Shown: piece by piece, positions 1 through 64,000 of the stretch
Position numbering within the stretch: the first letter of the stretch is position 1
Layout: every line of letters starts with the position of its first letter
DNA from: Rubritalea marina DSM 17716
GTDB taxonomy: Bacteria > Verrucomicrobiota > Verrucomicrobiia > Verrucomicrobiales > Akkermansiaceae
NCBI RefSeq assembly: GCF_000378105.1
Contig: NZ_KB899258.1
Coordinates: 1-64,000 of the forward strand
Direction: 5' to 3'
Length of the DNA: 64,000 nt
The notes under the pieces: model-generated
Database searches by the model: none
The model's input: only the letters and a program-made list of their open reading frames with translations
What the model was told of the DNA's origin: nothing
Program-made: the position numbers and the translations under genes

Positions 1-130
1 ATCGAAAACTTACTTAAACCAAAGCGAAAGCTAAGGCCAATAGAGACCGCTTTTTGAGCCATCAAAAAGTGATGTGACTAAGAACTTCACACTTCTTACT
101 TCACACTGATCACTCCGCACGAAGTGCGGT
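1..130 (+). other. rRNA operon spacer upstream of 5S rRNA
   Basis: No coding frame is supported here. The stretch precedes a 5S rRNA gene, so it is most simply the 23S-5S spacer. The first ~15 bases resemble the extreme 3' end of bacterial 23S rRNA, but too little is present to call that gene. A perfect 6-bp hairpin with a GAA loop (115-129, CCGCAC/GTGCGG) sits immediately before the 5S gene and could be part of an rRNA processing stem. Confidence 0.5.
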
Positions 131-247
131 CTCTGGTGACCATAGCAAAGTGGAACCACCCGGTCCCGTTCCGAACCCGGAAGTGAAACACTTTAGCGCC
201 GATGGTAGTTGGGCGATAGGCCCTGTGAGAGTAGGTCGTCGCCAGGT
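131..247 (+). rRNA. rrf: 5S ribosomal RNA
   Basis: The sequence has the classic bacterial 5S layout. The 5' strand (CTGGTGAC) pairs with the 3' strand (GTCGCCAG) to close helix I. Between them lie the conserved CCACCCGGTCCCGTTCCGAA segment, GAAGTGAAAC, and the loop-E/helix-IV region GGTAGT...GAGAGTAGGTCG. The length of about 115 nt is normal. It is a structural RNA of the large ribosomal subunit. A strong intrinsic terminator follows within 10 nt, so it is the last gene of an rRNA operon. The exact ends are accurate to a few bases. Confidence 0.95.
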
Positions 248-252
248 TATAT

Positions 253-288
253 GCCCGGTCTTAGCTAACGCTGAGATCGGGCTTTTTT
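253..288 (+). terminator. rho-independent terminator of the rRNA operon
   Basis: A 13-bp stem (253-265 with 270-282, two G-U wobbles) closes a TAAC tetraloop and is followed by six T (283-288). It lies directly downstream of the 5S gene and ends rRNA transcription before the polysaccharide locus. Confidence 0.93.
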
Positions 289-359
289 GTGTCTGAGGTT
301 TAGAAATCTAACAAATCCTTAGCTTTTACTTCTTTCCTTGATAGATCAGAGGACGTATA

Positions 360-1868
360 TTGTTAGCTATGTCTTTAAGACGTGAGCGTTTTTTATCAAC
401 AACCCTCAGTGGGTACGTTGCCTTATTGAGTCGTATGATCACCGGGTTGGTGATGTTTCGATTGATGTTCACTCATTTTTCCGAAGCTGAGTTTGGTTTT
501 TGGATGATGCTCTGGTCATTGTTTGGTTATGGAGTTTTGTTGGATTTTGGTTTTGGATTTACCGCACAAAAAGCAGTGGCTTCTAAAACGGCTACAGGTG
601 AGACCGGGGAATTAAATAAGCTACTAGCGACCATTTTTTGGACGTTCATAGGTTTAGCTGTCGGACTCTTTAGTGTGTTTTTTGTGATACAGGGGCAGTT
701 TTTATCATCGATCAAAGTGAGTTCTACTGACTTTGATTCATTCAAAGCGACCTATCTGGTGTTCTTCGGTGGTTTAGCTTTGATGTTTCCATTAGGACTT
801 TTCCCTGAAATCCTACGTGGTTTGAAGCGGATAGATATTGTGAATTGGATTCAAACGGTATCGATTCTGTTAAACTTTGCCTGTTTATACTGGGGATTAG
901 AAGCTGGCTGGGAAATGGCACATTTGATGTTTGTTAGTGTGTTGACTACGGCTTTGCCGAGTGTCGTTGCTGCAGTGGTTTCAATGCGCAAGCTGCCAGA
1001 GCTATCCTTGTCTCCTCGGTGGTTTAATTGGTCGGCTGTAAAATCTCAATTAGGGTTTTCCGTGGCTGCGTACTTGATCACCTTTGGAAATATGATCATG
1101 GGGAAGAGTGATCAACTTGTTATCTCGATGACCTTGGGGGTGGCAATAGTAGCTATCTACCAAACAGGATTTAAGGCTAGTGAAATGCTAGGTTTGTTCG
1201 GCTCACAGGTTCACCAGATCCTCTCTCCAGCAGCTGCCTCGATGCACGCGCTGGGAGACCATTCTGGTTTGAGGCAGCTATTTTTAGATAGCTCGCGTAT
1301 CACTTTCTTGATGCTGACTCCATGTTATCTGTTAGCTGCAGCGTACCTCGAACCGTTGATTAATTTGCTTACAGGATCTGACCCCGTACCTAAAGAGACA
1401 TTTTGGGTTGGACAGGCCTTGTTATTTGCAACGTACAGTTCTCAGATCACTAATGGTGCATCTAAGAGAATTTTAATGATGTGCGATGAGCAAAAGAAAT
1501 TATTGAAAATATCCTTAATCGACGCAGCCCTAAATTTATCATTATCGATCTTCCTAGCGCTTCAAATTGGTGTGCTAGGTGTTGCTCTGGGTACTTTCAT
1601 ACCTACTGTATTGGTAGGATGGCTGTGGGTTATTCCGGTCACGATGCGTAAATTAAATATTCCGCTTCGAGAGCTCATAGGAACACACATCAAAGGTTTT
1701 GTGATGCCAATGGTGGCATTTGTAGTGGTGCTTGGTGGGATCCAGATTGCATTCCCTGCTAGTATTGATTGTGGACTTGTTGGCCTAGGATGGCGCGGTC
1801 TTGCTTGTATGCTCCCGTTTCTTTTCTTAAGCCGTCGGGAGATTCTTCAGTTAGTCAAAGGTAAGTGA
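360..1868 (+). CDS. Wzx-like polysaccharide flippase (MATE/MVF superfamily)
   Basis: A 502-residue integral membrane protein with about 12-14 hydrophobic segments, beginning with an Arg-rich start and the segment YVALLSRMITGLVMFRLMF. This is the profile of O-antigen/teichoic acid lipid-linked oligosaccharide translocases (polysaccharide biosynthesis family). Those move undecaprenyl-PP-linked repeat units across the inner membrane; the specific substrate cannot be read. A TTG at 360 has AGAGG seven bases upstream, so it is preferred over the in-frame ATG at 369. The gene stands alone on the plus strand and converges, with 6 nt between stop codons, on a glycosyltransferase of the same locus. 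Confidence 0.85.
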   Translation: MLAMSLRRERFLSTTLSGYVALLSRMITGLVMFRLMFTHFSEAEFGFWMMLWSLFGYGVLLDFGFGFTAQKAVASKTATGETGELNKLLATIFWTFIGLAVGLFSVFFVIQGQFLSSIKVSSTDFDSFKATYLVFFGGLALMFPLGLFPEILRGLKRIDIVNWIQTVSILLNFACLYWGLEAGWEMAHLMFVSVLTTALPSVVAAVVSMRKLPELSLSPRWFNWSAVKSQLGFSVAAYLITFGNMIMGKSDQLVISMTLGVAIVAIYQTGFKASEMLGLFGSQVHQILSPAAASMHALGDHSGLRQLFLDSSRITFLMLTPCYLLAAAYLEPLINLLTGSDPVPKETFWVGQALLFATYSSQITNGASKRILMMCDEQKKLLKISLIDAALNLSLSIFLALQIGVLGVALGTFIPTVLVGWLWVIPVTMRKLNIPLRELIGTHIKGFVMPMVAFVVVLGGIQIAFPASIDCGLVGLGWRGLACMLPFLFLSRREILQLVKGK

Positions 1869-1874
1869 TCGACG

Positions 1875-3020
1875 TTACTTGTGAAATATCGCCTGGGCTC
1901 TTTCGTAGATATTTACCAGCTCAAGTGCTGCTTTTTTCCAGTGAAAGCGATCAGCGTTAGTTTTCGCTTTCGTGATGAGTTCAGACACTATGTCTGGGTT
2001 ACCTTCTACTGAAATGAGGGCCTGTTTAATCTCTTCCACACTTTCCGGGTCAATGATGAGACCTGAGTCTGCCACAACTTCTTTGAGGGCTCCTCGGTGA
2101 CTGCTAATGACAGGAAGTCCGCATGCCATGGCTTCGATCGGTGGCAATCCAAACCCTTCAAATAAGCTTGGGTATACTAGGCATGAAGCAGCTTGGTAAA
2201 TAGTAGCTAGATCCTCGTCAGGTATGAAACCTAGGAAATGTATTTGATCTTCATATGCACTGGATTGAGCTGCCTTATAGATCTCTTCACTGCCGTGCCA
2301 GTCTCCTCCACCGATGACGAGCTTCCATTCTGACCTCGTCTCCTTTTTAAACTGAGTGAATGCTTCGATCAATCGAACATGGTTCTTTGCTGGATGCTCC
2401 AACCTTGAGATGTAGACGAAAAATGGAGTATCAATGCCGTGAGTCTGCCGTACCCAAGTTCGTGCGGTTTGTTGATCACTCGGATGAAATCGGTCGTGAT
2501 CAATGCCATTGTGAATGACTGTGACCTCTTCTTTTGGAATGTTGAAAAAATGTTCGATGTCTTTGGCTGTGTCGTGGCTAACTGCAACGATTTGAGTTTG
2601 TCTGGAAGCTAAGTGCTTCACAACGACCTTACCGTAGAACATTCTAGCGATGTCATACTTTCCCTTCACGTGAAACGGGGCAAGATCGTGGATGGTGCCG
2701 ACTGTCGCAAATTGATTGGAAGACATTAATCGGCGATAGCTGGGAACATGAAATACATCGAGCTGGAGCTCTGCGGCAATTTGGGGAGCTACACGGTGGT
2801 GCCACCAGATATTCTTTATGGGTGAACTTGCCCATGCTGCCACAGGAATGATTTTGCAATGGCCTTTCGCGAAATCAAACAAATGTGTCTCATGCTCTAG
2901 GGCGAAGATATGCAAATTAATATTGGGTAGGTGAATAAGCTCCCTAACAATAGCAAAAATGTATTGGCCGACGCCTGAACGCCCCCCTTGAATGACCGTC
3001 GCACTGAGTCCTACTTTCAT
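1875..3020 (-). CDS. glycosyltransferase family 4 (GT-B)
   Basis: 381 residues with two Rossmann-like halves. The C-terminal half has the family-4 signature FEGFGLPPIEAMACGLPVIS (E-x7-E donor-binding motif), preceded by a YISRLEHPAKN hinge. The N-terminal half has GGRSGVGQYIF, typical of the acceptor-side glycine loop. It probably adds a sugar to the lipid-linked repeat unit at the cytoplasmic face of the membrane. Its ATG overlaps the stop of the upstream TagA-STAS gene by 4 bases, so the two are translationally coupled. Linkage and donor sugar cannot be inferred. Confidence 0.88.
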   Translation of the reverse strand: MKVGLSATVIQGGRSGVGQYIFAIVRELIHLPNINLHIFALEHETHLFDFAKGHCKIIPVAAWASSPIKNIWWHHRVAPQIAAELQLDVFHVPSYRRLMSSNQFATVGTIHDLAPFHVKGKYDIARMFYGKVVVKHLASRQTQIVAVSHDTAKDIEHFFNIPKEEVTVIHNGIDHDRFHPSDQQTARTWVRQTHGIDTPFFVYISRLEHPAKNHVRLIEAFTQFKKETRSEWKLVIGGGDWHGSEEIYKAAQSSAYEDQIHFLGFIPDEDLATIYQAASCLVYPSLFEGFGLPPIEAMACGLPVISSHRGALKEVVADSGLIIDPESVEEIKQALISVEGNPDIVSELITKAKTNADRFHWKKAALELVNIYERAQAIFHK

Positions 3021-4186
3021 GAATTAATTTGGTTTAGCGCTTCTTGTAGCGAGTTGGCTTCTACAAACTTACTTCTAAGGCGCATCATCTCTAAAGACTT
3101 GAGGACACTCTGTTGAGCTCCAACGAGAAAGCAGGTGCCGCCCAATTCTTGAGCACCTCTGGCAAATCGAATGATTTTACCAGTGCCTGTACTATCGATG
3201 AACTCCGTAGACTGAGCATCAATGATCACATGCTTCGAGCTAGACTGTGTCCATAGGCTCTCATCTCTGGCGGCCAGAGCATCCATACGCGATGGTAATG
3301 TGATCACTTGATGAGTCGAGGTGACATCTATTTTTGATGTCGTAGAAGGTTGATTTATGCTGTTAGGTGAAGGTTCCTTATAATTCTTATATTGCTTAAA
3401 TAACCCTGGAAGTACGACGCATATATCTTTCCAGTAGCGCTTCGCGAGTCGCTTGGGTTCTTGGCAAGTTCTGTATACCCACTCTAGGCCAGTCTTGCGC
3501 ATCCAGACTGGTGCACGTTTCACAGTGCCCGCAAGAAAGTCGATTGTTGCACCGACTCCGATAGAAACGGGGACTCCTAATTCTCTGAAATTCATAGCCA
3601 TCCATTTTTCCTGCTTAGGACAACCGAAGGAGACAAAAAGCAGATCAGTTTGGCTTTCTTTAATTCTCTGACAAATACTGGCGTGGTCCATTTGCTCTAA
3701 TGGAGCGAATGGGGGGGAATACATGCCGGCGATTTGTAGTTCTGGCCATTTTTTACGAATGTTTTGTTCAGCTGCATGGATGACTTCTTCTTTGCCTCCA
3801 AGGAAGAAGATTCTGTAGCCCTTTGCCTCTGCTAGGCCTAGCATTCTAGGGACCATGTCGCTCCCCGCGACTCGCTCAGGTAATGGGTCTCCGAGGAGTT
3901 TTGACATCCAGATGAGTGGCATCCCGTCTGCTAGCACGAGATCTGACTCGATGAGAGCTTGTTGGAGCTGATCATCCTCTTGAACTAGGGCTAAGAAGTC
4001 CAAATTAGCAGTAGCTATCATATGGGATCTCTTGCTCTGAACCATCTGGTCTACAATCGATATCGTTTGTTCACATGTGACCTGATCAATGGGGACGCCC
4101 ATCATTAAGAGAGGGGGGGCAAGCTCATGATTCCATGTGCGTTCTGATGCCGAGACTTCGGGTGGGAGTAATTTTTTTTCAGCCAA
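3017..4186 (-). CDS. WecG/TagA/CpsF glycosyltransferase fused to a C-terminal STAS domain
   Basis: Residues ~28-260 are a GT26 enzyme, with ATANLDFL (58-65), ADGMPL (86-91), FGCPKQEKWM (187-196) and GVGATIDFLAG (210-220). The family transfers ManNAc-type sugars to undecaprenyl-linked acceptors. After a Ser/Thr/Pro-rich linker (~270-295) comes a complete STAS domain (~290-389) with the phospho-acceptor motif FIDSTG (Ser332), as in anti-sigma-factor antagonists. GT26 enzymes are normally ~240 residues, so the STAS part is an addition. A TTG start at 4186 is used here; ATG codons at residues 28/29 are alternatives and neither has a clear ribosome site. A RsbW/RsbU-like protein is encoded nearby, which suggests regulation by Ser phosphorylation (inference). 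Confidence 0.88.
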   Translation of the reverse strand: MAEKKLLPPEVSASERTWNHELAPPLLMMGVPIDQVTCEQTISIVDQMVQSKRSHMIATANLDFLALVQEDDQLQQALIESDLVLADGMPLIWMSKLLGDPLPERVAGSDMVPRMLGLAEAKGYRIFFLGGKEEVIHAAEQNIRKKWPELQIAGMYSPPFAPLEQMDHASICQRIKESQTDLLFVSFGCPKQEKWMAMNFRELGVPVSIGVGATIDFLAGTVKRAPVWMRKTGLEWVYRTCQEPKRLAKRYWKDICVVLPGLFKQYKNYKEPSPNSINQPSTTSKIDVTSTHQVITLPSRMDALAARDESLWTQSSSKHVIIDAQSTEFIDSTGTGKIIRFARGAQELGGTCFLVGAQQSVLKSLEMMRLRSKFVEANSLQEALNQINS

Positions 4187-4243
4187 AATATTGGAGTTAA
4201 TTTTCTAACCGAATAACACAGAATGCCCGTAGTTACAATATGA

Positions 4244-4267
4244 TCTGTAAAATTATTAAATTACAGA
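4244..4267. promoter_or_regulatory. inverted repeat in the divergent promoter region
   Basis: TCTGTAA, a 10-base AT spacer, then TTACAGA: a perfect 7-bp dyad in the 146-bp region between the minus-strand TagA-STAS gene and the plus-strand sugar transferase gene. Its symmetry and location fit an operator for a dimeric regulator of both transcripts. Function is inferred from position only. Confidence 0.4.
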
Positions 4268-4332
4268 CTTAGTCATTTATTTGTTGCTCTTCTGATGGAA
4301 CTAACAGTATTGTTGGTATTAGTCGTTAAATT

Positions 4333-5091
4333 ATGATGAGCGAAGAAGAGTTGGCATTACGGCTGTCTAGACAGCTTGTATATTCTAGCAACCCCCTAAG
4401 AAGGTGGTGGCTATCACGCTATGTGAAGATAAAGGGTCTACTCTGGAAAGTGACAATTCAGACGGCGAAGAGCATCAAGCGTCTAATCGATTTAATTAGT
4501 TCGGGTGTGTTGATTCTGATTTTGTCGCCTATCCTGATTCTAATAGCCCTCATCATTCGTAAAGACGGAGGACCCGTGTTCTTCAAGCAATCTCGAGTGG
4601 GGTATCGTGGTAGAGAATTCGGCATGCTGAAGTTTAGAAGTATGTGTGTGGATGCCGAGGCTCGACTCGCCGATCTTATGGCTCAAAATGAAAAGAAGGA
4701 CGGTATTACTTTTAAAATGGAAAATGACCCCCGGGTGACATCTATTGGGCGCTTTATCCGCAAGACATCGATTGATGAAATCCCCCAATTGATCAATGTT
4801 TGGAAGGGGGAAATGTCCTTGGTCGGGCCTAGGCCACCACTCCCCAAAGAGGTTGAGAAGTATTCATTAGAGGATAGAAGGCGCTTGTTAGCCACACCGG
4901 GGATGACTTGCTTGTGGCAAATTGGGGAGCGAGAAGGAAAACTTTTTGAGGTCGGAGATCGTAACCAGATCGAGTTTGATGAGCAGGTAGGATTGGATGT
5001 GAAGTACATTGAAAGTCAAAGTCTCATCCGGGATCTACTGATCTTAGTCAAGACAGTGCCAGCTGTTCTATTAGGGAAAGGAGGCGTATGA
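4333..5091 (+). CDS. initiating sugar transferase (undecaprenyl-phosphate sugar-1-phosphate transferase)
   Basis: 252 residues of the bacterial sugar transferase family (WcaJ/WbaP C-terminal catalytic type). One membrane segment (~54-76) is followed by the catalytic core with KFRSM (100-104), DEIPQLINVWKGEMSLVGPRP (148-168) and a GMTCLWQI segment. The family loads the first sugar-1-phosphate onto undecaprenyl phosphate, starting repeat-unit assembly at the inner membrane. It lacks the long multi-span N-terminal part of WcaJ, as many short homologues do. It is the first gene of a 12-gene plus-strand run. The next gene starts inside its stop codon (ATGA). Confidence 0.92.
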   Translation: MMSEEELALRLSRQLVYSSNPLRRWWLSRYVKIKGLLWKVTIQTAKSIKRLIDLISSGVLILILSPILILIALIIRKDGGPVFFKQSRVGYRGREFGMLKFRSMCVDAEARLADLMAQNEKKDGITFKMENDPRVTSIGRFIRKTSIDEIPQLINVWKGEMSLVGPRPPLPKEVEKYSLEDRRRLLATPGMTCLWQIGEREGKLFEVGDRNQIEFDEQVGLDVKYIESQSLIRDLLILVKTVPAVLLGKGGV

Positions 5092-6623
5092 AGACGTGTT
5101 ACCTCATTTGTCCTGATAGTCGTCCTGGCCTCTCCGAGCTTAATGATGGGTACCCTATTGTCTTATTTGGTTTCCTGGGAAAGACGTATATTGAGCATGC
5201 CATTCACGCCATAGCCGAAGGTGATTTTAAGCGCATTGTTCTATTAGTGGCTTCGAATCCCAATGAAATTCGAAATTTTGTGGGCTTGGGGTCTACATGG
5301 GGGGTTGAAGTTGAAGTGCGCAGTGTGCCGTCTGAGCCCACGCTGGAGGAGATTCAATCGAGTGTGGAACTGGGTGAATATGATAAAATTTTACCACCTG
5401 ATGCCTTTCCACTTAGTGCATCGATCAATGTATTTGAGAATGCGGAGACTTGGTATCAATCGCACGTAGAGTTATTCACACGTCTGTTAAAGCATCAGCT
5501 CAACGTTCGAGAGCTCAAGCCAGGTGTTTGGGTTGGAAGGCAGGTGAATATAGCAAAGGATGCTGTGATCGAAGGCCCATGTTGGATTGGCCATTATTCT
5601 CAAATTGGGTCTCAAGCCAAAGTCTTGCCCAACTCATTCATTGAAAACAATGTGATCATTGATGACCACGCATCTATCAAGAACTCGATTGTTTGTTCTG
5701 ATACCTATTTGGGGAAAATGACGAATTTGGAGAATTCGATCGCTTCTGGATCGGGTATTCTCAACTATCAAAATAATTCTTTCGTGAAGGTAGTAGACAA
5801 TTTTCTACTATCTACCCTGAAGGCTGAAACGGTGTATCGTTCTACTTTGTTAGCTCGATTTGTCGCTCTTGGTGTGATTGTAGTGACATGGCCGGTGGCC
5901 GTGGTTGCGTATTTAGCGTCCATGTTTCGAGACCTTCCATTCTATGAAGTTCATCATGCGGTGTTGAACCCCAACAGGCCATCACACACAGCAGGGGTTC
6001 ACTACTTAGAGTTCCCGGCTTTATCCTCTGGGTGGCAGTACTGGCCGCGTATGTTGCGTATTGTATCGGGGCACTTTGCATGGATTGGTAATCCTCCATT
6101 GAGCCCAGAAGAGTCAGGTTCATTTACGTCTGAATTTGACCGTCTCTGGTTTGAGGCGCCTCCAGCGTTGTTTACTGCTCCAGAAGCTGAAGGCTGTAGA
6201 AGCCCATGGGGAGATCAAGCTAGGGCGCATGCTGCTCTGTTTGCAGCGAAGCCATCGCGTAAGTGGAAGAAAAGAATTCTTATGTCAGGCATCAAACGTA
6301 TGCTAACATTACGAAATAACATCATGAATATTGAACAAACTAACGATACATTGCTGATTTCTCAGCTGGATGAGCTGACAGCAAGCTCAGCAGGAGCCTT
6401 CAAAAAGGAAACCAAAAATCGTATCACCCCAGATATTAAGAATATCGATCTCGATGCGAGTGCGTTGAACTTTATCGACTCAAGCGGTCTAGGGGCATTG
6501 ATTTCCTTACAGAAATTAACCAAGGAACGCGGCGGGAAGCTGCGCATCCTTTCTCCCAGTAACTCCATCGTCCAGATTATTGAACTCACCCACCTTCATC
6601 GTATTTTAGAGATCGTATCCTAG
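5088..6623 (+). CDS. multidomain polysaccharide protein: left-handed beta-helix, membrane segment, sugar-transferase-like part and C-terminal STAS domain
   Basis: 511 residues. Residues 1-130 look like a degenerate nucleotidyltransferase Rossmann fold (GYPIVLFGFLGKTYIEHAI). Residues ~145-225 carry hexapeptide-type repeats of a left-handed beta helix (VIEGPCWIGHYSQIG). A membrane segment lies at ~253-279. Residues ~283-345 include WPRMLRIVSGHFAWIGNPPL, whose spacing recalls the PQLxNVxxGxMSLVGPRP end of sugar transferases but lacks the Arg. Residues ~413-511 are a STAS domain with FIDSSG (Ser465). It overlaps the sugar transferase gene by 4 bases. The exact role is unknown. A scaffold or modifier at the membrane, regulated through the STAS domain, is inferred. 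Confidence 0.75.
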   Translation: MKTCYLICPDSRPGLSELNDGYPIVLFGFLGKTYIEHAIHAIAEGDFKRIVLLVASNPNEIRNFVGLGSTWGVEVEVRSVPSEPTLEEIQSSVELGEYDKILPPDAFPLSASINVFENAETWYQSHVELFTRLLKHQLNVRELKPGVWVGRQVNIAKDAVIEGPCWIGHYSQIGSQAKVLPNSFIENNVIIDDHASIKNSIVCSDTYLGKMTNLENSIASGSGILNYQNNSFVKVVDNFLLSTLKAETVYRSTLLARFVALGVIVVTWPVAVVAYLASMFRDLPFYEVHHAVLNPNRPSHTAGVHYLEFPALSSGWQYWPRMLRIVSGHFAWIGNPPLSPEESGSFTSEFDRLWFEAPPALFTAPEAEGCRSPWGDQARAHAALFAAKPSRKWKKRILMSGIKRMLTLRNNIMNIEQTNDTLLISQLDELTASSAGAFKKETKNRITPDIKNIDLDASALNFIDSSGLGALISLQKLTKERGGKLRILSPSNSIVQIIELTHLHRILEIVS

Positions 6624-6641
6624 CATAGACAAACCTCCTTC

Positions 6642-8309
6642 ATGAACCTCCCAAGTACACAGCACCAAGCCCAATCCTGGCATTGGACAGGCACGGCCAC
6701 TTTAGAGTCGATCCGTGAAGCCTCGTTAGGTATTCGCAATTTTCTGATTGAGGCGGGCGCAGATGAGGCAGAGGCATGTGCTTGGGAGTTGGCAGTAAGC
6801 GAGGCAGGCAACAATGTGGCTATTCATTCTGTCGGTGGCAGTGTGGATATACTCACCACGCTAACGCCATCTAAGACGATCATCAGGATAAAAGATGACT
6901 CTCCTGGCTTTGACTGGCCCGGTGATGTTTCTCTTCCCCCTGAAGATGATGAGAGTGGTAGAGGCTTATTTTTGATTCAGGAACTCACTGACTCCAGGAC
7001 GTATTGTAAGAGTGACAAGTATAATATTCTCGAGTTAGAGCGAAACTATCAATTTGAAGCAGCTCCTGAAGAAGACTTAGAATCGACCTTGATCGCCATG
7101 ACAGAAGAGCTCTCATTTTGCTATGAGAGTCTGGCTTCGATTTTTCATTTTATTGTGGAAGCGCGCGAAACGGAGTCGCTTCAGACATTTGCTTCGAGCT
7201 TATTGGAGCACTTGAGTAAGAGTACTGCGACCTCGATTGGTTTTTTACGTATCTGTCACAGCGATGGCACCATGGAGACATTAGCTCACTATGGCATAGA
7301 CGATATTCCTTGCGTAGGTATCGAAGGTAAAGCGATACAAGATCGTGCAGATCAATGGATTGAAGAAGCTATTCCTGAGTTTGATGCTAGTGAAGAGATG
7401 GTGGGGATGGTGCATCCGTTTTACTCTGATGGAGAGCTTATTGGTTCGATCATGCTCGCACGGACTGCAGGCTGTGGAGCTCTTAATGCGGGTGAGGTTA
7501 ATATGATCCACACCTTCGCAGAGTTCTTTATCCAACATATTTTGAGCCGTAAGCACGAGGAAGAGGCGATTCAATCCAGTGTGGCCCGACACGAAGTCCA
7601 GCTAGCTGCGAATATTCAAAACTCCCTGATGCCGACGAAGCCCCAACCTGTCATGGGCGCAAAGATCGACGGTGAGTGTCAGAGTGCCTTGTCCGTTGGC
7701 GGAGACTTCTATGACATCATTGCTTTGCCTGGGGTGGGTTACTTCTTTGTAATCGCAGATGTTATGGGCAAAGGTGTTGCTGCAAGTTTGATTGCTGCTG
7801 TGACGCGCTCGGTGATACGCTCAGTATCCGATGACTTTCTCCAACCAGCCCAACTTTTAGGAAAGGTTGCGCGCCTGATGTATGAAGATCTCGATCGCTT
7901 AGAGATGTTTGTGACTATTGCAGTGGGGGTGATTGATATGAATCATCATAAGGTGAGAATTGCCAATGCTGGGCATTGCCCGGTGGTGGTGGTGACCGAT
8001 GAGGTCAGTGAAGCTACTCCGAGCAACCCACCACTCGGGATTGAGGATGAACCTGACTATCTCGAACATGTGATACAGCTGACTGAAAATAGTAAGCTTC
8101 TTGCCTACACTGATGGCTTTACCGATTCTAGAAATGGGCCTTCGAGCTTCGAAAGCGAGGATGCGGTAACTGAATGGTTCCACTCTATAGCCCCAGAGTG
8201 TCAGGGGCTCGAAGAATTGAAGGCGACGATCCAATCCCGACTCGGACAGAATCAAGACGAATCAAAGAATCGCGCAGATGACCAAACATATGTTATCATG
8301 ACAACTTAA
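6642..8309 (+). CDS. RsbW-like kinase + GAF + RsbU/SpoIIE-like PP2C phosphatase in one protein
   Basis: 555 residues. Residues ~10-140 are a GHKL ATPase like anti-sigma kinases, with N-box EAGNN (54-58), DDSPGF (85-90) and GRGLFLI (106-112). Residues ~165-305 fit a GAF sensor domain. Residues ~315-555 are a PP2C phosphatase with GGDFYD (353-358), ADVMGKG (372-378) and YTDGFTD (489-495). In known partner-switching modules the kinase phosphorylates a STAS Ser and the phosphatase removes it; here both activities share one chain. The adjacent upstream gene and another gene in this locus carry STAS domains, which are the obvious substrates (inference). No sigma factor is encoded nearby. The start at 6642 is 18 nt after the upstream stop. 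Confidence 0.9.
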   Translation: MNLPSTQHQAQSWHWTGTATLESIREASLGIRNFLIEAGADEAEACAWELAVSEAGNNVAIHSVGGSVDILTTLTPSKTIIRIKDDSPGFDWPGDVSLPPEDDESGRGLFLIQELTDSRTYCKSDKYNILELERNYQFEAAPEEDLESTLIAMTEELSFCYESLASIFHFIVEARETESLQTFASSLLEHLSKSTATSIGFLRICHSDGTMETLAHYGIDDIPCVGIEGKAIQDRADQWIEEAIPEFDASEEMVGMVHPFYSDGELIGSIMLARTAGCGALNAGEVNMIHTFAEFFIQHILSRKHEEEAIQSSVARHEVQLAANIQNSLMPTKPQPVMGAKIDGECQSALSVGGDFYDIIALPGVGYFFVIADVMGKGVAASLIAAVTRSVIRSVSDDFLQPAQLLGKVARLMYEDLDRLEMFVTIAVGVIDMNHHKVRIANAGHCPVVVVTDEVSEATPSNPPLGIEDEPDYLEHVIQLTENSKLLAYTDGFTDSRNGPSSFESEDAVTEWFHSIAPECQGLEELKATIQSRLGQNQDESKNRADDQTYVIMTT

Positions 8310-8311
8310 AG

Positions 8312-8364
8312 TTCTTACTCCTTACTCCCTACTCCCTAACCTCCCAACCCCTAACCTCCCCTAC
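8312..8364 (+). repeat. pyrimidine-rich short direct repeats between operon genes
   Basis: An almost purely C/T/A stretch in the 62-nt gap between the kinase/phosphatase and receiver genes. CTTACTC occurs at 8314-8320 and 8321-8327, with a CCTACTC variant at 8328-8334. CCCTAACCTCCC occurs at 8334-8345 and again at 8349-8360 (period 15). It may be slipped-strand repeat growth or an unstructured mRNA segment. No function is known. Confidence 0.6.
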
Positions 8365-8371
8365 TATTACA

Positions 8372-8743
8372 ATGGCAAAAATCCTAATCGCAGAAGACTC
8401 ACCTCACTTTGTTAGGTTAGTCGAACTCATCTTGAAGAGAGGCGGGCACTCCGCGAAATTCGCAGTGGATGGCGAAAAAGCTCTATCAGAAGTTAGAAAA
8501 GAGCAACCTGACGTGGCCATTCTGGATGTGAACATGCCCGGGATGAACGGGCTCGAAGTCTTAGATGTCCTGAAGGCCGACCCAGCGACTGCAGGGGTTC
8601 CAGTGATTATTTTAACAGCAACGAGCCACGCCTTGACGAAAAAGGAAGCATTGGAAAGTGGAGCAGCTGCTTTCTTGACGAAGCCTTTCAGCCCGACGGC
8701 GCTTCTCTCAACCATTAACGAAATTACCACCAAAGCCTCATGA
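8372..8743 (+). CDS. CheY-like single-domain response regulator
   Basis: 123 residues forming one receiver domain with no output domain. The acidic pair is E8/D9, the phospho-acceptor D52 (AILDVNMPG), the switch Thr T82 (ILTATS) and the invariant Lys K104 (FLTKPF). Such proteins relay a histidine-kinase phosphoryl group by protein contact. No histidine kinase lies in this window. Its place between the STAS switch and the rest of the polysaccharide operon suggests a second input into the same control. The next gene overlaps its stop by 4 bases. Confidence 0.92.
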   Translation: MAKILIAEDSPHFVRLVELILKRGGHSAKFAVDGEKALSEVRKEQPDVAILDVNMPGMNGLEVLDVLKADPATAGVPVIILTATSHALTKKEALESGAAAFLTKPFSPTALLSTINEITTKAS

Positions 8744-9900
8744 AAGACCGCCTCTCATTATTCATTATGATCGATGCCTGTGGATGGGAAATTGTCAGAG
8801 ATCGCCCGTTTTTATCTGAACTAGCCCCTCATAGACGCAAGCTCGAGAGTGTCTTTGGATACAGCTCCACCTGTGTGCCATCGATTCTATCAGGGCATTG
8901 GCCAGACGAGCACTACAACTGGTGTTATTTCGTCTATGACCCTAAAAATTCCCCATTCCGCCCGTTACGGATGCTGCGTTGGTTGCCTACGTTCATTACG
9001 AGTCGACGCATTGCGCGACGGGTGCTCACGAAGTTTGTGAAGCGGAGTTTAGGGTTCAGGGGGTATTTTGATCTCTACAATATCCCATTTAAATACATCC
9101 ATTTGTTCGACTTTACGGAGAAGAAAAGCCCATTGAAGCCAGAGGGGATGAATCGCGGCACGAATATCTTCGACACTTTAGAAGCTGCCAATGTGCCATA
9201 CTATGTGACTGATACTCTGCAGCCGGAAGAGGAGCACTTGCGTGCATTGAAGGCAGACATTGAGAGCGAACGCATCGACTTTGCCTTTCAGTATTGGGCT
9301 GGTTTGGACGGTCTATTGCACATGGTTGGGAATGATTCGCCTGAGATTCCTCTGAAGTTAGACCATTATGAGAAGTGGATCGGAGAAGTCATGGACCTGG
9401 CGAAGAAGCACTACAAGCACGTGGATCTTCATGTCTTTAGTGACCATGGTATGGCCAACTGTGATGTGCTGCTCGATTTGCGAGCTAAGGTCGATGAGCT
9501 CGGCTTAAAATTTGGTGTCGACTACGCGGTCGTGTACGACAGCACCATGGCGCGCTTTTGGTTTTTGAAGCCGGGCGCTCGAGAGAAGATTGAAGCGTTG
9601 CTCGATTCGGTTCCTGAGGGGAGAACAATGCCTAAGGAAGAGTTACAGCAGTACAGGGCATACTTCGATGGTGGTGAATTTGGGGAGTTAATCTGGCTGG
9701 CAGAAGAAGGGACGCTGATTGTTCCAAGTCATATGGGAGAGAGGCCAATACGCGCGATGCACGGCTATCACCCAACGGACCCACAGAGTTATGCCACGCT
9801 ATTTAGCAATACGGACCAAGTGCCCGACGAGGTCACCCACATTCCTCATATTTGCAAGTTGATGGAGAACGCTGTGAGCGAACATGCAAAAAATAAATGA
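8740..9900 (+). CDS. alkaline-phosphatase-superfamily phosphodiesterase (nucleotide pyrophosphatase type)
   Basis: 386 residues with the metal-binding layout of type I phosphodiesterase/nucleotide pyrophosphatases: an early Asp (MIDACGW, D12), a nucleophile segment YSSTCVPSILSG (41-52, T44 the likely nucleophile), a mid-protein AGLDGLLH, VFSDHGM near residue 235 and a late His region (AMHGYHP). Family members hydrolyse phosphodiester, pyrophosphate or sulfate esters or move phospho-groups on glycans. No signal peptide is visible, so it looks cytoplasmic. It overlaps both neighbours by 4 bases, which ties it to exopolysaccharide synthesis. The substrate is unknown; trimming or transferring a phospho-substituent is a guess. 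Confidence 0.78.
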   Translation: MKDRLSLFIMIDACGWEIVRDRPFLSELAPHRRKLESVFGYSSTCVPSILSGHWPDEHYNWCYFVYDPKNSPFRPLRMLRWLPTFITSRRIARRVLTKFVKRSLGFRGYFDLYNIPFKYIHLFDFTEKKSPLKPEGMNRGTNIFDTLEAANVPYYVTDTLQPEEEHLRALKADIESERIDFAFQYWAGLDGLLHMVGNDSPEIPLKLDHYEKWIGEVMDLAKKHYKHVDLHVFSDHGMANCDVLLDLRAKVDELGLKFGVDYAVVYDSTMARFWFLKPGAREKIEALLDSVPEGRTMPKEELQQYRAYFDGGEFGELIWLAEEGTLIVPSHMGERPIRAMHGYHPTDPQSYATLFSNTDQVPDEVTHIPHICKLMENAVSEHAKNK

Positions 9901-11159
9901 AGCCCGATCGCATTATCCATGTACCTAGACGCTTTGTCTCCCATGAATGGGGAGGTACCGAGACGGTGATCTTAGAGACCTCGAAGCAGCAGAAAGCAAG
10001 TGGCTACGATCCTCAAATTATCACTTCCATGGCACTTGCAGATCAATCAAAGGAATTGATTCAAGGGATCCCGGTCTCACGGTTTTCTCACATTTATCCA
10101 TTCTTTGGGCTTAGTCAGAAACAGAAGATGGCTCTGGATAAGAAAGGTGGTAATTTGCTTTCTCTGCCATTATTACGGGGCCTCTGCCAAGTTGAGAATA
10201 CAAGGATATTTCATGCTCATGCATTGAAGCGTCTTGGGGGGACGGTACGTACAGCGGCTAGGATTAAGAAAAAACCTTATGTGGTGTCGCTTCACGGAGG
10301 GACATTCGATGTGCCGAGTGATGAACTGCAAACTTTGATTGACCCGATCAAAGGAAAGTTTGAATGGGGAAAACCTTTTGGTGCGTTGTTAGGTTCGCGA
10401 CAGGTTTTGACTGAAGCGAATCATGTCATTTGCGTTGGTCAAAACGAGGCTGACACAGCGCGCAAAGAACTTCCTCATGACCGAATCTCGTACTTGCCTA
10501 ACGGAGTAGATTTTAAACGTTTCTCTATGGGGGATAAAGATCAGTTGCGGGAGCGACTGGGGATCGCAGAATCTGATTTTCTAGTTTTAAGTATTGGCAG
10601 AATTGACACTCAAAAGAATCAACTGTGTCTGCTCAAAGCGTTCAGGCTCATTCATCAAGAACATTCAGACGCGAAGCTTGTTCTGGTTGGCCCTGTGACT
10701 CAGCCAGATTGTTTGGCAACATTGCAGAGCTATATTGAAGAGCATGAGCTCAGTGAGAGTGTTCATTTCCTCTCCTTGGAGAACGATGATCCATTGTTAG
10801 TAAACGCCTACCACGCAGCAGATGTGTTTGCCTTGGCGTCGCGTCATGAACCGTTTGGGATCGTCGTTTTGGAGGCTTGGTGCGCGGGTTGCCCAGTGGT
10901 TGCCAGTCGGGTGGGAGGTTTAAAGACTCTCATCACCGACGAGGAAGATGGCTTGCTCTTTGACCTAGCCTCGGAGCAGCCGGAGCAGGAACTAGCAGCT
11001 CAAATTTCAAGGCTTCACGCGAATCGATCATTGGCCAATGGAATTGGTGAGGCAGGTAAGCGCAATGCGCAGTCGAATTACGATTGGTCTGTAATCAATG
11101 CTCGCCTCGAAGAGATCTACCAGCTCGCCGAAGAACACCACCGAACACCCCACAAATAA
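9897..11159 (+). CDS. glycosyltransferase family 4
   Basis: 420 residues of GT-B fold. The N-terminal half has RRFVSHEWGGTETVI (acceptor-side Gly loop). The C-terminal half has LSIGRIDTQKNQ and HEPFGIVVLEAWCAGCPVVAS (E-x7-E). It is a retaining nucleotide-sugar transferase acting on the growing lipid-linked repeat unit; donor and linkage are unknown. It overlaps the upstream phosphodiesterase gene by 4 bases (ATGA) and is followed one base later by the next start, showing tight operon packing. Confidence 0.9.
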   Translation: MKPDRIIHVPRRFVSHEWGGTETVILETSKQQKASGYDPQIITSMALADQSKELIQGIPVSRFSHIYPFFGLSQKQKMALDKKGGNLLSLPLLRGLCQVENTRIFHAHALKRLGGTVRTAARIKKKPYVVSLHGGTFDVPSDELQTLIDPIKGKFEWGKPFGALLGSRQVLTEANHVICVGQNEADTARKELPHDRISYLPNGVDFKRFSMGDKDQLRERLGIAESDFLVLSIGRIDTQKNQLCLLKAFRLIHQEHSDAKLVLVGPVTQPDCLATLQSYIEEHELSESVHFLSLENDDPLLVNAYHAADVFALASRHEPFGIVVLEAWCAGCPVVASRVGGLKTLITDEEDGLLFDLASEQPEQELAAQISRLHANRSLANGIGEAGKRNAQSNYDWSVINARLEEIYQLAEEHHRTPHK

Positions 11160-11160
11160 T

Positions 11161-12297
11161 ATGTCGAATCAACGCTATACCCGTGATGGATCTGAAGCTT
11201 TAGAGAACATGCTCGCATTGTCCTGTGAAAGGATAGGTGAGAAGGTGAAGGCGATCGTTCCTGATTCACAGCTTGAGGCATTGATCTTGGCTGGAGGATA
11301 TGGTCGTGGTGAGGGGGGGGGCTTCAAGGATGGTGACCAGGATTTACCCTACAATGATCTGGAGTTTTTTCTCTACATCAAAGGTTCCCCGCGTCTCAAC
11401 GAGAGAAAATATCATGATGCGATCCATCGCCTCGAGCATGAGATGAGCGAGGAGGTGGGAATTGAGGTAGAATTTAAAATTTCATCGTTACAGTCTTTGG
11501 CTTCCAGCGAGGTAAACATGTTCTACTACGACCTGCTTTGCGGACATGAAGTGACGGTAGGTGCCAAGGATGTACTGGCGGGTGTGGAGTTTTCTCACCA
11601 TCAAGATGCTAGTAAAATTCCAATGCATGAAGCGACACGCTTAATGATGAACCGTTTCAGCGGGTTGTTGTTCGCCAAAGAACTGCTCCAACAAAGCGAA
11701 CTCAGCAAGGAAGATACTGATTTTATCACGCGCAACATTGCCAAAGCGGAGTTAGCGATAGGGGATGCTTTGTTGTGTGCTCACGGACAATACCATTGGA
11801 GTTGTGTTCAGCGTCATGAAAATCTCAAAGCCCTTGCTGCCGAGGACCTACCGATGCAGGAGATCCTGAGCCATCATTTGGTGGCTGTAGATTTTAAGCT
11901 GCATCCCAAACTCACTAGTGTTTCAGCTGAGGAGCTGGTAGCTCGCCATGAAGAAGTGAGTCAATTGGCTTGGCAAGTATGGCGCCATATCGAGAGCTTG
12001 CGGCTGAGCTATCAAATTCTAGATGCTAAAAGCTATGCGTTGGGAGGGGACAAGTGCCCGGAAACATTTGCGCTCAAGAATATCTTGCTGCGGCTTCGCT
12101 CATTCGGCCCCAAGGCCTGCATAGGTGAAAGGATGTTTCGTTATCCTCGCGAAATCCTACTCAATGTGCTGGCCGTGCTGCTGTGGCAACCAAACGCTGC
12201 TGACTTGAATTGGTTGTCTGGACAATTCTGCACTGAGATTGGCTCTACTGACGAAGCCCTCAAGGCGTATAAAGAACTCTGGGAACGATATAACTAA
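11161..12297 (+). CDS. nucleotidyltransferase-like protein of unknown substrate
   Basis: 378 residues counted from ATG 11161, one base after the upstream stop. An open frame extends 21 codons further up but overlaps the glycosyltransferase, so the ATG is preferred. ALILAGGYGRGEGGG followed by YNDLEFFLYI resembles the G-[GS]...D-x-[DE] core of the nucleotidyltransferase superfamily (MNT/KNT type), with a helical C-terminal half rich in Leu, His and Glu. Such folds transfer a nucleotide to a small molecule or protein. I do not recognise a named family. Its place among glycosyltransferases suggests substrate activation or enzyme modification, which is inference only. Confidence 0.6.
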   Translation: MSNQRYTRDGSEALENMLALSCERIGEKVKAIVPDSQLEALILAGGYGRGEGGGFKDGDQDLPYNDLEFFLYIKGSPRLNERKYHDAIHRLEHEMSEEVGIEVEFKISSLQSLASSEVNMFYYDLLCGHEVTVGAKDVLAGVEFSHHQDASKIPMHEATRLMMNRFSGLLFAKELLQQSELSKEDTDFITRNIAKAELAIGDALLCAHGQYHWSCVQRHENLKALAAEDLPMQEILSHHLVAVDFKLHPKLTSVSAEELVARHEEVSQLAWQVWRHIESLRLSYQILDAKSYALGGDKCPETFALKNILLRLRSFGPKACIGERMFRYPREILLNVLAVLLWQPNAADLNWLSGQFCTEIGSTDEALKAYKELWERYN

Positions 12298-12302
12298 GAC
12301 CC

Positions 12303-12827
12303 ATGCTCACTGACCTAAAAGCCGACATTAAGCGTAATTTACGAGATTACGAGCCATGCAGTTCATTGAAGCTTTTGGCGCTTTGCCTGATTCTCAATAG
12401 TATTCATGCCTTGTTTCTTATCAGGCTTCAACAGTGGTGTGCGGAGAAGCGTTTGCCTACCTTTCCCGTGGCCAAGTTACTCTTTTGGTTCTTCAGTATC
12501 GAGATTAGTAAACATGCAACCATTGGCCCAGGCTTACGGTTGCCCCACCCGACGGGCATCATCATCGCGCCGAATGTCACGATTGGTCCTAACTGTGATC
12601 TATACGCAGACGTAAAGCTCGTCTTGTCGCATGGGAATCCCAAAGGCCCTACTTTAGAAGAGGGGGTTTTCATGGGGGATGGAGCGAAGGCCGTCGGCAT
12701 GGTAACGCTGGGCGCCCATTCCATTATTGGTGTGTCGGCAGTGGTGACTAAAGACGTGCCAGAGTACGGCACAGCCGTTGGGATACCAGCGAAAGTAATC
12801 AACATAAAAAAGCCTGAGCCAGTATGA
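12303..12827 (+). CDS. serine-acetyltransferase-like hexapeptide transferase
   Basis: 174 residues. The C-terminal ~100 residues form a left-handed beta helix with hexapeptide repeats (ATIGPGLRLPHPTGIIIAPN, VTIGPNCDLYAD) and end in the AVGIPAKVI cap typical of CysE/NodL/WcaB-type enzymes. The LPHPTG...HG layout suits acetyl-CoA-dependent O-acetylation. In polysaccharide operons these enzymes decorate sugars rather than make O-acetylserine, and no cysteine gene is adjacent. It starts 6 nt after the upstream stop and overlaps the next gene by 4 bases. Confidence 0.88.
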   Translation: MLTDLKADIKRNLRDYEPCSSLKLLALCLILNSIHALFLIRLQQWCAEKRLPTFPVAKLLFWFFSIEISKHATIGPGLRLPHPTGIIIAPNVTIGPNCDLYADVKLVLSHGNPKGPTLEEGVFMGDGAKAVGMVTLGAHSIIGVSAVVTKDVPEYGTAVGIPAKVINIKKPEPV

Positions 12828-14026
12828 AGATTTTAGTCATTTACCCTTATGTGCCATGGCCACTTGATCGTGGGACTTTCCAACGCACCTTCCATTTGTT
12901 GAAAAGGATCGCGACTCGGCACGATGTGGATTTCGTCGCATTTTCAGAACCTGACCAGAGTGAAGATGCTAAGAAATCAGTTTTTGAAGAATTCTGCAGT
13001 AGTGTTGAATTTCTTCCATTTCAGCATCCCGAGTGGCAAAAGTTATTTCCGAATCGTTTGCTCAACCCATTGCCAAGTAATGTCCAACATTGGCAGCAAG
13101 ATGAGATTGCTGAGTTCATAGACGAAAAAGTAGAGAGCGGCAGCTATGACATGGTCCACTTATGTGACTTAGTGTTGATGCCCTACATCTATAAACACCG
13201 AGACAAGGTGCCCTTCGTTGTGGATCGTAGTAGAGTGGATTTACAGTTTCAGCTCATGGAGCATCAGAATATCGAGTTCAGTACTCGACAGAAATTGTTG
13301 CGCTATGAGAGTTACGCCAAGCTATGGTTCTATGAGCGTAAACTCGCTAAAGCCACACTCCAGGAGATCGTGTGTGGGCCTGACGATAAAACGTTCATCC
13401 ATAATCGTGTCGACCGAAATGCTCCGGTGCTGGTTGTGGCCAATGGAGTGGATTTAGAGTATTTCCATCCCGATACGGTCGATGACCAAAGAGGTGAAGA
13501 CCCAAGCATCATGTTTTGTGGCGCTATGGACTACAGTCCAAACGTGGATGCGTTAAAGTGGTTTTTTGAAGATGTGTATGCCCAACTTATCAAGAGAGTC
13601 CCCTCGTTGAACATTCTGATCGTAGGTCGCAGTCCTATCCCAGAGATTCAAGCATATGGTAGTTTAAAGGGGGTCACAGTAACTGGTGGGGTGCCAGATG
13701 TGAGACCGTACTATCGTCGTGCTTGGCTGCAGATCGTTCCGCTCAGAATAGGAGGGGGGACTCGCTTGAAAATTGTGGAATCTTTGGCCATTGGGACCCC
13801 AGTGGTGTCCACGAGTATTGGGGCCCAAGGTCTAGACCTAGAGCATGGTAGGCAAATCCTACTTGCGGACGACGCCACAGCATTTGTCGACGAAACAGTC
13901 AAGGCCCTGGAAGATGGGGCATTGAGGAACACCCTTGAGTTAGAGGGCTTGAAGGTGGCGAATGAGAGATTTGGATGGCCGGCCATCGGTGATCGCCTAG
14001 CAACACATTACGAAACATTAATTTAA
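12824..14026 (+). CDS. glycosyltransferase family 4 (PEP-CTERM/EpsH-associated type)
   Basis: 400 residues. It begins MKILVIYPYVPWPLDRGTFQ, a start characteristic of the sugar transferases found in exosortase-associated exopolysaccharide clusters. The C-terminal half has MFCGAMDYSPNVDALKWF and a donor-site loop GGGTRLKIVESLAIGTPVVS with the conserved Glu. It acts at the cytoplasmic membrane face on the polysaccharide repeat unit. The start overlaps the acetyltransferase stop (ATGA). No exosortase or PEP-CTERM protein is present in this window, so the subgroup name is only a resemblance. Confidence 0.88.
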   Translation: MKILVIYPYVPWPLDRGTFQRTFHLLKRIATRHDVDFVAFSEPDQSEDAKKSVFEEFCSSVEFLPFQHPEWQKLFPNRLLNPLPSNVQHWQQDEIAEFIDEKVESGSYDMVHLCDLVLMPYIYKHRDKVPFVVDRSRVDLQFQLMEHQNIEFSTRQKLLRYESYAKLWFYERKLAKATLQEIVCGPDDKTFIHNRVDRNAPVLVVANGVDLEYFHPDTVDDQRGEDPSIMFCGAMDYSPNVDALKWFFEDVYAQLIKRVPSLNILIVGRSPIPEIQAYGSLKGVTVTGGVPDVRPYYRRAWLQIVPLRIGGGTRLKIVESLAIGTPVVSTSIGAQGLDLEHGRQILLADDATAFVDETVKALEDGALRNTLELEGLKVANERFGWPAIGDRLATHYETLI

Positions 14027-14027
14027 G

Positions 14028-14912
14028 ATGCATTCAAATCCCCAAGCAGTCTCTATCATCATGCGCAGCTTTAATGAAGGCTGGGCGATCCAAGGTAGTA
14101 TTGATGGAGTGTTCCAGCAGGACTTCGAGGGCGATATTGAATTGATCATTATAGACTCAGGATCTAGTGATGACTCGATTCAAATCATCCAACGGGATGG
14201 TCGCGCCAAGCTTATTCAAATCCCGTTAGGAACATACGTTCCCGGACCAGTCTTGAATATGGGAGCGCGCGAAGCGAGTCATGACTGGATTGTGTATTTA
14301 AATGCGGACGCTCAGCCTCAGGATAGTTCTTGGCTCAAAGAGCTCTTGGGACCCTGTCTAGTAGATCCGAAACATGGAGTGGCGTTCTCAAGACAAGTCC
14401 CTAGATCTGATTGTAAAGCTGTGTACGCTCATGATTATGACCGCTGTTTTGGGCCGGAGAGAGAGTCGGTGAATTGGGATCATTTCTTTAGCATGGTGAG
14501 TTGTGCGACTCATCGCAGTGTGTTGGAGGCTGTACCAATCCGTGAAGACTTACAGTATGCAGAGGATGATGAATGGACGAGACGCCTCATCAGGGAAGGT
14601 TACCAAGTCCATTATGCAATCGCTTCGGTAGCGATTCACTCTCACAACTATAGCTTGCGTGAGAGCTACAAGCGCTCATTTGGCGATGCCAAAGCGATGG
14701 CCGCCACGAGTGAAGTGCATCCCAAAAACGTGAATCTTCACTATTACGTGCTTTTGGGATGGGTAAAAGACGCGATGAGGGATCTCCAGTGGTGTCTCAA
14801 ACATGGACGTCTAATGGGCATTTTTTACGCAGCAATGGTTCGTTTAGCCCAACGCCTGGGGCGCCGAGCTGGCCACCATGCAGGCTGGAAACATTACCAA
14901 AGAGAGATATGA
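14028..14912 (+). CDS. glycosyltransferase family 2 (GT-A)
   Basis: 294 residues of GT-A fold. The N-terminus VSIIMRSFNEGWAIQGSIDG leads to an early DSGSSDDS and then VYLNADAQPQD, the DxD-equivalent metal/nucleotide site. EDDEWTRRLIREGY carries the ED catalytic-base motif. The family makes beta-linkages (inverting) from UDP or dTDP sugars. It starts one base after the upstream stop, and the following gene starts within its stop codon. It is the only GT2 enzyme in the cluster. Confidence 0.9.
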   Translation: MHSNPQAVSIIMRSFNEGWAIQGSIDGVFQQDFEGDIELIIIDSGSSDDSIQIIQRDGRAKLIQIPLGTYVPGPVLNMGAREASHDWIVYLNADAQPQDSSWLKELLGPCLVDPKHGVAFSRQVPRSDCKAVYAHDYDRCFGPERESVNWDHFFSMVSCATHRSVLEAVPIREDLQYAEDDEWTRRLIREGYQVHYAIASVAIHSHNYSLRESYKRSFGDAKAMAATSEVHPKNVNLHYYVLLGWVKDAMRDLQWCLKHGRLMGIFYAAMVRLAQRLGRRAGHHAGWKHYQREI

Positions 14913-16135
14913 AGATTCTGGTCATTTCAAATTTATACCCACCTCACGAAATTGGGGGGTACGAACTCCGGTGCGCCGATGTTTGCAATCGATTGATGGA
15001 CAGGGGGCACAACATCAGAGTACTCACTTCCAATCACCAGGTAGACGGGCGGGCACAGGTGGATGATAGCCATGTCGCGAGGCAGCTTCACATCCATGGG
15101 ATGTATGGCCACCCCTGGCTATCCATGCCACAGCTCTATGACTTGGAGAAAAAGAATCATCGAGCATTGGTCGAAGAAATTGATTCATTCCAGCCTGACC
15201 TGATTCACGTGTGGAACATGGGAGGGATTTCAAAGTCGCTTTTGCTGCGTTTAGAAGCGATGGATATCCCGCTAGTCTATGATATTTCAGACCATTGGAT
15301 CGCGCGTAGTATGCGTGCAGATGTGTGGCTTAGGTGGTGGAATGAATCGAAAGGCACAAGCAATGCTATTATGCGATCGATACTCAAGGTGTTGGGTGTG
15401 CGAGCAAAAATTTCCAAGGAGGTACCTACGGATTCATGGGACACACTGAAGTATCCTAGAATCTATTTTTGTAGTGGTTTCCTCAAAACTCTAACGATGG
15501 AAAAAGGATGGTCCGTGAATCATGGTGACGTTATCCATTGCGGTATTGAAACGCAGGAATTTACGGTGAAGTCCGACTATTCAAGTTTCTCGAAGCTACT
15601 CTGGGTGGGACGATTGGCTGAAGACAAAGACCCACTCACTGCGGTGCGCGCCCTCGCGGCATGTGAGGATCAAAGTTTAACCTTGGATCTCTTTGGTAAT
15701 GGTGATCCTGATTATGTTTCTCAGTTAGAGAGCGAGATTGAGAGTTTGAATCTATCAGCTAGAGTTCAGATAGGTGCTGTATCTCAATCTGAGATGAAGT
15801 CCTTGTATGCTAAGTATGACTGTCTGTTGTTTACTTCGAACTGGGGGGAGCCGTTTGCCTTGACCCCTCTGGAGGCGATGTCTTCAGGGCTGCCTGTCGT
15901 TAGTTCCTTGGATGGTGGTCAGAGAGAGTTGGCCAATGATCGAGTGAATAGTTTGGTGGCAGAGGCTGCGAACCCGCAAACCTATGCGAAGAAAATCATG
16001 GAGTATCGAGATGATCCAGAGCTACGAGCTCAGGTCGCTCAAACTGGACTGAATCAAGCTGAGCGAGAATTTGACATTGAGGTGATCACGGATCAAATTG
16101 AGCAATATTTGAAAGCATCCTTGGGGGATTCATGA
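14909..16135 (+). CDS. glycosyltransferase family 4
   Basis: 408 residues from ATG 14909, which overlaps the upstream stop by 4 bases. A longer open frame upstream lies within the GT2 gene and is not needed. The start MKILVISNLYPPHEIGGYEL is the typical GT4 beta-1/Gly-loop. The C-terminal half has LLWVGRLAEDKDP and WGEPFALTPLEAMSSGLPVV (E-x7-E). It is an exopolysaccharide repeat-unit glycosyltransferase of unknown donor. Confidence 0.9.
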   Translation: MKILVISNLYPPHEIGGYELRCADVCNRLMDRGHNIRVLTSNHQVDGRAQVDDSHVARQLHIHGMYGHPWLSMPQLYDLEKKNHRALVEEIDSFQPDLIHVWNMGGISKSLLLRLEAMDIPLVYDISDHWIARSMRADVWLRWWNESKGTSNAIMRSILKVLGVRAKISKEVPTDSWDTLKYPRIYFCSGFLKTLTMEKGWSVNHGDVIHCGIETQEFTVKSDYSSFSKLLWVGRLAEDKDPLTAVRALAACEDQSLTLDLFGNGDPDYVSQLESEIESLNLSARVQIGAVSQSEMKSLYAKYDCLLFTSNWGEPFALTPLEAMSSGLPVVSSLDGGQRELANDRVNSLVAEAANPQTYAKKIMEYRDDPELRAQVAQTGLNQAEREFDIEVITDQIEQYLKASLGDS

Positions 16136-17268
16136 GTCTGATATTTTATGACGATAGCCCTATATTTGGTGGGCATGAGGTGATGTGCCTGGCGGGATTG
16201 AGTGCTCTACTAGAGACGTACTCTGCTCCTGTCATTTTTTACGCCACTGCGGCGAATACGACTTTATGTGATCGGCTCAGTATGTTGGGGCAGAAGCATC
16301 CTCATCTGGTAGTGCGTCATGTGCCCTGGAATTCATCGAAGTTTGAGTCACTGCGCAATCTTCTGAAACCATCGCGAGCGAGAGGCCTCCTCGAAATGTT
16401 TCGTGAGGATACGGCTAGTTTGGTGGTTGCTGTGCAGGGGAATATTGAGCATTCATCACTGTCTTTGAAGGCTTGCAGAATAGCAAAGATCAAGTGCTTG
16501 AGCTATATCCCTGTGCCTCACTCCAACCATGTCATGGGGGCGAAGCTTGGAGCGTGCAGAGATGTCTTTAGTTCACCTATCTTCAAATGGCCAGATGTCT
16601 ATGTGACGATTTCTGAAGAGATGGAGCGTTTACTCAGAGAACGAGGAGCGGTTGCACCTGTGCAAATCGTGTACAATGGAATCGACATAGATCGTTTCGA
16701 AGGTGGCGATAAGGAGGGTGCTAGAAGGGATCTCAAACTCCCTTTAGACAAGATACTTCTTGGGCTTGTCGGGAGAATTGAATTTAGACAAAAACAACAG
16801 CATTTGTTGGTGGATGCTGTCAGTGCAGACCCTGAGCTTAAGGATAAATGTCATCTTGTATTTGCTGGTGAAGGACCAGATTCTGAAAATCTAGCAAATT
16901 TACTTAACGAGAAGGGTGTTTCACATACGATCTTCGAGTGGTGTGATACAGCTCCGCTTTACAAAGCCTTAGATGCATTGGTCATCCCTTCGCGTTATGA
17001 GGGGCTTCCTCTGGTGATGCTTGAGTCCTTATCGTCAGAGACTACGGTGTTTGGCAGTGACCGTGACGGAATGCGAGATATTCTGCCAGAGTCGCGCAGG
17101 TTCAGAGCTGATGACACATTCGCTCTTTCAGAAGCTCTACGAGCATGGATTCAAGTAGGCTGCCCCAAACCTGAAGAATACTTGGTGCAGCGTGTCCGTA
17201 AAGAAATGTCTCTAGAGCAATTTGGGAGGTCGTTCACTGAAGCTATTCTATCTGAATTTAAAAAATGA
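16132..17268 (+). CDS. glycosyltransferase family 4
   Basis: 378 residues. The N-terminal half begins MSLIFYDDSPIFGGHEVMCL, with a Gly-loop and HE reminiscent of GT4. The C-terminal half has LLGLVGRIEFRQKQQ and SRYEGLPLVMLESLSSE, a shortened donor motif with the key Glu retained. It overlaps its upstream neighbour by 4 bases and is the last gene of the tightly packed run starting at 4333; a 159-bp gap follows. Function is by family only. Confidence 0.86.
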   Translation: MSLIFYDDSPIFGGHEVMCLAGLSALLETYSAPVIFYATAANTTLCDRLSMLGQKHPHLVVRHVPWNSSKFESLRNLLKPSRARGLLEMFREDTASLVVAVQGNIEHSSLSLKACRIAKIKCLSYIPVPHSNHVMGAKLGACRDVFSSPIFKWPDVYVTISEEMERLLRERGAVAPVQIVYNGIDIDRFEGGDKEGARRDLKLPLDKILLGLVGRIEFRQKQQHLLVDAVSADPELKDKCHLVFAGEGPDSENLANLLNEKGVSHTIFEWCDTAPLYKALDALVIPSRYEGLPLVMLESLSSETTVFGSDRDGMRDILPESRRFRADDTFALSEALRAWIQVGCPKPEEYLVQRVRKEMSLEQFGRSFTEAILSEFKK

Positions 17269-17335
17269 TAGGTGATTTCTCGCTTCATTCTTTAAAAATT
17301 TGTTAGTTATCCACAGTTTTTTGTGGTTAGATGGT

Positions 17336-17363
17336 TTGGTGCAGATAGTCTTGAAGCTATTAT
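17336..17363 (+). promoter_or_regulatory. candidate promoter for the export genes
   Basis: In the 159-bp AT-rich gap before the Wzz-like gene, TTGGTG and TATTAT are separated by 16 bases, close to a sigma-70-type promoter. A small CCACA/TGTGG hairpin lies just upstream (17311-17326). The match is weak and unverified, but the gap is the only long break in this stretch of plus-strand genes, so a promoter is likely somewhere in it. Confidence 0.25.
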
Positions 17364-17427
17364 AGTTTAGAGAAATTAAATTCTACACTTTTCAAAAAAT
17401 TTGCCGTGCCTATTATTCTTTTAAATT

Positions 17428-19344
17428 ATGTCGCAGTTTAACTCCCAGACTGATCCGCAAGAATCAGATGTGACGAAAGAGAAAAAAAGCTCATACAGCT
17501 TTCCGATCCCCATCGCGGTTGATCCGGTTAGAATATTGGGAGGTATTTTGACGCGGTGGTACTGGCTGGTACTGGGAGGCTTAATTTTTGGAGCTATCGG
17601 GGCCTTAGTGGGGTCAAAGCTGAACAAGCAAACCTTCAGTCTTTCGACTGCATTGATTAAGCGGAAGGTACCTCAAACAGTACAAACTTCAGAGATCGGT
17701 CAGCCATTTCGCCCTGCAGACTTCAATGACGCGACACTGCTATCAACCTTGTTGGCCACAGAGCCATTAGACTGGGCAACTAAGAGGATAGAGAACGGGC
17801 TGACTGGCGTGGACATCACGAGCAAGGTAGAAGCCAGTCAGTTAGAGAATACTGATATCTATTACATCACCTACCATTCGCCATTCAGCGGAGAGGATGC
17901 GGTAAAGTTTATTGGCGTGTGGTCAGAAGAAATCCTCGAGTACACTCAAAGACTGCAGCAGTCTGAGGCTCGAATCATTCGAGATATTTTAGAAAAAGAG
18001 GTCCGACAGTTAGAGTTCCGTATCGATCAACTAGACCAGCGCATTATCGACTTCGCTAAGAAAAATAATTTCATTGGAGGTGATTCTCAAGTAGCTGCGA
18101 TTTTGGGAAAAATTTCACAAATTGATTTGAACCTTCAAGATGCTGAAGCCCAGAAAACATCTTTGTTGGAGCAAATCGCGGCCTACCGCAAAAAAATTCA
18201 GCATCACAGTCCCTTGGAGATTCGCTTACGTGAAGCTGAGCAGGAATTGGCGAACCTTCGTTCAACATACACGGATCTAAATCCTCTAGTGATGAGTAAG
18301 TTAGAGAGTATTTCCTATTTTGAGAATCAGATTAATGATCTTGCCAATGTCGATGATAGTGCTCTGGAGCAATTCACAGGTACAGACCTCGGGAACACAC
18401 TTTATTTGAATATTATTGGGACGCACAACAATCTAACGGACGCGGAAAATCGAATCATTTCTCTCAGGGCTCAGCGTAAGATAGAGCAAGAGAGGTTGAA
18501 TAAATTTCCTGGTATCATCGCGCAGCACAATGCGCTGGTGTCTAAGAAAGAGTCGCTACTCTCTGAGGCATCCCTTCTCAGCAAACGCCTCAAGGAAACC
18601 GAGATCTTTGCTTCGAGCTCTCCCGGTTACTTTCAGATCTTTGAGGAACCAGATATCCGAAAAGTGATGCCCTCTTCCTTGACTACCAAGCCTTTGTTGC
18701 TTGGTGTGGCGGGGCTCTTCATGGGGGCTGGCATAGCCATGGTGATTACGATGTTGATGACTCAACGGACTTCACGACGTTCTGTATTGGAATGTTGTGC
18801 TACCACGGGAGCTCGTTTTGTGGCGGATTTTCCTGAGGGTGATTCCGAAGCTCCTATGTATGAAGATTTCTGGATTAAGCGAATGGCAACCAAACCCTTC
18901 GGGCATCCACCAGTTTTATTTTGGACGGCTGCGCTGACTCCTGAGGACGAAGAAGTGTTTTGGGCTGGCTTGTCAAAGTCGTCAGAAGAAGACACTGGGA
19001 AGCGGCTTAAGGTGTATGATTTGACCCCCGAATGCTCGCTGGATGGTGATCAAAAGAAAAATTCACTGGCGGACTGGGTAACGAAAGACACGGAATCTAG
19101 GATATGGCGGGCACATACCTTACCTCATCGTGATCAGCGGGAACTGTTGAAAAGCGTTGAAGACTGCTATGCATTGATTAAAACTGAGAAAGCTTCTATC
19201 AAAGCCTTTAGGAAAACTCGTGAGCTATTTGAAATATATTTACCTCCGTGTTACGGCACCTTAACAACGTATACTCCTGCGATAGGTAAGTTTCGTGTGC
19301 ACGCTGATCAGCTTTCCATGCTAATCACTAAGCAACTTTCATGA
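17428..19344 (+). CDS. Wzz/GumC-type chain-length determinant with a degenerate kinase-like C-terminus
   Basis: 638 residues. A first membrane segment (~44-64) is followed by a long periplasmic region with coiled-coil heptads (~165-390) and a second membrane segment (~422-444). This is the polysaccharide co-polymerase architecture that sets chain length and bridges to the outer-membrane exporter. The ~190 residues after the second segment sit where BY-kinases carry an ATPase with a Walker A and a Tyr cluster. I see no GxxxxGK[ST] loop and only scattered Tyr, so the domain appears inactive or replaced. It overlaps the downstream export gene by 4 bases. Confidence 0.88.
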   Translation: MSQFNSQTDPQESDVTKEKKSSYSFPIPIAVDPVRILGGILTRWYWLVLGGLIFGAIGALVGSKLNKQTFSLSTALIKRKVPQTVQTSEIGQPFRPADFNDATLLSTLLATEPLDWATKRIENGLTGVDITSKVEASQLENTDIYYITYHSPFSGEDAVKFIGVWSEEILEYTQRLQQSEARIIRDILEKEVRQLEFRIDQLDQRIIDFAKKNNFIGGDSQVAAILGKISQIDLNLQDAEAQKTSLLEQIAAYRKKIQHHSPLEIRLREAEQELANLRSTYTDLNPLVMSKLESISYFENQINDLANVDDSALEQFTGTDLGNTLYLNIIGTHNNLTDAENRIISLRAQRKIEQERLNKFPGIIAQHNALVSKKESLLSEASLLSKRLKETEIFASSSPGYFQIFEEPDIRKVMPSSLTTKPLLLGVAGLFMGAGIAMVITMLMTQRTSRRSVLECCATTGARFVADFPEGDSEAPMYEDFWIKRMATKPFGHPPVLFWTAALTPEDEEVFWAGLSKSSEEDTGKRLKVYDLTPECSLDGDQKKNSLADWVTKDTESRIWRAHTLPHRDQRELLKSVEDCYALIKTEKASIKAFRKTRELFEIYLPPCYGTLTTYTPAIGKFRVHADQLSMLITKQLS

Positions 19345-20423
19345 AAATGAGATTTATCATACTATTCATCATGGTTATGGCGACTGGCAATGCATGGTCA
19401 GAGCCTGCGCCAGCAGGCAGTGTGGAATCATCGAACCCTGAGGTCTCGGTGGCTGAGAGTGATCTTCAAGAGAGTGAGGTGCCAGCTGTAGATCTAACTC
19501 CGCCTAGGGATCTAGTGCGTGAGGCAGAAGCTCAGAACCCTCAAGAGGAATCATGGCGAGATCGTTATGAATTGGGGCCTGGTGATGTGATCAATTTCTC
19601 TCTTTTTGGTCGACCTGAGTTGGACCGAGAAGGTTTTCGGATCTCGCCAGACGGGAGGATCAGTTATCTTCAGGCGCAGAACATTATGGTGAATGGACTG
19701 ACCATTGACGAGGCTAGGATGAAAATTGAAGAGGGCTTAAAAAGCCACTTCAAGTCGCCTCGCGTGATTATCACCCCCGAGGAGATCGGTTCGAAGCGTT
19801 TTAGTATTTTGGGGAAGGTGCTCAAGAAGGGAGTTTACACCTTAGATAGTCCGATGACCTTGGTGGAAGCGGTTGCCCAAGCGGGTGGACTAGAGACAGG
19901 ATTGTTTGAGCGAAAAACCGTCGAAATTGCGGACATGGACCGATCCTTCATTGCGAGGGGGGACGTTCATCTGCCCGTGGACTTCAGGAAGCTCTTCAAT
20001 GAAGGTGATCTTTCGCAGAATGTGGGTTTGGAACCTAATGATTTCATCTATATCGCTTCTGCAGTTGCGAATGACTATTATGTTTTGGGTGCTGTGAATA
20101 ACCCTGGAGTACAGGGGTACACGCCGGATGCAACATTGATTTCTGCTTTGTCGCGACGTGGAGGAGTGACTGATCGAGCCTACACGGACAAGGTGCTCAT
20201 CGTTAGGGGAAGCTTTAGCAACCCAGAGACCCATGTGATCAGTCTAAAAAATATCCTCGCGGCTGACGAACGAGATTTTAAATTGTTGCCTGACGATATT
20301 GTTTTTGTAGCCGAGCGTCCTTGGATTATTGCTGAGGACGTGATGAAGCTTGCCGTTTCCGCCTTTGCCACCTCACTGGCTTCAACTTGGATTAACAACA
20401 ACACGACACAAACTTCTGAATAA
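19341..20423 (+). CDS. Wza-like polysaccharide export protein (first of a tandem pair)
   Basis: 360 residues. An N-terminal signal segment (~1-20) is followed by a Pro/Glu-rich linker and then the polysaccharide export domain YELGPGDVINFSLFGRPELD (~76-160). Two SLBB-like beta-grasp repeats follow (KRFSILGKVLKKGVYTL; DYYVLGAVNNPGVQGYTPDA). The family forms the outer-membrane/periplasmic export channel. No lipobox Cys is seen, unlike the next gene. A hydrophobic stretch near residues 335-350 may be membrane-proximal. The start overlaps the Wzz-like gene; the next gene starts 5 nt after its stop. Confidence 0.9.
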   Translation: MKMRFIILFIMVMATGNAWSEPAPAGSVESSNPEVSVAESDLQESEVPAVDLTPPRDLVREAEAQNPQEESWRDRYELGPGDVINFSLFGRPELDREGFRISPDGRISYLQAQNIMVNGLTIDEARMKIEEGLKSHFKSPRVIITPEEIGSKRFSILGKVLKKGVYTLDSPMTLVEAVAQAGGLETGLFERKTVEIADMDRSFIARGDVHLPVDFRKLFNEGDLSQNVGLEPNDFIYIASAVANDYYVLGAVNNPGVQGYTPDATLISALSRRGGVTDRAYTDKVLIVRGSFSNPETHVISLKNILAADERDFKLLPDDIVFVAERPWIIAEDVMKLAVSAFATSLASTWINNNTTQTSE

Positions 20424-20427
20424 TCTG

Positions 20428-21555
20428 ATGTTCAGGTGCTCCATCCATTTTCTTAAACTGTTGATTGCAGCCACGGTGTTGCTCAGCTCGTGCACTGAGC
20501 GCATCCCCGATCAAGACTTTGATGCGCGGCGTGTGGATCAGACGGTGCGCAACCTCAATTTCAAGAATGTGAAAGTCAATCGCAAGCCTAGCCAAAGCTT
20601 GCTAAAGCCGCCCAGTGACCCCTATGTCTTGGGACCTGGAGATATTGTGGAGATTGAGGTGTCTGAGGTTCCCGGAACTCTGGCTCGCACTTTTGTGATG
20701 CCTGATGGAAAGGTCTATTATAATTTAGCGGGGGGAGTTCGTGCGGAGGGTTTAACTCAAGACCAATTTGCGTCGAGGTTAACTGATGCGCTCCGCAGAG
20801 ACTATACTAACCCACTGGTGAATGTGTCTCTGGTGGAGGTGCGTTCTAGACGTTTCTGGATTCTTGGCCGTGTTTTCAAACCTGGCCTGTACCCACTACG
20901 CCAACCCACTACTCTATTAGAGGGGGTTTCCCTTGCTGGAGGCTTATTCACTTCTGCGTTTTCCGGTTTTACTGAAGAACTCGCAGACTTGTCCAACAGT
21001 GTGATTATTCGCAATGGAGAGATTCTACCTGTCGATTTCAAATCGCTGATTAAAGAGGGGGATTCTAAGCAGAACATCTATCTTCAGCATAACGATTATA
21101 TTTACATCCCCTCGACGACCTCATCCACAGTGTTGGTTCTTGGTGCGGTTGGGCGACCTCAGGCGATCCCTTACAATGAGAAACTGACCTTGATTGACAG
21201 CCTTGCACAATGTCGAGGCCCCTCCAAGGAGGCCTACCTCAAGGAAGTTGTGGTGGTGCGAGGGACGCTCAATGATCCACAGGCTGCGATAGTGAACCTG
21301 AAAGATATACTAGTGGGTGAGGATACGGATGTCTTGCTGCAGCCGGGCGATATTGTATGGATTCCAAAGAGGCCATACCGCTATGTGGAAGCCGTGGTAC
21401 AAATTATCTTCCAAGACGCTGCTAGAACGATTGCAGCGAATGAGGGGGATCGTCTAGCGGGTGGTGTTGGCCAAGTGGGCGTGGCGCTCCCTCTCGGGTC
21501 ACCCAGTACCTCTAGCAGTAACTCGAATAACTCTAGAAGTAGCGATGACGAGTAG
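20428..21555 (+). CDS. Wza-like polysaccharide export lipoprotein (second of a tandem pair)
   Basis: 375 residues from ATG 20428, 5 nt after the upstream stop. A longer frame upstream lies inside that gene. The N-terminus ends in a lipoprotein signal (VLLSSCTE), so Cys is the likely lipidated residue. Next come the export domain (YVLGPGDIVEIEVSEVP) and SLBB-type repeats (RRFWILGRVFKPGLYPL; TVLVLGAVGRPQAIPYN), laid out like the preceding protein. The tail is Ser/Asn-rich. Wza family lipoproteins oligomerise as the outer-membrane pore. Its similarity to the upstream gene indicates tandem duplication, with only this copy lipidated. Confidence 0.92.
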   Translation: MFRCSIHFLKLLIAATVLLSSCTERIPDQDFDARRVDQTVRNLNFKNVKVNRKPSQSLLKPPSDPYVLGPGDIVEIEVSEVPGTLARTFVMPDGKVYYNLAGGVRAEGLTQDQFASRLTDALRRDYTNPLVNVSLVEVRSRRFWILGRVFKPGLYPLRQPTTLLEGVSLAGGLFTSAFSGFTEELADLSNSVIIRNGEILPVDFKSLIKEGDSKQNIYLQHNDYIYIPSTTSSTVLVLGAVGRPQAIPYNEKLTLIDSLAQCRGPSKEAYLKEVVVVRGTLNDPQAAIVNLKDILVGEDTDVLLQPGDIVWIPKRPYRYVEAVVQIIFQDAARTIAANEGDRLAGGVGQVGVALPLGSPSTSSSNSNNSRSSDDE

Positions 21556-21590
21556 CCTGAGGTGTTTGGCGCGCGACCTTGAGATCGTCT

Positions 21591-21609
21591 CCTAGTGGCC
21601 ATCGCTAGG
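21591..21609. terminator. weak hairpin between convergent genes
   Basis: A 7-bp stem (21591-21597 with 21603-21609, one G-U) with a 5-nt loop lies between the export lipoprotein gene and the convergent O-antigen ligase-like gene. There is no clear T-tract on either strand, so termination is only suggested. Confidence 0.25.
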
Positions 21610-21628
21610 TATGGCTGGAGAGGTTTTG

Positions 21629-23005
21629 TTATTTGAGGCGCTTTTTATCTTGGCGTCTCCACCATTCGGCTTTGGAAACAATGGTGCATAAAATAATCCA
21701 GGTCGTCAGGTTTTTGGTCTGTGTAAGAACGCGCTCGACTTGGCCATGGAAGTACGTGATCAGAAGTGAAACAGCGATTCCGTAGAACAAGAGACCTAGA
21801 GGAGTTTTCCAAAAATAGAAGGTATTGCGGATGCCGAACCAAGACGTCTGAATCACAAAGAGCAAAAAGAAGAAGAATCCTATATAGCCATTTTCCGCGA
21901 GCAGTAGCCAGTACAAGCTTTCAGTGAGCGGGTTTGCCATGAATTGCTCGGGTCGGATTCTTCGTCCACGATTTTCTTCCCATTTTTCAAGGACCGCAGA
22001 GTATTTGTTTCCCCGCGGCCTGCTATTGGCGAGTCCATAATTATTCCAGCCAATCCCAGCTACAGGGTGATCCGCGAGCATGGCTTTAGATTGGTTGTTG
22101 AGTGCGAAGCGAAGATCGTTTTCAGGGGTGTCGTCTTCGCCCATTCTCGCCATGAATGTGTCTGCTGCCATCGCGATGACAAAGACCCCACCGAGCCCCC
22201 CAGCAACGCCAATGGCTATGCGGCGGAAGGTGAAGCCGTTCAGGAAGGAACCCATCAACATGATTGCAGCTCCAGCTCCAAAAGCAGCGAGTGAGGCTCT
22301 GGAAACAGTCAGTACCACCGTGAGGCCTGCAGCTCCAAAAGCGATGAAGTAAAGCCACATGTCTTTCTTGCTCGTTTCTTTCGCGAGAGCGAGCCCAAAG
22401 ATGGGCATACCGACCATGTAGCACCACATGGACATGGGGTTTTGGTGTTCGAACCAGCCTGTAACGCGAAAGCCGCCTTGGATATAACGTCCCCACAAGC
22501 AGATGATGACTTGAACGATTAACGCAATGGCAAATCCTCGCATGATGGCGAGAATGTCTTTTTCCCCTCGGATAGCTGCAAACACTCCAACGATGACAAA
22601 GCTCATCTTCAGAAACTTGAAGGCAGGCATGAAAACGTAGAGTGGTTCAATGGCGTTCACCACGGAAAATAACGAAACCATGATCCAGCTGAGCCAAAGG
22701 ATGAGCCCTGGTGGGAAAAGCTTGAAATCGTGACGTTTCTCTAGAATGGCCGCTAGAGCAAAACCGATCGCAATCCCTTCGATAAAATTGAATTCGAACC
22801 CTTTTGCGTGTCCTCGATAGGTTTCAATCGAGTAGAGCATGAGCGTGAAATCTGATGGAGGGCGAACCAACCACCATGCAGTGAAGCCCAAGAATAGGCG
22901 GCGTAACAGGTCATTGCCTTTCATTAAGAATCCTAAGACAGGACCACCAACGAAGTACACTGTGAGAATAATAGCGACCTTGATTATCAGTACGACAATT
23001 TCCAT
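21629..23005 (-). CDS. O-antigen ligase/polymerase-like membrane protein (Wzy_C type)
   Basis: 458 residues with 10-12 hydrophobic segments and a large soluble loop near the C-terminus. The segment VVLTVSRASLAAFGAGA followed by the soluble stretch with HPVAGIGWNNYG matches the usual R-x-S and H-x(3)-G-x-G-x-[NH] arrangement of O-antigen ligase/Wzy-like proteins. These polymerise or ligate lipid-linked repeat units on the periplasmic side. It is the only such candidate in the cluster, so it is likely the polymerase for this polysaccharide (inference). It is transcribed opposite to, and converges on, the export genes. Confidence 0.85.
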   Translation of the reverse strand: MEIVVLIIKVAIILTVYFVGGPVLGFLMKGNDLLRRLFLGFTAWWLVRPPSDFTLMLYSIETYRGHAKGFEFNFIEGIAIGFALAAILEKRHDFKLFPPGLILWLSWIMVSLFSVVNAIEPLYVFMPAFKFLKMSFVIVGVFAAIRGEKDILAIMRGFAIALIVQVIICLWGRYIQGGFRVTGWFEHQNPMSMWCYMVGMPIFGLALAKETSKKDMWLYFIAFGAAGLTVVLTVSRASLAAFGAGAAIMLMGSFLNGFTFRRIAIGVAGGLGGVFVIAMAADTFMARMGEDDTPENDLRFALNNQSKAMLADHPVAGIGWNNYGLANSRPRGNKYSAVLEKWEENRGRRIRPEQFMANPLTESLYWLLLAENGYIGFFFFLLFVIQTSWFGIRNTFYFWKTPLGLLFYGIAVSLLITYFHGQVERVLTQTKNLTTWIILCTIVSKAEWWRRQDKKRLK

Positions 23006-23240
23006 TTAACCAACCTTTTCGTTAGACTACGTTGTGGAGCTCGCACTAGAAAGATAAATCCAGAAGTATTGAGGCCTTCACTAGATCGAAAGTTGCTGAT
23101 TGTGAAATGAATAGGCGAATCCAGCCTCTTTCAATTTAATAGCATGGCTTCTGTTTGAGCTGCAATTGAACGGGAGGGATGAGAGAAGTTCAGATGATCT
23201 GGGAATAAACGAACGTTTAGGAATTCCTACTGATATCTCT

Positions 23241-23645
23241 ATGAAATTACCCAAATCCCTATTAGCCGTCCGCGTTATTGTCGCTGTGATTATTCTACAG
23301 ACTTTGCGTTTTAAATTTACTGGTCACCCTGACTCTGTGGACCTGTTCTCCGAAGTTTCGAACTTTGCCTTTGGCGATGCTAGCAAAGAGGGGCTTTTAC
23401 GTGTGGGGACAGGTGCCATTGAATTGATTGCTGGAGTGATGCTCCTTATTCCGAGGACGGTATTTGTTGGAGCTTTATTAACCGCAGGAACGATGATGGG
23501 CGCGATCATGACACACGTATTGGTGATTGGCATCGTGTTTAAAGAAGACGGTGGGGCTCTCTTTGGTGTTGCTCTTCTAGCTTTGTTAGGAAGCCTCTAT
23601 TGCATGTGGGCAACACGTGATTCGGTGCTACGCTTTCTCAAGTGA
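23241..23645 (+). CDS. DoxX-like small membrane protein
   Basis: 134 residues from ATG 23241; an in-frame TTG at 23166 would add 25 hydrophilic residues that do not fit the family. Four hydrophobic segments (LLAVRVIVAVIILQ; GAIELIAGVMLLIP; VGALLTAGTMMGAIMTH; ALFGVALLALLGSLY) match the DoxX/DoxD four-helix membrane family, whose roles include oxidative-stress functions but are mostly undefined. Its 3' end overlaps the convergent ABC ATPase gene by 18 bases. Confidence 0.72.
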   Translation: MKLPKSLLAVRVIVAVIILQTLRFKFTGHPDSVDLFSEVSNFAFGDASKEGLLRVGTGAIELIAGVMLLIPRTVFVGALLTAGTMMGAIMTHVLVIGIVFKEDGGALFGVALLALLGSLYCMWATRDSVLRFLK

Positions 23646-24266
23646 CCGCGTGGTGAGCTTGAATATCATGTCACCCAGGCGCTGAGCTTCCTTCAGGGAG
23701 TGGGTGACATGGATCGTAGTCAGCGCGTTCGTCGCAATGACATTCTGCACGAGATTCAAGGACTCTTCGTAGTTTTCAGAGTCTAAGCCCGAAAAGGCTT
23801 CATCTAGGCAAAGGAGCATGGGCTTAGCTGCTAGAGCGCGGCCAATTGCAACGCGTTTAGCCTCGCCACCAGAGAGCTTTTGAATGTTTCTTTTCAAAAG
23901 CTTTTCGATATTGAGTTGTTGGGCGAGTTGCTCAACAATGTCCAGGATCTCATCGCGCTTGTGTTGGCGTTTACAGATGCCGAAGCTAATATTTTCCAGC
24001 ACATTTAGGTGGGGGAAGAGGGCATTGTCTTGAGGCACGATGGCGATACCGCGCGTGCGAGGTGGTAAGTGGGTGATTTCTCGGCCCGCGAGATGAATCG
24101 ACCCTTCATCAATCGGGCGGAGTCCAGCAAGTGCTTCCATCAAGGTTGTTTTACCTGATCCACTGGGCCCCATCACCGAGAGTGTCCTGCCTTTTTCTAG
24201 CTGGAGAGAAATTGCCTCCAATGAGAATTCTCCTGAATGAATCGTGAGCTGGTCAATTGCGAGCAT
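23628..24266 (-). CDS. modC: molybdate-type ABC transporter ATP-binding protein
   Basis: 212 residues from ATG 24266, one base after the permease stop; an earlier in-frame start lies inside the permease gene. Walker A is GPSGSGKTT, the signature LSGGEAKRVAIGRALA and Walker B LLCLDEAFSGLD. It powers import with the neighbouring permease and binding protein. Typical ModC is ~350 residues with a C-terminal TOBE (molybdate-sensing) domain. This one ends after the ATPase, so that sensing domain is absent. Molybdate or tungstate is inferred from the adjacent ModA/ModB-type genes. Confidence 0.85.
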   Translation of the reverse strand: MLAIDQLTIHSGEFSLEAISLQLEKGRTLSVMGPSGSGKTTLMEALAGLRPIDEGSIHLAGREITHLPPRTRGIAIVPQDNALFPHLNVLENISFGICKRQHKRDEILDIVEQLAQQLNIEKLLKRNIQKLSGGEAKRVAIGRALAAKPMLLCLDEAFSGLDSENYEESLNLVQNVIATNALTTIHVTHSLKEAQRLGDMIFKLTTRSLEKA

Positions 24267-24267
24267 C

Positions 24268-25134
24268 TTAGTTTCTTTCCCCGAGGGTTCGAATGGTGAG
24301 AATTGAGGCAACAGCCAGGGTGATTAACAAGAGTGAAATCGCCGCGGATGCTGCGAGGTTCCCTGTGTTGAGCTCCAAGTACACAGAGCTTGAGAGTACT
24401 TCGGTTTTACCTCGGGTGGCACCTGCAAAAATCAAAATGGGCCCAAACTCACCGAGGGCTCTTGCCCAAGCGACGATCCCTGCCGCAAGAATGCCACGCT
24501 GAGCTAATGGCAGCGCGACGCGCCAGAAGGCTTGGCTTTGGCTGCAACCCAGAGTCAGGGCGATCTGTTCAAAGCGATTTGGTATCAGGTCAAAGGTGCT
24601 TTTGAGATTTCGGATAGCAAAGGCTGCTGAAATGGTGAACTGAGCCAAGATGATTGCGGCCACGTCGAACGTGACTTGGAGGCCATGTTGGTTGAGCCAG
24701 TTCTCGATCGAGGTCTCAGGGCTAGGAAAGGTGTTGAAAAGGATCAGGAGACTCAGGCCGACTACCAGTGGGGGCAGCATGATCGGGATGTCGATGATGG
24801 TATTGAGTAGGGAGCGACCTCGGAAGCGGTAACGAGAGAGAAGGTAGGCTGTGGGGATGGCTACAATGAGGGCAAGAGCTGATGAAAAACTGCAGGTTAG
24901 GAAGGTAAGCCTGAGCGAGCTTTGGATTTCTGCGCTTTGGATCGCAGAAAGAAGATCCTCCCATGTCACATGAAGGGTACTAGCAATAACTAATAACACG
25001 ATAAACCCGACGTAGGCACAGGTGAACCCAATGATCGTCGAATGGAAAAGTCGATCATGAATGGGAAGCCGCCATTGTCCGGAGCGTTTGGCCATGGCCG
25101 ATGCTTGGGCTTTCAGCTGCACATGTAAACCCAA
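24268..25134 (-). CDS. modB: molybdate-type ABC transporter permease
   Basis: 288 residues with six hydrophobic segments and the EAA-type loop near the C-terminus, in the segment beginning VAWARALGEFGPILIFAG. This is the hallmark of ModB/CysT-type permeases. An in-frame ATG at 25095 could be the true start, because the first 13 residues lack membrane character. It forms the membrane channel between the ModA-like binding protein and the ATPase. The gene order is modA-modB-modC on the minus strand, with one base between permease stop and ATPase start. Confidence 0.87.
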   Translation of the reverse strand: MGLHVQLKAQASAMAKRSGQWRLPIHDRLFHSTIIGFTCAYVGFIVLLVIASTLHVTWEDLLSAIQSAEIQSSLRLTFLTCSFSSALALIVAIPTAYLLSRYRFRGRSLLNTIIDIPIMLPPLVVGLSLLILFNTFPSPETSIENWLNQHGLQVTFDVAAIILAQFTISAAFAIRNLKSTFDLIPNRFEQIALTLGCSQSQAFWRVALPLAQRGILAAGIVAWARALGEFGPILIFAGATRGKTEVLSSSVYLELNTGNLAASAAISLLLITLAVASILTIRTLGERN

Positions 25135-25198
25135 AGTTTTGCCAAGCTTGAAGTGCTTCTGGTTATTCTGAGGTCCTAAAGGTCAGAATTCACGCTTT

Positions 25199-25945
25199 TC
25201 ATCTGGTCGATGGATTCTCCCCAGAAGAGCTGCGAAGTAGATCAATGAACTGTTGGGCTTGGTTGCGATTGTTAGAGTTTTTCAGAATGGCAATGCTGGC
25301 GTGACGTGGGTTGCTCTCTAGTAGTGGCATTTCGATGCATCGTAGCTCCTTGAAGTTGTCGGCTACCGAACTCCAGGCAATGGTAGCATCGGCTGCCCCC
25401 AGAGCCACATCTTCAAGCACGCTGTTTACCGTGGGCTTGGTGACTACGATGTTGGGACGGATGTGCTCGAATAGTTGGTGTTTAGTAAGCAATTCTTTGC
25501 TAAAGCGGCCAATGGCTGATGATTCATCGGCAAACGAAATACGTAGGTTTGGACGGCTCAAATCCTCGTAGGAGTGGATCTTGGTATTGTCTCGATGCAC
25601 CACAATTTTGGCGGTGAGGGGGAAGAGTGGCGTGGCAGCTAAAGCCAGCCCCATGGCTTGCGCCTCGCGGATGTATTCTTCATCGGCTGGGAGATAGAGG
25701 TCACCACCTTTAAGCTGTAGCTGTGTGAGCAGGGCTCCCGATCCATTGTAGGTAACGTGAACCGGAATTGATGTTTCTCGCTCAAAGTGCTCCACGAATT
25801 CGCTGACTGGTACGCGCAGGCCTGCGGCACAATAGAGGACTAGGCCTTCATGGTGCGACGCAGACTGTGCTCCACGGATCAACAAGAATCCACTCAAGGT
25901 GAGGGTGACAAAAATGCAGATGAGCGTGATTTTGATTTGTCGCAT
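25199..25945 (-). CDS. modA: periplasmic molybdate/tungstate-binding protein
   Basis: 248 residues with an N-terminal signal segment (~1-28). The mature part starts GLVLYCAAGLRVPV, the ModA/WtpA-type oxyanion-binding loop (usually [FY]AAASL), and continues with YNGSGALLTQLQLKGGDLYL and a two-lobed type II binding-protein pattern. It captures an oxyanion in the periplasm for the permease. The Ala-Gly for Ala-Ser change in the loop leaves the exact anion open. It is separated by 64 bp from modB. Confidence 0.82.
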   Translation of the reverse strand: MRQIKITLICIFVTLTLSGFLLIRGAQSASHHEGLVLYCAAGLRVPVSEFVEHFERETSIPVHVTYNGSGALLTQLQLKGGDLYLPADEEYIREAQAMGLALAATPLFPLTAKIVVHRDNTKIHSYEDLSRPNLRISFADESSAIGRFSKELLTKHQLFEHIRPNIVVTKPTVNSVLEDVALGAADATIAWSSVADNFKELRCIEMPLLESNPRHASIAILKNSNNRNQAQQFIDLLRSSSGENPSTR

Positions 25946-26101
25946 GGTGGAGATTGCAGGGCGAGTGTAGCTTAGCTAGCTGTTGATGTGCTGCAACTCT
26001 GTTTTCGCTCTCACCTGACTCTTGATTCTCAGGGAAGCGGGTGACGGCACTTCTTGGTAATCTAAAAAAGTTGAGGAATGAATACTTTACGCTTGCGGAA
26101 C

Positions 26102-26128
26102 GGCGGGGGCTGGGTTAAAGCCTCCGCC
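26102..26128 (+). promoter_or_regulatory. GC-rich hairpin in the leader of the ribosomal operon
   Basis: A 10-bp stem (26102-26111 with 26119-26128, one G-U) closes a 7-nt loop about 85 nt before rplE, in a 268-bp gap between divergent modA and rplE. No T-tract follows, so it is not a plain terminator. In E. coli, ribosomal protein S8 represses this operon by binding at the L5 start region. Whether this hairpin acts similarly is unknown. Confidence 0.4.
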
Positions 26129-26213
26129 CCGCCATTGTGTCCGAGTATTCGGAGCGATTGGCTGGTAGCGCTTAAGCTAAGCATTCAGAACTAAAAAGCT
26201 GACCCGCAATATT

Positions 26214-26786
26214 ATGAAACCAACAATGCAAACATACTATCAGGAGAAGGTAGTGCCCGCTCTCACTAAAGAGCTCGAGTGCGCTAACCCTCACCAGGTG
26301 CCTCGTTTGGAAAAGATCGTTGTCACCACTCACTGTGGTCGCGCAAATGATCGCAAGCAGGCTGTAGAGGACTCTGTAGAAGAGATCTCAAAAATCACTG
26401 GCCAAAAGCCATCCGTATCCTACGCACGCAAGTCCGTGGCGAACTTCAAAGTTCGTGCCGGTGAAGCAGTAGGTGCTCGTGTGACACTTCGCGGTGCTCG
26501 CATGTGGGAATTCCTCGATCGCTTCATCCACATCACTGCTCCAAACATCCGTGACTTCCGCGGTATTTCACCAAAGAGCTTCGACGGCCAAGGTAACTAC
26601 GCAGTAGGTATCGCTGATCAGTCCATCTTCCCTGAAGTAGAGCTTGACCAGATCAAACGCCAAATTGGTTTCGATTTGATTTTCGTAACATCTGCTGACA
26701 CTGACGATGCAGGTCGTGCACTCCTTCGTGCACTCGGTATGCCGTTCCGCGAGAACGCCAAGAAAGAAGAAGCTGCTACAGCTTAA
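26214..26786 (+). CDS. rplE: 50S ribosomal protein L5
   Basis: 190 residues, slightly longer than the usual ~180 because of a charged C-terminal tail. Recognisable L5 segments include NPHQVPRLEKIVVTTHCG, the Arg-rich FKVRAGEAVGARVTLRG and IRDFRGISPKSFDGQGNYAVGI. It binds 5S rRNA in the central protuberance and contacts P-site tRNA. It is the first gene of the ribosomal run here; rplN and rplX, which usually precede it, are absent and a transporter operon points the other way. Confidence 0.96.
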   Translation: MKPTMQTYYQEKVVPALTKELECANPHQVPRLEKIVVTTHCGRANDRKQAVEDSVEEISKITGQKPSVSYARKSVANFKVRAGEAVGARVTLRGARMWEFLDRFIHITAPNIRDFRGISPKSFDGQGNYAVGIADQSIFPEVELDQIKRQIGFDLIFVTSADTDDAGRALLRALGMPFRENAKKEEAATA

Positions 26787-26822
26787 TTCAATTAACTAAA
26801 TATTTATAGATAGGAAAAAATC

Positions 26823-27224
26823 ATGGCAGTTCTTAGTGACCCAGTTTCCGATTTCCTTACACGCCTGAAGAACGCTTCAGCTGCGGGTAACGAATCATTC
26901 TCCGCTCCTTACAGTAAGATGAAGGAAGCAATTGCTAACATTCTTGCAGAAGAAGGTTACGTCTGGAAGTTCGAAGTTTCCGGTGAAGGTGTGCAAAAGA
27001 CCATCACTGTGACTGTGAAGTACTCAGACGCAGGCAAAGCAGTCCTCACCAACGTGAAGCGCGTGTCCAAGCCAGGTCTCCGTCAATACGTCGGTGCTGG
27101 TGAAGTCCCACGCGTTCTCAACGGTCTTGGCATCTCCATCCTTTCAACATCCAAGGGATTGTTGACTGGTTCAGCTGCGAAGAAGCAAAACGTAGGTGGC
27201 GAGCATCTCGCTAACATTTGGTAA
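26823..27224 (+). CDS. rpsH: 30S ribosomal protein S8
   Basis: 133 residues. The start VLSDPVSDFLTRLKNASAAG and the C-terminal GISILSTSKGLLTGSAAKK...GEHLANIW are diagnostic. It binds 16S rRNA helix 21 early in 30S assembly and in E. coli is the spc operon repressor. It directly follows rplE, so the usual rpsN (S14) between L5 and S8 is missing. Confidence 0.96.
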   Translation: MAVLSDPVSDFLTRLKNASAAGNESFSAPYSKMKEAIANILAEEGYVWKFEVSGEGVQKTITVTVKYSDAGKAVLTNVKRVSKPGLRQYVGAGEVPRVLNGLGISILSTSKGLLTGSAAKKQNVGGEHLANIW

Positions 27225-27248
27225 CCCTAACTTAAGGAATATACTATT

Positions 27249-27788
27249 ATGTCAAGAGTAGGACTCAAATCAATCACGCTTCCTGAGAAGGTCATAGTAA
27301 CAGAGGCTAACGGCCTTGTTGTTGTTGAAGGCCCAAAGGGTAAGCTCGACTTCCAACTTCCTGAGGGCATCGGCTTCTCAGCTGAAGGTAACGAAGTTAC
27401 GATCACTCGTGCAAACGAGTCTCGCCAAGTTCGTGCCCTTCACGGCACAGCTCGCAGCCTCGTGAACAACATGATCATTGGCGTTTCCACAGGTTACGTT
27501 AAAGATCTTGAAATCATTGGTGTTGGTTTCCGTGCTAAGGTCGCAGGCAAAGCCCTCGATCTCAGCCTTGGTAAATCTCACCCAATCCTCCACCCAATCC
27601 CAGAAGGCCTCAAAGTTACTGTTGATGGAACCACTAAGGTGAAGGTTGAAGGTGTCGATAAGCAGGCAGTAGGTCAATTCGCGGCAGAAGTTCGCGCATA
27701 CTACAAGCCTGAGCCGTACAAGGGTAAGGGTATTCGCTACGTTGGTGAATACGTTCGTCGTAAGGCTGGTAAGTCAGTTGGTAAGTAA
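27249..27788 (+). CDS. rplF: 50S ribosomal protein L6
   Basis: 179 residues with the duplicated L6 fold. The start is SRVGLKSITLPEKVIVT, and the C-terminal region has RAYYKPEPYKGKGIRYVGEY. It sits near the factor-binding centre of the 50S subunit. The gap to rpsH is 24 nt, and codon use is strongly biased, as in the other ribosomal genes here. Confidence 0.96.
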   Translation: MSRVGLKSITLPEKVIVTEANGLVVVEGPKGKLDFQLPEGIGFSAEGNEVTITRANESRQVRALHGTARSLVNNMIIGVSTGYVKDLEIIGVGFRAKVAGKALDLSLGKSHPILHPIPEGLKVTVDGTTKVKVEGVDKQAVGQFAAEVRAYYKPEPYKGKGIRYVGEYVRRKAGKSVGK

Positions 27789-27827
27789 TTTTAGCAACTT
27801 CATTAATCTCAAACTGAATTTCACAAC

Positions 27828-28184
27828 ATGAGCAAACTCAATCGTAAATCAGTACGCCAGCGCATTCACAACCGTATCCGTAAGAAGGTTTCCGGTACTG
27901 CTGAGCGTCCGCGTCTCGCTATCAACTACTCAAACCAGCACATCTACGTGCAGGTGATCGATGACGTTGCAGGCAACACAATCACAGCAGCATCATCACT
28001 TGATAAGTCCATTGAAGGCGCTGCTTCTAACGTAGCAACAGCTGCCAAAGTTGGTGCTCTCCTCGCAGAGCGTGCGAAAGAAAAGAACATCGAAGCAGTC
28101 GTTTTCGACCGCGGTGGTCACCTCTTCCACGGAAAAGTCAAAGCGCTTGCTGAAGCAGCACGCGAAGCTGGTCTCAAATTCTAA
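27828..28184 (+). CDS. rplR: 50S ribosomal protein L18
   Basis: 118 residues. Diagnostic segments are [31 protein letters not shown] and [20 protein letters not shown]. It binds 5S rRNA together with L5. It ends 12 nt before rpsE, consistent with the spc order. Confidence 0.96.
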
Positions 28185-28196
28185 TCATCCACGAAC

Positions 28197-28880
28197 ATGT
28201 CTGAAAATAAAGAAAACGCAGAAGCAAAGCCTGCGGAAGCAAAGTCTGAAACACCAGCAACTACCGAAGCGCCTAAGCAGGAGCAAGGTGGTCGCGGAGG
28301 TCGTGGTGGTCGTGGTCAAGGCGGCCCTGGTGGTCGTGGTGGCAAAGGTGGCCGTCGTGAGCGTCCACAGCGTCAAGCCCCAGCAAAGCCAACTACCGAA
28401 GACGGTGTTGAGCTTGTAGAGAAAGTAGTATTCATCAACCGCTGTGCTAAGGTGGTAAAAGGTGGTCGTCGTTTCTCCTTCTCCGCGCTTATGGTATCCG
28501 GTACTCTCGAAGGCCGCGTAGGTGTAGGTTTTGGTAAGGCGAACGAAGTTACCGAATGTATTCGTAAGGCTTCTCAGGACGCTAAGCGTGACGTCAAGCG
28601 CTACGCAATCGTAGACGGTACAATCCCACACGAAACATACGCTGAATTCGGCGGTGGTAAGGTGCTTCTTAAGCCAGCATGCCCTGGTACCGGTATTATT
28701 GCCGGTGGTGGTGTGCGTGCGGTATGCGAAGCAGTTGGTATCCACAACGTTCTCGGTAAGTCACTCGGCTCAAACAACCACGCAAACGTAGTGAAAGCTA
28801 CTGTGGCGGCTCTTGCTCAGCTTCGCACTCGCGAAGACGTGCTTAGCTCACGTGGTAAGCTCAAGGCTGAGTCTCTCTAA
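28197..28880 (+). CDS. rpsE: 30S ribosomal protein S5 with an RGG-rich N-terminal extension
   Basis: 227 residues versus ~165 in E. coli. The S5 core starts near residue 72 (LVEKVVFINRCAKVVKGGRR) and continues with the GRVGVGFGKANEV double-stranded-RNA-binding segment and the C-terminal GVRAVCEAVGIHNVLGKSLG. Residues 1-70 are an extension: an acidic/Ala-rich piece followed by about eight Arg-Gly-Gly-type units (31-53), then basic residues. S5 helps decoding accuracy and mRNA unwinding at the entry channel. The extension is probably disordered and RNA-binding (inference). Confidence 0.96.
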   Translation: MSENKENAEAKPAEAKSETPATTEAPKQEQGGRGGRGGRGQGGPGGRGGKGGRRERPQRQAPAKPTTEDGVELVEKVVFINRCAKVVKGGRRFSFSALMVSGTLEGRVGVGFGKANEVTECIRKASQDAKRDVKRYAIVDGTIPHETYAEFGGGKVLLKPACPGTGIIAGGGVRAVCEAVGIHNVLGKSLGSNNHANVVKATVAALAQLRTREDVLSSRGKLKAESL

Positions 28881-28895
28881 GTTAACCAGAGGTAA

Positions 28896-28919
28896 AGCCG
28901 CTGGGTTTCTCTAGCGGCT
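28896..28919 (+). promoter_or_regulatory. hairpin between rpsE and rplO
   Basis: A 7-bp stem (AGCCGCT 28896-28902 with AGCGGCT 28913-28919) encloses a 10-nt loop. Flanking AGAGG and CCTCT could extend it after an internal loop. No T-run follows, so it is more likely an RNA-stability, processing or translation-control element than a terminator. Confidence 0.5.
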
Positions 28920-28946
28920 CCCTCTCATCCATAGAAATTTAAGATA

Positions 28947-29387
28947 ATGAATCTTCACAATCTCAAAACTAACCCAGGATCCAAGCACCGCATCAAGCGT
29001 CTTGGTAAGGGTGAAAGCTCAGGCCTCGGTAAAACATCAGGTAAGGGTCACAAAGGTCAGAAGGCACGTTCAGGTTCCGGCGTTCGCGTTGGTTTCGAAG
29101 GTGGCCAGATGCCGATCCACCGTCGTCTACCTAAGCGTGGTTTCAATAACGTACGCTTCGCAGACAAAGTGGTTGTCGTGAACACTGCACACCTTCAGAA
29201 ATTCTTCGAAGAAGGTGACACTGTGAACGAAGAATCACTTCGCGCAAAGGGCCTCGTTAAGGGTGCATTTGATCAAATCAAAGTACTCGGCAACGGTGAG
29301 CTCAGCAAGAAACTCACTGTTTCTGTAGACGCGCTCTCTGCCTCCGCTAAGGAGAAGATTGAAAAGGCTGGCGGCACTGTAGCCTAA
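28947..29387 (+). CDS. rplO: 50S ribosomal protein L15
   Basis: 146 residues. The start MNLHNLKTNPGSKHRIKRLG, the Gly-rich GKTSGKGHKGQKARSGSG and the FEGGQMPIHRRLPKRGFNN segment are diagnostic. It is a late-assembly 50S protein. It follows rpsE directly, without rpmD (L30), after a 66-nt gap containing a hairpin. Confidence 0.96.
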   Translation: MNLHNLKTNPGSKHRIKRLGKGESSGLGKTSGKGHKGQKARSGSGVRVGFEGGQMPIHRRLPKRGFNNVRFADKVVVVNTAHLQKFFEEGDTVNEESLRAKGLVKGAFDQIKVLGNGELSKKLTVSVDALSASAKEKIEKAGGTVA

Positions 29388-29404
29388 CTTTTTCGATCAC
29401 ATTT

Positions 29405-29420
29405 AAGTGGTTTCCCACTT
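29405..29420 (+). promoter_or_regulatory. small hairpin downstream of rplO
   Basis: A 6-bp stem AAGTGG/CCACTT with a TTTC loop, followed by ATTTTAACTTTT. It is the first of two hairpins in the rplO-secY gap and may be part of a partial terminator. Confidence 0.4.
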
Positions 29421-29432
29421 ATTTTAACTTTT

Positions 29433-29462
29433 AGTGAGGAAGCGCTTGCGCGCTTCCTCACT
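29433..29462 (+). terminator. strong hairpin between rplO and secY
   Basis: A perfect 13-bp stem (29433-29445 with 29450-29462) with a TTGC loop sits 35 nt before secY. The tail TCTTTATA is only moderately T-rich. It could partially terminate transcription, so that secY is made at lower level than the ribosomal proteins, or act as an RNase processing or stability stem. Confidence 0.6.
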
Positions 29463-29497
29463 TCTTTATACAAGCGCCCCCACAAATTACCTAAATT

Positions 29498-31000
29498 ATG
29501 ATTTCCGCATTTGCGAATACATGGAAAGTAGCAGAGCTACGCGAACGGATCATCTACATGCTTGTGATGATCGTCATCGTGCGCCTTGGTGTACACATCA
29601 CCCTTCCGGGCATTGATGCCAGCGTGGTTGACCAATACATGAAAGAACAGGCCGCTAAAGGTGGGAGCGACAATGGCATGCTCGATACCATGGCGACGAT
29701 CTTCTCTGGTGGTGGCCTCCAACAACTTGGTTTGTTTGCACTCGGGATCATGCCTTACATTTCCGCATCGATCTTGATGCAGCTCATGTCAGCAGTCATG
29801 CCTAAGCTTGCGAAGCTTTCACGTGAAGATGGCGGGCGTCAGAAAATCAATCAATACACCCGCTTCATTACGATCATCATCGCACTGGTTCAGGGTGGAC
29901 TCCTTGCGAACCAACTTTCAACCAATCCAGGATCGCTTCCATTCTTCAATGGTATCGAGGCTGTTGGCGCTGTGGTTCCCAACCCAGGTTTCTCGTTCAT
30001 CGCGATCTTCACCCTCACGGTGGTAACTGGCACCTTGCTTCTTATGTGGATTGGTGACCAGATGACTGAAAACGGCATTGGTAATGGCACATCAATGATC
30101 ATCACGGTGAACATCATCTCTGCTCTCCCAGCATCACTCGCACTTCTGTGGAAGTCACTCATTAGCGGTGGCACACCTGCAGGGGCCGCTTTCGTTGTGT
30201 TCCTATTCGCCTTCTTGATCTTCGTGATCGCGGCTACTATTTCAATCACCCAAGCCCAGCGCCGCATCGCGATCCAGTACGCCAAGCGCGTGGTTGGTCG
30301 CAAGCAATACGGCGGTCAGACACAGTACCTTCCGCTGAAGCTTAATTACGCAAACGTGATGCCAATCATCTTCGCTACTGCGATCCTCGGCATCCCAACC
30401 GTGATCATCAGCCAGCTGTTCCCAACGGCGAGTTGGGGTCTCACTCTGAGTTCAATCCTCGCGGGCAATAGCCCTTGGTTCTACGTCATTGCAGGTGTGA
30501 TGATCTTCTTCTTCTCCTACTTCTGGGTGGCCACGATGTTCCAGCCTTCAGAGATTGCAGAAAACCTTAAGCGCAGTGGCGGCTATATCCCAGGTGTGCG
30601 CCCTGGTGAGCCTACTGCCAAGTTCCTCGACTTTACCATGACACGCCTCACTTTCGCGGGTGCTGTGTTCCTCACCATCATCTTTGCCTTGCCGTTTGTG
30701 GTGTCGCAGATGCCATTGCTCTTCGGTGAAAATCCGCTAGACCAAGCGATCACTCAGTTCTTTGGTGGCACTTCACTCCTCATCATGGTCGGCGTGATTC
30801 TCGATATCATGCGCCAGGTAGAAACTCAGCTCCTGCAGCGCAACTACGACGGTTTCCTCCGTCAAGGTAAGCTCAAGGGCGCGGTGGATCGCCGCAATAA
30901 GCAGCTCGCAGCACGTTCAAGCAACAACATGATCTACCTTCTCTTGGTGGTAGCAGTGTTCTTCTTGCTCGGTGTGGTAGCTCTTATCCTCGAAAATTAA
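29498..31000 (+). CDS. secY: preprotein translocase subunit SecY
   Basis: 500 residues with ten membrane segments. Recognisable pieces include FALGIMPYISASILMQLM, the plug/TM3 region, ITQAQRRIAIQYAKRVVGRKQYGG in the cytoplasmic loop and GGYIPGVRPGEPTAKFLD. It is the protein-conducting channel of the Sec system, working with SecE/SecG and SecA. It is longer than E. coli SecY (443), mainly from an insertion between TM1 and TM2 (Met/Gly-rich, ~50-75) and longer loops. It is separated from rplO by two hairpins and from adk by an 11-bp terminator. Confidence 0.96.
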   Translation: MISAFANTWKVAELRERIIYMLVMIVIVRLGVHITLPGIDASVVDQYMKEQAAKGGSDNGMLDTMATIFSGGGLQQLGLFALGIMPYISASILMQLMSAVMPKLAKLSREDGGRQKINQYTRFITIIIALVQGGLLANQLSTNPGSLPFFNGIEAVGAVVPNPGFSFIAIFTLTVVTGTLLLMWIGDQMTENGIGNGTSMIITVNIISALPASLALLWKSLISGGTPAGAAFVVFLFAFLIFVIAATISITQAQRRIAIQYAKRVVGRKQYGGQTQYLPLKLNYANVMPIIFATAILGIPTVIISQLFPTASWGLTLSSILAGNSPWFYVIAGVMIFFFSYFWVATMFQPSEIAENLKRSGGYIPGVRPGEPTAKFLDFTMTRLTFAGAVFLTIIFALPFVVSQMPLLFGENPLDQAITQFFGGTSLLIMVGVILDIMRQVETQLLQRNYDGFLRQGKLKGAVDRRNKQLAARSSNNMIYLLLVVAVFFLLGVVALILEN

Positions 31001-31033
31001 TTCGAGCACGCACTAGCAAACATCATCTCTCTC

Positions 31034-31067
31034 TTGGCTGCTAGTGTATCTAGCAGCCAATTTTTTT
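31034..31067 (+). terminator. rho-independent terminator/attenuator directly before adk
   Basis: A perfect 11-bp stem (31034-31044 with 31050-31060) with a TGTAT loop is followed by seven T (31061-31067). The adk ATG begins only 3 nt later at 31071. It should end most secY transcripts. For adk to be expressed, transcription must read through or start almost at the ATG. Confidence 0.9.
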
Positions 31068-31070
31068 ATC

Positions 31071-31700
31071 ATGAATGTTATTTTATTAGGACCTCCAGCA
31101 TGTGGTAAAGGAACTCAGTGTCAGCTGATTCTCAAACAGCTTGCGATGGAGTGCCTCGGCACCGGACAGCTATTGCGCGACGAGGTGAGCTCGGGTTCAG
31201 AGCTCGGCAAAGAGATCGACAGCTTCATCAACCATGGCGCCTATGTGCCAGATGCGTTGATTATGCGTATGGTCTTCAAGTGGCTCAATGGCGTCGGGGA
31301 GAAGCCGTGGTTGCTCGATGGCTTTCCGCGCACTCTCGTCCAAGCTGAAGCACTGAATGCTGAAGGCTTCCGGCCTGATGTGGTGATTGGTATAGAGGTT
31401 TCCCAAGACGTGCTCGAGGAGAGGATCCTGTCACGCTTGATCTGCAGTAGTTGCTCAGCCACGCATTCACGCAAGGTCGTGGGAGACGGCCCATGCCCTG
31501 ACTGTGGTGGCGTATTGGTGGTGCGTGACGACGATGGCATTGAGAGTTTCCGCAAGCGATATGCAAATTTTAACGAACTCACCAAACCTCTCTATGCATA
31601 CTACGAGGCGCAGGGATCTTTGGTGCGAGTCGATGGCACCTTGCCTCCCGAGCAAGTTTTCGAACGAGTCGCTTCATCGCTGAAGCTTCCCGGAGCTTGA
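31071..31700 (+). CDS. adk: adenylate kinase with zinc-type LID
   Basis: 209 residues from ATG 31071; the 27-nt upstream in-frame extension lies inside the terminator stem. The P-loop is GPPACGKGTQ, the NMP-binding part reads LGTGQLLRDEV and the core WLLDGFPRTLVQAE. The LID carries C-x2-C (CSSC) and C-x2-C (CPDC), the structural zinc site of Gram-positive-type enzymes. It interconverts ATP+AMP and 2 ADP. No Shine-Dalgarno lies between the terminator T-tract and the ATG, which is odd for a housekeeping gene. Confidence 0.94.
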   Translation: MNVILLGPPACGKGTQCQLILKQLAMECLGTGQLLRDEVSSGSELGKEIDSFINHGAYVPDALIMRMVFKWLNGVGEKPWLLDGFPRTLVQAEALNAEGFRPDVVIGIEVSQDVLEERILSRLICSSCSATHSRKVVGDGPCPDCGGVLVVRDDDGIESFRKRYANFNELTKPLYAYYEAQGSLVRVDGTLPPEQVFERVASSLKLPGA

Positions 31701-31804
31701 TCGGACCTCGATACTCTCCTTGTGTTCATTAACTAATCTAGTACAGTGACCCACATCGCTGACCGAATGGTCATCGACTCGGCGTACCAACATGCTTTTT
31801 TATC

Positions 31805-32617
31805 ATGGCTAAACGTAAACCAAATAAGAACAAGATCCCGATCAAGTCCCCAGAGGACATCAAGCAAATGCGTGTGGCTTGTGAGACATCCAGCGAGATT
31901 CTCCAGCTTACCGCGAAGTTCATTGAAGCCGGCAAAACCACCAAAGAGGTGGATGAATATGCAGCTGAATTGATCAAAGAGAGGGAGTGTGTCTCAGCCT
32001 TTCTCGGATACCGCGGCTTCCCTGGGAATATTTGTATCTCACCGAACGAAGAAGTGGTGCACGGCATCGGCTCTGACCGCGTGATCCAAGATGGTGATGT
32101 GATTAGCATCGACATTGGTGTGGTGAAGAATGGCTGGATTGGTGACAATGCCACCACCGTACCGGTCGGCAACATTGATGATGAAGTGAAGCGCCTTCTT
32201 GCAGTCACCGAACAATCACTCTACGAAGCGCTTTCCTTTGCTAAAGATGGTGAGTACCTCGCCGACCTCTGTGGCGCTGTGGCGGAGTATGTGAAGCCAT
32301 TCAAGATGGGAGTGGTGAAGGAATTTGTCGGCCACGGAGTCGGGCAGGAGCTTCACGAAGAACCTCAAGTACCCAACTACCGACCTCTCGGCAGAACCCC
32401 TCGCCTGCGTGAGGGCATGGTGCTCGCTGTGGAGCCAATGATCAATGCCGGTACCCCACGGGTGCGGGTGCTCGATGACGGCTGGACAGTCATTACTGGT
32501 GATAAGAAATACTCTGCTCATTTTGAGCACACGGTATGTGTGGGCAAGGACGGCCCAGACATTCTCACGGCGCGCCCACGCGAAGCTACCGAGGAAATCT
32601 TGGGCATTAAGCTGTAA
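31805..32617 (+). CDS. map: type I methionine aminopeptidase
   Basis: 270 residues. The metal ligands appear in the usual order: ISIDIGVVKNGWIGDNAT (two Asp), EFVGHGVGQELHEEPQVPNY (His), AVEPMINAG (Glu) and the final Glu in FEHTVCV. It removes N-terminal Met from nascent proteins. A Lys-rich N-terminal tail of about 12 residues precedes the SPEDIKQMR helix. The secY-adk-map order is the common bacterial one. It starts 104 nt after adk. Confidence 0.94.
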   Translation: MAKRKPNKNKIPIKSPEDIKQMRVACETSSEILQLTAKFIEAGKTTKEVDEYAAELIKERECVSAFLGYRGFPGNICISPNEEVVHGIGSDRVIQDGDVISIDIGVVKNGWIGDNATTVPVGNIDDEVKRLLAVTEQSLYEALSFAKDGEYLADLCGAVAEYVKPFKMGVVKEFVGHGVGQELHEEPQVPNYRPLGRTPRLREGMVLAVEPMINAGTPRVRVLDDGWTVITGDKKYSAHFEHTVCVGKDGPDILTARPREATEEILGIKL

Positions 32618-32644
32618 CTCCACCATTGGGCTAGAAGCAAAGTT

Positions 32645-34858
32645 GTGATAATTGTGAAGGTAATGCGTTTGTTCAGATCCATTCTTCGATCATCGATTGT
32701 TGCTTCAGCAATGTGGGGGAGTCATGCGGGCTTAGTCTCGGCGGCGGACGAGCTCGATGCGTCTTTGGATCTAAATCTCACGGGTGAATCCAACAGAGCG
32801 GCGGTAAGCACGCGCCCAAATGCGCGTACGATGACGCTATCGATCCCTGGTCCACGCGGTCAGATTCTGGATCGTAATGGCAAGTCGCTGGCGCAGAATA
32901 AGGTGGTTTGGTACCCGGCCCTGATGTTCCCGCATTTCAACAACCCGACCCGTGACTTTGTCATCGAGTGGGGTCAAGAACGGGTGAAGAAAGCCAACGA
33001 AGTCTTTGGCTTGGAATGGATGGTCAAAGATGAAGACCTCTGGCAGCATTATCGCCACCGCCGCTGGTTGGCGATGCCCATCACGCATGTGGTCACAGCT
33101 GATCGCAAAAAGGAGCTAGAGCCCCAGCTCATCGACGGCTTGATCCTGCACCCAATTTACCAACGTTACTACCCTCAGGGAGATCTTGCAGCACACTTGA
33201 TCGGCTATGTCGGGTCTAAGGGTAAGTTGGAGAAGGGGCCGATCAATTACGGCGACCCAATCTTCGAATTCACCGAGGGACGTTCTGGCTTTGAAAAAAT
33301 TTATGACCGTGAGCTGACGGGACAGAATGGCCTGTTGCACCTCGAATACGACTCAGCTGGTAATGAAGTGTTGCGTGAGGAAAAGCGTGCACCTCGCCAG
33401 GGTGGCTCGGTGGTTACAACGCTTGACCTGGATTGGCAAATCCGTGCCGAAGAAGTTCTTGCGGAGCATGCTCACAAGGGAGCATTGGTGATCTTGGATG
33501 TGACCAATGGAGAAATTGTGGCGATGGCCTCGCGGCCGTCCTATGATCTCAATAGTTTTGTTCCATTCATCACGACCAAGGACTACAGCGATCTTCGTGA
33601 GAATCCTGATGCACCGTTGTTTGCGCGTTCTTATCAGGCAGAATACCCACCAGCTTCAACCTTCAAGGCCGTAGTGGCGCTGGCAGCGTTGCAGACTGGG
33701 GCGATCGATCGCTGGAGCCAGATTGACACCCCCGCGTTCGTCAAGCTGGGGAAACACGAGATGTGGAACTGGAATAAAAAGCCGGAAGGTTCGATGGGCG
33801 TGGTGAAGGCTCTGTATCGTTCGAATAACCCGTTTTTCATCAAGGTCGGAATCTCCACACGTTCTCAAAATATTTTGAATACAGCCCGTGCTCTTGGCTA
33901 CGGTCAGAAGACAGGATTACCACTCGTTGGGGAGAAGAAGGGCCTCTTGCCGAGCGATGAATACATGTTGAAGTACCACAAAAGGAGGATGACTGATGGG
34001 GATACGGCAAACCTGTCGATCGGTCAGGGTGTGATTCTTGCCACTCCGCTTCAAGTGGCGCAAGGGATGGCAGTCATTGCCAATAGTGGCCGCATGTCTA
34101 AGCTGCAGTTGGTGAGACAAGTTCAAGATTCTAATGGCCGGATTGTATCGTACAACCGCCCCGAACCTCATATGGTGAACACGATTGACCCAGAGAGCGT
34201 GAGCCTTGTCCAAGAAGGCTTGATGCGCGTGGTGAATGGCGGCGGTGGCACCGGCTGGCGTGCAAAGCTCAGCTACACGGTGGTATGCGGTAAGACGGGA
34301 ACCGCCCAGTGGGGCCCAGAAGAGAAGGAGCAAAAGCTCGGCTGGTTTGCGGGCTTCTTTCCACTCGATCGTCCGAAGTACGCATTCGCTATGGTCTACG
34401 AAGGGCGCCCAGGGGAAAAAGTGGGTGGCGGTAGCAAGGCTGCACCGATGGTAAAAAGTTTTTTTGAGCCGATTAAAGATGAAGTAGAGCAGACCTTGAA
34501 TCCTGCCGTTCGCGCTCTCATTGTGGTAGAAGAAGAAACCGCTGTGGCTGATGATAGCGTGGCCATAGGCGTGCCTGGGAGAGCCACCGTGGTGGACGAA
34601 GAATCAGACGAAGCGTTCTATGTGCCGCGAGCCTTGTTGGTGGAGGAAGACCCGCAACCCTACATCCCGGGTAATTCGCCTGTGGCACCAGCCCGTGCCG
34701 TGCCGGTGGTGGAGGAGGTTGAAGAGCCAGACTTCGGAGAAGCACCTCCACGCGCACGCATTGTCGAGCCTGAGCAAAGGCAAAGTTACCAAGGCGAACC
34801 ACCGCGCATTGATGACTCTGAGCCGCCGCCATTGCGCGCATTGATCATTGAGGAATAG
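32645..34858 (+). CDS. PBP2-class peptidoglycan D,D-transpeptidase with acidic repeat tail
   Basis: 737 residues from a GTG at 32645; ATG 32663 is an equally plausible start. It has the class B PBP layout. A dimerisation region with GPRGQILDRNGKSLAQNK leads into the transpeptidase with PASTFK (Ser338 from the GTG), RSNNPF (SxN) and KTGTAQ (KTG). It cross-links peptidoglycan during elongation, like MrdA/PBP2. The N-terminus (IVASAMWGSHAGLVSAADE) looks like a cleavable signal rather than a membrane anchor. The last ~120 residues hold six degenerate RA-x-x-VEE units rich in Glu and Pro. Confidence 0.88.
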   Translation: MIIVKVMRLFRSILRSSIVASAMWGSHAGLVSAADELDASLDLNLTGESNRAAVSTRPNARTMTLSIPGPRGQILDRNGKSLAQNKVVWYPALMFPHFNNPTRDFVIEWGQERVKKANEVFGLEWMVKDEDLWQHYRHRRWLAMPITHVVTADRKKELEPQLIDGLILHPIYQRYYPQGDLAAHLIGYVGSKGKLEKGPINYGDPIFEFTEGRSGFEKIYDRELTGQNGLLHLEYDSAGNEVLREEKRAPRQGGSVVTTLDLDWQIRAEEVLAEHAHKGALVILDVTNGEIVAMASRPSYDLNSFVPFITTKDYSDLRENPDAPLFARSYQAEYPPASTFKAVVALAALQTGAIDRWSQIDTPAFVKLGKHEMWNWNKKPEGSMGVVKALYRSNNPFFIKVGISTRSQNILNTARALGYGQKTGLPLVGEKKGLLPSDEYMLKYHKRRMTDGDTANLSIGQGVILATPLQVAQGMAVIANSGRMSKLQLVRQVQDSNGRIVSYNRPEPHMVNTIDPESVSLVQEGLMRVVNGGGGTGWRAKLSYTVVCGKTGTAQWGPEEKEQKLGWFAGFFPLDRPKYAFAMVYEGRPGEKVGGGSKAAPMVKSFFEPIKDEVEQTLNPAVRALIVVEEETAVADDSVAIGVPGRATVVDEESDEAFYVPRALLVEEDPQPYIPGNSPVAPARAVPVVEEVEEPDFGEAPPRARIVEPEQRQSYQGEPPRIDDSEPPPLRALIIEE

Positions 34859-34861
34859 CGC

Positions 34862-35542
34862 TCAGCTCTGCAGAGCCTGAGCCAAGGGGCAGCTCGCTAA
34901 ATCGAAAGGTTTGTCTAAGCGATACTGATCCAAGATGACGCGAGAGCGTTTAGCCAGCATGCGGCGGACTTCGCGACGTTTGCCTTTTTCACGAGGAATG
35001 GTCATCTGATCATAGGCGCTTGTCTGGTGGCGCATCCATGCGATCACCGCGGATTCTGCTCGTTGCTCGATGGGGATCCGTTGGGTACGTGCTACTGTGC
35101 CACTGCCTACTGGGATCGCATGGGCTGTGACTGCGTCGGCTAGCTTGTCTTCGAACGCATCATAGGTGAATGAGAAGTTGAGGAAGTGCTGGACGGCTAC
35201 TTTAAATTCTTCCACGTAGCGTTCTTGCTCAGCCGCTCGGCGAGCTCTACCAGCGTCTAACTTCTTTTGGTAGTTTGGATCTTTCCTCTCTGCTTCGAGT
35301 TGTTTTCTGAGCACTTCAATACGCTCAGCAGGTGCCCAGATTCCACGAGAAAAAAGCTTACGCCCTTTGGGTTCTTTGACGGTCCAGGAGGGACCATCGA
35401 GTTTGATCCGACGTGAGAGAGCGGCGTCTCCCGGTTTGAGCAATGCCCAGCCATCGGGAATGGCGAGTGCTTCGCCATCCAAGCTAGTGACGTAGCCGCT
35501 GCGTGAGGATGGACGCACTTCTAGTGTCAAAGTGGATGCCAT
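34862..35542 (-). CDS. DUF2293-family protein
   Basis: 226 residues. The C-terminal segment RAESAVIAWMRHQTSAYDQM followed by the basic KGKRREVRRMLAKRSR is the characteristic part of DUF2293, a family of unknown function seen in bacteria and fungi. The N-terminal part has LDGEALAIPDGWALLKPGDAALSRR, followed by a charged helical region. It looks cytoplasmic and may bind nucleic acid because of its basic C-terminus (inference). It ends 3 nt from the convergent PBP gene. Confidence 0.8.
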   Translation of the reverse strand: MASTLTLEVRPSSRSGYVTSLDGEALAIPDGWALLKPGDAALSRRIKLDGPSWTVKEPKGRKLFSRGIWAPAERIEVLRKQLEAERKDPNYQKKLDAGRARRAAEQERYVEEFKVAVQHFLNFSFTYDAFEDKLADAVTAHAIPVGSGTVARTQRIPIEQRAESAVIAWMRHQTSAYDQMTIPREKGKRREVRRMLAKRSRVILDQYRLDKPFDLASCPLAQALQS

Positions 35543-35548
35543 GCTTCG

Positions 35549-36010
35549 CTAGATCTGTGCGAGGTGTGAGAGGCTGGGCTCCAGAGTAATGAGTTTCTGA
35601 GCTAGGCCAGAACAATCGCGGATGAGGGTGAAGTCTTCAAATTCGAAGCCGGGAGCCACACTGCAGCCGACGAGGACCTCGTCTTTTCCGATGGGTTCGG
35701 CCGCTTGCCAATAATGCGCAGGAACCACGTGGCAAAAGGTGTTGGTCTCCGCAGATAGAGTAATCACATCAATGGTATCGCTTTCGCCATCCCATTGGTA
35801 CAGGCGAAGCCCTTGGCCTTTGTAGAGGTTCCAAACTTCCTCGCTACTGACTTTATGAAATTGTGAGACTTCTCCCTCGGCTAGCTGAAAGTAGATGTGG
35901 GTGAGCGAGCTGCGCTGACCGAGTGATGCGGACTGTACTTTATGAATCGAGCGGAAGACTTCGGTGTACTTCCCGCCCTCTGGGTGATCGAGGAGATTGT
36001 TTGGTTGCAT
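35549..36010 (-). CDS. cupin_5 (DUF985) family protein
   Basis: 153 residues with a single beta-barrel cupin. The start is LLDHPEGGKYTEVFRS, and the FHKVSSEEVWNLYKGQGLRLYQWDG segment gives the His/Glu metal-site region. FCHVVPAHYWQAAEP then VGCSVAPGFEFEDF are typical DUF985 motifs. Family members are small metal-binding proteins, possibly sugar-related; the reaction is unknown. It lies 6 nt upstream of the DUF2293 gene on the same strand, so the two are probably co-transcribed. Confidence 0.88.
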   Translation of the reverse strand: MQPNNLLDHPEGGKYTEVFRSIHKVQSASLGQRSSLTHIYFQLAEGEVSQFHKVSSEEVWNLYKGQGLRLYQWDGESDTIDVITLSAETNTFCHVVPAHYWQAAEPIGKDEVLVGCSVAPGFEFEDFTLIRDCSGLAQKLITLEPSLSHLAQI

Positions 36011-36017
36011 GTTTTTA

Positions 36018-36974
36018 TTACTTGGCGTCGCTCTTGGCTTCCGCTTCTTCTTTGGCTCCCTGTAGCAGAGGAAAGCCTTTACCAGTAGGTTTTTTCACTG
36101 AGCCTTCAGTGACCACAAGGTTGGTGCCAGGAGTGAGGGCTCCTTGTAAAATGTGCTGGAAGTTGGGGTCAAGTTTGAACCACTCGTCCAGTGCTTCTGT
36201 GTGTTGTTCGCGGCTGCCACTCACTTGAGTCCACATCGAATGCCTGCCGCCATCATGGTCGGCGCTCCAGCCTGAGAAGATGAATGCAGCTGTTCCTTTA
36301 GTGTGTTTGCCGAAGAGGCTGGTCTTCACCTTACATTCTCCAATCGTGACCCCATTACGGACGAGATAGAGCTTTTTGTCTTTGCGGCTAAAAATCAAGG
36401 AAACCGGACCACTCGGTGCCAGCTCAGGTTGCCAGATAAACTTGCTAGCCTCACCATTGCTCAGCAGCACTTTGTGGCCATTGCTTACGTGCACGTCTGG
36501 GCTTTCGTTGCTGACTACGACAGTCGTGCCCCGATGGGTGACACCGAACAGCTTCTTAGAGAATGCGTAGGGCAAGTGAATGCAGCCGTGCGAAGAACGG
36601 TAGCCAGGGACTGCGCCAGCATGGAGTGCGACACCTCCCCAAGTAAGGCGCTCAGAATACGGCATTGAGGCGTTGCCGTAGGTCTTAGAGTGGTGGTCGG
36701 CATCTTTATTGAGGATGTGGAAGACTCCGGTTGGCGTTTCATGCCCATCAAAGCCGGTGCTGACCTCACTGGATCCGATCTGGATGCCATTGCGGTAAAC
36801 GGCCGCAATTTGGTTTTTCAGACTCACAGTGATGAGCACGGGTCCGTGGGTCGAGAGTTCAGGGTTCCAGGTGAATGAATCCGGGTTGTGCTGTCGGTCT
36901 TCGGCACGCAGGGCGGGGCTGGAGCAAAGCAGCCCTATGATGAGGCTGCAGAAGAGTAGGTTCTTTACTTTCAT
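36018..36974 (-). CDS. exported L,D-transpeptidase (YkuD) with repeated domain
   Basis: 318 residues from ATG 36974; an upstream in-frame start would place 30 residues across the pckG terminator. A signal peptide (~1-24) is followed by a YkuD catalytic domain with HAGAVPGYRSSHGCIHLP, the H-x-S-H-G-C active site. A second region (PSGPVSLIFSRKDKKLYLVRNGVTIGECKV) repeats the N-terminal beta-motif without the Cys. It cross-links or anchors peptidoglycan in the periplasm. It starts 21 nt downstream of the pckG terminator's T-tract (transcription direction), so it may have its own promoter or depend on read-through. Confidence 0.9.
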   Translation of the reverse strand: MKVKNLLFCSLIIGLLCSSPALRAEDRQHNPDSFTWNPELSTHGPVLITVSLKNQIAAVYRNGIQIGSSEVSTGFDGHETPTGVFHILNKDADHHSKTYGNASMPYSERLTWGGVALHAGAVPGYRSSHGCIHLPYAFSKKLFGVTHRGTTVVVSNESPDVHVSNGHKVLLSNGEASKFIWQPELAPSGPVSLIFSRKDKKLYLVRNGVTIGECKVKTSLFGKHTKGTAAFIFSGWSADHDGGRHSMWTQVSGSREQHTEALDEWFKLDPNFQHILQGALTPGTNLVVTEGSVKKPTGKGFPLLQGAKEEAEAKSDAK

Positions 36975-36994
36975 GGTCGAGGGTTCTGGATGAA

Positions 36995-37040
36995 TAAAAA
37001 AGCCAGGCAGGTGAGGCGCACGCGCACTTCCTACCTGGCT
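36995..37040 (-). terminator. rho-independent terminator of pckG
   Basis: Read on the minus strand, an 11-bp stem (AGCCAGGTAGG with CCTGCCTGGCT, one G-U) and an inner GCGC pairing are followed by six T. It lies 17 nt after the pckG stop codon. Confidence 0.88.
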
Positions 37041-37056
37041 CAGGATTGGTAATGGA

Positions 37057-38913
37057 TTAATCAATAATACGCGATGCTAACAACTCTCTTTGGTAGACTA
37101 ATTCACGCGGCATGTGTTGGTGGAGGTTGATGAAAAGCTCACCTTGGCTCAATATTTCATGCTTCCATTCATTTTGGTCGATTGCCATGACCTTGTCGAA
37201 TTCTACTTCGCCGAAGCCGTCCAGCCCTTCGAGATCGATTTCATCAATGGTGGGGACCCATCCGATCGATGATTCATGCCCGAGAGCACGTCCTTTACAG
37301 CGATCGACAATCCACTCGAGGACTCGCATGTTCTCGCCAAATCCAGGCCAAAGGAACTTGCCGTCTTGGTCGAGTCTGAACCAGTTTACGTGGAACATTT
37401 TAGGTAGGTGGTCGACCTTGCGGCCCATATTGATCCAGTGCCTAAAGTAATGCCCCATATTGTAGCCACAGAAGGGAAGCATGGCCATCGGGTCACGGCG
37501 AACCACTCCCATGGCTCCGGCAGCCGCAGCAGTGGTTTCAGAACCCATCGTAGCGCCTACGTAGACACCGTGCGACCAGTTGAAGCTTTGATAGACGAGT
37601 GGCATGGTTGTCTTCCGACGACCACCAAAGACGATGGCCGAGACTGGCACTCCCTCAGGGTTCTGCCATTCGGGATCGATGGTCGGGCATTGACCCGCTG
37701 GGGCAGTGAAGCGTGCATTTGGATGCGCCGCTTTGACTCCATTCTTGCCGTCTTCCGGCGTCCAGTCATTGCCTTGCCAGTCGATAAGGTGTGCTGGCAC
37801 ATCATCTGTCATGCCTTCCCACCACACATCGCCATCATCAGTGAGCGCGACATTGGTAAAGATACAATTCTCCTTCATCGAATCCATGGCGGTAGGGTTG
37901 GATTCATACGAGGTGCCAGGTGCAACTCCAAAGTAGCCGGTCTCCGGGTTGATCGCATGCAAACGGCCATCCTCATGTGGCCATAGCCAGGCTATGTCGT
38001 CACCAACAATGCTGGTCTTCCAGCCCTCTTTACGGTACTTTTCGGGTGGTACTAACATCGAGAGGTTGGTCTTGCCACAGGCCGACGGGAAGGCTCCCGT
38101 GACGTAGGTCTTTTCACCACTGGGTGACTCAAGCCCTAAAATGAGCATGTGCTCGGCCATCCAGTCGTGTTCACGTGCGATGTTAGAAGCGACGCGGAGA
38201 GCCAAACATTTTTTTCCTAACAAGGCGTTACCACCATAACCGGAGCCATAAGAGGCGATTTCGCGGGAGCGCACGAAGTGGACAATGTACTTTTCGTCAT
38301 TGCACGGCCACGGCACGTCTTCCTGCCCATCTTCGAGTGGGGCGCCTACTGAGTGGAGGCATGGGATGAAAAAGCCTGGTTTGGTGCGACGAGATTCGAT
38401 TTCACCGAAAGCTTCTTTCTCCAATCGCTCCAGCACATGAGAGCCCATATGAGCCATGATGCGCATGTTGAGCACTGCGTAAGCTGAGTCTGTGACTTGC
38501 ACACCAATCTTCGCGAGAGGTGACTCTAAAGGCCCCATGCAGAATGGAATGACATACATGGTGCGACCTTTCATGGAGCCCTGGAAGAGCTCGAGGATTT
38601 GCTTCTTCATTTCACCTTCTTCACACCAATTGTTGGTAGGCCCTGCCTCATCCTTGTGCTTGGTCGCTATAAAGGTTCTTTCTTCCACGCGGGCCACGTC
38701 AGATGGGGCCGAGCGCGCTAGGAAGCTGTTGGGCCTCTTCTCTGGGTTGAGTTGAATGAGGGTTCCTTTATCTACGAGTTCCTGTGTGAGTTGATCCCAT
38801 TCTTCTTGGGAGCCGTCGCACCAATGTACATCTTTCGGCTCGCATAAGTTGATCATCTTCTTGACCCATTTAGTCAGGGCTTTGTGGCGGGTGGGTAAAT
38901 CCGTATTCATCAC
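37057..38913 (-). CDS. pckG: GTP-dependent phosphoenolpyruvate carboxykinase
   Basis: 618 residues, the usual length for the GTP class (ATP enzymes are ~540). It has the P-loop [14 protein letters not shown], the substrate-site [20 protein letters not shown] and [24 protein letters not shown] near the nucleotide site. It interconverts oxaloacetate+GTP and PEP+GDP+CO2 for gluconeogenesis or anaplerosis in the cytoplasm. It is a single gene with its own strong terminator. Confidence 0.96.
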
Positions 38914-38980
38914 CTAGCATATGAACACGAAAAGTACTCCTCCGCAAACTAAACTAACATATCTTTGCGAAATTGTTTTG

Positions 38981-40171
38981 TTAGCCTAACGAGTGTGCAA
39001 ATCTTTTGATATACGGGAGCGCGCTGATGCCGTGTAGAGCCACACTGAGGACGATGGTGCAACAGATAACTGGTACGATTTCTGCAGCATTGGGGATCTG
39101 GCTATTGATGATGATGAAGGCGAATGCCACACTGGCGAGCCCCCGTGGCCCAAACCATGCGAGGAATACCTTGCTCGGTAAATTTAAACCAGTACCGGTG
39201 AGAACAAGGAGGGTGGGTAGCATGCGTACAACGGTGAGGCTGAGGATGCCATAGGCCCAGTCCTTCCACGATGGATCGAGACTCACAGTATGGTAGAGTA
39301 ATGTGCCAAAGAGTATCCAAGTGAGCATCCCTAACAGTTCTCCAGAGGTCTCCGTATCATCGACTAAATCGTGATCTATATTCTTGTTTACCAGAGAGAA
39401 GGTGAGGCCCCCAACAAAGGAGGCAATATAGCCGCTGCCATGTAAATTCTGGGTGATTAGAAAGCAAAGGAGGGCAATCACGCTGATCGACATCGGTACC
39501 CATTTGATGGAAGCCCATTGTTTCTCAGTGGCCAATCGCACCGCTTTGCTGCCAAGCCAAGTAATCAGTACGCCTAGTACAGCTCCAATGCCAATTTCTG
39601 ATAGGAACAAGCCCATTGCTAAGTCAGAAGCTTCATCCATCATCAGTTCTTTGCTTAGCGCGATGAATAGCAAAAGGAGCGGGACGCAGAGCCCGTCATT
39701 GAGACCACTTTCGAGATTGACTGTGGTACGCAAGGGTTCTGATACGCTTGGGTTTGTGACCACAGGCTTCCCGAGGGCGGCATCTGTCGCAGCCAATGCA
39801 GTGGCTAATAGGGCGCAATCCCACATGCCGAGCTCTGGGAACATGAAGCGAGCCAGCAGATAGCCACAGAAAATCGACAGAGGTAGGCCAATGAGAAGCA
39901 TGCGTATGGCCAAATACTTCACCCGCGCGAGCGTTTTAGCCTTGATGCTAGAGGCATCAGCAAAGAGCAACAGAGCCAAGGTGAGGTCGGCGAGGATACG
40001 AACCTCGGCACTGGCGTGTTCAAGCTCGAGAACACCCAGACCTTGGGGGCCGAACACCACTCCTGCGAGGATGAAAATCATCGCACTGGAGACTGGCCAT
40101 GAGCTCATACGTTTGGCAAATAGGCAGTAGAAGAGGGCGCATAACGCTACCAAGGTGAAGCCCAGATACAT
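38981..40171 (-). CDS. cation:proton antiporter (NhaP/CPA1 type)
   Basis: 396 residues with about 12 membrane segments. The segment LLATALAATDAALGKPVVT carries the conserved TD of the transport site, and NLESGLNDGLCVPLLLLF matches the ESGLNDG motif of NhaP-type Na+(K+)/H+ antiporters. There is no long C-terminal cytoplasmic domain. It exports Na+ (or K+) in exchange for H+ across the inner membrane. Ion specificity is not readable. Confidence 0.88.
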   Translation of the reverse strand: MYLGFTLVALCALFYCLFAKRMSSWPVSSAMIFILAGVVFGPQGLGVLELEHASAEVRILADLTLALLLFADASSIKAKTLARVKYLAIRMLLIGLPLSIFCGYLLARFMFPELGMWDCALLATALAATDAALGKPVVTNPSVSEPLRTTVNLESGLNDGLCVPLLLLFIALSKELMMDEASDLAMGLFLSEIGIGAVLGVLITWLGSKAVRLATEKQWASIKWVPMSISVIALLCFLITQNLHGSGYIASFVGGLTFSLVNKNIDHDLVDDTETSGELLGMLTWILFGTLLYHTVSLDPSWKDWAYGILSLTVVRMLPTLLVLTGTGLNLPSKVFLAWFGPRGLASVAFAFIIINSQIPNAAEIVPVICCTIVLSVALHGISALPYIKRFAHSLG

Positions 40172-40237
40172 ACCCTATTCTTAGGGCGCGAGGCTCGTAA
40201 GATCGAGTCTTAACTGTAGGCTTATGGATAGGCCATC

Positions 40238-40272
40238 AATAAAAAAGTGCTCACCGGTCAAGGTGAGCACTT
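40238..40272 (-). terminator. rho-independent terminator of sodN
   Basis: Read on the minus strand, a perfect 11-bp stem (AAGTGCTCACC with GGTGAGCACTT; 40272-40262 with 40255-40245) with a 6-nt loop leads into a T-rich run. It is located 25 nt after the sodN stop. Confidence 0.9.
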
Positions 40273-40296
40273 GGTGGAATGGTTAGAACGTGGGCT

Positions 40297-40752
40297 TTAC
40301 TTTGCTTTATACAGCTTCTCGAACGCTTCGATTGATGCCAGTAGCTTGTCTGCGTTTTCCACGTCAAGTTTCTGCTTACATTTCATAGCGTAGACGATCA
40401 CCTCATGTAGCAGTTCGAGCTTCTGCAAGTAGCTTCCTTTGTTCTCTTCACCGAGCTTGACTCGCTGAGCGAGGAAGTACTGGCCTACCGTATCTTGGAT
40501 CGATTGAGCGTGTGATTCTTTATTGGCGACCCAGCGCGTGATTTGGTGGATGTTCTTGGCTGGATCCGCGGACAGCTTCTCGATCTCAGTCATTGCTTTG
40601 AGAATCGTCTCGTGATCCTTTTTTAGATCTTCGAAGACATTATCATCGGCGTAGATTCCGCAAGGAACCTGGCAGTGAGCCATGGCTGCCTGAGGGGAAA
40701 AGAGAGCGAAGGTGAGTGCGAGCGCGGCGGCGCCGGAATAGAGGTGTTTCAT
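40297..40752 (-). CDS. sodN: nickel superoxide dismutase with a Sec signal peptide
   Basis: 151 residues. After a clear signal peptide (1-25, ending PQAAMA) the chain continues HCQVPCGIYADD, which matches the NiSOD nickel hook H-C-x-x-P-C-G-x-Y (His26, Cys27, Cys31, Tyr34). The rest is a four-helix bundle pattern typical of the family. Mature NiSOD needs His at its N-terminus. In Streptomyces a dedicated protease (SodX) exposes it, whereas here cleavage at AMA^HC by signal peptidase would do so. It probably dismutates superoxide in the periplasm. It has its own terminator; no sodX is nearby. Confidence 0.92.
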   Translation of the reverse strand: MKHLYSGAAALALTFALFSPQAAMAHCQVPCGIYADDNVFEDLKKDHETILKAMTEIEKLSADPAKNIHQITRWVANKESHAQSIQDTVGQYFLAQRVKLGEENKGSYLQKLELLHEVIVYAMKCKQKLDVENADKLLASIEAFEKLYKAK

Positions 40753-41013
40753 CGGACTAGTTGGTTTTATTGTTAGGTTTTTGCCGGAAGGCAGTCCCTA
40801 GCATAGTCAGAGATTTCCTCAATGCCACCATATTTCTGTAATAAGAAGTATCATAGCGGCTAATAGACTCAATGGATTCTATCAGCTAAATAAAGTAAAT
40901 TGCCAAGAGCGTATGAGCCTAGCTTACATGCAGCTCTCCGGTTTGTGTGCTGCTTTTGATAGGCCGACCGAGTGCATGAGCTCATTCAAAGCCGTTTCTT
41001 TGTTCTTGTTCGG
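40753..41013. other. non-coding stretch upstream of sodN
   Basis: No convincing gene is seen. The part next to sodN should hold its promoter and 5' leader. A TAACAATAAAACC stretch lies just before the sodN start on the minus strand. Nothing else is recognised. Confidence 0.4.
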
Positions 41014-41211
41014 CTAGAAATTCAGGGGGGGCTGGCCGGTGAAATTCCTCATAAGGAAGGATGTGAGAACCTCTAGTTGTTGAATCTCTTGAGCGCCACG
41101 GAGTGATCGGCTTGGTGGTGAAAAATAGCCAAGTGCTTGATCTAAATTGAGGACGATGCCATTCAAATCTGTAGGGAGTTTAAATGCAGTGAGTGCGTTT
41201 GTTAGTTTCAT
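41014..41211 (-). CDS. possible small protein of unknown function
   Basis: A 65-residue frame starting MKLTNALTAFKLPTDLNG and ending FTGQPPLNF, with a mixed helical composition and no recognised motif. Its start lies in a CTAACAATG context, the same as that of the LysR gene at 44984. It has no membrane segment or Cys pair. It may be a real small gene or chance; length and context give only weak support. Confidence 0.35.
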   Translation of the reverse strand: MKLTNALTAFKLPTDLNGIVLNLDQALGYFSPPSRSLRGAQEIQQLEVLTSFLMRNFTGQPPLNF

Positions 41212-41593
41212 TGTTAGCTTATCTAATCAATCACTTGTCTTAGTTCATCTTGAGAGTTCGGATTCCTCGCTGAGTAGGTGGTAGATAGTGATTGATGAAA
41301 ACTAACAAAATATATCTTTGTTAAGTCTGAATTGATATGATCTGCAACTCTTGTGTAATCGGGCATTTCCCGTGTTATTCACTGAAAATGAATGATATAA
41401 ATTGATTTGATGAAAATCTTCATTACTTGGGTTTTGTTTTGATTTAATATGATAATAATTTGACGATGTATCATTATTTTCGAGTGGTTCAAATATTCTT
41501 GATAGGTTGAAGAGTCATGTAGTAAGCATATTGTTGCTCCATTCGCTATCCTGATAATTTATATTTCAGGTTTGTTATGAAATAATATAAAAT
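41212..41593. other. AT-rich non-coding region
   Basis: This 382-bp stretch is markedly richer in A+T than its surroundings and contains no credible gene. It holds short inverted repeats such as CGGG/CCCG near 41358-41371, ATGAA/TTCAT around 41410-41425 and CCTGA/TCAGG just before the next gene. It is probably the promoter/leader region of the large exported protein at 41594. Confidence 0.5.
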
Positions 41594-43927
41594 ATGATAA
41601 ATGAAACACCCCGCAGAGGAGTGAAAGTCTCCTCAAACATCGAACGTTACAAGGTTGTAACAAATTGGTTTCGACCTAGGCTTCAGCTCGTGCCAGTTGG
41701 TATTTGCTTGTTGGCGCCAACACTAGCAGCTGAGAACAATGTTTATCGAGATTCTGGTTACTGGGACACTGTCTCAAACTGGTCTAGAAATATGCTGCCA
41801 ACAGTAAGCCAGACGGCATTGCTCAAGCCTCATCCGGAAGTGTCAGTAAATAGTGTTATCGCTCAGCAGGCCGGTGAGGTACGGCTAGGAAAAAGAACGA
41901 CACACCGTGCGCAGCTAACCATCCAAGGAGGAGGGTCACTGAGCGCTGATGTCTTCCATCTCTTCAGTCCCAAGTCGCGGTTACAGGTTTCTGGAGGGCT
42001 ACTCACTAGATTGCCTGGAAATGGTGACGTCACTATGGGTGAGGGTGAATTTTCCGTTTCTGGTGGCACGTTTCGGGCGCAAGGTACCTCGCCCTATGAT
42101 CTCCTCTGGCTAGGAACCAAGACCATGACTATTCAGGGAGGCGTGGTGGACATGTCTGGAGGGCAGGTCAAGTGCACGAACTCGCCAGTGATTAGCATCA
42201 TCGGTGATGCCGCTACGATCACTATGGATCGACTGAATGTGAACTCCCCGAGTGAGGCGGCAACCTTCCGCTTTATCTTTGATCAAGACGGGGTGAGCCC
42301 AATCATGACGAACCAATGGATGACCTTGTCACATGCCAAGCTCGAGGTAGACGGTAGCGCCTATGCTGGAGGGCCAGGAACATTCGAGTTATTCAAGTCG
42401 AGTAATCTGACCCACATCGGAGATGCTCAAGTGACTGGAACATTTCCCGGTTTGCAAGCCACCTTCAGTAAAGAGGGCAATAGTTGGCTTTTGAACCTCA
42501 CCGAGGTGTTGGAGTACCCCCAAGCGTTCCTTGAAATCATGCCGACTTATGGGCAAGCCCCTTTGGCAGCTCAAGGGAGCGTGGACATTTCAGGTTTGTT
42601 CGAATCTGATAGCGTCGAGCTATCGAGATCCCCTTGGACAAGTTACCGCGATCTACCAGAGACAGCGTTTGATGAATCCACGCTGCACGATGAAGCCGAC
42701 GTGGCATACACGGTCATTGATCATGCATCGAGTCAATCGTCAGAAGCGGGGTTCCGAGTTGGGATTGGTGAAGGTGGCCAAATCTACTCCATACGTACCG
42801 CCTCAGGGGAAGAAGCGATTCCACCGCAGAACCGAGGGGAGGGGTACAAGAAAATGGCTCCTTGGATCGACGAAGTGTTCCAGTTGGTTCAGCAGAATAT
42901 CAATAAGCACTACCAAAGTGGAGAGAAGTATTTCATCCACCAAGCGGGAACCTACCATTATATCGATCACATGGAGCAGCCGTTCTACTCCCCGGTACTG
43001 ATGGCTGGAAGGATTGATTCTAACACCTATGTCATGGCAAATTGGGTACAGCAGGGTCACTTGGATAAAACCACTGGGCTAACGATGCACAAGTCAGAGT
43101 CGATTGTGTACACCAAGTACCGCGTCGTTGCTGATGGGGTTCTCGAAGTAAGCCATTTGGCTCACAACTTCGGAGCGGATCGCTTGGACTTCTTCAATAT
43201 TCCTTGGGGTGGCGTGCGATTGAGTACCTATCCAGAAGTGATGTTAGGAGACAAGAATGCAGATGGCTCCGTGACTGGTGAGTTCTTTGAGAGTATGCCT
43301 GGTTTTACCAATGCAGCGTCAACTGTTGGCCCTCTTAATACGGGTGGGTGGCTGTTGTACGCGGCAGACAGAAACGACAATGCAGAGGCGATGGCTTTGG
43401 TATTCGGAGCTAAAAACTTCGCCAGCCATCGAGGTGATGTGCTACGATTTGGCACTGCAGGAGGCGATGCTTCTGCGCCTGAAACGGAGTGGCGCAACTA
43501 TAATGTGACTGAAGTCATCCGCTATCAGAATGTGGATGAAGGAAGCTCCCTCTTCGCACGGTACTATTACGTTTTTGGTACAGTGGCAGAGGTGAAGCAA
43601 GCGATTGCCCAGTATGATCTCGAGGAGAAGACGACTGTGGAGGTCGTTTCATCATTCAGCAATGGGCCGCTGTATGCGTGGCGGCGTTCGGCTGCAGGGG
43701 GCATGCCCACCCTATCAGGGAATGCGCCCGTTCACTTAGAGCTCCGAGACCGCCCAGTGAATGCTCACTACAAACCAGTGTTCTTGATTCAGTATGACGG
43801 GGATTATATTCCAACCTATGACCCCTACAAGCATACCAATAACAAACCATACCAACGGAATACCGAGCACATAGGCTTGTTAGGATATGCTGACACTCGC
43901 CAATACAGCGAGGCTGATCTCAACTAG
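41594..43927 (+). CDS. large exported protein of unknown function
   Basis: 777 residues. A basic N-terminus is followed by a hydrophobic signal core (~30-46, ending APTLAAENN). Residues ~47-300 have short beta-repeat pieces (GSLSADVFHLF; LQVSGGLLTR; FSVSGGTFRAQ), resembling the beta-helical passenger-type regions of Verrucomicrobia exported proteins. Residues ~310-777 form a separate domain rich in aromatic and Asp residues (VEVVSSFSNGPLYAWRRSAA; FLIQYDGDYIPTYDPYKHTN). I do not recognise it; a carbohydrate-active role is possible but unproven. No good ribosome site precedes the ATG. Confidence 0.7.
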   Translation: MINETPRRGVKVSSNIERYKVVTNWFRPRLQLVPVGICLLAPTLAAENNVYRDSGYWDTVSNWSRNMLPTVSQTALLKPHPEVSVNSVIAQQAGEVRLGKRTTHRAQLTIQGGGSLSADVFHLFSPKSRLQVSGGLLTRLPGNGDVTMGEGEFSVSGGTFRAQGTSPYDLLWLGTKTMTIQGGVVDMSGGQVKCTNSPVISIIGDAATITMDRLNVNSPSEAATFRFIFDQDGVSPIMTNQWMTLSHAKLEVDGSAYAGGPGTFELFKSSNLTHIGDAQVTGTFPGLQATFSKEGNSWLLNLTEVLEYPQAFLEIMPTYGQAPLAAQGSVDISGLFESDSVELSRSPWTSYRDLPETAFDESTLHDEADVAYTVIDHASSQSSEAGFRVGIGEGGQIYSIRTASGEEAIPPQNRGEGYKKMAPWIDEVFQLVQQNINKHYQSGEKYFIHQAGTYHYIDHMEQPFYSPVLMAGRIDSNTYVMANWVQQGHLDKTTGLTMHKSESIVYTKYRVVADGVLEVSHLAHNFGADRLDFFNIPWGGVRLSTYPEVMLGDKNADGSVTGEFFESMPGFTNAASTVGPLNTGGWLLYAADRNDNAEAMALVFGAKNFASHRGDVLRFGTAGGDASAPETEWRNYNVTEVIRYQNVDEGSSLFARYYYVFGTVAEVKQAIAQYDLEEKTTVEVVSSFSNGPLYAWRRSAAGGMPTLSGNAPVHLELRDRPVNAHYKPVFLIQYDGDYIPTYDPYKHTNNKPYQRNTEHIGLLGYADTRQYSEADLN

Positions 43928-43936
43928 ATAAAGAAA

Positions 43937-43962
43937 GCCGTCGGGATGGTAATCCCGACGGC
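43937..43962. terminator. hairpin after the large exported protein gene
   Basis: A perfect 11-bp stem GCCGTCGGGAT/ATCCCGACGGC with a GGTA loop, 9 nt after the stop codon. No T-run follows on the plus strand, though AAAGAAA upstream would give a T-rich tail on the minus strand. It is probably a bidirectional terminator or mRNA-end stabiliser between convergent genes. Confidence 0.7.
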
Positions 43963-44093
43963 GTACTTATTGATTTCACCAATAATTCTGTGTGAGTGAT
44001 CGATTTTGCAATGAACTAATCAGGCGGTGTTTATTGGCCCTCAGAGGATGGGCACCTGCACATGCAGGATGATTCCAAGATCGTTCAGCGAAC

Positions 44094-44984
44094 TTAAAGA
44101 AGCTGCTGGGTTACCATCTCAACAATCTGGATGAAATCGTTGCCGATAGGCTTAAGGTTTTTGCGGTGCAAGATTCCGATCTCGAGTGCTGGGAAATCCT
44201 CCAAGATAAAGTATTTGTAACCTTCTGGAATGGGAACACCTGGAGTAACCACTGTTAGGCCGGCTCCGAATCCACGCTCTACATAGGAGCGAATGAATTC
44301 TTGAGTAGAAAGTTGAAGAGAGGGTGGCCACACTAGGTTTCGCTTACTGAGTTCGTGATTAAATTTTTGGACCAGCAGTTCGTTTGCCTGCCCCGATACC
44401 AATGGTCGATTTCCGACTTTGTGCTTATTCCATAAATGTTCGTCAAACAGATCATTGAGAGAACCCAACTTCCATTCTTTCGGGACGAGTAGAGCCATAG
44501 GGAGGGTGATGAGTTTGATGACCTGAGTTCCTCTTGGATATTCGTCTAGTAACACACTAATAGCCACATCGATCATTTCATCACAAAGAAGCTGAGCGAT
44601 TTCAGTGGAGTCTACTTCATCCAGAGTGAGTTTTAGATCAGGTTTTATAGATCTGAAGTTATCAAGAATAGAGGGTAAATGATGTCTAATGATCCCATCT
44701 GATGCTGCGATACGTAGATGATTGCCCCCTTCTCCAGATAGATAGTCTTTGAGCTCCCCCAATCTTGAGAAGAATGGATAGATATAGTCGTAGAGTTTTT
44801 CCCCTTCAGTAGTTAGCTGAAAAGGACGTCTGTTGAAGAGTTTCACACTCAGTTCTTTCTCCAAGGTTTGAAGCTGACTTGAGATGGCTGGTTGCTGCAC
44901 GCTGTATGGCATTTTTCCTACAGCTGAGGTGATGCCTTCATATTTCGCTACATAATAGAAAAGCTCTAGGTGATGCAGGTTCAT
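44094..44984 (-). CDS. LysR-family transcriptional regulator
   Basis: 296 residues from ATG 44984. The N-terminal helix-turn-helix reads MNLHHLELFYYVAKYEGITS...SVQQPAISSQLQTLEKELSV, the LysR DNA-binding domain, followed by a co-inducer-binding domain (LRIAASDGIIRHHLPSILDN). It resembles the NhaR/ModE-less class that begins with HLELFYYVAK. The regulated genes are not obvious: the gene on its 3' side is the large exported protein, and the other LysR gene is behind it. Ligand unknown. Confidence 0.88.
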   Translation of the reverse strand: MNLHHLELFYYVAKYEGITSAVGKMPYSVQQPAISSQLQTLEKELSVKLFNRRPFQLTTEGEKLYDYIYPFFSRLGELKDYLSGEGGNHLRIAASDGIIRHHLPSILDNFRSIKPDLKLTLDEVDSTEIAQLLCDEMIDVAISVLLDEYPRGTQVIKLITLPMALLVPKEWKLGSLNDLFDEHLWNKHKVGNRPLVSGQANELLVQKFNHELSKRNLVWPPSLQLSTQEFIRSYVERGFGAGLTVVTPGVPIPEGYKYFILEDFPALEIGILHRKNLKPIGNDFIQIVEMVTQQLL

Positions 44985-45071
44985 TGTTAGTACGTTATTC
45001 TGTGGTGCGTGGAACACAATCTCGAAACACCTGGAGCCAGAAAGACCTTGGGGGAATGAGAGTTTCTTGGT

Positions 45072-45965
45072 TTAGCTGCCTGTCGTCTGAGCTTTTTCAA
45101 GGAAGGCTTGGATGTAGTCTACCTGAGCATCTTCCTGTCGGATGCCGAGGTGGATTTGTTTGTGCAGGCCATCTTTTCCTAGCTTGATGGGGAAGATGTC
45201 GTAGCGCTCGCTGTACTCATTGACTAGCCAACGTGGGAGTGCTGTGACACCGCGGCCGCAGGCTACCATTTGGATCATGATTTCGGTGGTTTCGATGAGT
45301 TTTTGGTGCTTTACCGTCCTGCCTAGTGGGGTGAGGAAATGCGAAAAAATGTCGAGCCGGTCTGAGCAAACTGGGTAAGTGAATAAGGTTTCCTCGGCTA
45401 GATCTTCTGGGCTCACGAAGGGGCTGCCTTTGAATGGATGATCGCCGCAAACCACGAGAACTTGTTCGTAGTCAAAGCAAGGGATGAAAGTGAGCTCAGG
45501 CTTGAGTACTGGATCCGGGGTGACGATGATGTCGATTTCGTGGGCGAGGAGTGCCTCGATCCCTGCGAATTGAAATTTCTGGATGATGTCTAAGTCTACT
45601 GAGGGCCAGTCTTGGAGGTAGGGGTTGGTGACGCGCTGAAGCCATTGGTAGCAGGGGTGGCATTCCATGCCGATTTTAAGGACACCGCGCTCTCCTTTAC
45701 TGAACTGGATGAGTTGGTGTTCGGTGCGGACAAACTGAGGGATCAAGCGTCTCGCTGTGTTGAGCAGATGTTGTCCAGCTTGTGTCGGGATCAGCTGTCT
45801 CCCTTTGCGCTGCCAGAGTTTCACCCCGAGTTGATCCTCAAGCTTGCTCATGCTGTGGCTCAAGGCCGATTGACTGAGGTGCAGCGACTCTGCCGCGGCG
45901 GTCATGCTGCCCTCGGTTTCGACTGCTAGAATGATTTCCAAATGGATGCGTTCGAGATAGTTCAT
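45072..45965 (-). CDS. LysR-family regulator, MetR-like
   Basis: 297 residues with a LysR helix-turn-helix (HLEIILAVETEGSMTAAAES, LHLSQSALSHSMSKLEDQLG) and an effector domain (GVLKIGMECHPCYQWLQRV). The GMECHPCYQWL segment is typical of MetR, which senses homocysteine and activates methionine genes. It is divergent from the MesX-MesD methionine synthase genes, 82 bp away, with two dyads of LysR-operator form between them. That supports control of methionine synthesis. Confidence 0.85.
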   Translation of the reverse strand: MNYLERIHLEIILAVETEGSMTAAAESLHLSQSALSHSMSKLEDQLGVKLWQRKGRQLIPTQAGQHLLNTARRLIPQFVRTEHQLIQFSKGERGVLKIGMECHPCYQWLQRVTNPYLQDWPSVDLDIIQKFQFAGIEALLAHEIDIIVTPDPVLKPELTFIPCFDYEQVLVVCGDHPFKGSPFVSPEDLAEETLFTYPVCSDRLDIFSHFLTPLGRTVKHQKLIETTEIMIQMVACGRGVTALPRWLVNEYSERYDIFPIKLGKDGLHKQIHLGIRQEDAQVDYIQAFLEKAQTTGS

Positions 45966-45975
45966 GTGTTCTTCG

Positions 45976-45990
45976 ATGAGCTTAGCTCAT
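45976..45990. promoter_or_regulatory. LysR-type operator candidate (T-N11-A dyad) 1
   Basis: ATGAGC-TTA-GCTCAT is a perfect 6-bp dyad containing the T-N11-A form used by LysR regulators. It sits just upstream of the MetR-like regulator start, in its divergent region with mesX, and so could serve both genes. Confidence 0.6.
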
Positions 45991-45994
45991 GGAC

Positions 45995-46007
45995 TCATGA
46001 TTAATGA
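45995..46007. promoter_or_regulatory. LysR-type operator candidate (T-N11-A dyad) 2
   Basis: TCAT-GATTA-ATGA is a second, smaller dyad of T-N11-A form, with its centre 18 bp from that of the first site. Paired sites of this kind are common for LysR regulators (recognition and activation sites). Confidence 0.5.
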
Positions 46008-46047
46008 CCATTTTTATTCATAGATCAATCTTGATATGCTGCGCCGC

Positions 46048-47073
46048 ATGAAAACAAAAGAGATCGTATCCCAGAGAATAGTGGTGAGTCCAGAGTCAGA
46101 GCAGGCATTCAGCTACAGCATCAAGCGTATCCGCTTTGATGAAAACTATAAGCCAGCAGACAGCACGCGCGTCACCACCAACTTTGCCAACCTTGCGCGC
46201 GGTGAGAGCCGCCAGGAGAACTTGCGTAATGCGCTGCGCATGGTTGATAGCCGTTTCAATGCTCTCGCCTGCTGGGATAACCCGAAAGGCGACCGCTACT
46301 CGCTTGAGCTCGACATCATCTCAGTGGACGTCGACATCGAGGGCAAGGGTGAGACCTTCCCATCCATTGAGATTCTGAAGACCAAGGTCCATGATCACAA
46401 AAACAATCAGGATATCGATGGGATAGTTGGGAACAATTTTTCCTCTTACGTCCGTGATTACGACTTTAGTATCCGACTGCGTGAGCATAATGAAGGAGCG
46501 AAGCAATTCAGTGTACCCGATGATTTTGGCGACTTGCACGGTAAGCTCTTCAGGGACTTCTTGGGCTCTAGCACCTACAAGGAGAACTTTAGCAAGGCTC
46601 CCGTGATCTGCCTTAGTGTCTCGGATAACAAAGTCTACCAACGTACCGAAAACCAGCATCCAGTATTAGGGGTAGAGTACCAGCCGAACGAGCCCTCACT
46701 CACTGAGCAATACTTCAAGAAAATGGGCTTTGCGGTGCGCTACTTCATGCCGCCCAATAGCGTAGCTCCTCTAGCATTTTATTACTTCGGAGACCTGCTG
46801 AGCGACTACAGTAACCTCGAACTCATCGCTACTATCAGCACGATGGAGACCTTCCAGAAGATCTACCGCCCCGAGATTTACAATGCCAATGCGGTGGCGG
46901 GGAATATCTACCAGCCAAACCTAAAAAACGGCGATCATTCCCTCACTCAGATTGTGTACGACCGAGAGGAACGAAGCCAGCTGGCGGTGAGGCAAGGAGC
47001 CTTCGCCGAGGAGAACTTTATCAAACCCTATCAATCCATCCTGCAGCAATGGTCACAGCGCTGCGCCGTCTAA
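46048..47073 (+). CDS. mesX: DUF1852 protein, MesX-type methionine synthase partner
   Basis: 341 residues from ATG 46048; an ATG 12 nt earlier is less likely. It matches the DUF1852 family (KRIRFDENYKPADSTRVTTNFANL...NLRNALRMVDSRFNALACWDNP). In published genetics of folate-independent methionine synthases this family (MesX) is needed with the short MetE-like MesD in aerobic bacteria, possibly to make or deliver the methyl donor; its own reaction is not known. It is adjacent to the MesD gene, 17 nt upstream, and divergent from a MetR-like regulator. Confidence 0.85.
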   Translation: MKTKEIVSQRIVVSPESEQAFSYSIKRIRFDENYKPADSTRVTTNFANLARGESRQENLRNALRMVDSRFNALACWDNPKGDRYSLELDIISVDVDIEGKGETFPSIEILKTKVHDHKNNQDIDGIVGNNFSSYVRDYDFSIRLREHNEGAKQFSVPDDFGDLHGKLFRDFLGSSTYKENFSKAPVICLSVSDNKVYQRTENQHPVLGVEYQPNEPSLTEQYFKKMGFAVRYFMPPNSVAPLAFYYFGDLLSDYSNLELIATISTMETFQKIYRPEIYNANAVAGNIYQPNLKNGDHSLTQIVYDREERSQLAVRQGAFAEENFIKPYQSILQQWSQRCAV

Positions 47074-47090
47074 TCTAAACTAGCAATATT

Positions 47091-48131
47091 ATGAACACTC
47101 TACTACCAACATCGACCGCAGGAAGTCTGCCAAAACCATCGTGGATCGCCGAGCCCGAGACGCTATGGTCACCCTGGAAGCTCGAGGATCAGCAATTGGT
47201 CGACGGTAAGAAAGATGCTCTTCGCATCTCACTGCAGGAGCAAAGTCTCGCTGGAATCGATATCGTCGGCGATGGCGAGCAAACCCGTCAGCACTTCGTG
47301 ACCACCTTCATCGAGCATCTCGATGGTGTGGATTTTGAGATACGTGAGACGGTGAAGATTCGCAACCGCTACGACGCTAGTGTGCCGACCGTGGTGGGGC
47401 CAGTGAGCCGACCGCGTTCTGTCTTTGTTGAAGATGCTAAATTTTTGCGTCAGCAAACCGACCAAGCGATCAAGTGGGCCTTGCCCGGGCCGATGACGAT
47501 GGTGGACACGCTGTACGATGCGCATTACCAGAGCCGGGAGAAGCTCGCTTGGGAGTTTGCCAAGTTACTGAATGATGAAGCAAAAGAGTTAGAAGCAGTG
47601 GGAGTGGATATCATCCAATTTGATGAGCCCGCATTCAATGTGTTCTTTGAGGAAGTGCAGGAATGGGGGATTGCTTGCCTTGAGCGTGCGATTCAAGGGC
47701 TCCAATGTGAGACGGCGGTGCACATTTGTTATGGCTACGGAATTAAGGCGAACACTGATTGGAAGAAGACCTTGGGCTCGGAGTGGCGGCAGTACGAGGA
47801 GATATTTCCTGCGATCCAGGCATCGAACATCGATATCGTGTCACTCGAGTGTCATCACTCGCACGTGCCGATGGAATTGATCGAGTTGATCCGAGGTAAA
47901 AAGGTGATGGTGGGAGCGATCGATGTGGCCACAAAGCAAATTGAAACCCCAGAAGAAGTGGCCGCCACTCTGCGTCAAGCACTTCAGTATGTGGACGCGG
48001 ACAAGCTCTACCCATCGACCAATTGTGGGATGACGCCGCTCTCGCGCGAGGTGGCTCGAGGGAAGATGGAGGCACTGAGTGCCGGTGCGTCTATCGTGAG
48101 GGCTGAGCTTACGGCCCAATGTGTCGGTTAA
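47091..48131 (+). CDS. mesD: MesD-type core methionine synthase (short MetE)
   Basis: 346 residues, corresponding to the C-terminal catalytic half of MetE (~750), with the N-terminal folate-supporting half absent. The zinc ligands are present: AVHICYGYG (His and Cys), IVSLECHHS (Glu) and PSTNCGMTPL (Cys). It should transfer a methyl group to homocysteine to make methionine, without using 5-methyl-tetrahydrofolate (known for the MesD class). With MesX and a MetR-like regulator alongside, methionine synthesis is the natural role. Confidence 0.87.
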   Translation: MNTLLPTSTAGSLPKPSWIAEPETLWSPWKLEDQQLVDGKKDALRISLQEQSLAGIDIVGDGEQTRQHFVTTFIEHLDGVDFEIRETVKIRNRYDASVPTVVGPVSRPRSVFVEDAKFLRQQTDQAIKWALPGPMTMVDTLYDAHYQSREKLAWEFAKLLNDEAKELEAVGVDIIQFDEPAFNVFFEEVQEWGIACLERAIQGLQCETAVHICYGYGIKANTDWKKTLGSEWRQYEEIFPAIQASNIDIVSLECHHSHVPMELIELIRGKKVMVGAIDVATKQIETPEEVAATLRQALQYVDADKLYPSTNCGMTPLSREVARGKMEALSAGASIVRAELTAQCVG

Positions 48132-48205
48132 GCATTTGCCTAACACGACTGGGCGATTATAAGAGAGGCCTGCGATGGCAGCTACCTCAAGAAGATCGAG
48201 TACCC

Positions 48206-49036
48206 ATGGGAATCATTGAAATCATCAGCAGCAATCTAACGACTTTGCTGGGGCTAGCAGCGACCGGTGTGTTTGCCGGCACGCTCGCTGGGTTATTGGG
48301 CGTGGGCGGAGGTATCGTGATCGTGCCGGTCTTATTCTTTCTTTTTCAAAGCCTAGGAGTCTCAGCGGAGTCTGCGATGCTCGTGGCAACGGCCACTTCA
48401 CTCGCAACGATTGTGCCCACATCGATTAGCTCGATCCGCTCACACAGGCGCAAGGGCAATGTGGATGTGGTGCTATTGAAGCGCTGGGCCTTATGGATTT
48501 TTGTTGGTGTGGTGATCGGTAGTTGGCTAGTGACCCGTGTTGACGGTACCTGGCTCACCGTCATGTTCGGAGTGATCGCTAGTCTATCCGCATTGAACCT
48601 GTTATTCCGAACTGGCAAGGCGGCATTATTTCAGGAATTACCTGGCGCTTTTGGCCAGGCGACCATGGCAAGCACCATTGGATTTTTTAGCTCGATGGTA
48701 GGCATTGGTGGCGGCACTCTTTCAGTACCGATGCTCACGATGTGCCATTACCCTGCACATCGGGCAGTCGGCACAGCGGCGGCTATTGGTTTGATCATTT
48801 CCCTGCCTGGGGCACTGACGATGATGTTGTTCGGCGTGACGCCGAGCGATGCGCCGGCTGGCACCTACGGTTTAGTCAATGTCGTGGGCCTATTGTGCAT
48901 CATGCCCCTCACGGTGCTCTTTGCTCCGGTGGGAGTGGCCATTGCTCAGAAGTTGGACGCTACCAAACTGAAGCGAGTCTTTGCTGTGGTGCTCTTGATC
49001 ACTGGGGTGAGGATGCTCGCTCAGGTGTTTCTCTGA
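48206..49036 (+). CDS. TauE/SafE-family membrane transporter
   Basis: 276 residues from ATG 48206; an upstream in-frame start would add a hydrophilic leader. It has about eight membrane segments with two Gly-rich repeats, AGTLAGLLGVGGGIVIVPVL and FFSSMVGIGGGTLSVPML, diagnostic of the TauE/SafE family. Members export sulfite, sulfoacetate or other sulfur compounds, or are uncharacterised. Its position 75 nt after the methionine synthase gene hints at sulfur metabolism (inference). Confidence 0.88.
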   Translation: MGIIEIISSNLTTLLGLAATGVFAGTLAGLLGVGGGIVIVPVLFFLFQSLGVSAESAMLVATATSLATIVPTSISSIRSHRRKGNVDVVLLKRWALWIFVGVVIGSWLVTRVDGTWLTVMFGVIASLSALNLLFRTGKAALFQELPGAFGQATMASTIGFFSSMVGIGGGTLSVPMLTMCHYPAHRAVGTAAAIGLIISLPGALTMMLFGVTPSDAPAGTYGLVNVVGLLCIMPLTVLFAPVGVAIAQKLDATKLKRVFAVVLLITGVRMLAQVFL

Positions 49037-49369
49037 GTTTCCTAAAGACAACTCACGTGCGAGATAAGTCAAATCGGTGCGCAGGTAGGGTCGACTATCC
49101 TTATCCGTCCGATGAGTCACGTTGCAGTCTAGCCCGGAGGGAGCTCACACGCGGAGGGATGATCCTTTGTTCGCATGGCGCACTGCAGGCTCTGCGGAAT
49201 GGGCTGCTGAAGCAGCCAGGATTTCTACCGTTCTGGGCTTCGCCTCAGAACTCTATGCAGTCGAACCCTCATTGGATTTCGCGTTGCTCAAGGAGGGGAC
49301 GTAATCGTACCAGATCTACCTATTAAACAAAAAAGACCCCAGCAAGCTGGAGTCGTTTTTTGTTCAAGA
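49037..49369. other. intergenic region with hairpins, no gene seen
   Basis: No credible protein gene. A perfect 6-bp hairpin GGCTGC-TGAA-GCAGCC lies at 49202-49217, and a GTTCTG/CAGAAC hairpin at about 49228-49249. These could be 3' ends of the TauE transcript or part of a small RNA. The tRNA-Ser terminator occupies the far end. Confidence 0.4.
49325..49354 (-). terminator. terminator of the tRNA-Ser gene
   Basis: On the minus strand, a 7-bp stem (GACTCCA with TGGGGTC, one T-G) with a GCTTGC loop is followed by TTTTTTGTTT. It lies just downstream of the tRNA 3' end. Confidence 0.8.
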
Positions 49370-49459
49370 TGGCGGACAGGGAGGGATTCGAACCCTCGGT
49401 ACGCTTTCGCGCACACACGCTTTCCAGGCGAGCCCATTCGACCACTCTGGCACCTGTCC
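49370..49459 (-). tRNA. tRNA-Ser (anticodon GGA)
   Basis: A 90-nt class II tRNA on the minus strand. The acceptor GGACAGG pairs with CCTGTCC; a G discriminator and an encoded CCA end follow. The anticodon loop CCTGGAAAG carries GGA (reads UCC/UCU). A long variable arm (GTGTGCGCGAAAGCGTAC) and the T-loop GGTTCGAATCC are clear. No integrase or attachment repeat is visible beside it. Confidence 0.95.
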
Positions 49460-49581
49460 TGATATCCTGTGGTCACCTCTTTCGAGGTGGGCGGAAGCTA
49501 CTGGCAGAACCGCCTTGGTGCAATGCTTTTTTTGTAAAAAATCAAAAGGCTTTTGACCGCATGGTCTGCGCTCCCTAAAAC

Positions 49582-50427
49582 ATGAGCATGTTAGCGGATG
49601 GATCTTGTTTGGTTTTGATGGATAACGGCTCCTTGAGGCCTGAGGCGAGTTTGCAATTGAGGCGCGTGGCTGGGCGAGTTTCGGAATTGCTGGGGACTCA
49701 GGTCCACCCAGTTTCCTTATTGCACTCGAGCAAGGTGGATCCGGCGATGCTGGGCGGGGAGAAGGCTCAGACCCTGGTGCCATTCATGCGTGCTCAGCGC
49801 GACTTGGGAGTGCATCGTTTCACGATTTTACCTCAATTTTTTGGGCCAAGTAGTGCGCTCGTGGATTATTTGCCGAAGCGGGTCGAAGACTTGCGTGCGG
49901 AAGGGTGGGCGGAGCTGGAGGTGGATGTTCTGCCTTGTCTGGTGCACGAAAAGGATCCGGCTGTGGCCGAGATGATGGCGCAGCTTGTCTTGGATAAAGC
50001 GGCTGAGCTCGGTTGGCAGGAGGGCTTCGCAGTGGCGCTTTGCGATCACGGTACGCCAGCGAAGGCGGTGAATACGATTAGGGAGCTGGTGGCTGATCAG
50101 GTGGGGGAGATCCTAGGTGATCAGGTGCGTGTTTTGAAGGCGTGCTCGATGGAGCGCCGTGAGGGCGCGGAATATGATTTTAACGAACCTCTGCTAGAGA
50201 ACTTGCTTGGGACAGATGGCTTTGCTGGCAAGGTGATGGTTTCGATGTTGTTTGCTGGCCCAGGGCGCCACGCTGGTGAGGGGGGCGATGTGGCGGAAAT
50301 CTGTGGGGAAGCGCAGAAGAAGTGGCCTAGCCTGGATGCTCAGATGTCGGGGCTTTTGGGCGATGCGTTTGAGCCGTTTTGTGAGCTTCTGGCGCGGCGT
50401 GCCCAAGGGTGTGCGACGCAGGCATGA
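49582..50427 (+). CDS. CbiX/SirB-like sirohydrochlorin chelatase-family protein
   Basis: 281 residues with the two-lobed chelatase fold of CbiX/HemH type. Residues near the start (LVLMDNGSLRPEASLQLRRV) resemble the HGS-x-R core with Asn-Gly in place of His-Gly. The first half has FTILPQFFGPSSALVDYLP; the second half carries CDHGTPAKAVNTI, a His-Gly that may be the metal-binding His. The family inserts Co, Ni or Fe into sirohydrochlorin-type rings. The partial loss of the first His makes a non-enzymatic or different role possible. No other cobalamin or siroheme gene is in the window. Confidence 0.68.
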   Translation: MSMLADGSCLVLMDNGSLRPEASLQLRRVAGRVSELLGTQVHPVSLLHSSKVDPAMLGGEKAQTLVPFMRAQRDLGVHRFTILPQFFGPSSALVDYLPKRVEDLRAEGWAELEVDVLPCLVHEKDPAVAEMMAQLVLDKAAELGWQEGFAVALCDHGTPAKAVNTIRELVADQVGEILGDQVRVLKACSMERREGAEYDFNEPLLENLLGTDGFAGKVMVSMLFAGPGRHAGEGGDVAEICGEAQKKWPSLDAQMSGLLGDAFEPFCELLARRAQGCATQA

Positions 50428-50428
50428 A

Positions 50429-50454
50429 AAAGCCGCGTGTGTTCACGCGGCTTT
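50429..50454. terminator. bidirectional terminator between chelatase-like and DUF1552 genes
   Basis: A perfect 11-bp stem AAAGCCGCGTG/CACGCGGCTTT with a TGTT loop. TTTGTTT follows on the plus strand and TTTTTCAT on the minus strand. It sits between two convergent genes and probably ends both. Confidence 0.85.
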
Positions 50455-50485
50455 GTTTGAATGGTTGAGCATGTGGCGGCAGCGA

Positions 50486-51763
50486 CTAGGTGCTGAGCAA
50501 TTCTGGAATGTTTCCAGTGCTGTTGCTGAAAGTGTCGGTATGGATGCCGGCTTGTTGCATGATGGTGAGCCAGTAATTGGAGAGCGGTGTGTCTTGCTTG
50601 GGTAGCACGATGTGGTTGCCGTGTTGGATTTGCTTTGCACCACCACCGGAGAGGATGGCTGGCAAGTTCCGCAATTCGTGGCCAGAACGTAGGTTGGTGC
50701 CGTAGCTAACGATCGTGTTGTCGAAGAGGCTGCTGCCGTCGACGTCTTTGGCTTCCTTGAGGCGATCGAGGAAGTGGGCAAAGAGCTGGGAGCATTTCTG
50801 ATCGCGTTCCTCGGATGCGAGGGTGCGAGGTTTGGAGAATCCGTAGTGACTGAGGGCGTGCGCTTTGAGTGAGATTCCCATCCCGGCAAGTACTGAGCAG
50901 ACTGGCTGGCGGTAGGACACGACACGGGTGGCGTCGGTCTGGAGTGCCACGATGATCATGTCATACATGATGTGAATCTCGTCTTCTCCAGTGAGCCCAG
51001 GGTTGGGGAGACCGAAGGGCGCTTCTGATTTGGGGATGTCAGCCCATTTGGCTTGGCGCTCGAGTTTCTTTTCTACTTGGCGAATGCCAGTGAAGTATTC
51101 ATCGAGCTTTTCTTGATCACCGCTGGAGAGGGTACGTTTGATTTTGCTACCATTGACGCGCACGATATCGAGTACTGATTGCTTTTTCTTGAGTCGGGCA
51201 TCGAGTGCTTCTCGTGAGTCATCGGCGGTGCGGAAGAGTGTTTGGTAGAGCTCGATCGGTTTTTCGATGCCTGGCATGGTATTGCCTCGAACATCGTATG
51301 ACAGCGAGAGTCCGCCGCCGTGGCCTGAATTTTGGCTGCCATCGGGTTCCTTAGCCGAGAGTACGAGAGAGTTGTAGCGTGTGTCTTTACAGAGTTCTTC
51401 TGCAATCAATTGGTCGACAGATGGTGCATTTGCGGCGCCTGTGAGGTAGACGGCACTGCCCCCGTGTGGGTTGGTGGCTCCCACGTTGGTGAGGTTGGAC
51501 ACCATGGTGAAGTCGTTGATGTGGCGCTTGAGGGGAGCGAGGCCCTGGGTGAGGCCGATTTCAGAGAAACGACCGGCTCGTTTTGGGTAGAAGGTTTGTT
51601 TGGTGAAGCCGAAACCACCGCCGAGAAAGACGACGCGCTTGGGTGCTTTTGGGGTCGAGCTGATGGGGCCAGCAACGGTTTCCATAAATGGCAAGGCGAG
51701 CACTGCGCCGCCCGTGCGCAAAAAGGAACGTCGCGTGGTCGAGTTGGTGATGATTTCTTCCAT
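50486..51763 (-). CDS. DUF1552 protein with Tat-type signal
   Basis: 425 residues. It starts MEEIITNSTTRRSFLRTGGA, a twin-arginine (RRSFLR) export signal. The body matches the DUF1552 family of Planctomycetes and Verrucomicrobia (PKRVVFLGGGFGFTKQTFYP; LVSNLTNVGATNPHGGSAVY; VVSYRQPVCSVLAGMGISLK; and a C-terminal FDNTIVSYGTNLRSGHELRN). The function of the family is unknown; members resemble sulfatase/DUF1501-type hydrolases and are nearly always encoded next to a DUF1592 cytochrome-like protein, as here. The gap to that upstream gene is 23 nt. Confidence 0.88.
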   Translation of the reverse strand: MEEIITNSTTRRSFLRTGGAVLALPFMETVAGPISSTPKAPKRVVFLGGGFGFTKQTFYPKRAGRFSEIGLTQGLAPLKRHINDFTMVSNLTNVGATNPHGGSAVYLTGAANAPSVDQLIAEELCKDTRYNSLVLSAKEPDGSQNSGHGGGLSLSYDVRGNTMPGIEKPIELYQTLFRTADDSREALDARLKKKQSVLDIVRVNGSKIKRTLSSGDQEKLDEYFTGIRQVEKKLERQAKWADIPKSEAPFGLPNPGLTGEDEIHIMYDMIIVALQTDATRVVSYRQPVCSVLAGMGISLKAHALSHYGFSKPRTLASEERDQKCSQLFAHFLDRLKEAKDVDGSSLFDNTIVSYGTNLRSGHELRNLPAILSGGGAKQIQHGNHIVLPKQDTPLSNYWLTIMQQAGIHTDTFSNSTGNIPELLST

Positions 51764-51786
51764 GGTTTTTGTGTGTTGGGCGTGAA

Positions 51787-54417
51787 TTATTTGCGTTTGA
51801 AGAGCTGGCTGAGTGCGACTTCTTTGATCATGCTGCCGATCGGGTAGTCATCGGCTTTGAGTTGTTCCATAATAGCGTCAACCTCATTTTGGTCTGAGAA
51901 TTGTACGGTGCGGCCGAGGGCGTACGATAGCATCGATACGACGAGTTCGCGAGCGACAAGATCATCTTTCTCGAGGAGCAAGTCTTTGAGCTCGTGGATG
52001 TTGGTGAATTTGGATCCGTCTGGTAGGGAGCTCGTTGGGTCGACTGGCAATTCTTTGCCTTTGACGAATTCGAAGTCTCTCCATCCGCCGATGGCGTCAA
52101 AGTTTTCCAACCCGTAGCCGATGGCGTCCATTTGTTTGTGGCAGGAAGAGCAAACTTTTTGGCGTTGGTGCAGTTTAACCAACTGGCGGTTGGTGAGTGG
52201 TTCGTTGGTCTGGGTGCCGAGCTCTGGGACGTTTGGTGGTGGTGGGAGTGGTTTGTCGTGGAGTAATTTTTCTTGGAGGAAGGCGCCTCGGATGACGGGG
52301 GAAGAACGTTCACCATTCGAGCCCAGCATGAGGAAGGCGGCTTGTGTGGTGAGGCCTCCACGCGGTGAGTCTTCTGGGAGCTTGACCTTGGTGAAGGCTT
52401 GGTTGATCTGCTCGACATCTTCGATGCCGTAGTGGTTGGCCAGTGTGTGATCGACGACCACGAAATCTGAGTGGATGAAGTTTTTGGCTGGTAGGTTCTC
52501 TTGGATGAGGGTGCCGAAGAATTGTTTTACTTCTTCTTTTGCAGCATAGCGAAGGCCTTGGCTGTAGCCTTGGTATTTATTTTGGTCGATGGTGATGGCA
52601 TCGAACCTAAAGAGGTCGGCCCATTGGGTGATGAATCCGTCTCGGAATGCATTGACGCGTGGGTCTTGGATCATGCGGTCAAGCTGTGCTGAGAAGACCT
52701 CAGGGTCTTGGAGATTCGCTTCGTAGAGTTCATCATCTGGGGGGGAGCTCCAGAGGAAGTACGAAAGGCGGATGGCGAGCTCGCGGTTGTTGAGCTTCTG
52801 CTGGCCAGTTGGAGCATCACTCGGTTCGACGATGTAGAGGAACTTCGGTGAGCTGAGAATGATGCTAAGCGCGTCAGCCATGGCGTCGTTGTAGCTCGCG
52901 CCCTTCAGTTGAATCTCGCGGGCGTATTGGTAGAGCTGCTCGATGTATTCTGGGTTTGGTTTCTGGCGGCGGAAGGCATGGTAAGCGAAGGTCTCGATGA
53001 GTTCGCGGTCAGTGATCCTCTTGGCTTTTATTCCGGGACCACGGCCATCTGGGAACATGAGGTTTTCGAGCAAAGATTGCTCTTTGTTGTAGTATGGGCC
53101 ATCGATTTCCATCCAATCAATCCACATGGAGGCCCAAGGATCGTCTCCCAGTAACGGTGCCTCACCTTTGCCGGCCTTCATGTTGCGCTGGTGACTGCCG
53201 CCCACGTAGTCGTGGCGCACGTCGATGGCGTGGCGGTGTCTTTGACCTGGCATCAATGGGATGTCGACCTCGATGGTCTGCGGGTCGGTGGAGGGTTGGG
53301 TGAATTTGTAGGTGCCAATGACGTCCTTGAATGTGTGCTGGACTCGGAAGACCTTACGGTTCTCCGGTGGGTTGCCTACGTAGCCGCCGTGGACGCGAAG
53401 CTTGTAGTTGCCACGTGGGTCGATGTGTCGTGCAATGTGGGCGTCAAAGCCATTGCTGAGGCCGGTGAGATAGATGCCATCCTTGGCTTGAGGAAGCTCG
53501 GTGTAGCGGCGAGGTAGGTCGACACGCCAGAGGAACTGGCTGAAGAGGATGGAGGCATCACCTGCGTCTTTGAAGCCCATTTCTTTCCAGCTTTTGCCTT
53601 TCTTTTTCATCGCCATCTGGGCATCGCCTTTTTTCACGATCTCTAGGTATCTTTTGAGCTTTTCCTCGGCTTTATCTTGGCGTGTCGCTTTCGCTTCTTG
53701 GTGTGGTTTTGGAAGCCATTCCAGCGCTTGCTTGGCGGTGAATTTGCCGGCCTCGAGGTAGTCCTCGAAGTCATTGGAGGTGAAGAATTGGTCGTTCCCT
53801 ACGGTGTCGAAGTTTTCCGATTCGATGTCCTCTGGGACCATGTCGCGCGGTGGCACGAAGCCAAGGAGGGCCTTGACGCTATTGTTGTATTCGCGTTGGT
53901 TGAGGCGGCGCATCTTGATCTCACCCTTGTGGTTGGCCAGTTGGATACGAGCGTCCTCAATGTGGATGCTAAGGGTGTCGAGCATCTTCACGAGCTCGGG
54001 CTCGCTCGGTTGGTCTTCATCCCAGGGCGGCATGTCTCCACTGTGGAGTTGGTCTAGCACATCTTGCCAGCGTTGAGCGGTGTCATTGTCGGCGATGGAC
54101 CAGTCGATGGTATCCAAGCGCACTTGGCCTTTTTGTTTGTCTGGGCCATGGCAGTCGATGCAGTAGCGATCCATGAAGACCCTGGCGGTCTTGATGTCGG
54201 CTTCTTCGATTCGTGGCTTGTACTTGATCACTTTTTTGTGATCTTTTTCGATGAGGCGCAGTCTTTGGTAGACGGTGGAGCGGACAGCGACCACTTGTTC
54301 ATGCTCTGCGATGGTCTCTAGGTCGTATTCGAGAGCTTCGCTTAGCTCGGGCGCTTTGTAGCCAATAGCAAATGGCAGCATGATACAAAACAGAATGATG
54401 GCGATGAGTTTACTCAT
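51787..54417 (-). CDS. DUF1592-family exported protein with cytochrome c-like motifs
   Basis: 876 residues with a signal segment (~1-19). Residues 86-90 form C-x2-C-H (RYCIDCHGPDKQKGQ), a planctomycete cytochrome-type haem site, followed by DUF1587/DUF1592/DUF1588 regions (MRRLNQREYNNSVKALLGF; NRELAIRLSYFLWSSPPDDE). A second C-x2-C-H (KVCSSCHKQMDAIGYGLENF) lies near residue 750, with a DUF1585 end after it. The tandem haem motifs suggest a periplasmic electron-transfer role. The gene is followed by its DUF1552 partner, an arrangement widespread in Planctomycetes/Verrucomicrobia whose substrate is not established. Confidence 0.9.
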   Translation of the reverse strand: MSKLIAIILFCIMLPFAIGYKAPELSEALEYDLETIAEHEQVVAVRSTVYQRLRLIEKDHKKVIKYKPRIEEADIKTARVFMDRYCIDCHGPDKQKGQVRLDTIDWSIADNDTAQRWQDVLDQLHSGDMPPWDEDQPSEPELVKMLDTLSIHIEDARIQLANHKGEIKMRRLNQREYNNSVKALLGFVPPRDMVPEDIESENFDTVGNDQFFTSNDFEDYLEAGKFTAKQALEWLPKPHQEAKATRQDKAEEKLKRYLEIVKKGDAQMAMKKKGKSWKEMGFKDAGDASILFSQFLWRVDLPRRYTELPQAKDGIYLTGLSNGFDAHIARHIDPRGNYKLRVHGGYVGNPPENRKVFRVQHTFKDVIGTYKFTQPSTDPQTIEVDIPLMPGQRHRHAIDVRHDYVGGSHQRNMKAGKGEAPLLGDDPWASMWIDWMEIDGPYYNKEQSLLENLMFPDGRGPGIKAKRITDRELIETFAYHAFRRQKPNPEYIEQLYQYAREIQLKGASYNDAMADALSIILSSPKFLYIVEPSDAPTGQQKLNNRELAIRLSYFLWSSPPDDELYEANLQDPEVFSAQLDRMIQDPRVNAFRDGFITQWADLFRFDAITIDQNKYQGYSQGLRYAAKEEVKQFFGTLIQENLPAKNFIHSDFVVVDHTLANHYGIEDVEQINQAFTKVKLPEDSPRGGLTTQAAFLMLGSNGERSSPVIRGAFLQEKLLHDKPLPPPPNVPELGTQTNEPLTNRQLVKLHQRQKVCSSCHKQMDAIGYGLENFDAIGGWRDFEFVKGKELPVDPTSSLPDGSKFTNIHELKDLLLEKDDLVARELVVSMLSYALGRTVQFSDQNEVDAIMEQLKADDYPIGSMIKEVALSQLFKRK

Positions 54418-54866
54418 ATAGGTAGGTCGAAGAAATCGGGTCGCTAATACTGGGGGTATCAGCGTTGTATATACGAAGTACCTGTATGATATGTTTCATC
54501 GGGCTGGCTAGAATAAAATTTACAGAAGCATTTGGGGAATAGTGCCTAGTCACAGATTGGCCGAGCGAGTTGAAAGTCCACGCGATGAGTTGTTGTGGGG
54601 GTCCTGCTTTGTGTATCTTTTTGAAGATGTTGGTTTTGTGCTTGGTGTGAGGCTTTGCTTTGGGGTGCTGCATGGGACTTGTTTGCTTGGGTGATTGACC
54701 ACTCATGGGGTAGAGGGGTTCTGAGCCTTCCTAAGAAATGATGATTCCCCAAGCTGAGGGGCTGTGTTTAGGTGTAGTTTAGGAGATCGGAGGGTTTTGA
54801 TGTGTTGTAGCCAGCAGAAACGAATGAAATTTGATCCCTAGCTACAGCGATCTTCTAGAGAACAAT
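54418..54866. other. intergenic region, divergent promoters
   Basis: 449 bp between divergent genes with no credible protein-coding frame. Contents noted are an ATAC/GTAT dyad just upstream of the DUF1592 gene (near 54448-54461) and a CCCC/GGGG hairpin at ~54752-54766. It should carry promoters for both flanking genes; no specific promoter is strong enough to call. Confidence 0.4.
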
Positions 54867-55631
54867 ATGCCCATTAAATTCAAGCAATTCAGCATGCGAT
54901 TCAAGCCACTCACCCTCGGTCTCAGTCTTTTTTTAAGTCCGGTATTGCTGGGTGCTCCGGGCTCGGTAACCGTGGTGTACGAGCACAACACGCCGGGTCA
55001 TGCTGGCTGGATGTTCCAACGGGTGAAGGGGCCTAGCTCGAACGACTATGCTGATCGATCCATGGGGCATGCGACGGTAAGCATTCCTACCACCAATTTG
55101 GTGCAGGGCGCGAAAGCTCTGGCTCTGAAAGACAAAGTACAGGTACTCTTTGATGGCCTTGTGCCCACCAGTGATGGGCTCGATAAAAAGACGGGAGTGC
55201 AGGATTATGAACGTGCGATTTACTTTGATAATCAACCAAATGATGGGAGGCCTAATCGGGTGTTGATTTCATTGGATTCCGTGCAGCCGCTGTTTAAAAT
55301 CAATACCTACACGTGGCACGACAACATCCGAGCAAATCAGTTCTTCAAGGTCTATTATTCTGACGCGCCGGTGGCTCCAGCCTCTGGTGATGCCGTGGCG
55401 TCCGATGCTGAGTTGTTGGCAAATGGATGGAGCTTGCTGACGACGGTACAGACTCAAGCACCATCGCCGGAATCCCCACAGGTGGTGTCAAGTGTGCGCA
55501 GTACCTCACCAGCTCCGATGTGTCGCGCCAAACACATCCTTATCGATATTTTTCACCCCTTTGGGGAGAAGGTGCCTTTCGGTACCTTGTTTGGTGAAAT
55601 TGACATCCACACGACTCGCTCTGGCGAGTGA
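54867..55631 (+). CDS. exported protein of unknown function
   Basis: 254 residues from ATG 54867. A signal peptide (MRFKPLTLGLSLFLSPVLLG, ending near GAPGS) is followed by a beta-rich domain with VTVVYEHNTPGHAGWMFQRV, RVLISLDSVQPLFKINTYTW and a C-terminal HILIDIFHPFGEKVPFGTLF. It has only one Cys in the mature part and no recognised motif. An in-frame TTG at 54831 would add 12 residues. It has no co-directional partner. Probably periplasmic or secreted; function unknown. Confidence 0.65.
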   Translation: MPIKFKQFSMRFKPLTLGLSLFLSPVLLGAPGSVTVVYEHNTPGHAGWMFQRVKGPSSNDYADRSMGHATVSIPTTNLVQGAKALALKDKVQVLFDGLVPTSDGLDKKTGVQDYERAIYFDNQPNDGRPNRVLISLDSVQPLFKINTYTWHDNIRANQFFKVYYSDAPVAPASGDAVASDAELLANGWSLLTTVQTQAPSPESPQVVSSVRSTSPAPMCRAKHILIDIFHPFGEKVPFGTLFGEIDIHTTRSGE

Positions 55632-55642
55632 TGGTCCGCGCG

Positions 55643-55930
55643 TTATCGGGCGGAATCAAACCAAGTGTGGGGGCATGATGGGCATTGTCTAGCACGCGCT
55701 GTGCGGCAGAGTGTGCCGCATGCCGGGCAGCGGTTGAGTTGGCTTTCTAGGCGTTGGCAGGTGGTGTTGAAGAAGTGTTCAGGACCACTGCTTAGGAGGG
55801 CTTCTATCTCTGGGCTGCGATCGATCCAGCGAGTCTGGAACAACTCGCGCACAGCGGGGAACTCACACTGCGCGATCATACGCTGGACTTCGAGGTTACG
55901 CCAAGCGGCTTGCTCGCTGGTGCTGAGCAA
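55643..55930 (-). CDS. small zinc-ribbon protein, TTG start
   Basis: 95 residues from a TTG at 55930 that has GAGGT about 10 nt upstream; no ATG is available in this frame up to the preceding stop. The C-terminus holds two Cys pairs, CPACGTLC and CPSCPHTWF, a treble-clef/zinc-ribbon pattern. The N-terminal half (AAWRNLEVQRMIAQCEFPAV) is helical. It may bind nucleic acid or protein. It lies downstream of serB and is possibly co-transcribed. It could alternatively be longer through an unusual start, since the frame is open for another ~35 codons. Confidence 0.5.
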   Translation of the reverse strand: MLSTSEQAAWRNLEVQRMIAQCEFPAVRELFQTRWIDRSPEIEALLSSGPEHFFNTTCQRLESQLNRCPACGTLCRTARARQCPSCPHTWFDSAR

Positions 55931-56033
55931 ACTGCGGTGACCTCGAAAAAGGTGAATGTGCTGTGGGTCGAGTTGGATGGTGGTAGTGGGAGTGTGCGTT
56001 AATAGAATGAGGGCACTACCGTTGGAGGCGTGC

Positions 56034-56666
56034 TTAGACGAGTGCTAGCAATTCGTCTAGCTTGTAGATGAAGTGGTCTGAGCCTTCTTGGACTTTCGGG
56101 CGCGGGGTGTATCCACCGTAGCCGATGAAGCAATCGACTTCTGGTTTTGTTTCGAGATCGGACACTCCATCGCCGACCATCACCACCGTGTCGGGAGAGA
56201 ATTCTTGCTTGAGTTGCTGGATGATCTCGGGCTTGCCTCCGTTGTAGGTGGTTGGGTAGCTGTTGTCGAAGCGTAGGTACTTGCCTTCGGAGTCGAGTTC
56301 TAGGGGGACGGCTTCGATGCGCTCGATTCCGAGGAACTCGGCGAGGGGTTCGATGAGGCGCTTGAACCCACCGGATAAGATAGCGATCGTCCAGCCTTTT
56401 TCGCGCAGTGTGTTCAGTGTGCTCACTGCGGTGGGTTCGACCGTGTCGATGTAGAGTTGGCCGATGGTGCTGCAGGTCGCTTGGTCTGGGCGAATGATGT
56501 CGAGACGGCGGGCGAAGACCTGATCGAGCGGGACTTCGCCATTCATGGCCGCATTGGTCAATGCTTCTACTTCAGCGAAGACTTCTGGGCCCTTGGCGCG
56601 TGCGAGTTCATCGATACCCTCGATTGAGGATAGGGTGGAGTCACAGTCAAAGATGATGAGTTTCAT
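56034..56666 (-). CDS. serB: phosphoserine phosphatase-type HAD hydrolase
   Basis: 210 residues with the HAD motifs in order. Motif I is IIFDCDSTLSSIEGIDELA (D7/D9), motif II AILSGGFKRLIEPLAEFLGI (SGG) with a following Lys, and motif III VVMVGDGVSDLETKPEVDCF. It matches SerB, which hydrolyses O-phosphoserine to serine, although substrate choice in this subfamily varies. Start and length are typical for the short form without an ACT domain. It is 49 nt downstream of the L,D-transpeptidase gene on the same strand. Confidence 0.87.
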   Translation of the reverse strand: MKLIIFDCDSTLSSIEGIDELARAKGPEVFAEVEALTNAAMNGEVPLDQVFARRLDIIRPDQATCSTIGQLYIDTVEPTAVSTLNTLREKGWTIAILSGGFKRLIEPLAEFLGIERIEAVPLELDSEGKYLRFDNSYPTTYNGGKPEIIQQLKQEFSPDTVVMVGDGVSDLETKPEVDCFIGYGGYTPRPKVQEGSDHFIYKLDELLALV

Positions 56667-56715
56667 AGTGGGTCGGTGTGGTATGTTTGAGTGGTGGTTG
56701 AGCTGCTTTGAACGA

Positions 56716-57174
56716 TCATGGGGTGATCATGATCAAAGTGTCTGGAGCCAAAGCGTCATAGAGTTCGATGATGTCCTGGTTGAGCATGCGGACGCAGCCC
56801 ATGGAGCAAGGCTGGCCGATGCGGGACTCATGGTTGGTGCCATGGATGTAAATGTAGCGTTGCTTGGTGTTGGCGTTCATTTCTTGGATGCCGTCGAGCC
56901 AGATGATGCGTGAGGTGATGAGGTCTTCGCTGCTGGGCTGTGCGGGGTCGTGTGTGCCTATTGGCTTGCGGCCTTTGAAGATTGTCATCGGGGCTGCGCC
57001 TTGCCCGATCATCTCGGCTATTTGGAAGCGCCCGATGGGTGTGCGGTATGAGCCCTCTTCAAAGCCCACTCCATTTTCTGCGGTGGAGATGGGGTATTCG
57101 CCGAGTAGCTCATCACGCTCATCGTAATGGCGTAGGCGTTGCTTGTGGACTGAAATGAAGATGCGAGCTGGCAT
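56716..57174 (-). CDS. small L,D-transpeptidase (YkuD)
   Basis: 152 residues that consist of little more than the YkuD catalytic domain. YIYIHGTNHESRIGQPCSMG then CVRMLNQDIIELYDAL gives the H...S-x-G-C active site (Cys in SMGCVRM). No signal peptide is visible: the chain begins MPARIFISVHKQRLRHYDER, which is the start of the domain itself. Export is therefore unclear; either it acts through another route or the true start was missed. It cross-links peptidoglycan if exported. Confidence 0.85.
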   Translation of the reverse strand: MPARIFISVHKQRLRHYDERDELLGEYPISTAENGVGFEEGSYRTPIGRFQIAEMIGQGAAPMTIFKGRKPIGTHDPAQPSSEDLITSRIIWLDGIQEMNANTKQRYIYIHGTNHESRIGQPCSMGCVRMLNQDIIELYDALAPDTLIMITP

Positions 57175-57185
57175 GCTGTGGGAGT

Positions 57186-58337
57186 TTATTGAGCTGGTGG
57201 GCGTAGGGCAATGACGGAGTTGTGCCCCCCCATGCCAACGGCGATCTTGAGGATGCTGCCAGTGGCTGGGCTCGGGGTGGTGGGGAGCGTGAAAGGAGCG
57301 GGGGGGGGGCTGAGTGGGAGGTTTGGCGGCAGCTGTTGCTCTCTGAGGTGGTGCGCGAGTATTGCTGTGTCTAGGGCGCCGCTAGCCCCCACTGTATGTC
57401 CGGTAAAGGGTTTGAGCGGGTGAAGTGAGATGGGAGATGTGGGCTGAAGGGCGTCGATGAGTGCGCGCTCCTCGGCTAGCGAGTGCAGTCGCGTGCCCGA
57501 TGCATGCGGGCAGATTGCCCTGATCGTGTCCGCGCCTCCCAGCGCGTTGCTGGCTTCGACAAGTAGCTGGCGTAGCCCCGCGCCGTCGTTGGGCATGCCG
57601 ATGGGAGAATCTGCATCTGAATTGCACCAAAACCCGTCAATACTCGGAGCCTGGGTGTCAGGGATGTTACTCAGCACCAGAGCGCAGCCGGCTTCACCAG
57701 GGAAGAAGCCTGCGGTCTCTGGGTGGTAGGGATCATTGATTCCGCTGGTGCTCAGGACGCCGGTCTTGACGTAGTCGTTGACGATTTCAGGAACGAGAGG
57801 GAGCTCGATGCCTAGCACGATGGCGTGATCGACGATGCCGCACTTGAGCATCATGAGTGCGTGGCCAATGGCGTCCAGTGAGGCGGCGCAGCCAGAGGAG
57901 ATGGTTTGCCAAGGTCCAGTGATGCCAAGCTCGATGGTGACGGCTGAAGCTATCTCACCGTGCATCGAATTGGATGCCGCCATGAGTTTGATTGGTCGGC
58001 GTCCTGGCCAATCACTGAGCCAGGCGTTGCCTCGTGATGAACCCGCGATGACTGCGGCGCGCTTGAGGGCTTCGCCATCGAGTCCCGCATCTGCGACTGC
58101 TTGTTTGGCGCAATGGATTGCGAGGGCCGAGCCCGGAGCCCACTTGCGTGAGTTGAGGAGCTTGCGGTCTTCGATCCAGGCGCCTTGGAGCTCGGCGCCG
58201 TTGAGCTGGTCGGCAAAGAAGTCGCTCAGCGGTCGCAAGCCTGAGCGGCCGGCCAGCATTGCGGCTTGGTGCGCCTTGAGGTCGTGCCCGAGCCCTGAGA
58301 TGGCTGAGATTCCGGTGATGGCAACGGTGTGCTTCAA
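57186..58337 (-). CDS. beta-ketoacyl-ACP synthase-like protein
   Basis: 383 residues of thiolase fold with the KAS I/II active-site elements. The nucleophile is Cys150 (TISSGCAASLDAIGHALMML), the first His lies in AICPHASGTRLHSLAEERAL and the second in KPFTGHTVGASGALD. It should condense acyl-thioester with malonyl-ACP. It differs from housekeeping FabF in length (usually ~410) and in lacking neighbouring fab genes. It follows bioB in the same direction, separated by a terminator hairpin. A dedicated fatty-acyl or pimeloyl-related role is possible but unproven. Confidence 0.82.
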   Translation of the reverse strand: MKHTVAITGISAISGLGHDLKAHQAAMLAGRSGLRPLSDFFADQLNGAELQGAWIEDRKLLNSRKWAPGSALAIHCAKQAVADAGLDGEALKRAAVIAGSSRGNAWLSDWPGRRPIKLMAASNSMHGEIASAVTIELGITGPWQTISSGCAASLDAIGHALMMLKCGIVDHAIVLGIELPLVPEIVNDYVKTGVLSTSGINDPYHPETAGFFPGEAGCALVLSNIPDTQAPSIDGFWCNSDADSPIGMPNDGAGLRQLLVEASNALGGADTIRAICPHASGTRLHSLAEERALIDALQPTSPISLHPLKPFTGHTVGASGALDTAILAHHLREQQLPPNLPLSPPPAPFTLPTTPSPATGSILKIAVGMGGHNSVIALRPPAQ

Positions 58338-58387
58338 AACCTAAAGAATGTGGTGAGTTGAAGAATGAGTCGCGGGGTGGAGACATC

Positions 58388-58414
58388 AAAATGCCCCACG
58401 CTTGGTGTGGGGCA
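58388..58414 (-). terminator. rho-independent terminator of bioB
   Basis: On the minus strand, an 8-bp stem TGCCCCAC/GTGGGGCA (7-nt loop) is followed by TTTTG. It lies ~37 nt after the bioB stop and before the ketoacyl synthase gene. Confidence 0.8.
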
Positions 58415-58450
58415 CTGAGAGAAGTTGGTGGATTTTACCGAGGAATCAGC

Positions 58451-59446
58451 CTAGCTGCAGCATGGGCTAGCTTCCTTGGAGCAATCAGCCTGCGGTGCTG
58501 CCATGTTGGGGTTTGGCTGTTTCGCTGAGAGTCCGAGTTGCTTGATGAGGTTGAGGTCCTTCTGCACACTTGGGTTTTGTGCGGTGAGGAGTTTGTCGCC
58601 GTAGAAGATAGAGTTTGCTCCTGCGAAGAAGCAAAGTGCCTGTCCTTCTTCGGAAATCTGAGTACGACCTGCTGAGAGGCGAACCTTGGCCTTGGGGATC
58701 GCGATACGAGCAATGGCAATCATGCGCACGACGTCGAAAATAGTTACTGGGTCAGACTCACCCAGTGGTGTGCCCGGCATGGGCATGAGTGAGTTGATTG
58801 GTACGGACTCCGGCTGTGGGTTGAACTCGGAGATCGTCTCGATCATTTTCAAGCGATCTTCATCATTTTCGCCGAGACCGAGGATGCCGCCACAGCAGAC
58901 AGACATACCGGCGTCTTGCGCATTGCGGATGGTGCGGAGACGGTCGTCATAGGTGTGGGTGGTGACAATGTTTGGGTAGTGTTCGCGAGAGGTGTCTACA
59001 TTGTGGTTGTATGCAGTTACTCCAGCCTTTTTGAGGATTGTGGCTTCCTCCGGGCCGAGCTCACCGAGAGTCACACAGACCTCCATGCCTAGCTCAGAAA
59101 CTTCTTCAATGATGTCGACCACTTGGTCGAAGCGCTTGGTGCCCTTGCGCACGCCTTTCCACGCTGCGCCCATGCAGAAGCGTGTGGAGCCGGAGTCGTG
59201 GGCTGCGCGAGCGCGCTCGATCACAGCTTCCTTTTCCATGAGTCTTTCGACCTGAACACCTGAGTTGTATCTAGCGGACTGAGCGCAGTAGGAACAATCT
59301 TCGGAACAACCGCCAGTCTTGATCGAGAGTAGGGTGCACAGTTGGATTTCGTTGTCAGCCCAGTTGGCATCGTGTACTTCACGTGACTTCTTGATGAGAT
59401 CAAATAAAGGGAGATCGTGGAGTGCTTTTAATTCTTCGAATTTCAT
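58451..59446 (-). CDS. bioB: biotin synthase
   Basis: 331 residues from ATG 59446; a longer in-frame stretch upstream overlaps the next gene and lacks family character. The radical-SAM cluster motif GGCSEDCSYCAQSARY (Cys47, Cys51, Cys54) and the later GGILGLGENDEDRLKM and GRTQISEEGQALCFFAGANS segments are diagnostic. It inserts sulfur into dethiobiotin to make biotin. The C-terminus is Cys-rich (QADCSKEASPCCS), an unusual extra. No other bio genes are in the window. Confidence 0.94.
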   Translation of the reverse strand: MKFEELKALHDLPLFDLIKKSREVHDANWADNEIQLCTLLSIKTGGCSEDCSYCAQSARYNSGVQVERLMEKEAVIERARAAHDSGSTRFCMGAAWKGVRKGTKRFDQVVDIIEEVSELGMEVCVTLGELGPEEATILKKAGVTAYNHNVDTSREHYPNIVTTHTYDDRLRTIRNAQDAGMSVCCGGILGLGENDEDRLKMIETISEFNPQPESVPINSLMPMPGTPLGESDPVTIFDVVRMIAIARIAIPKAKVRLSAGRTQISEEGQALCFFAGANSIFYGDKLLTAQNPSVQKDLNLIKQLGLSAKQPNPNMAAPQADCSKEASPCCS

Positions 59447-59469
59447 GATGTTTGAAAGTGGTGCTTGGC

Positions 59470-60165
59470 TTACTTTACCCAGCCTTTGTTGGTGCTGGGT
59501 AGTTGGCTTTTCGCTAGAGTGCTGTAGTCGGTTTTTCCTCGAGCGCTGATCATTGCAACACCAGTGGCTCGCTTCCAGTAACGATTCATACTTTCGCCTG
59601 TATAGCAACCCCAGCTTTTGCAAATGGCTCCCTTGCTGAACGCTCGACCACTCAGCTTGCGGAGGTCAGTTTCGTGAATCCAAGCGGCCGATACGCCAAG
59701 GATTTGTGAGGAATAATCGAGTAAAAAGCAATGTTTGTTAGAGTGGCCGAAGTAGTGGAACGAACGAGTCCTTCCGGCAGGGAGGCGGTTGAGGTGGTTG
59801 ATGAATTCGTCGCCGGTATTGATCCAGATGAGTCGGGCGCCGCGCTTGTTTGCTTGTTCTTGGATCCAGCGTGTGTAGGGCTTGCCGTCTTCCCGACCGC
59901 GTAGAGAGTAGCCTAATTTGTAGACGTACCAATTGATGCGACTCTTCGGCAGCCCTTGTGCTTTTTCTTCTGCACGGATGAGATCGATGTGGAGTGTGGC
60001 TGCGCGGATGAAGTTTGCCCACCAGCGATCGTGTTGGTCTGGCTCGATGCGGTATTGCTCCCACTGACGGAGCGCAGGGCCTCCAGATAAAACCAAATGC
60101 TCATTCGCACGGCTGCAGTGACCGAGTAGAGTGATGAGCATGATCGTGAGCCATAGACGCTGCAT
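59470..60165 (-). CDS. exported protein with caspase-like His/Cys pattern
   Basis: 231 residues with a signal peptide (~1-21). No family is recognised with certainty, but the second half has FHYFGHSNKHCFLLDYSSQI (His137 and His141) followed 46-50 residues later by KSWGCYTGESMNRYW (Cys187). This H-x-G-H-S...S-x-G-C spacing recalls the catalytic dyad of clan CD (caspase/clostripain-like) peptidases. The first half is helical and basic. It is probably a periplasmic protease-like protein; catalytic activity is inference. It lies 23 nt upstream of bioB on the same strand. Confidence 0.6.
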   Translation of the reverse strand: MQRLWLTIMLITLLGHCSRANEHLVLSGGPALRQWEQYRIEPDQHDRWWANFIRAATLHIDLIRAEEKAQGLPKSRINWYVYKLGYSLRGREDGKPYTRWIQEQANKRGARLIWINTGDEFINHLNRLPAGRTRSFHYFGHSNKHCFLLDYSSQILGVSAAWIHETDLRKLSGRAFSKGAICKSWGCYTGESMNRYWKRATGVAMISARGKTDYSTLAKSQLPSTNKGWVK

Positions 60166-60335
60166 GGTGTCGAGAATGGTATGAAGCTCTGCCCCTGTGA
60201 AGGTTAAAATGGCAATCTGGGATGATTTTCGTCCGTAGTGATTTGTTAGGGTGTTAGGTGTGAGTGTTTTAGCAATCTAAAATTTTGAGAATTGGACATT
60301 GGCGGGGCTTGAATGAGTGTTTATACCATTGCTAG

Positions 60336-60890
60336 ATGCGCTGTCCGAGATGCCTACATAAGATGCATTTGACTGCCAATGAATGTCCCCACTGCGGACT
60401 GACATTGGAGCAGTTGGATGATGTGTACGCTGGATTTGATCGGATGGTGAAGAGTCCGCAGGACGGAGCTGGTGTGTTGCGTGTGGCGCAGCGTCGTCAT
60501 TTGGCGAAGGTGGTGCAGGGTATTGAGCGCCGGTTTCCACAGATTTGTTTGAGAGTGGTGACCTGTGGTTTAGGTCGGGATCAATCGGTGCAGAGCTATG
60601 GATTTTGGTTGATGAATCGTGGTGAATTTGTGGACATGCCAGAGGCTGCGCACGAGCAAGGACTGGTGCTCTTGGTGATTGATGCGCAATCGTGTGAAGC
60701 ATGCTTGCACTTCGGCTATTTGCTGGACTCAGGGGTGGACGAACGCGAGTCATTTGAAGCATTGCGGAAAGCCCATCCCTATCTGATCGAGAGCAATTAT
60801 TATGAAGCCAGCAAGGTCATGCTGGTGGGAGTGGAAAAATATTTGAAGCGTCTGTACAAGCGTGCCAAACGAAGGGCCAAGGAGGTATGA
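60336..60890 (+). CDS. TPM-like protein with N-terminal zinc ribbon
   Basis: 184 residues. The N-terminus is a zinc ribbon, C3-x2-C6 and C17-x2-C20 (MRCPRCLHKMHLTANECPHC). The rest (RGEFVDMPEAAHEQGLVLLV; YNEASK-like YYEASKVMLVGVEKYLKRLY) resembles the TPM domain found in photosystem II repair and phosphatase-like proteins. It has no signal peptide or membrane segment. It overlaps the next gene by 4 bases (ATGA), and that gene has a similar domain with an anchor, suggesting the two form one complex. Confidence 0.62.
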   Translation: MRCPRCLHKMHLTANECPHCGLTLEQLDDVYAGFDRMVKSPQDGAGVLRVAQRRHLAKVVQGIERRFPQICLRVVTCGLGRDQSVQSYGFWLMNRGEFVDMPEAAHEQGLVLLVIDAQSCEACLHFGYLLDSGVDERESFEALRKAHPYLIESNYYEASKVMLVGVEKYLKRLYKRAKRRAKEV

Positions 60891-61930
60891 GGCGATTGAT
60901 CTCTATGCTGGGAATGGTGTCCCTAATGATCCACTCTGCGCTTGCGGCGAAGCTTCCAGCATTGCCTGAATGGTCTGAGGAAGACAAGCAGCGCCTGGAG
61001 GCGGGTGAGCTGATCGTTGGCGGGGCCTTGCTGGCGGATGAGTTCGTGATTCCTGAGCGCGAGCAAAATGTGACGCCATCGGTCGAGGTGGTGATCGAGG
61101 CGGTTGAGGAAAAACCTCAAGAGCCAGGTTTTGAGGTGCTCGATCAAAATTCTACCATCTTTGGGCGGCATCTGTTGAACTATTTTGGTGAACAGGCAAG
61201 CAGTCATCTCGTCGACCCACAGCAACTACTGAGTATGCAGGAGCGTCAGGACTTCCTCTACGCGCTCAAGGTGCATGCGGATGTGGCGAAGGTGCCAGTC
61301 TATGTCTACCTCTTTGATGAAGAACAGCGGGTGCCTGAAGGGTATCATCCAGAGCAAAATTTTAAACGTGTGTTTAAGTCGGTTGAGAAGCCTATTTTGA
61401 TTGTGTATTACTACATGGGGGCGCCTATGCGATCGCAATTGGCATTAGTAGGTGGGCAATCATCTGAAGTGCCAGATTGGCACATGCGTGAGCTTTTATG
61501 GAATTCGTCAGATAAGGCAAAAGAGAAGTCAGATGTCTTCGATCAGTTGGACGCATTTCTGGGGCAAGTATCGATGCGCCTCTTTTGGGTAGAGGAATTG
61601 CTCGATGAACTTGTGGTGGAAAATCGCAGTCCACTAGAGGTCGCTGAGGAGGCAAACACTAGTGAAGTTGGTTCATCAAAGTTGTATCAAAATCTTATTG
61701 CTAAGGTGAACTTATCTGTAGAGCAGTTGATGTTATCTCTATCAGTTTTCATACTTATTCTAACATCTTTTTTGTGGTGGTGGAAACGCAGGTATATTTT
61801 CCCTGACACCCCAAGTCCACGTCGTCTTGGAGCCAAGAATGGAGGCACCTGTGGGGGTGTTCTAGCCTTTCGCGATGCTCACGAATCCCCTTCAGAACAA
61901 GGAAAACGCTTCGATAAAGACTTTTTCTAA
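60887..61930 (+). CDS. TPM-like exported protein with C-terminal membrane anchor
   Basis: 347 residues. A signal peptide (~1-21) is followed by a Glu/Val-rich linker and a TPM-like region (YALKVHADVAKVPVYVYLFD; KPILIVYYYMGAPMRSQLAL). One membrane segment (VEQLMLSLSVFILILTSFLW, ~278-300) precedes a basic cytoplasmic tail. The body should sit in the periplasm with the tail inside. TPM domains bind Ca2+ or act as acid-phosphatase-like folds; the role here is unknown. It is coupled to the upstream zinc-ribbon gene by a 4-base overlap. Confidence 0.62.
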   Translation: MRRLISMLGMVSLMIHSALAAKLPALPEWSEEDKQRLEAGELIVGGALLADEFVIPEREQNVTPSVEVVIEAVEEKPQEPGFEVLDQNSTIFGRHLLNYFGEQASSHLVDPQQLLSMQERQDFLYALKVHADVAKVPVYVYLFDEEQRVPEGYHPEQNFKRVFKSVEKPILIVYYYMGAPMRSQLALVGGQSSEVPDWHMRELLWNSSDKAKEKSDVFDQLDAFLGQVSMRLFWVEELLDELVVENRSPLEVAEEANTSEVGSSKLYQNLIAKVNLSVEQLMLSLSVFILILTSFLWWWKRRYIFPDTPSPRRLGAKNGGTCGGVLAFRDAHESPSEQGKRFDKDFF

Positions 61931-62060
61931 AAAACATCTCCTATAAAATGACGGTGAACCACATTGATTTTACTGGGTTTGTGACATATTTTAAACGGAG
62001 GTTTAGATCTTCTGGGAAATAAAAATTTGCGAATAAGCATAACTGATGACATATTGCTCC
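61931..62060. other. non-coding stretch after the TPM-like pair
   Basis: No gene is seen. The stretch is A/T-rich and runs up to the structured RNA/terminator element that begins at about 62061. It may carry a promoter for that element. Confidence 0.35.
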
Positions 62061-62155
62061 TGTTCCCGCAAGGGACGAGACGGTCCAATAGGATTAGCTG
62101 TTCTTTAAGGTTAGGGGGTTTCCTTTAGAATAGTCTATTGGATCGTCTTTTTTTT
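62061..62155 (+). ncRNA. structured RNA/terminator element
   Basis: A small hairpin with a GCAA (GNRA) loop (62064-62075) is followed by a long 13-bp stem (62079-62091 with 62135-62147, one G-U) around a 43-nt loop that itself can fold (AAGG/CCTT). An 8-T run (62148-62155) follows. The whole looks like a small RNA with its own terminator, or an attenuator, rather than a simple terminator. The start is only approximate. Confidence 0.5.
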
Positions 62156-62288
62156 GTCTTTTTTTCAAATGATCCATCCTTTGCTGTGAGCCTACAGGTG
62201 GCTTCAAAGGGAAGCGATGCTTCGGGTGATTCATGTGTTGCCGCCGGGTATTCGATACGTTAGTGTGTTGCTAGACGCGTATTTTTGA
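62156..62288. other. leader region of the serine protease gene
   Basis: 133 bp between the RNA element and the protease gene with no gene of its own. It likely contains the protease promoter. A second T-rich run (TTTTTTT) follows the terminator near 62159-62165. Confidence 0.35.
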
Positions 62289-63278
62289 ATGACTAGAATC
62301 ATAAGAATGTTCCTGTGTGGTTTTGCCACGATGATGGTGGCGATGGCTCTGCCACCAGATGATTACCACAAGATGCCCAGTGACTTGGGAGGTGTGAGAG
62401 AGTTGCAGGACGTGTTGCAGAGCCGACTGGAGAAGGCGCGAGCGGCGACTGTCTGTGTGCAAATGGGGGCGAACTCTGGGACGGGAGTGGTGGTGAGTCC
62501 TGATGGTTTGGTGTTGAGTGCCGCGCACGTGGTGACTGGGGTGAGTCGGCGGGTCGATCTACTTTTTGAGGATGGCACCGTGTTAGAGGCGCATTCGCTA
62601 GGGCTGAATGCAGACAATGATGCCGCGATGTTACAAATTGTGGATCCACCTGAGGGGCTCGCGTATGTTGATTTATGGAAGGCTGATGCTGATGAATGGG
62701 CTCCAAAGACGGTAATGGGTACTTGGGTTTTCGCGCTCGGCCACTCTGGTGGTTTTGATGAAACGCGTGGGGCGGTGCTACGGCTCGGGCGCGTGCTGCG
62801 CATGGCTAAGGATACGATTGAGACTGATTGTTCCTTGATTGGTGGAGATTCTGGAGGACCCTTGTTCAACCTGGATGGTCAATTGATTGCGATCCACAGC
62901 CGGGTGGGGCGTAGGGTGGTAAAGAACATGCATGTCCCAGTGACTGCATTCACGCGAGACTGGAGCACTCTGAAGTCAGGAGAATTCATGGGGGATGGGC
63001 CATTTGCTGAGGTGGAGACGATAGAAGAAAAGGTCTTGGGAGCTAGTTTGTATGAGTCGAAGACAGAAGTGGTGGTGACGGCAGGCTTTGCCATCGATGG
63101 CGACGGTCGGCCCAGGCTCGAGGCCGGTGATACCATCATGAGTATTGGTGGGGCTGAGGTGAGTAAACTCGAGCAGATTCGTGAGTTTCTCAATGCGCGG
63201 AGTGAGAGCTTCGAGCTCGGTGTGATGCGGGGTGAAGAAGAAATGACCTTCAAGGTGGATGAAACAGAAAGTGAATAA
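62289..63278 (+). CDS. HtrA-like serine protease with PDZ domain
   Basis: 329 residues. A signal segment (~1-20) is followed by a trypsin-type catalytic domain with His80 (VLSAAHVV), Asp111 (NDAAML) and Ser188 (GGDSGGPLF), then a PDZ domain (~240-325, DGRPRLEAGDTIMSIGGAEV). This is the DegP/DegS-type layout, shorter than DegP and with one PDZ domain. It should act in the periplasm as a protein-quality protease. The next gene starts 4 nt after its stop and encodes a related protein without the catalytic His. Confidence 0.9.
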   Translation: MTRIIRMFLCGFATMMVAMALPPDDYHKMPSDLGGVRELQDVLQSRLEKARAATVCVQMGANSGTGVVVSPDGLVLSAAHVVTGVSRRVDLLFEDGTVLEAHSLGLNADNDAAMLQIVDPPEGLAYVDLWKADADEWAPKTVMGTWVFALGHSGGFDETRGAVLRLGRVLRMAKDTIETDCSLIGGDSGGPLFNLDGQLIAIHSRVGRRVVKNMHVPVTAFTRDWSTLKSGEFMGDGPFAEVETIEEKVLGASLYESKTEVVVTAGFAIDGDGRPRLEAGDTIMSIGGAEVSKLEQIREFLNARSESFELGVMRGEEEMTFKVDETESE

Positions 63279-63282
63279 GGAC

Positions 63283-64000
63283 ATGGTGTGCTGGTCGATG
63301 AGAATGTTGGGAGGGGCTGTCTGTGCAGGGGTGCTCTCATGTAGTCAGTTTGCCTTGATGGCGACCCCCAGTTTGCCAAGTGACGAGCTGACCAATGGTG
63401 AGTTGATGCGTTCTTTATTCCAGCCGCAGCGAGATCAGCTGCAGAAGAGTAGCGCGGTGCTCTACGATGGATGGAAAAACTTCAACTATGGCATGGTCGT
63501 GAGCGAGGATGGTCACATCCTCGTGAAAGCGAGTGAATTGGTGGGGCGAGAGGACGTGGTGCTGCGAGTGCAGGAGCTCAAGTTTACCAAGTATGAGGTG
63601 GTGGCCGAGAGCCCGCGCTGGGATTTGGCTTTGCTCAAGGTGGATGCTGCGGGCTTGCATCCCGTGGAATGGGCCTCGGATACCGTCTTGCCGATAGGGT
63701 CGGTGGTGGTGGCGAATGGTGCGACCAGCCGCAAGCGTCGCAGGATCAATGTGGGAGTGGTCAGTGCCAAGCAAAGAGAGGTGTCTGGACAGGTGCCAGC
63801 GGTGATTGGCATTACCTTCGAAGCGACGAGTGGCTCTCTAAAAGTAGTGGCTGTCAATCCCGATGCTGGCGCTGCTGAAGCAGGCGTGAAGGAGGGTGAC
63901 CGGGTCAGTGCCGTTGCAGGCGAAGAGGTGAAGAAGCGTTCGGAGTTGATCGACATCCTGCGCGATTATCAAGTGGGTACTTGGGTTGATCTGACCCTTG
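63283..64000 (+). CDS. trypsin-fold PDZ protein lacking catalytic residues (3' end outside window)
   Basis: At least 239 residues; the frame runs past the window end. ATG 63283 has TAAGGA just upstream. An N-terminal hydrophobic segment is a likely export signal. The protease-like part reads GHILVKASELVG where active relatives have an AAH, so the His is replaced (Glu85). WDLALLKV keeps the Asp (D114). The nucleophile region reads GATSRKRRR instead of GDSGGP. A PDZ-like part begins near residue 185 (AEAGVKEGDRVSAVAGEEVK). It is probably a non-catalytic partner or regulator of the adjacent active protease. Confidence 0.82.
   Translation, partial: MVCWSMRMLGGAVCAGVLSCSQFALMATPSLPSDELTNGELMRSLFQPQRDQLQKSSAVLYDGWKNFNYGMVVSEDGHILVKASELVGREDVVLRVQELKFTKYEVVAESPRWDLALLKVDAAGLHPVEWASDTVLPIGSVVVANGATSRKRRRINVGVVSAKQREVSGQVPAVIGITFEATSGSLKVVAVNPDAGAAEAGVKEGDRVSAVAGEEVKKRSELIDILRDYQVGTWVDLTL

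Follow-up and report, generated by a model that had tools for sequence, protein, structure and literature searches.

A predicted family of free-standing small RNAs in Verrucomicrobiales with a conserved loop on the terminator hairpin

The window analyzed in this study, i.e., the whole 64,000-nucleotide stretch from contig NZ_KB899258.1 of Rubritalea marina DSM 17716, very probably harbors the gene of a short and tightly folded RNA common to many Verrucomicrobiales (Table 1). We consider it likely that this gene belongs to a free-standing small-RNA family distributed across the order, the predicted product of which is approximately 94 nt long and acts in trans via the loop of its terminator hairpin. 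The structure, the promoters, the T run, and the independence from neighboring genes emerge from comparison of the sequences of relatives; the transcription of the RNA, its targets, and its function are what we infer.

The sequence folds, in 5' to 3' order, into a small hairpin, a stem of 14 bp that encloses a foldable 43-nt loop, and eight T residues. The predicted folding energy is -40.4 kcal/mol, compared with -28.1 ± 3.3 kcal/mol for dinucleotide shuffles (z = -3.8), and none of the 200 shuffles equaled this value. A preliminary description of this DNA had named a GNRA hairpin, a 43-nt foldable loop, an 8-T run, and a protease gene 134 nt downstream, and all of these were confirmed: the enclosed loop (62092 to 62134) folds further internally, and the ATG of a gene for a Trypsin_2 protein is located at 62289, 134 nt past 62155. 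The stem that it described as 13 bp is also present, although 14 bp are counted when one G-U pair is included. The first T of the run is base-paired, and the predicted fold of the window element leaves nearly no unpaired sequence apart from the apical loop and one internal loop. A stable stem followed by a U run, as in intrinsic (Rho-independent) terminators, is thus present; nevertheless, a simple terminator scan did not detect the element at 62062 to 62155, because that scan permits loops of 3 to 8 nt only. The T run is shared by relatives, with at least five T within the 9 bases checked in 118 of the 131 non-redundant copies (the 149 listed copies minus near-duplicates and copies with short upstream sequence).

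Table 1. Predicted features of the small-RNA gene in the window
Feature	Position	Strand	Remark
-35 box TTGCGA (predicted)	62027..62032	+	Copy in genome G005 has TTTGCA-17-CATATT at the equivalent place
-10 box CATATT (predicted)	62050..62055	+	From sequence
Small RNA gene, ~94 nt (putative)	62062..62155	+	Start inferred 7 nt past the -10 box; end within the T run
Hairpin 1 (5'), GTTCCC-GCAA-GGGAC, GNRA	62062..62076	+	
Hairpin 2, outer stem, 5' strand	62078..62091	+	
Inner stem, 5' strand	62098..62104	+	Partner 62127-62133
Apical stem AAGG	62107..62110	+	Partner CCTT 62122-62125
Apical loop UUAGGGGGUUU	62111..62121	+	Most conserved sequence of the element
Hairpin 2, outer stem, 3' strand	62135..62148	+	
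T run of intrinsic terminator	62148..62155	+	

Structural covariation in related genomes, which had been set beforehand as a test, was found and favors the finding. In the RNAalifold consensus of 10 MAFFT-aligned sequences, 16 of the 25 pairs show at least one double change. In alignment A5, in which 64 copies were fitted to the covariance model and which is therefore more biased toward the model structure than the 10-sequence test, standard pairs fill 93.7% of the cells (78.4% when shuffled), 19 of the 22 pairs show changes on both sides, the cells with double changes number 258 (79.7 when shuffled, with 0 of 500 shuffles as high), and the covariation score of 0.599 drops to at most 0.152 when the partners are slid by 1 to 3 columns. 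Reading of the individual loci shows that the loop AGGTTAGGGGGTTTCCT is retained even though the two strands of the stem vary in concert, and the apical loop GUU-N-GGG(GG)-UUU is constant across the changing stems. The motif GUU-N(0-4)-G(3-6)-UU, which was defined after inspection of the data and is favored by the covariance model, occurs in 127 of the 131 non-redundant copies, compared with 7.7 on average in 131 shuffled cores.

Two types of loop are distinguished: type A, GGUUA(G/U)GGGGGUUUCC and its kin, contains five G, and type B, GGUUAAUGGGUUUUCC and its kin, contains three. The genome of the window has only two clear copies, i.e., the window element, which is of type A, and one type B copy (G000:C1:38802-38875; positions 3003 to 3076 of locus L179) downstream of genes for an ABC transporter and a ZnuA-like protein. 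The latter copy has a TTGACG-type promoter and the 5' end GTCGCGACA. In most of the type B copies listed for the genus g13/g7 set, the predicted 5' end is the near-palindrome TGTCGCGACA or GTCGCAAGAC, under both promoter classes described below; it might represent a short hairpin, a dimerization site, or an operator. The stem of hairpin 1 varies among relatives with pairing retained in most type A copies, and the hairpin is weak or absent in many copies of type B and of families f4 and f5; it was therefore rejected as a universal feature.

By DNA search, 7 of 58 genomes contain the element, that of the window included. A covariance model of hairpin 2 only (R1) was built from nine of the 10 MAFFT-aligned sequences, L034 being omitted as its stem was unalignable. 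At an E value of 0.01 or better, R1 matched 127 of 260 genomes of the family (10 of 16 genera) and 121 of 288 genomes of the order (30 of 50 genera), and the latter are split between the family of the window, f1 (60 genomes), and families f2 to f6 (61 genomes). No genome of genus g3 was among the R1 or R2 matches in the family, order, and phylum searches, and the RNA is therefore not essential to the whole host family. The second model, R2, built from 64 sequences, matched 26 of 387 genomes of the phylum, 19 of which are within the order, with best E values of 5.2e-6 or better. The seven outside the order were taken as chance matches (best E values, 1.9e-4 to 9.2e-4; five span only 33 to 44 nt), and because they are this weak, the RNA family seems, by its sequence matches, to be confined to Verrucomicrobiales. 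An exact-loop scan of public genomes gave 21 matches, 20 of which are labeled Akkermansiaceae, Verrucomicrobiales, Roseibacillus, or Rubritalea. The remaining match, in Poribacteria (L077), was attributed to chance, as it has no R1 match at an E value of 0.01 and an R2 match of loop length only.

The window copy is preceded by boxes with the spacing TTGCGA-17-CATATT, and its G005 counterpart by TTTGCA-17-CATATT, and -35-like cores are common among non-redundant copies that have no sigma54 box (41 of 69 group A copies versus 12.7 in shuffles, and 27 of 36 other copies versus 6.3), mostly approximately 60 to 46 nt upstream of hairpin 2. On the other hand, a sigma54-type box, TGGCACG-N4-TTGCT with at least 10 of 12 matches, was found in 27 of 70 copies of the g13/g7 set, which includes one copy of genus g10 (L128), compared with a shuffle mean of 0.08; it starts 36 to 42 nt before hairpin 2 in 26 of these copies and 48 nt before it in one. 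After removal of near-duplicates, the box is present in 23 of 61 copies of this set (shuffle mean, 0.0); it occurs in only 1 of 70 copies of the other set, in a copy from g7, and the window copy itself has none. The consensus quoted in PMC12316311 for sigma54 promoters is TGGCACN5-7TTGCT. RpoN was found in all 40 of 40 genomes. By comparison of the copies, two promoter classes, sigma70-type and sigma54-type, thus appear to serve the family, and a promoter of its own before a conserved, structured, non-coding stretch, as expected of a small-RNA gene, is recognized on sequence grounds. In L163 (167 to 240 and 255 to 327) and L165 (132 to 204 and 219 to 291), pairs of copies lie approximately 15 nt apart behind a single sigma54-type box; the first copy of each pair has a poor T run, so that a two-hairpin transcript is possible.

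The preliminary description had offered a small RNA or an attenuator, and the neighbors of 68 copies, called mechanically as the longest open frames, speak to this choice. A cis-acting attenuator or riboswitch governing the protease gene would be expected to show a constant same-strand association with it. A Trypsin_2 gene of a single cluster is indeed next in 27 of the 68 copies, and in relatives of the same genus the element adjoins the same kind of trypsin gene, although not necessarily in genus g12; however, these 27 are confined to five genera of f1, and the other 41 copies are differently flanked. At L045 and L048, which are of the same locus type, the upstream gene is retained, but a convergent gene on the opposite strand stands in place of the protease gene. 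In the remaining 39 copies, the next gene is on the same strand in 21, on the opposite strand in 16, and absent in 2. As folding of the window element also revealed no alternative antiterminator fold, control of the protease in cis is quite improbable. Were the element simply the intrinsic terminator of the upstream gene, lacking any RNA function of its own, its terminal T run would be accounted for, and the two do share a strand in the window. That explanation is very improbable, given that the loop sequence and the stem covariation are retained across five other families, that promoter boxes precede the element, and that the previous gene is divergent in 19 of the 39 copies outside the trypsin-type loci. 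The gene upstream in the window (60887 to 61930; 347 amino acids) is conserved and precedes the RNA in several genera, also at L045 and L048, where no trypsin gene follows, and a Pfam scan of its product gave no match at an E value of 0.001. Pfam scans of 20 neighbor proteins from 13 loci revealed heterogeneous metabolic and other genes with no shared function or partner.

The mixed neighbors and strands indicate that the RNA is independent of the upstream transcript and is not part of the protease; the sequences therefore argue for a free-standing small-RNA gene rather than a protease attenuator. Of the two readings proposed at the outset, the small RNA is strongly supported by the covarying structure, the promoter boxes, the U-rich end, and the order-wide conservation, whereas the attenuator is not, since the neighbors are unrelated or convergent in most genera. 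The several copies per genome, up to 11 in G182 and in tandem in some genomes, could also suggest a dispersed palindromic repeat or a transposon end of the REP or MITE type. Against this stand the mere two clear copies in the genome of the window, the stems that differ between copies with pairing retained, and the fixed promoter and T run; moreover, among viral contigs, the type A loop had no match, and none of the 24 contigs picked up with the type B loop held a convincing full-length match. A mobile or repetitive origin is accordingly extremely improbable.

For the free-standing small RNA, the following mode of action is proposed. RNA polymerase would start approximately 7 nt past CATATT, yield the RNA of approximately 94 nt, and stop at the T run. 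Hairpin 1 probably shields the 5' end of the RNA, and the functional part is probably the invariant G-rich loop that the long terminator hairpin would expose. This loop probably contacts a partner in trans, which could be a short single-stranded segment of mRNAs or a protein, with the help of neither Hfq nor CsrA: none of 36 genomes yielded Hfq (PF17209) and none of 30 yielded CsrA (PF02599), while the control genomes named for each search were positive. In genus g13 and its relatives, duplicated copies under sigma70-type or sigma54-type promoters may feed several signals into one RNA activity. The exact 11-nt complement of the loop occurs 33 times in 28 type A genomes; comparison of coordinates with the family matches and L034 assigned 26 of these to the RNA gene itself and 7 elsewhere. 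These 7 compare with a Markov expectation of 22 to 30 in the 28 genomes, i.e., there is no excess of long perfect antisense targets, and because the complement is below expectation, such targets are unlikely; short pairing by the loop or a protein partner remains. The reversed loop pattern, used as a control, occurred 48 times, with 63 to 72 expected. Outside the RNA gene, the loop 11-mer and its complement both seem to fall short of expectation, which hints at avoidance.

If the partner is a protein, the RNA could be a decoy, several copies of which would titrate a repressor or an RNA-binding protein by capturing it on the G-rich loop; this would be one form of action in trans through the loop. 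The scarcity of unpaired sequence beyond the loop and one internal loop, the multiple copies per genome, and the lack of an excess of long loop complements are in keeping with sequestration. However, CsrA, the best-known protein of this kind, was found in none of the 30 genomes searched, so that we regard a decoy as a tentative option.

Small RNAs with some of these properties are known from other bacteria. The Qrr small RNAs of Vibrio are multicopy and sigma54 dependent, and they pair with their targets in an Hfq-dependent manner via an unpaired seed. According to the parts consulted of PMC2680268, PMC10162802, and PMC4211561, they resemble the RNA described here in their length of approximately 100 nt, sibling copies per genome, terminator hairpin, and sigma54 promoters of some copies, which are found here in the g13/g7 group only. 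In contrast to Qrr, the hosts belong to a different order, Hfq was not found in the 36 genomes searched, no Rfam match was obtained, and conservation centers on a loop of the terminator hairpin instead of an unpaired seed. By analogy with Qrr, the RNA may operate as a set of sibling small RNAs, yet it is not a member of that family. CsrB/RsmZ-type decoy RNAs likewise display loops on hairpins in multiple copies, but they titrate CsrA, which was not detected here, and the conserved loop core GUU-N-GGG-UUU contains no GGA. GlmY and GlmZ have sigma54-dependent promoters. The same holds for CrcZ and CrcY (PMC6292655), and both pairs resemble some copies of the present family in promoter type; no Rfam family, however, was matched in sequence and structure at the gathering score. 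Specifically, at the Rfam 15 gathering threshold, only 5S rRNA and tRNA were matched in the window, both elsewhere, and only tRNAs in the loci of 10 relatives. The best weak match, the plant microRNA precursor MIR844, was dismissed as a generic long hairpin (22 bits versus a gathering score of 70). In the open-licence literature, no description of such an RNA was found, and the letters of the loop were likewise unmatched.

Regulatory RNAs of Verrucomicrobiota are scarcely described; for the PVC group overall, the section consulted of one review lists 8 distinct sRNAs (PMC9029176). The present RNA adds a compact, testable family for which both ends are predicted, the loop is invariant, and two promoter classes are distinguished, in hosts where Hfq and CsrA were not detected, and its covariance model is usable for annotation. 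As a more speculative possibility, it might form an order-wide RNA system independent of Hfq and CsrA, in which one terminator-hairpin loop is the shared output of several signals and sibling copies, some driven by housekeeping and others by sigma54 promoters, all act on one partner. In a bolder form of this proposal, the loop, GGGGGU in type A, would mimic a Shine-Dalgarno sequence, with the ribosome or C-rich translation starts as its target. The family could reveal how RNA regulation operates without the usual chaperone.
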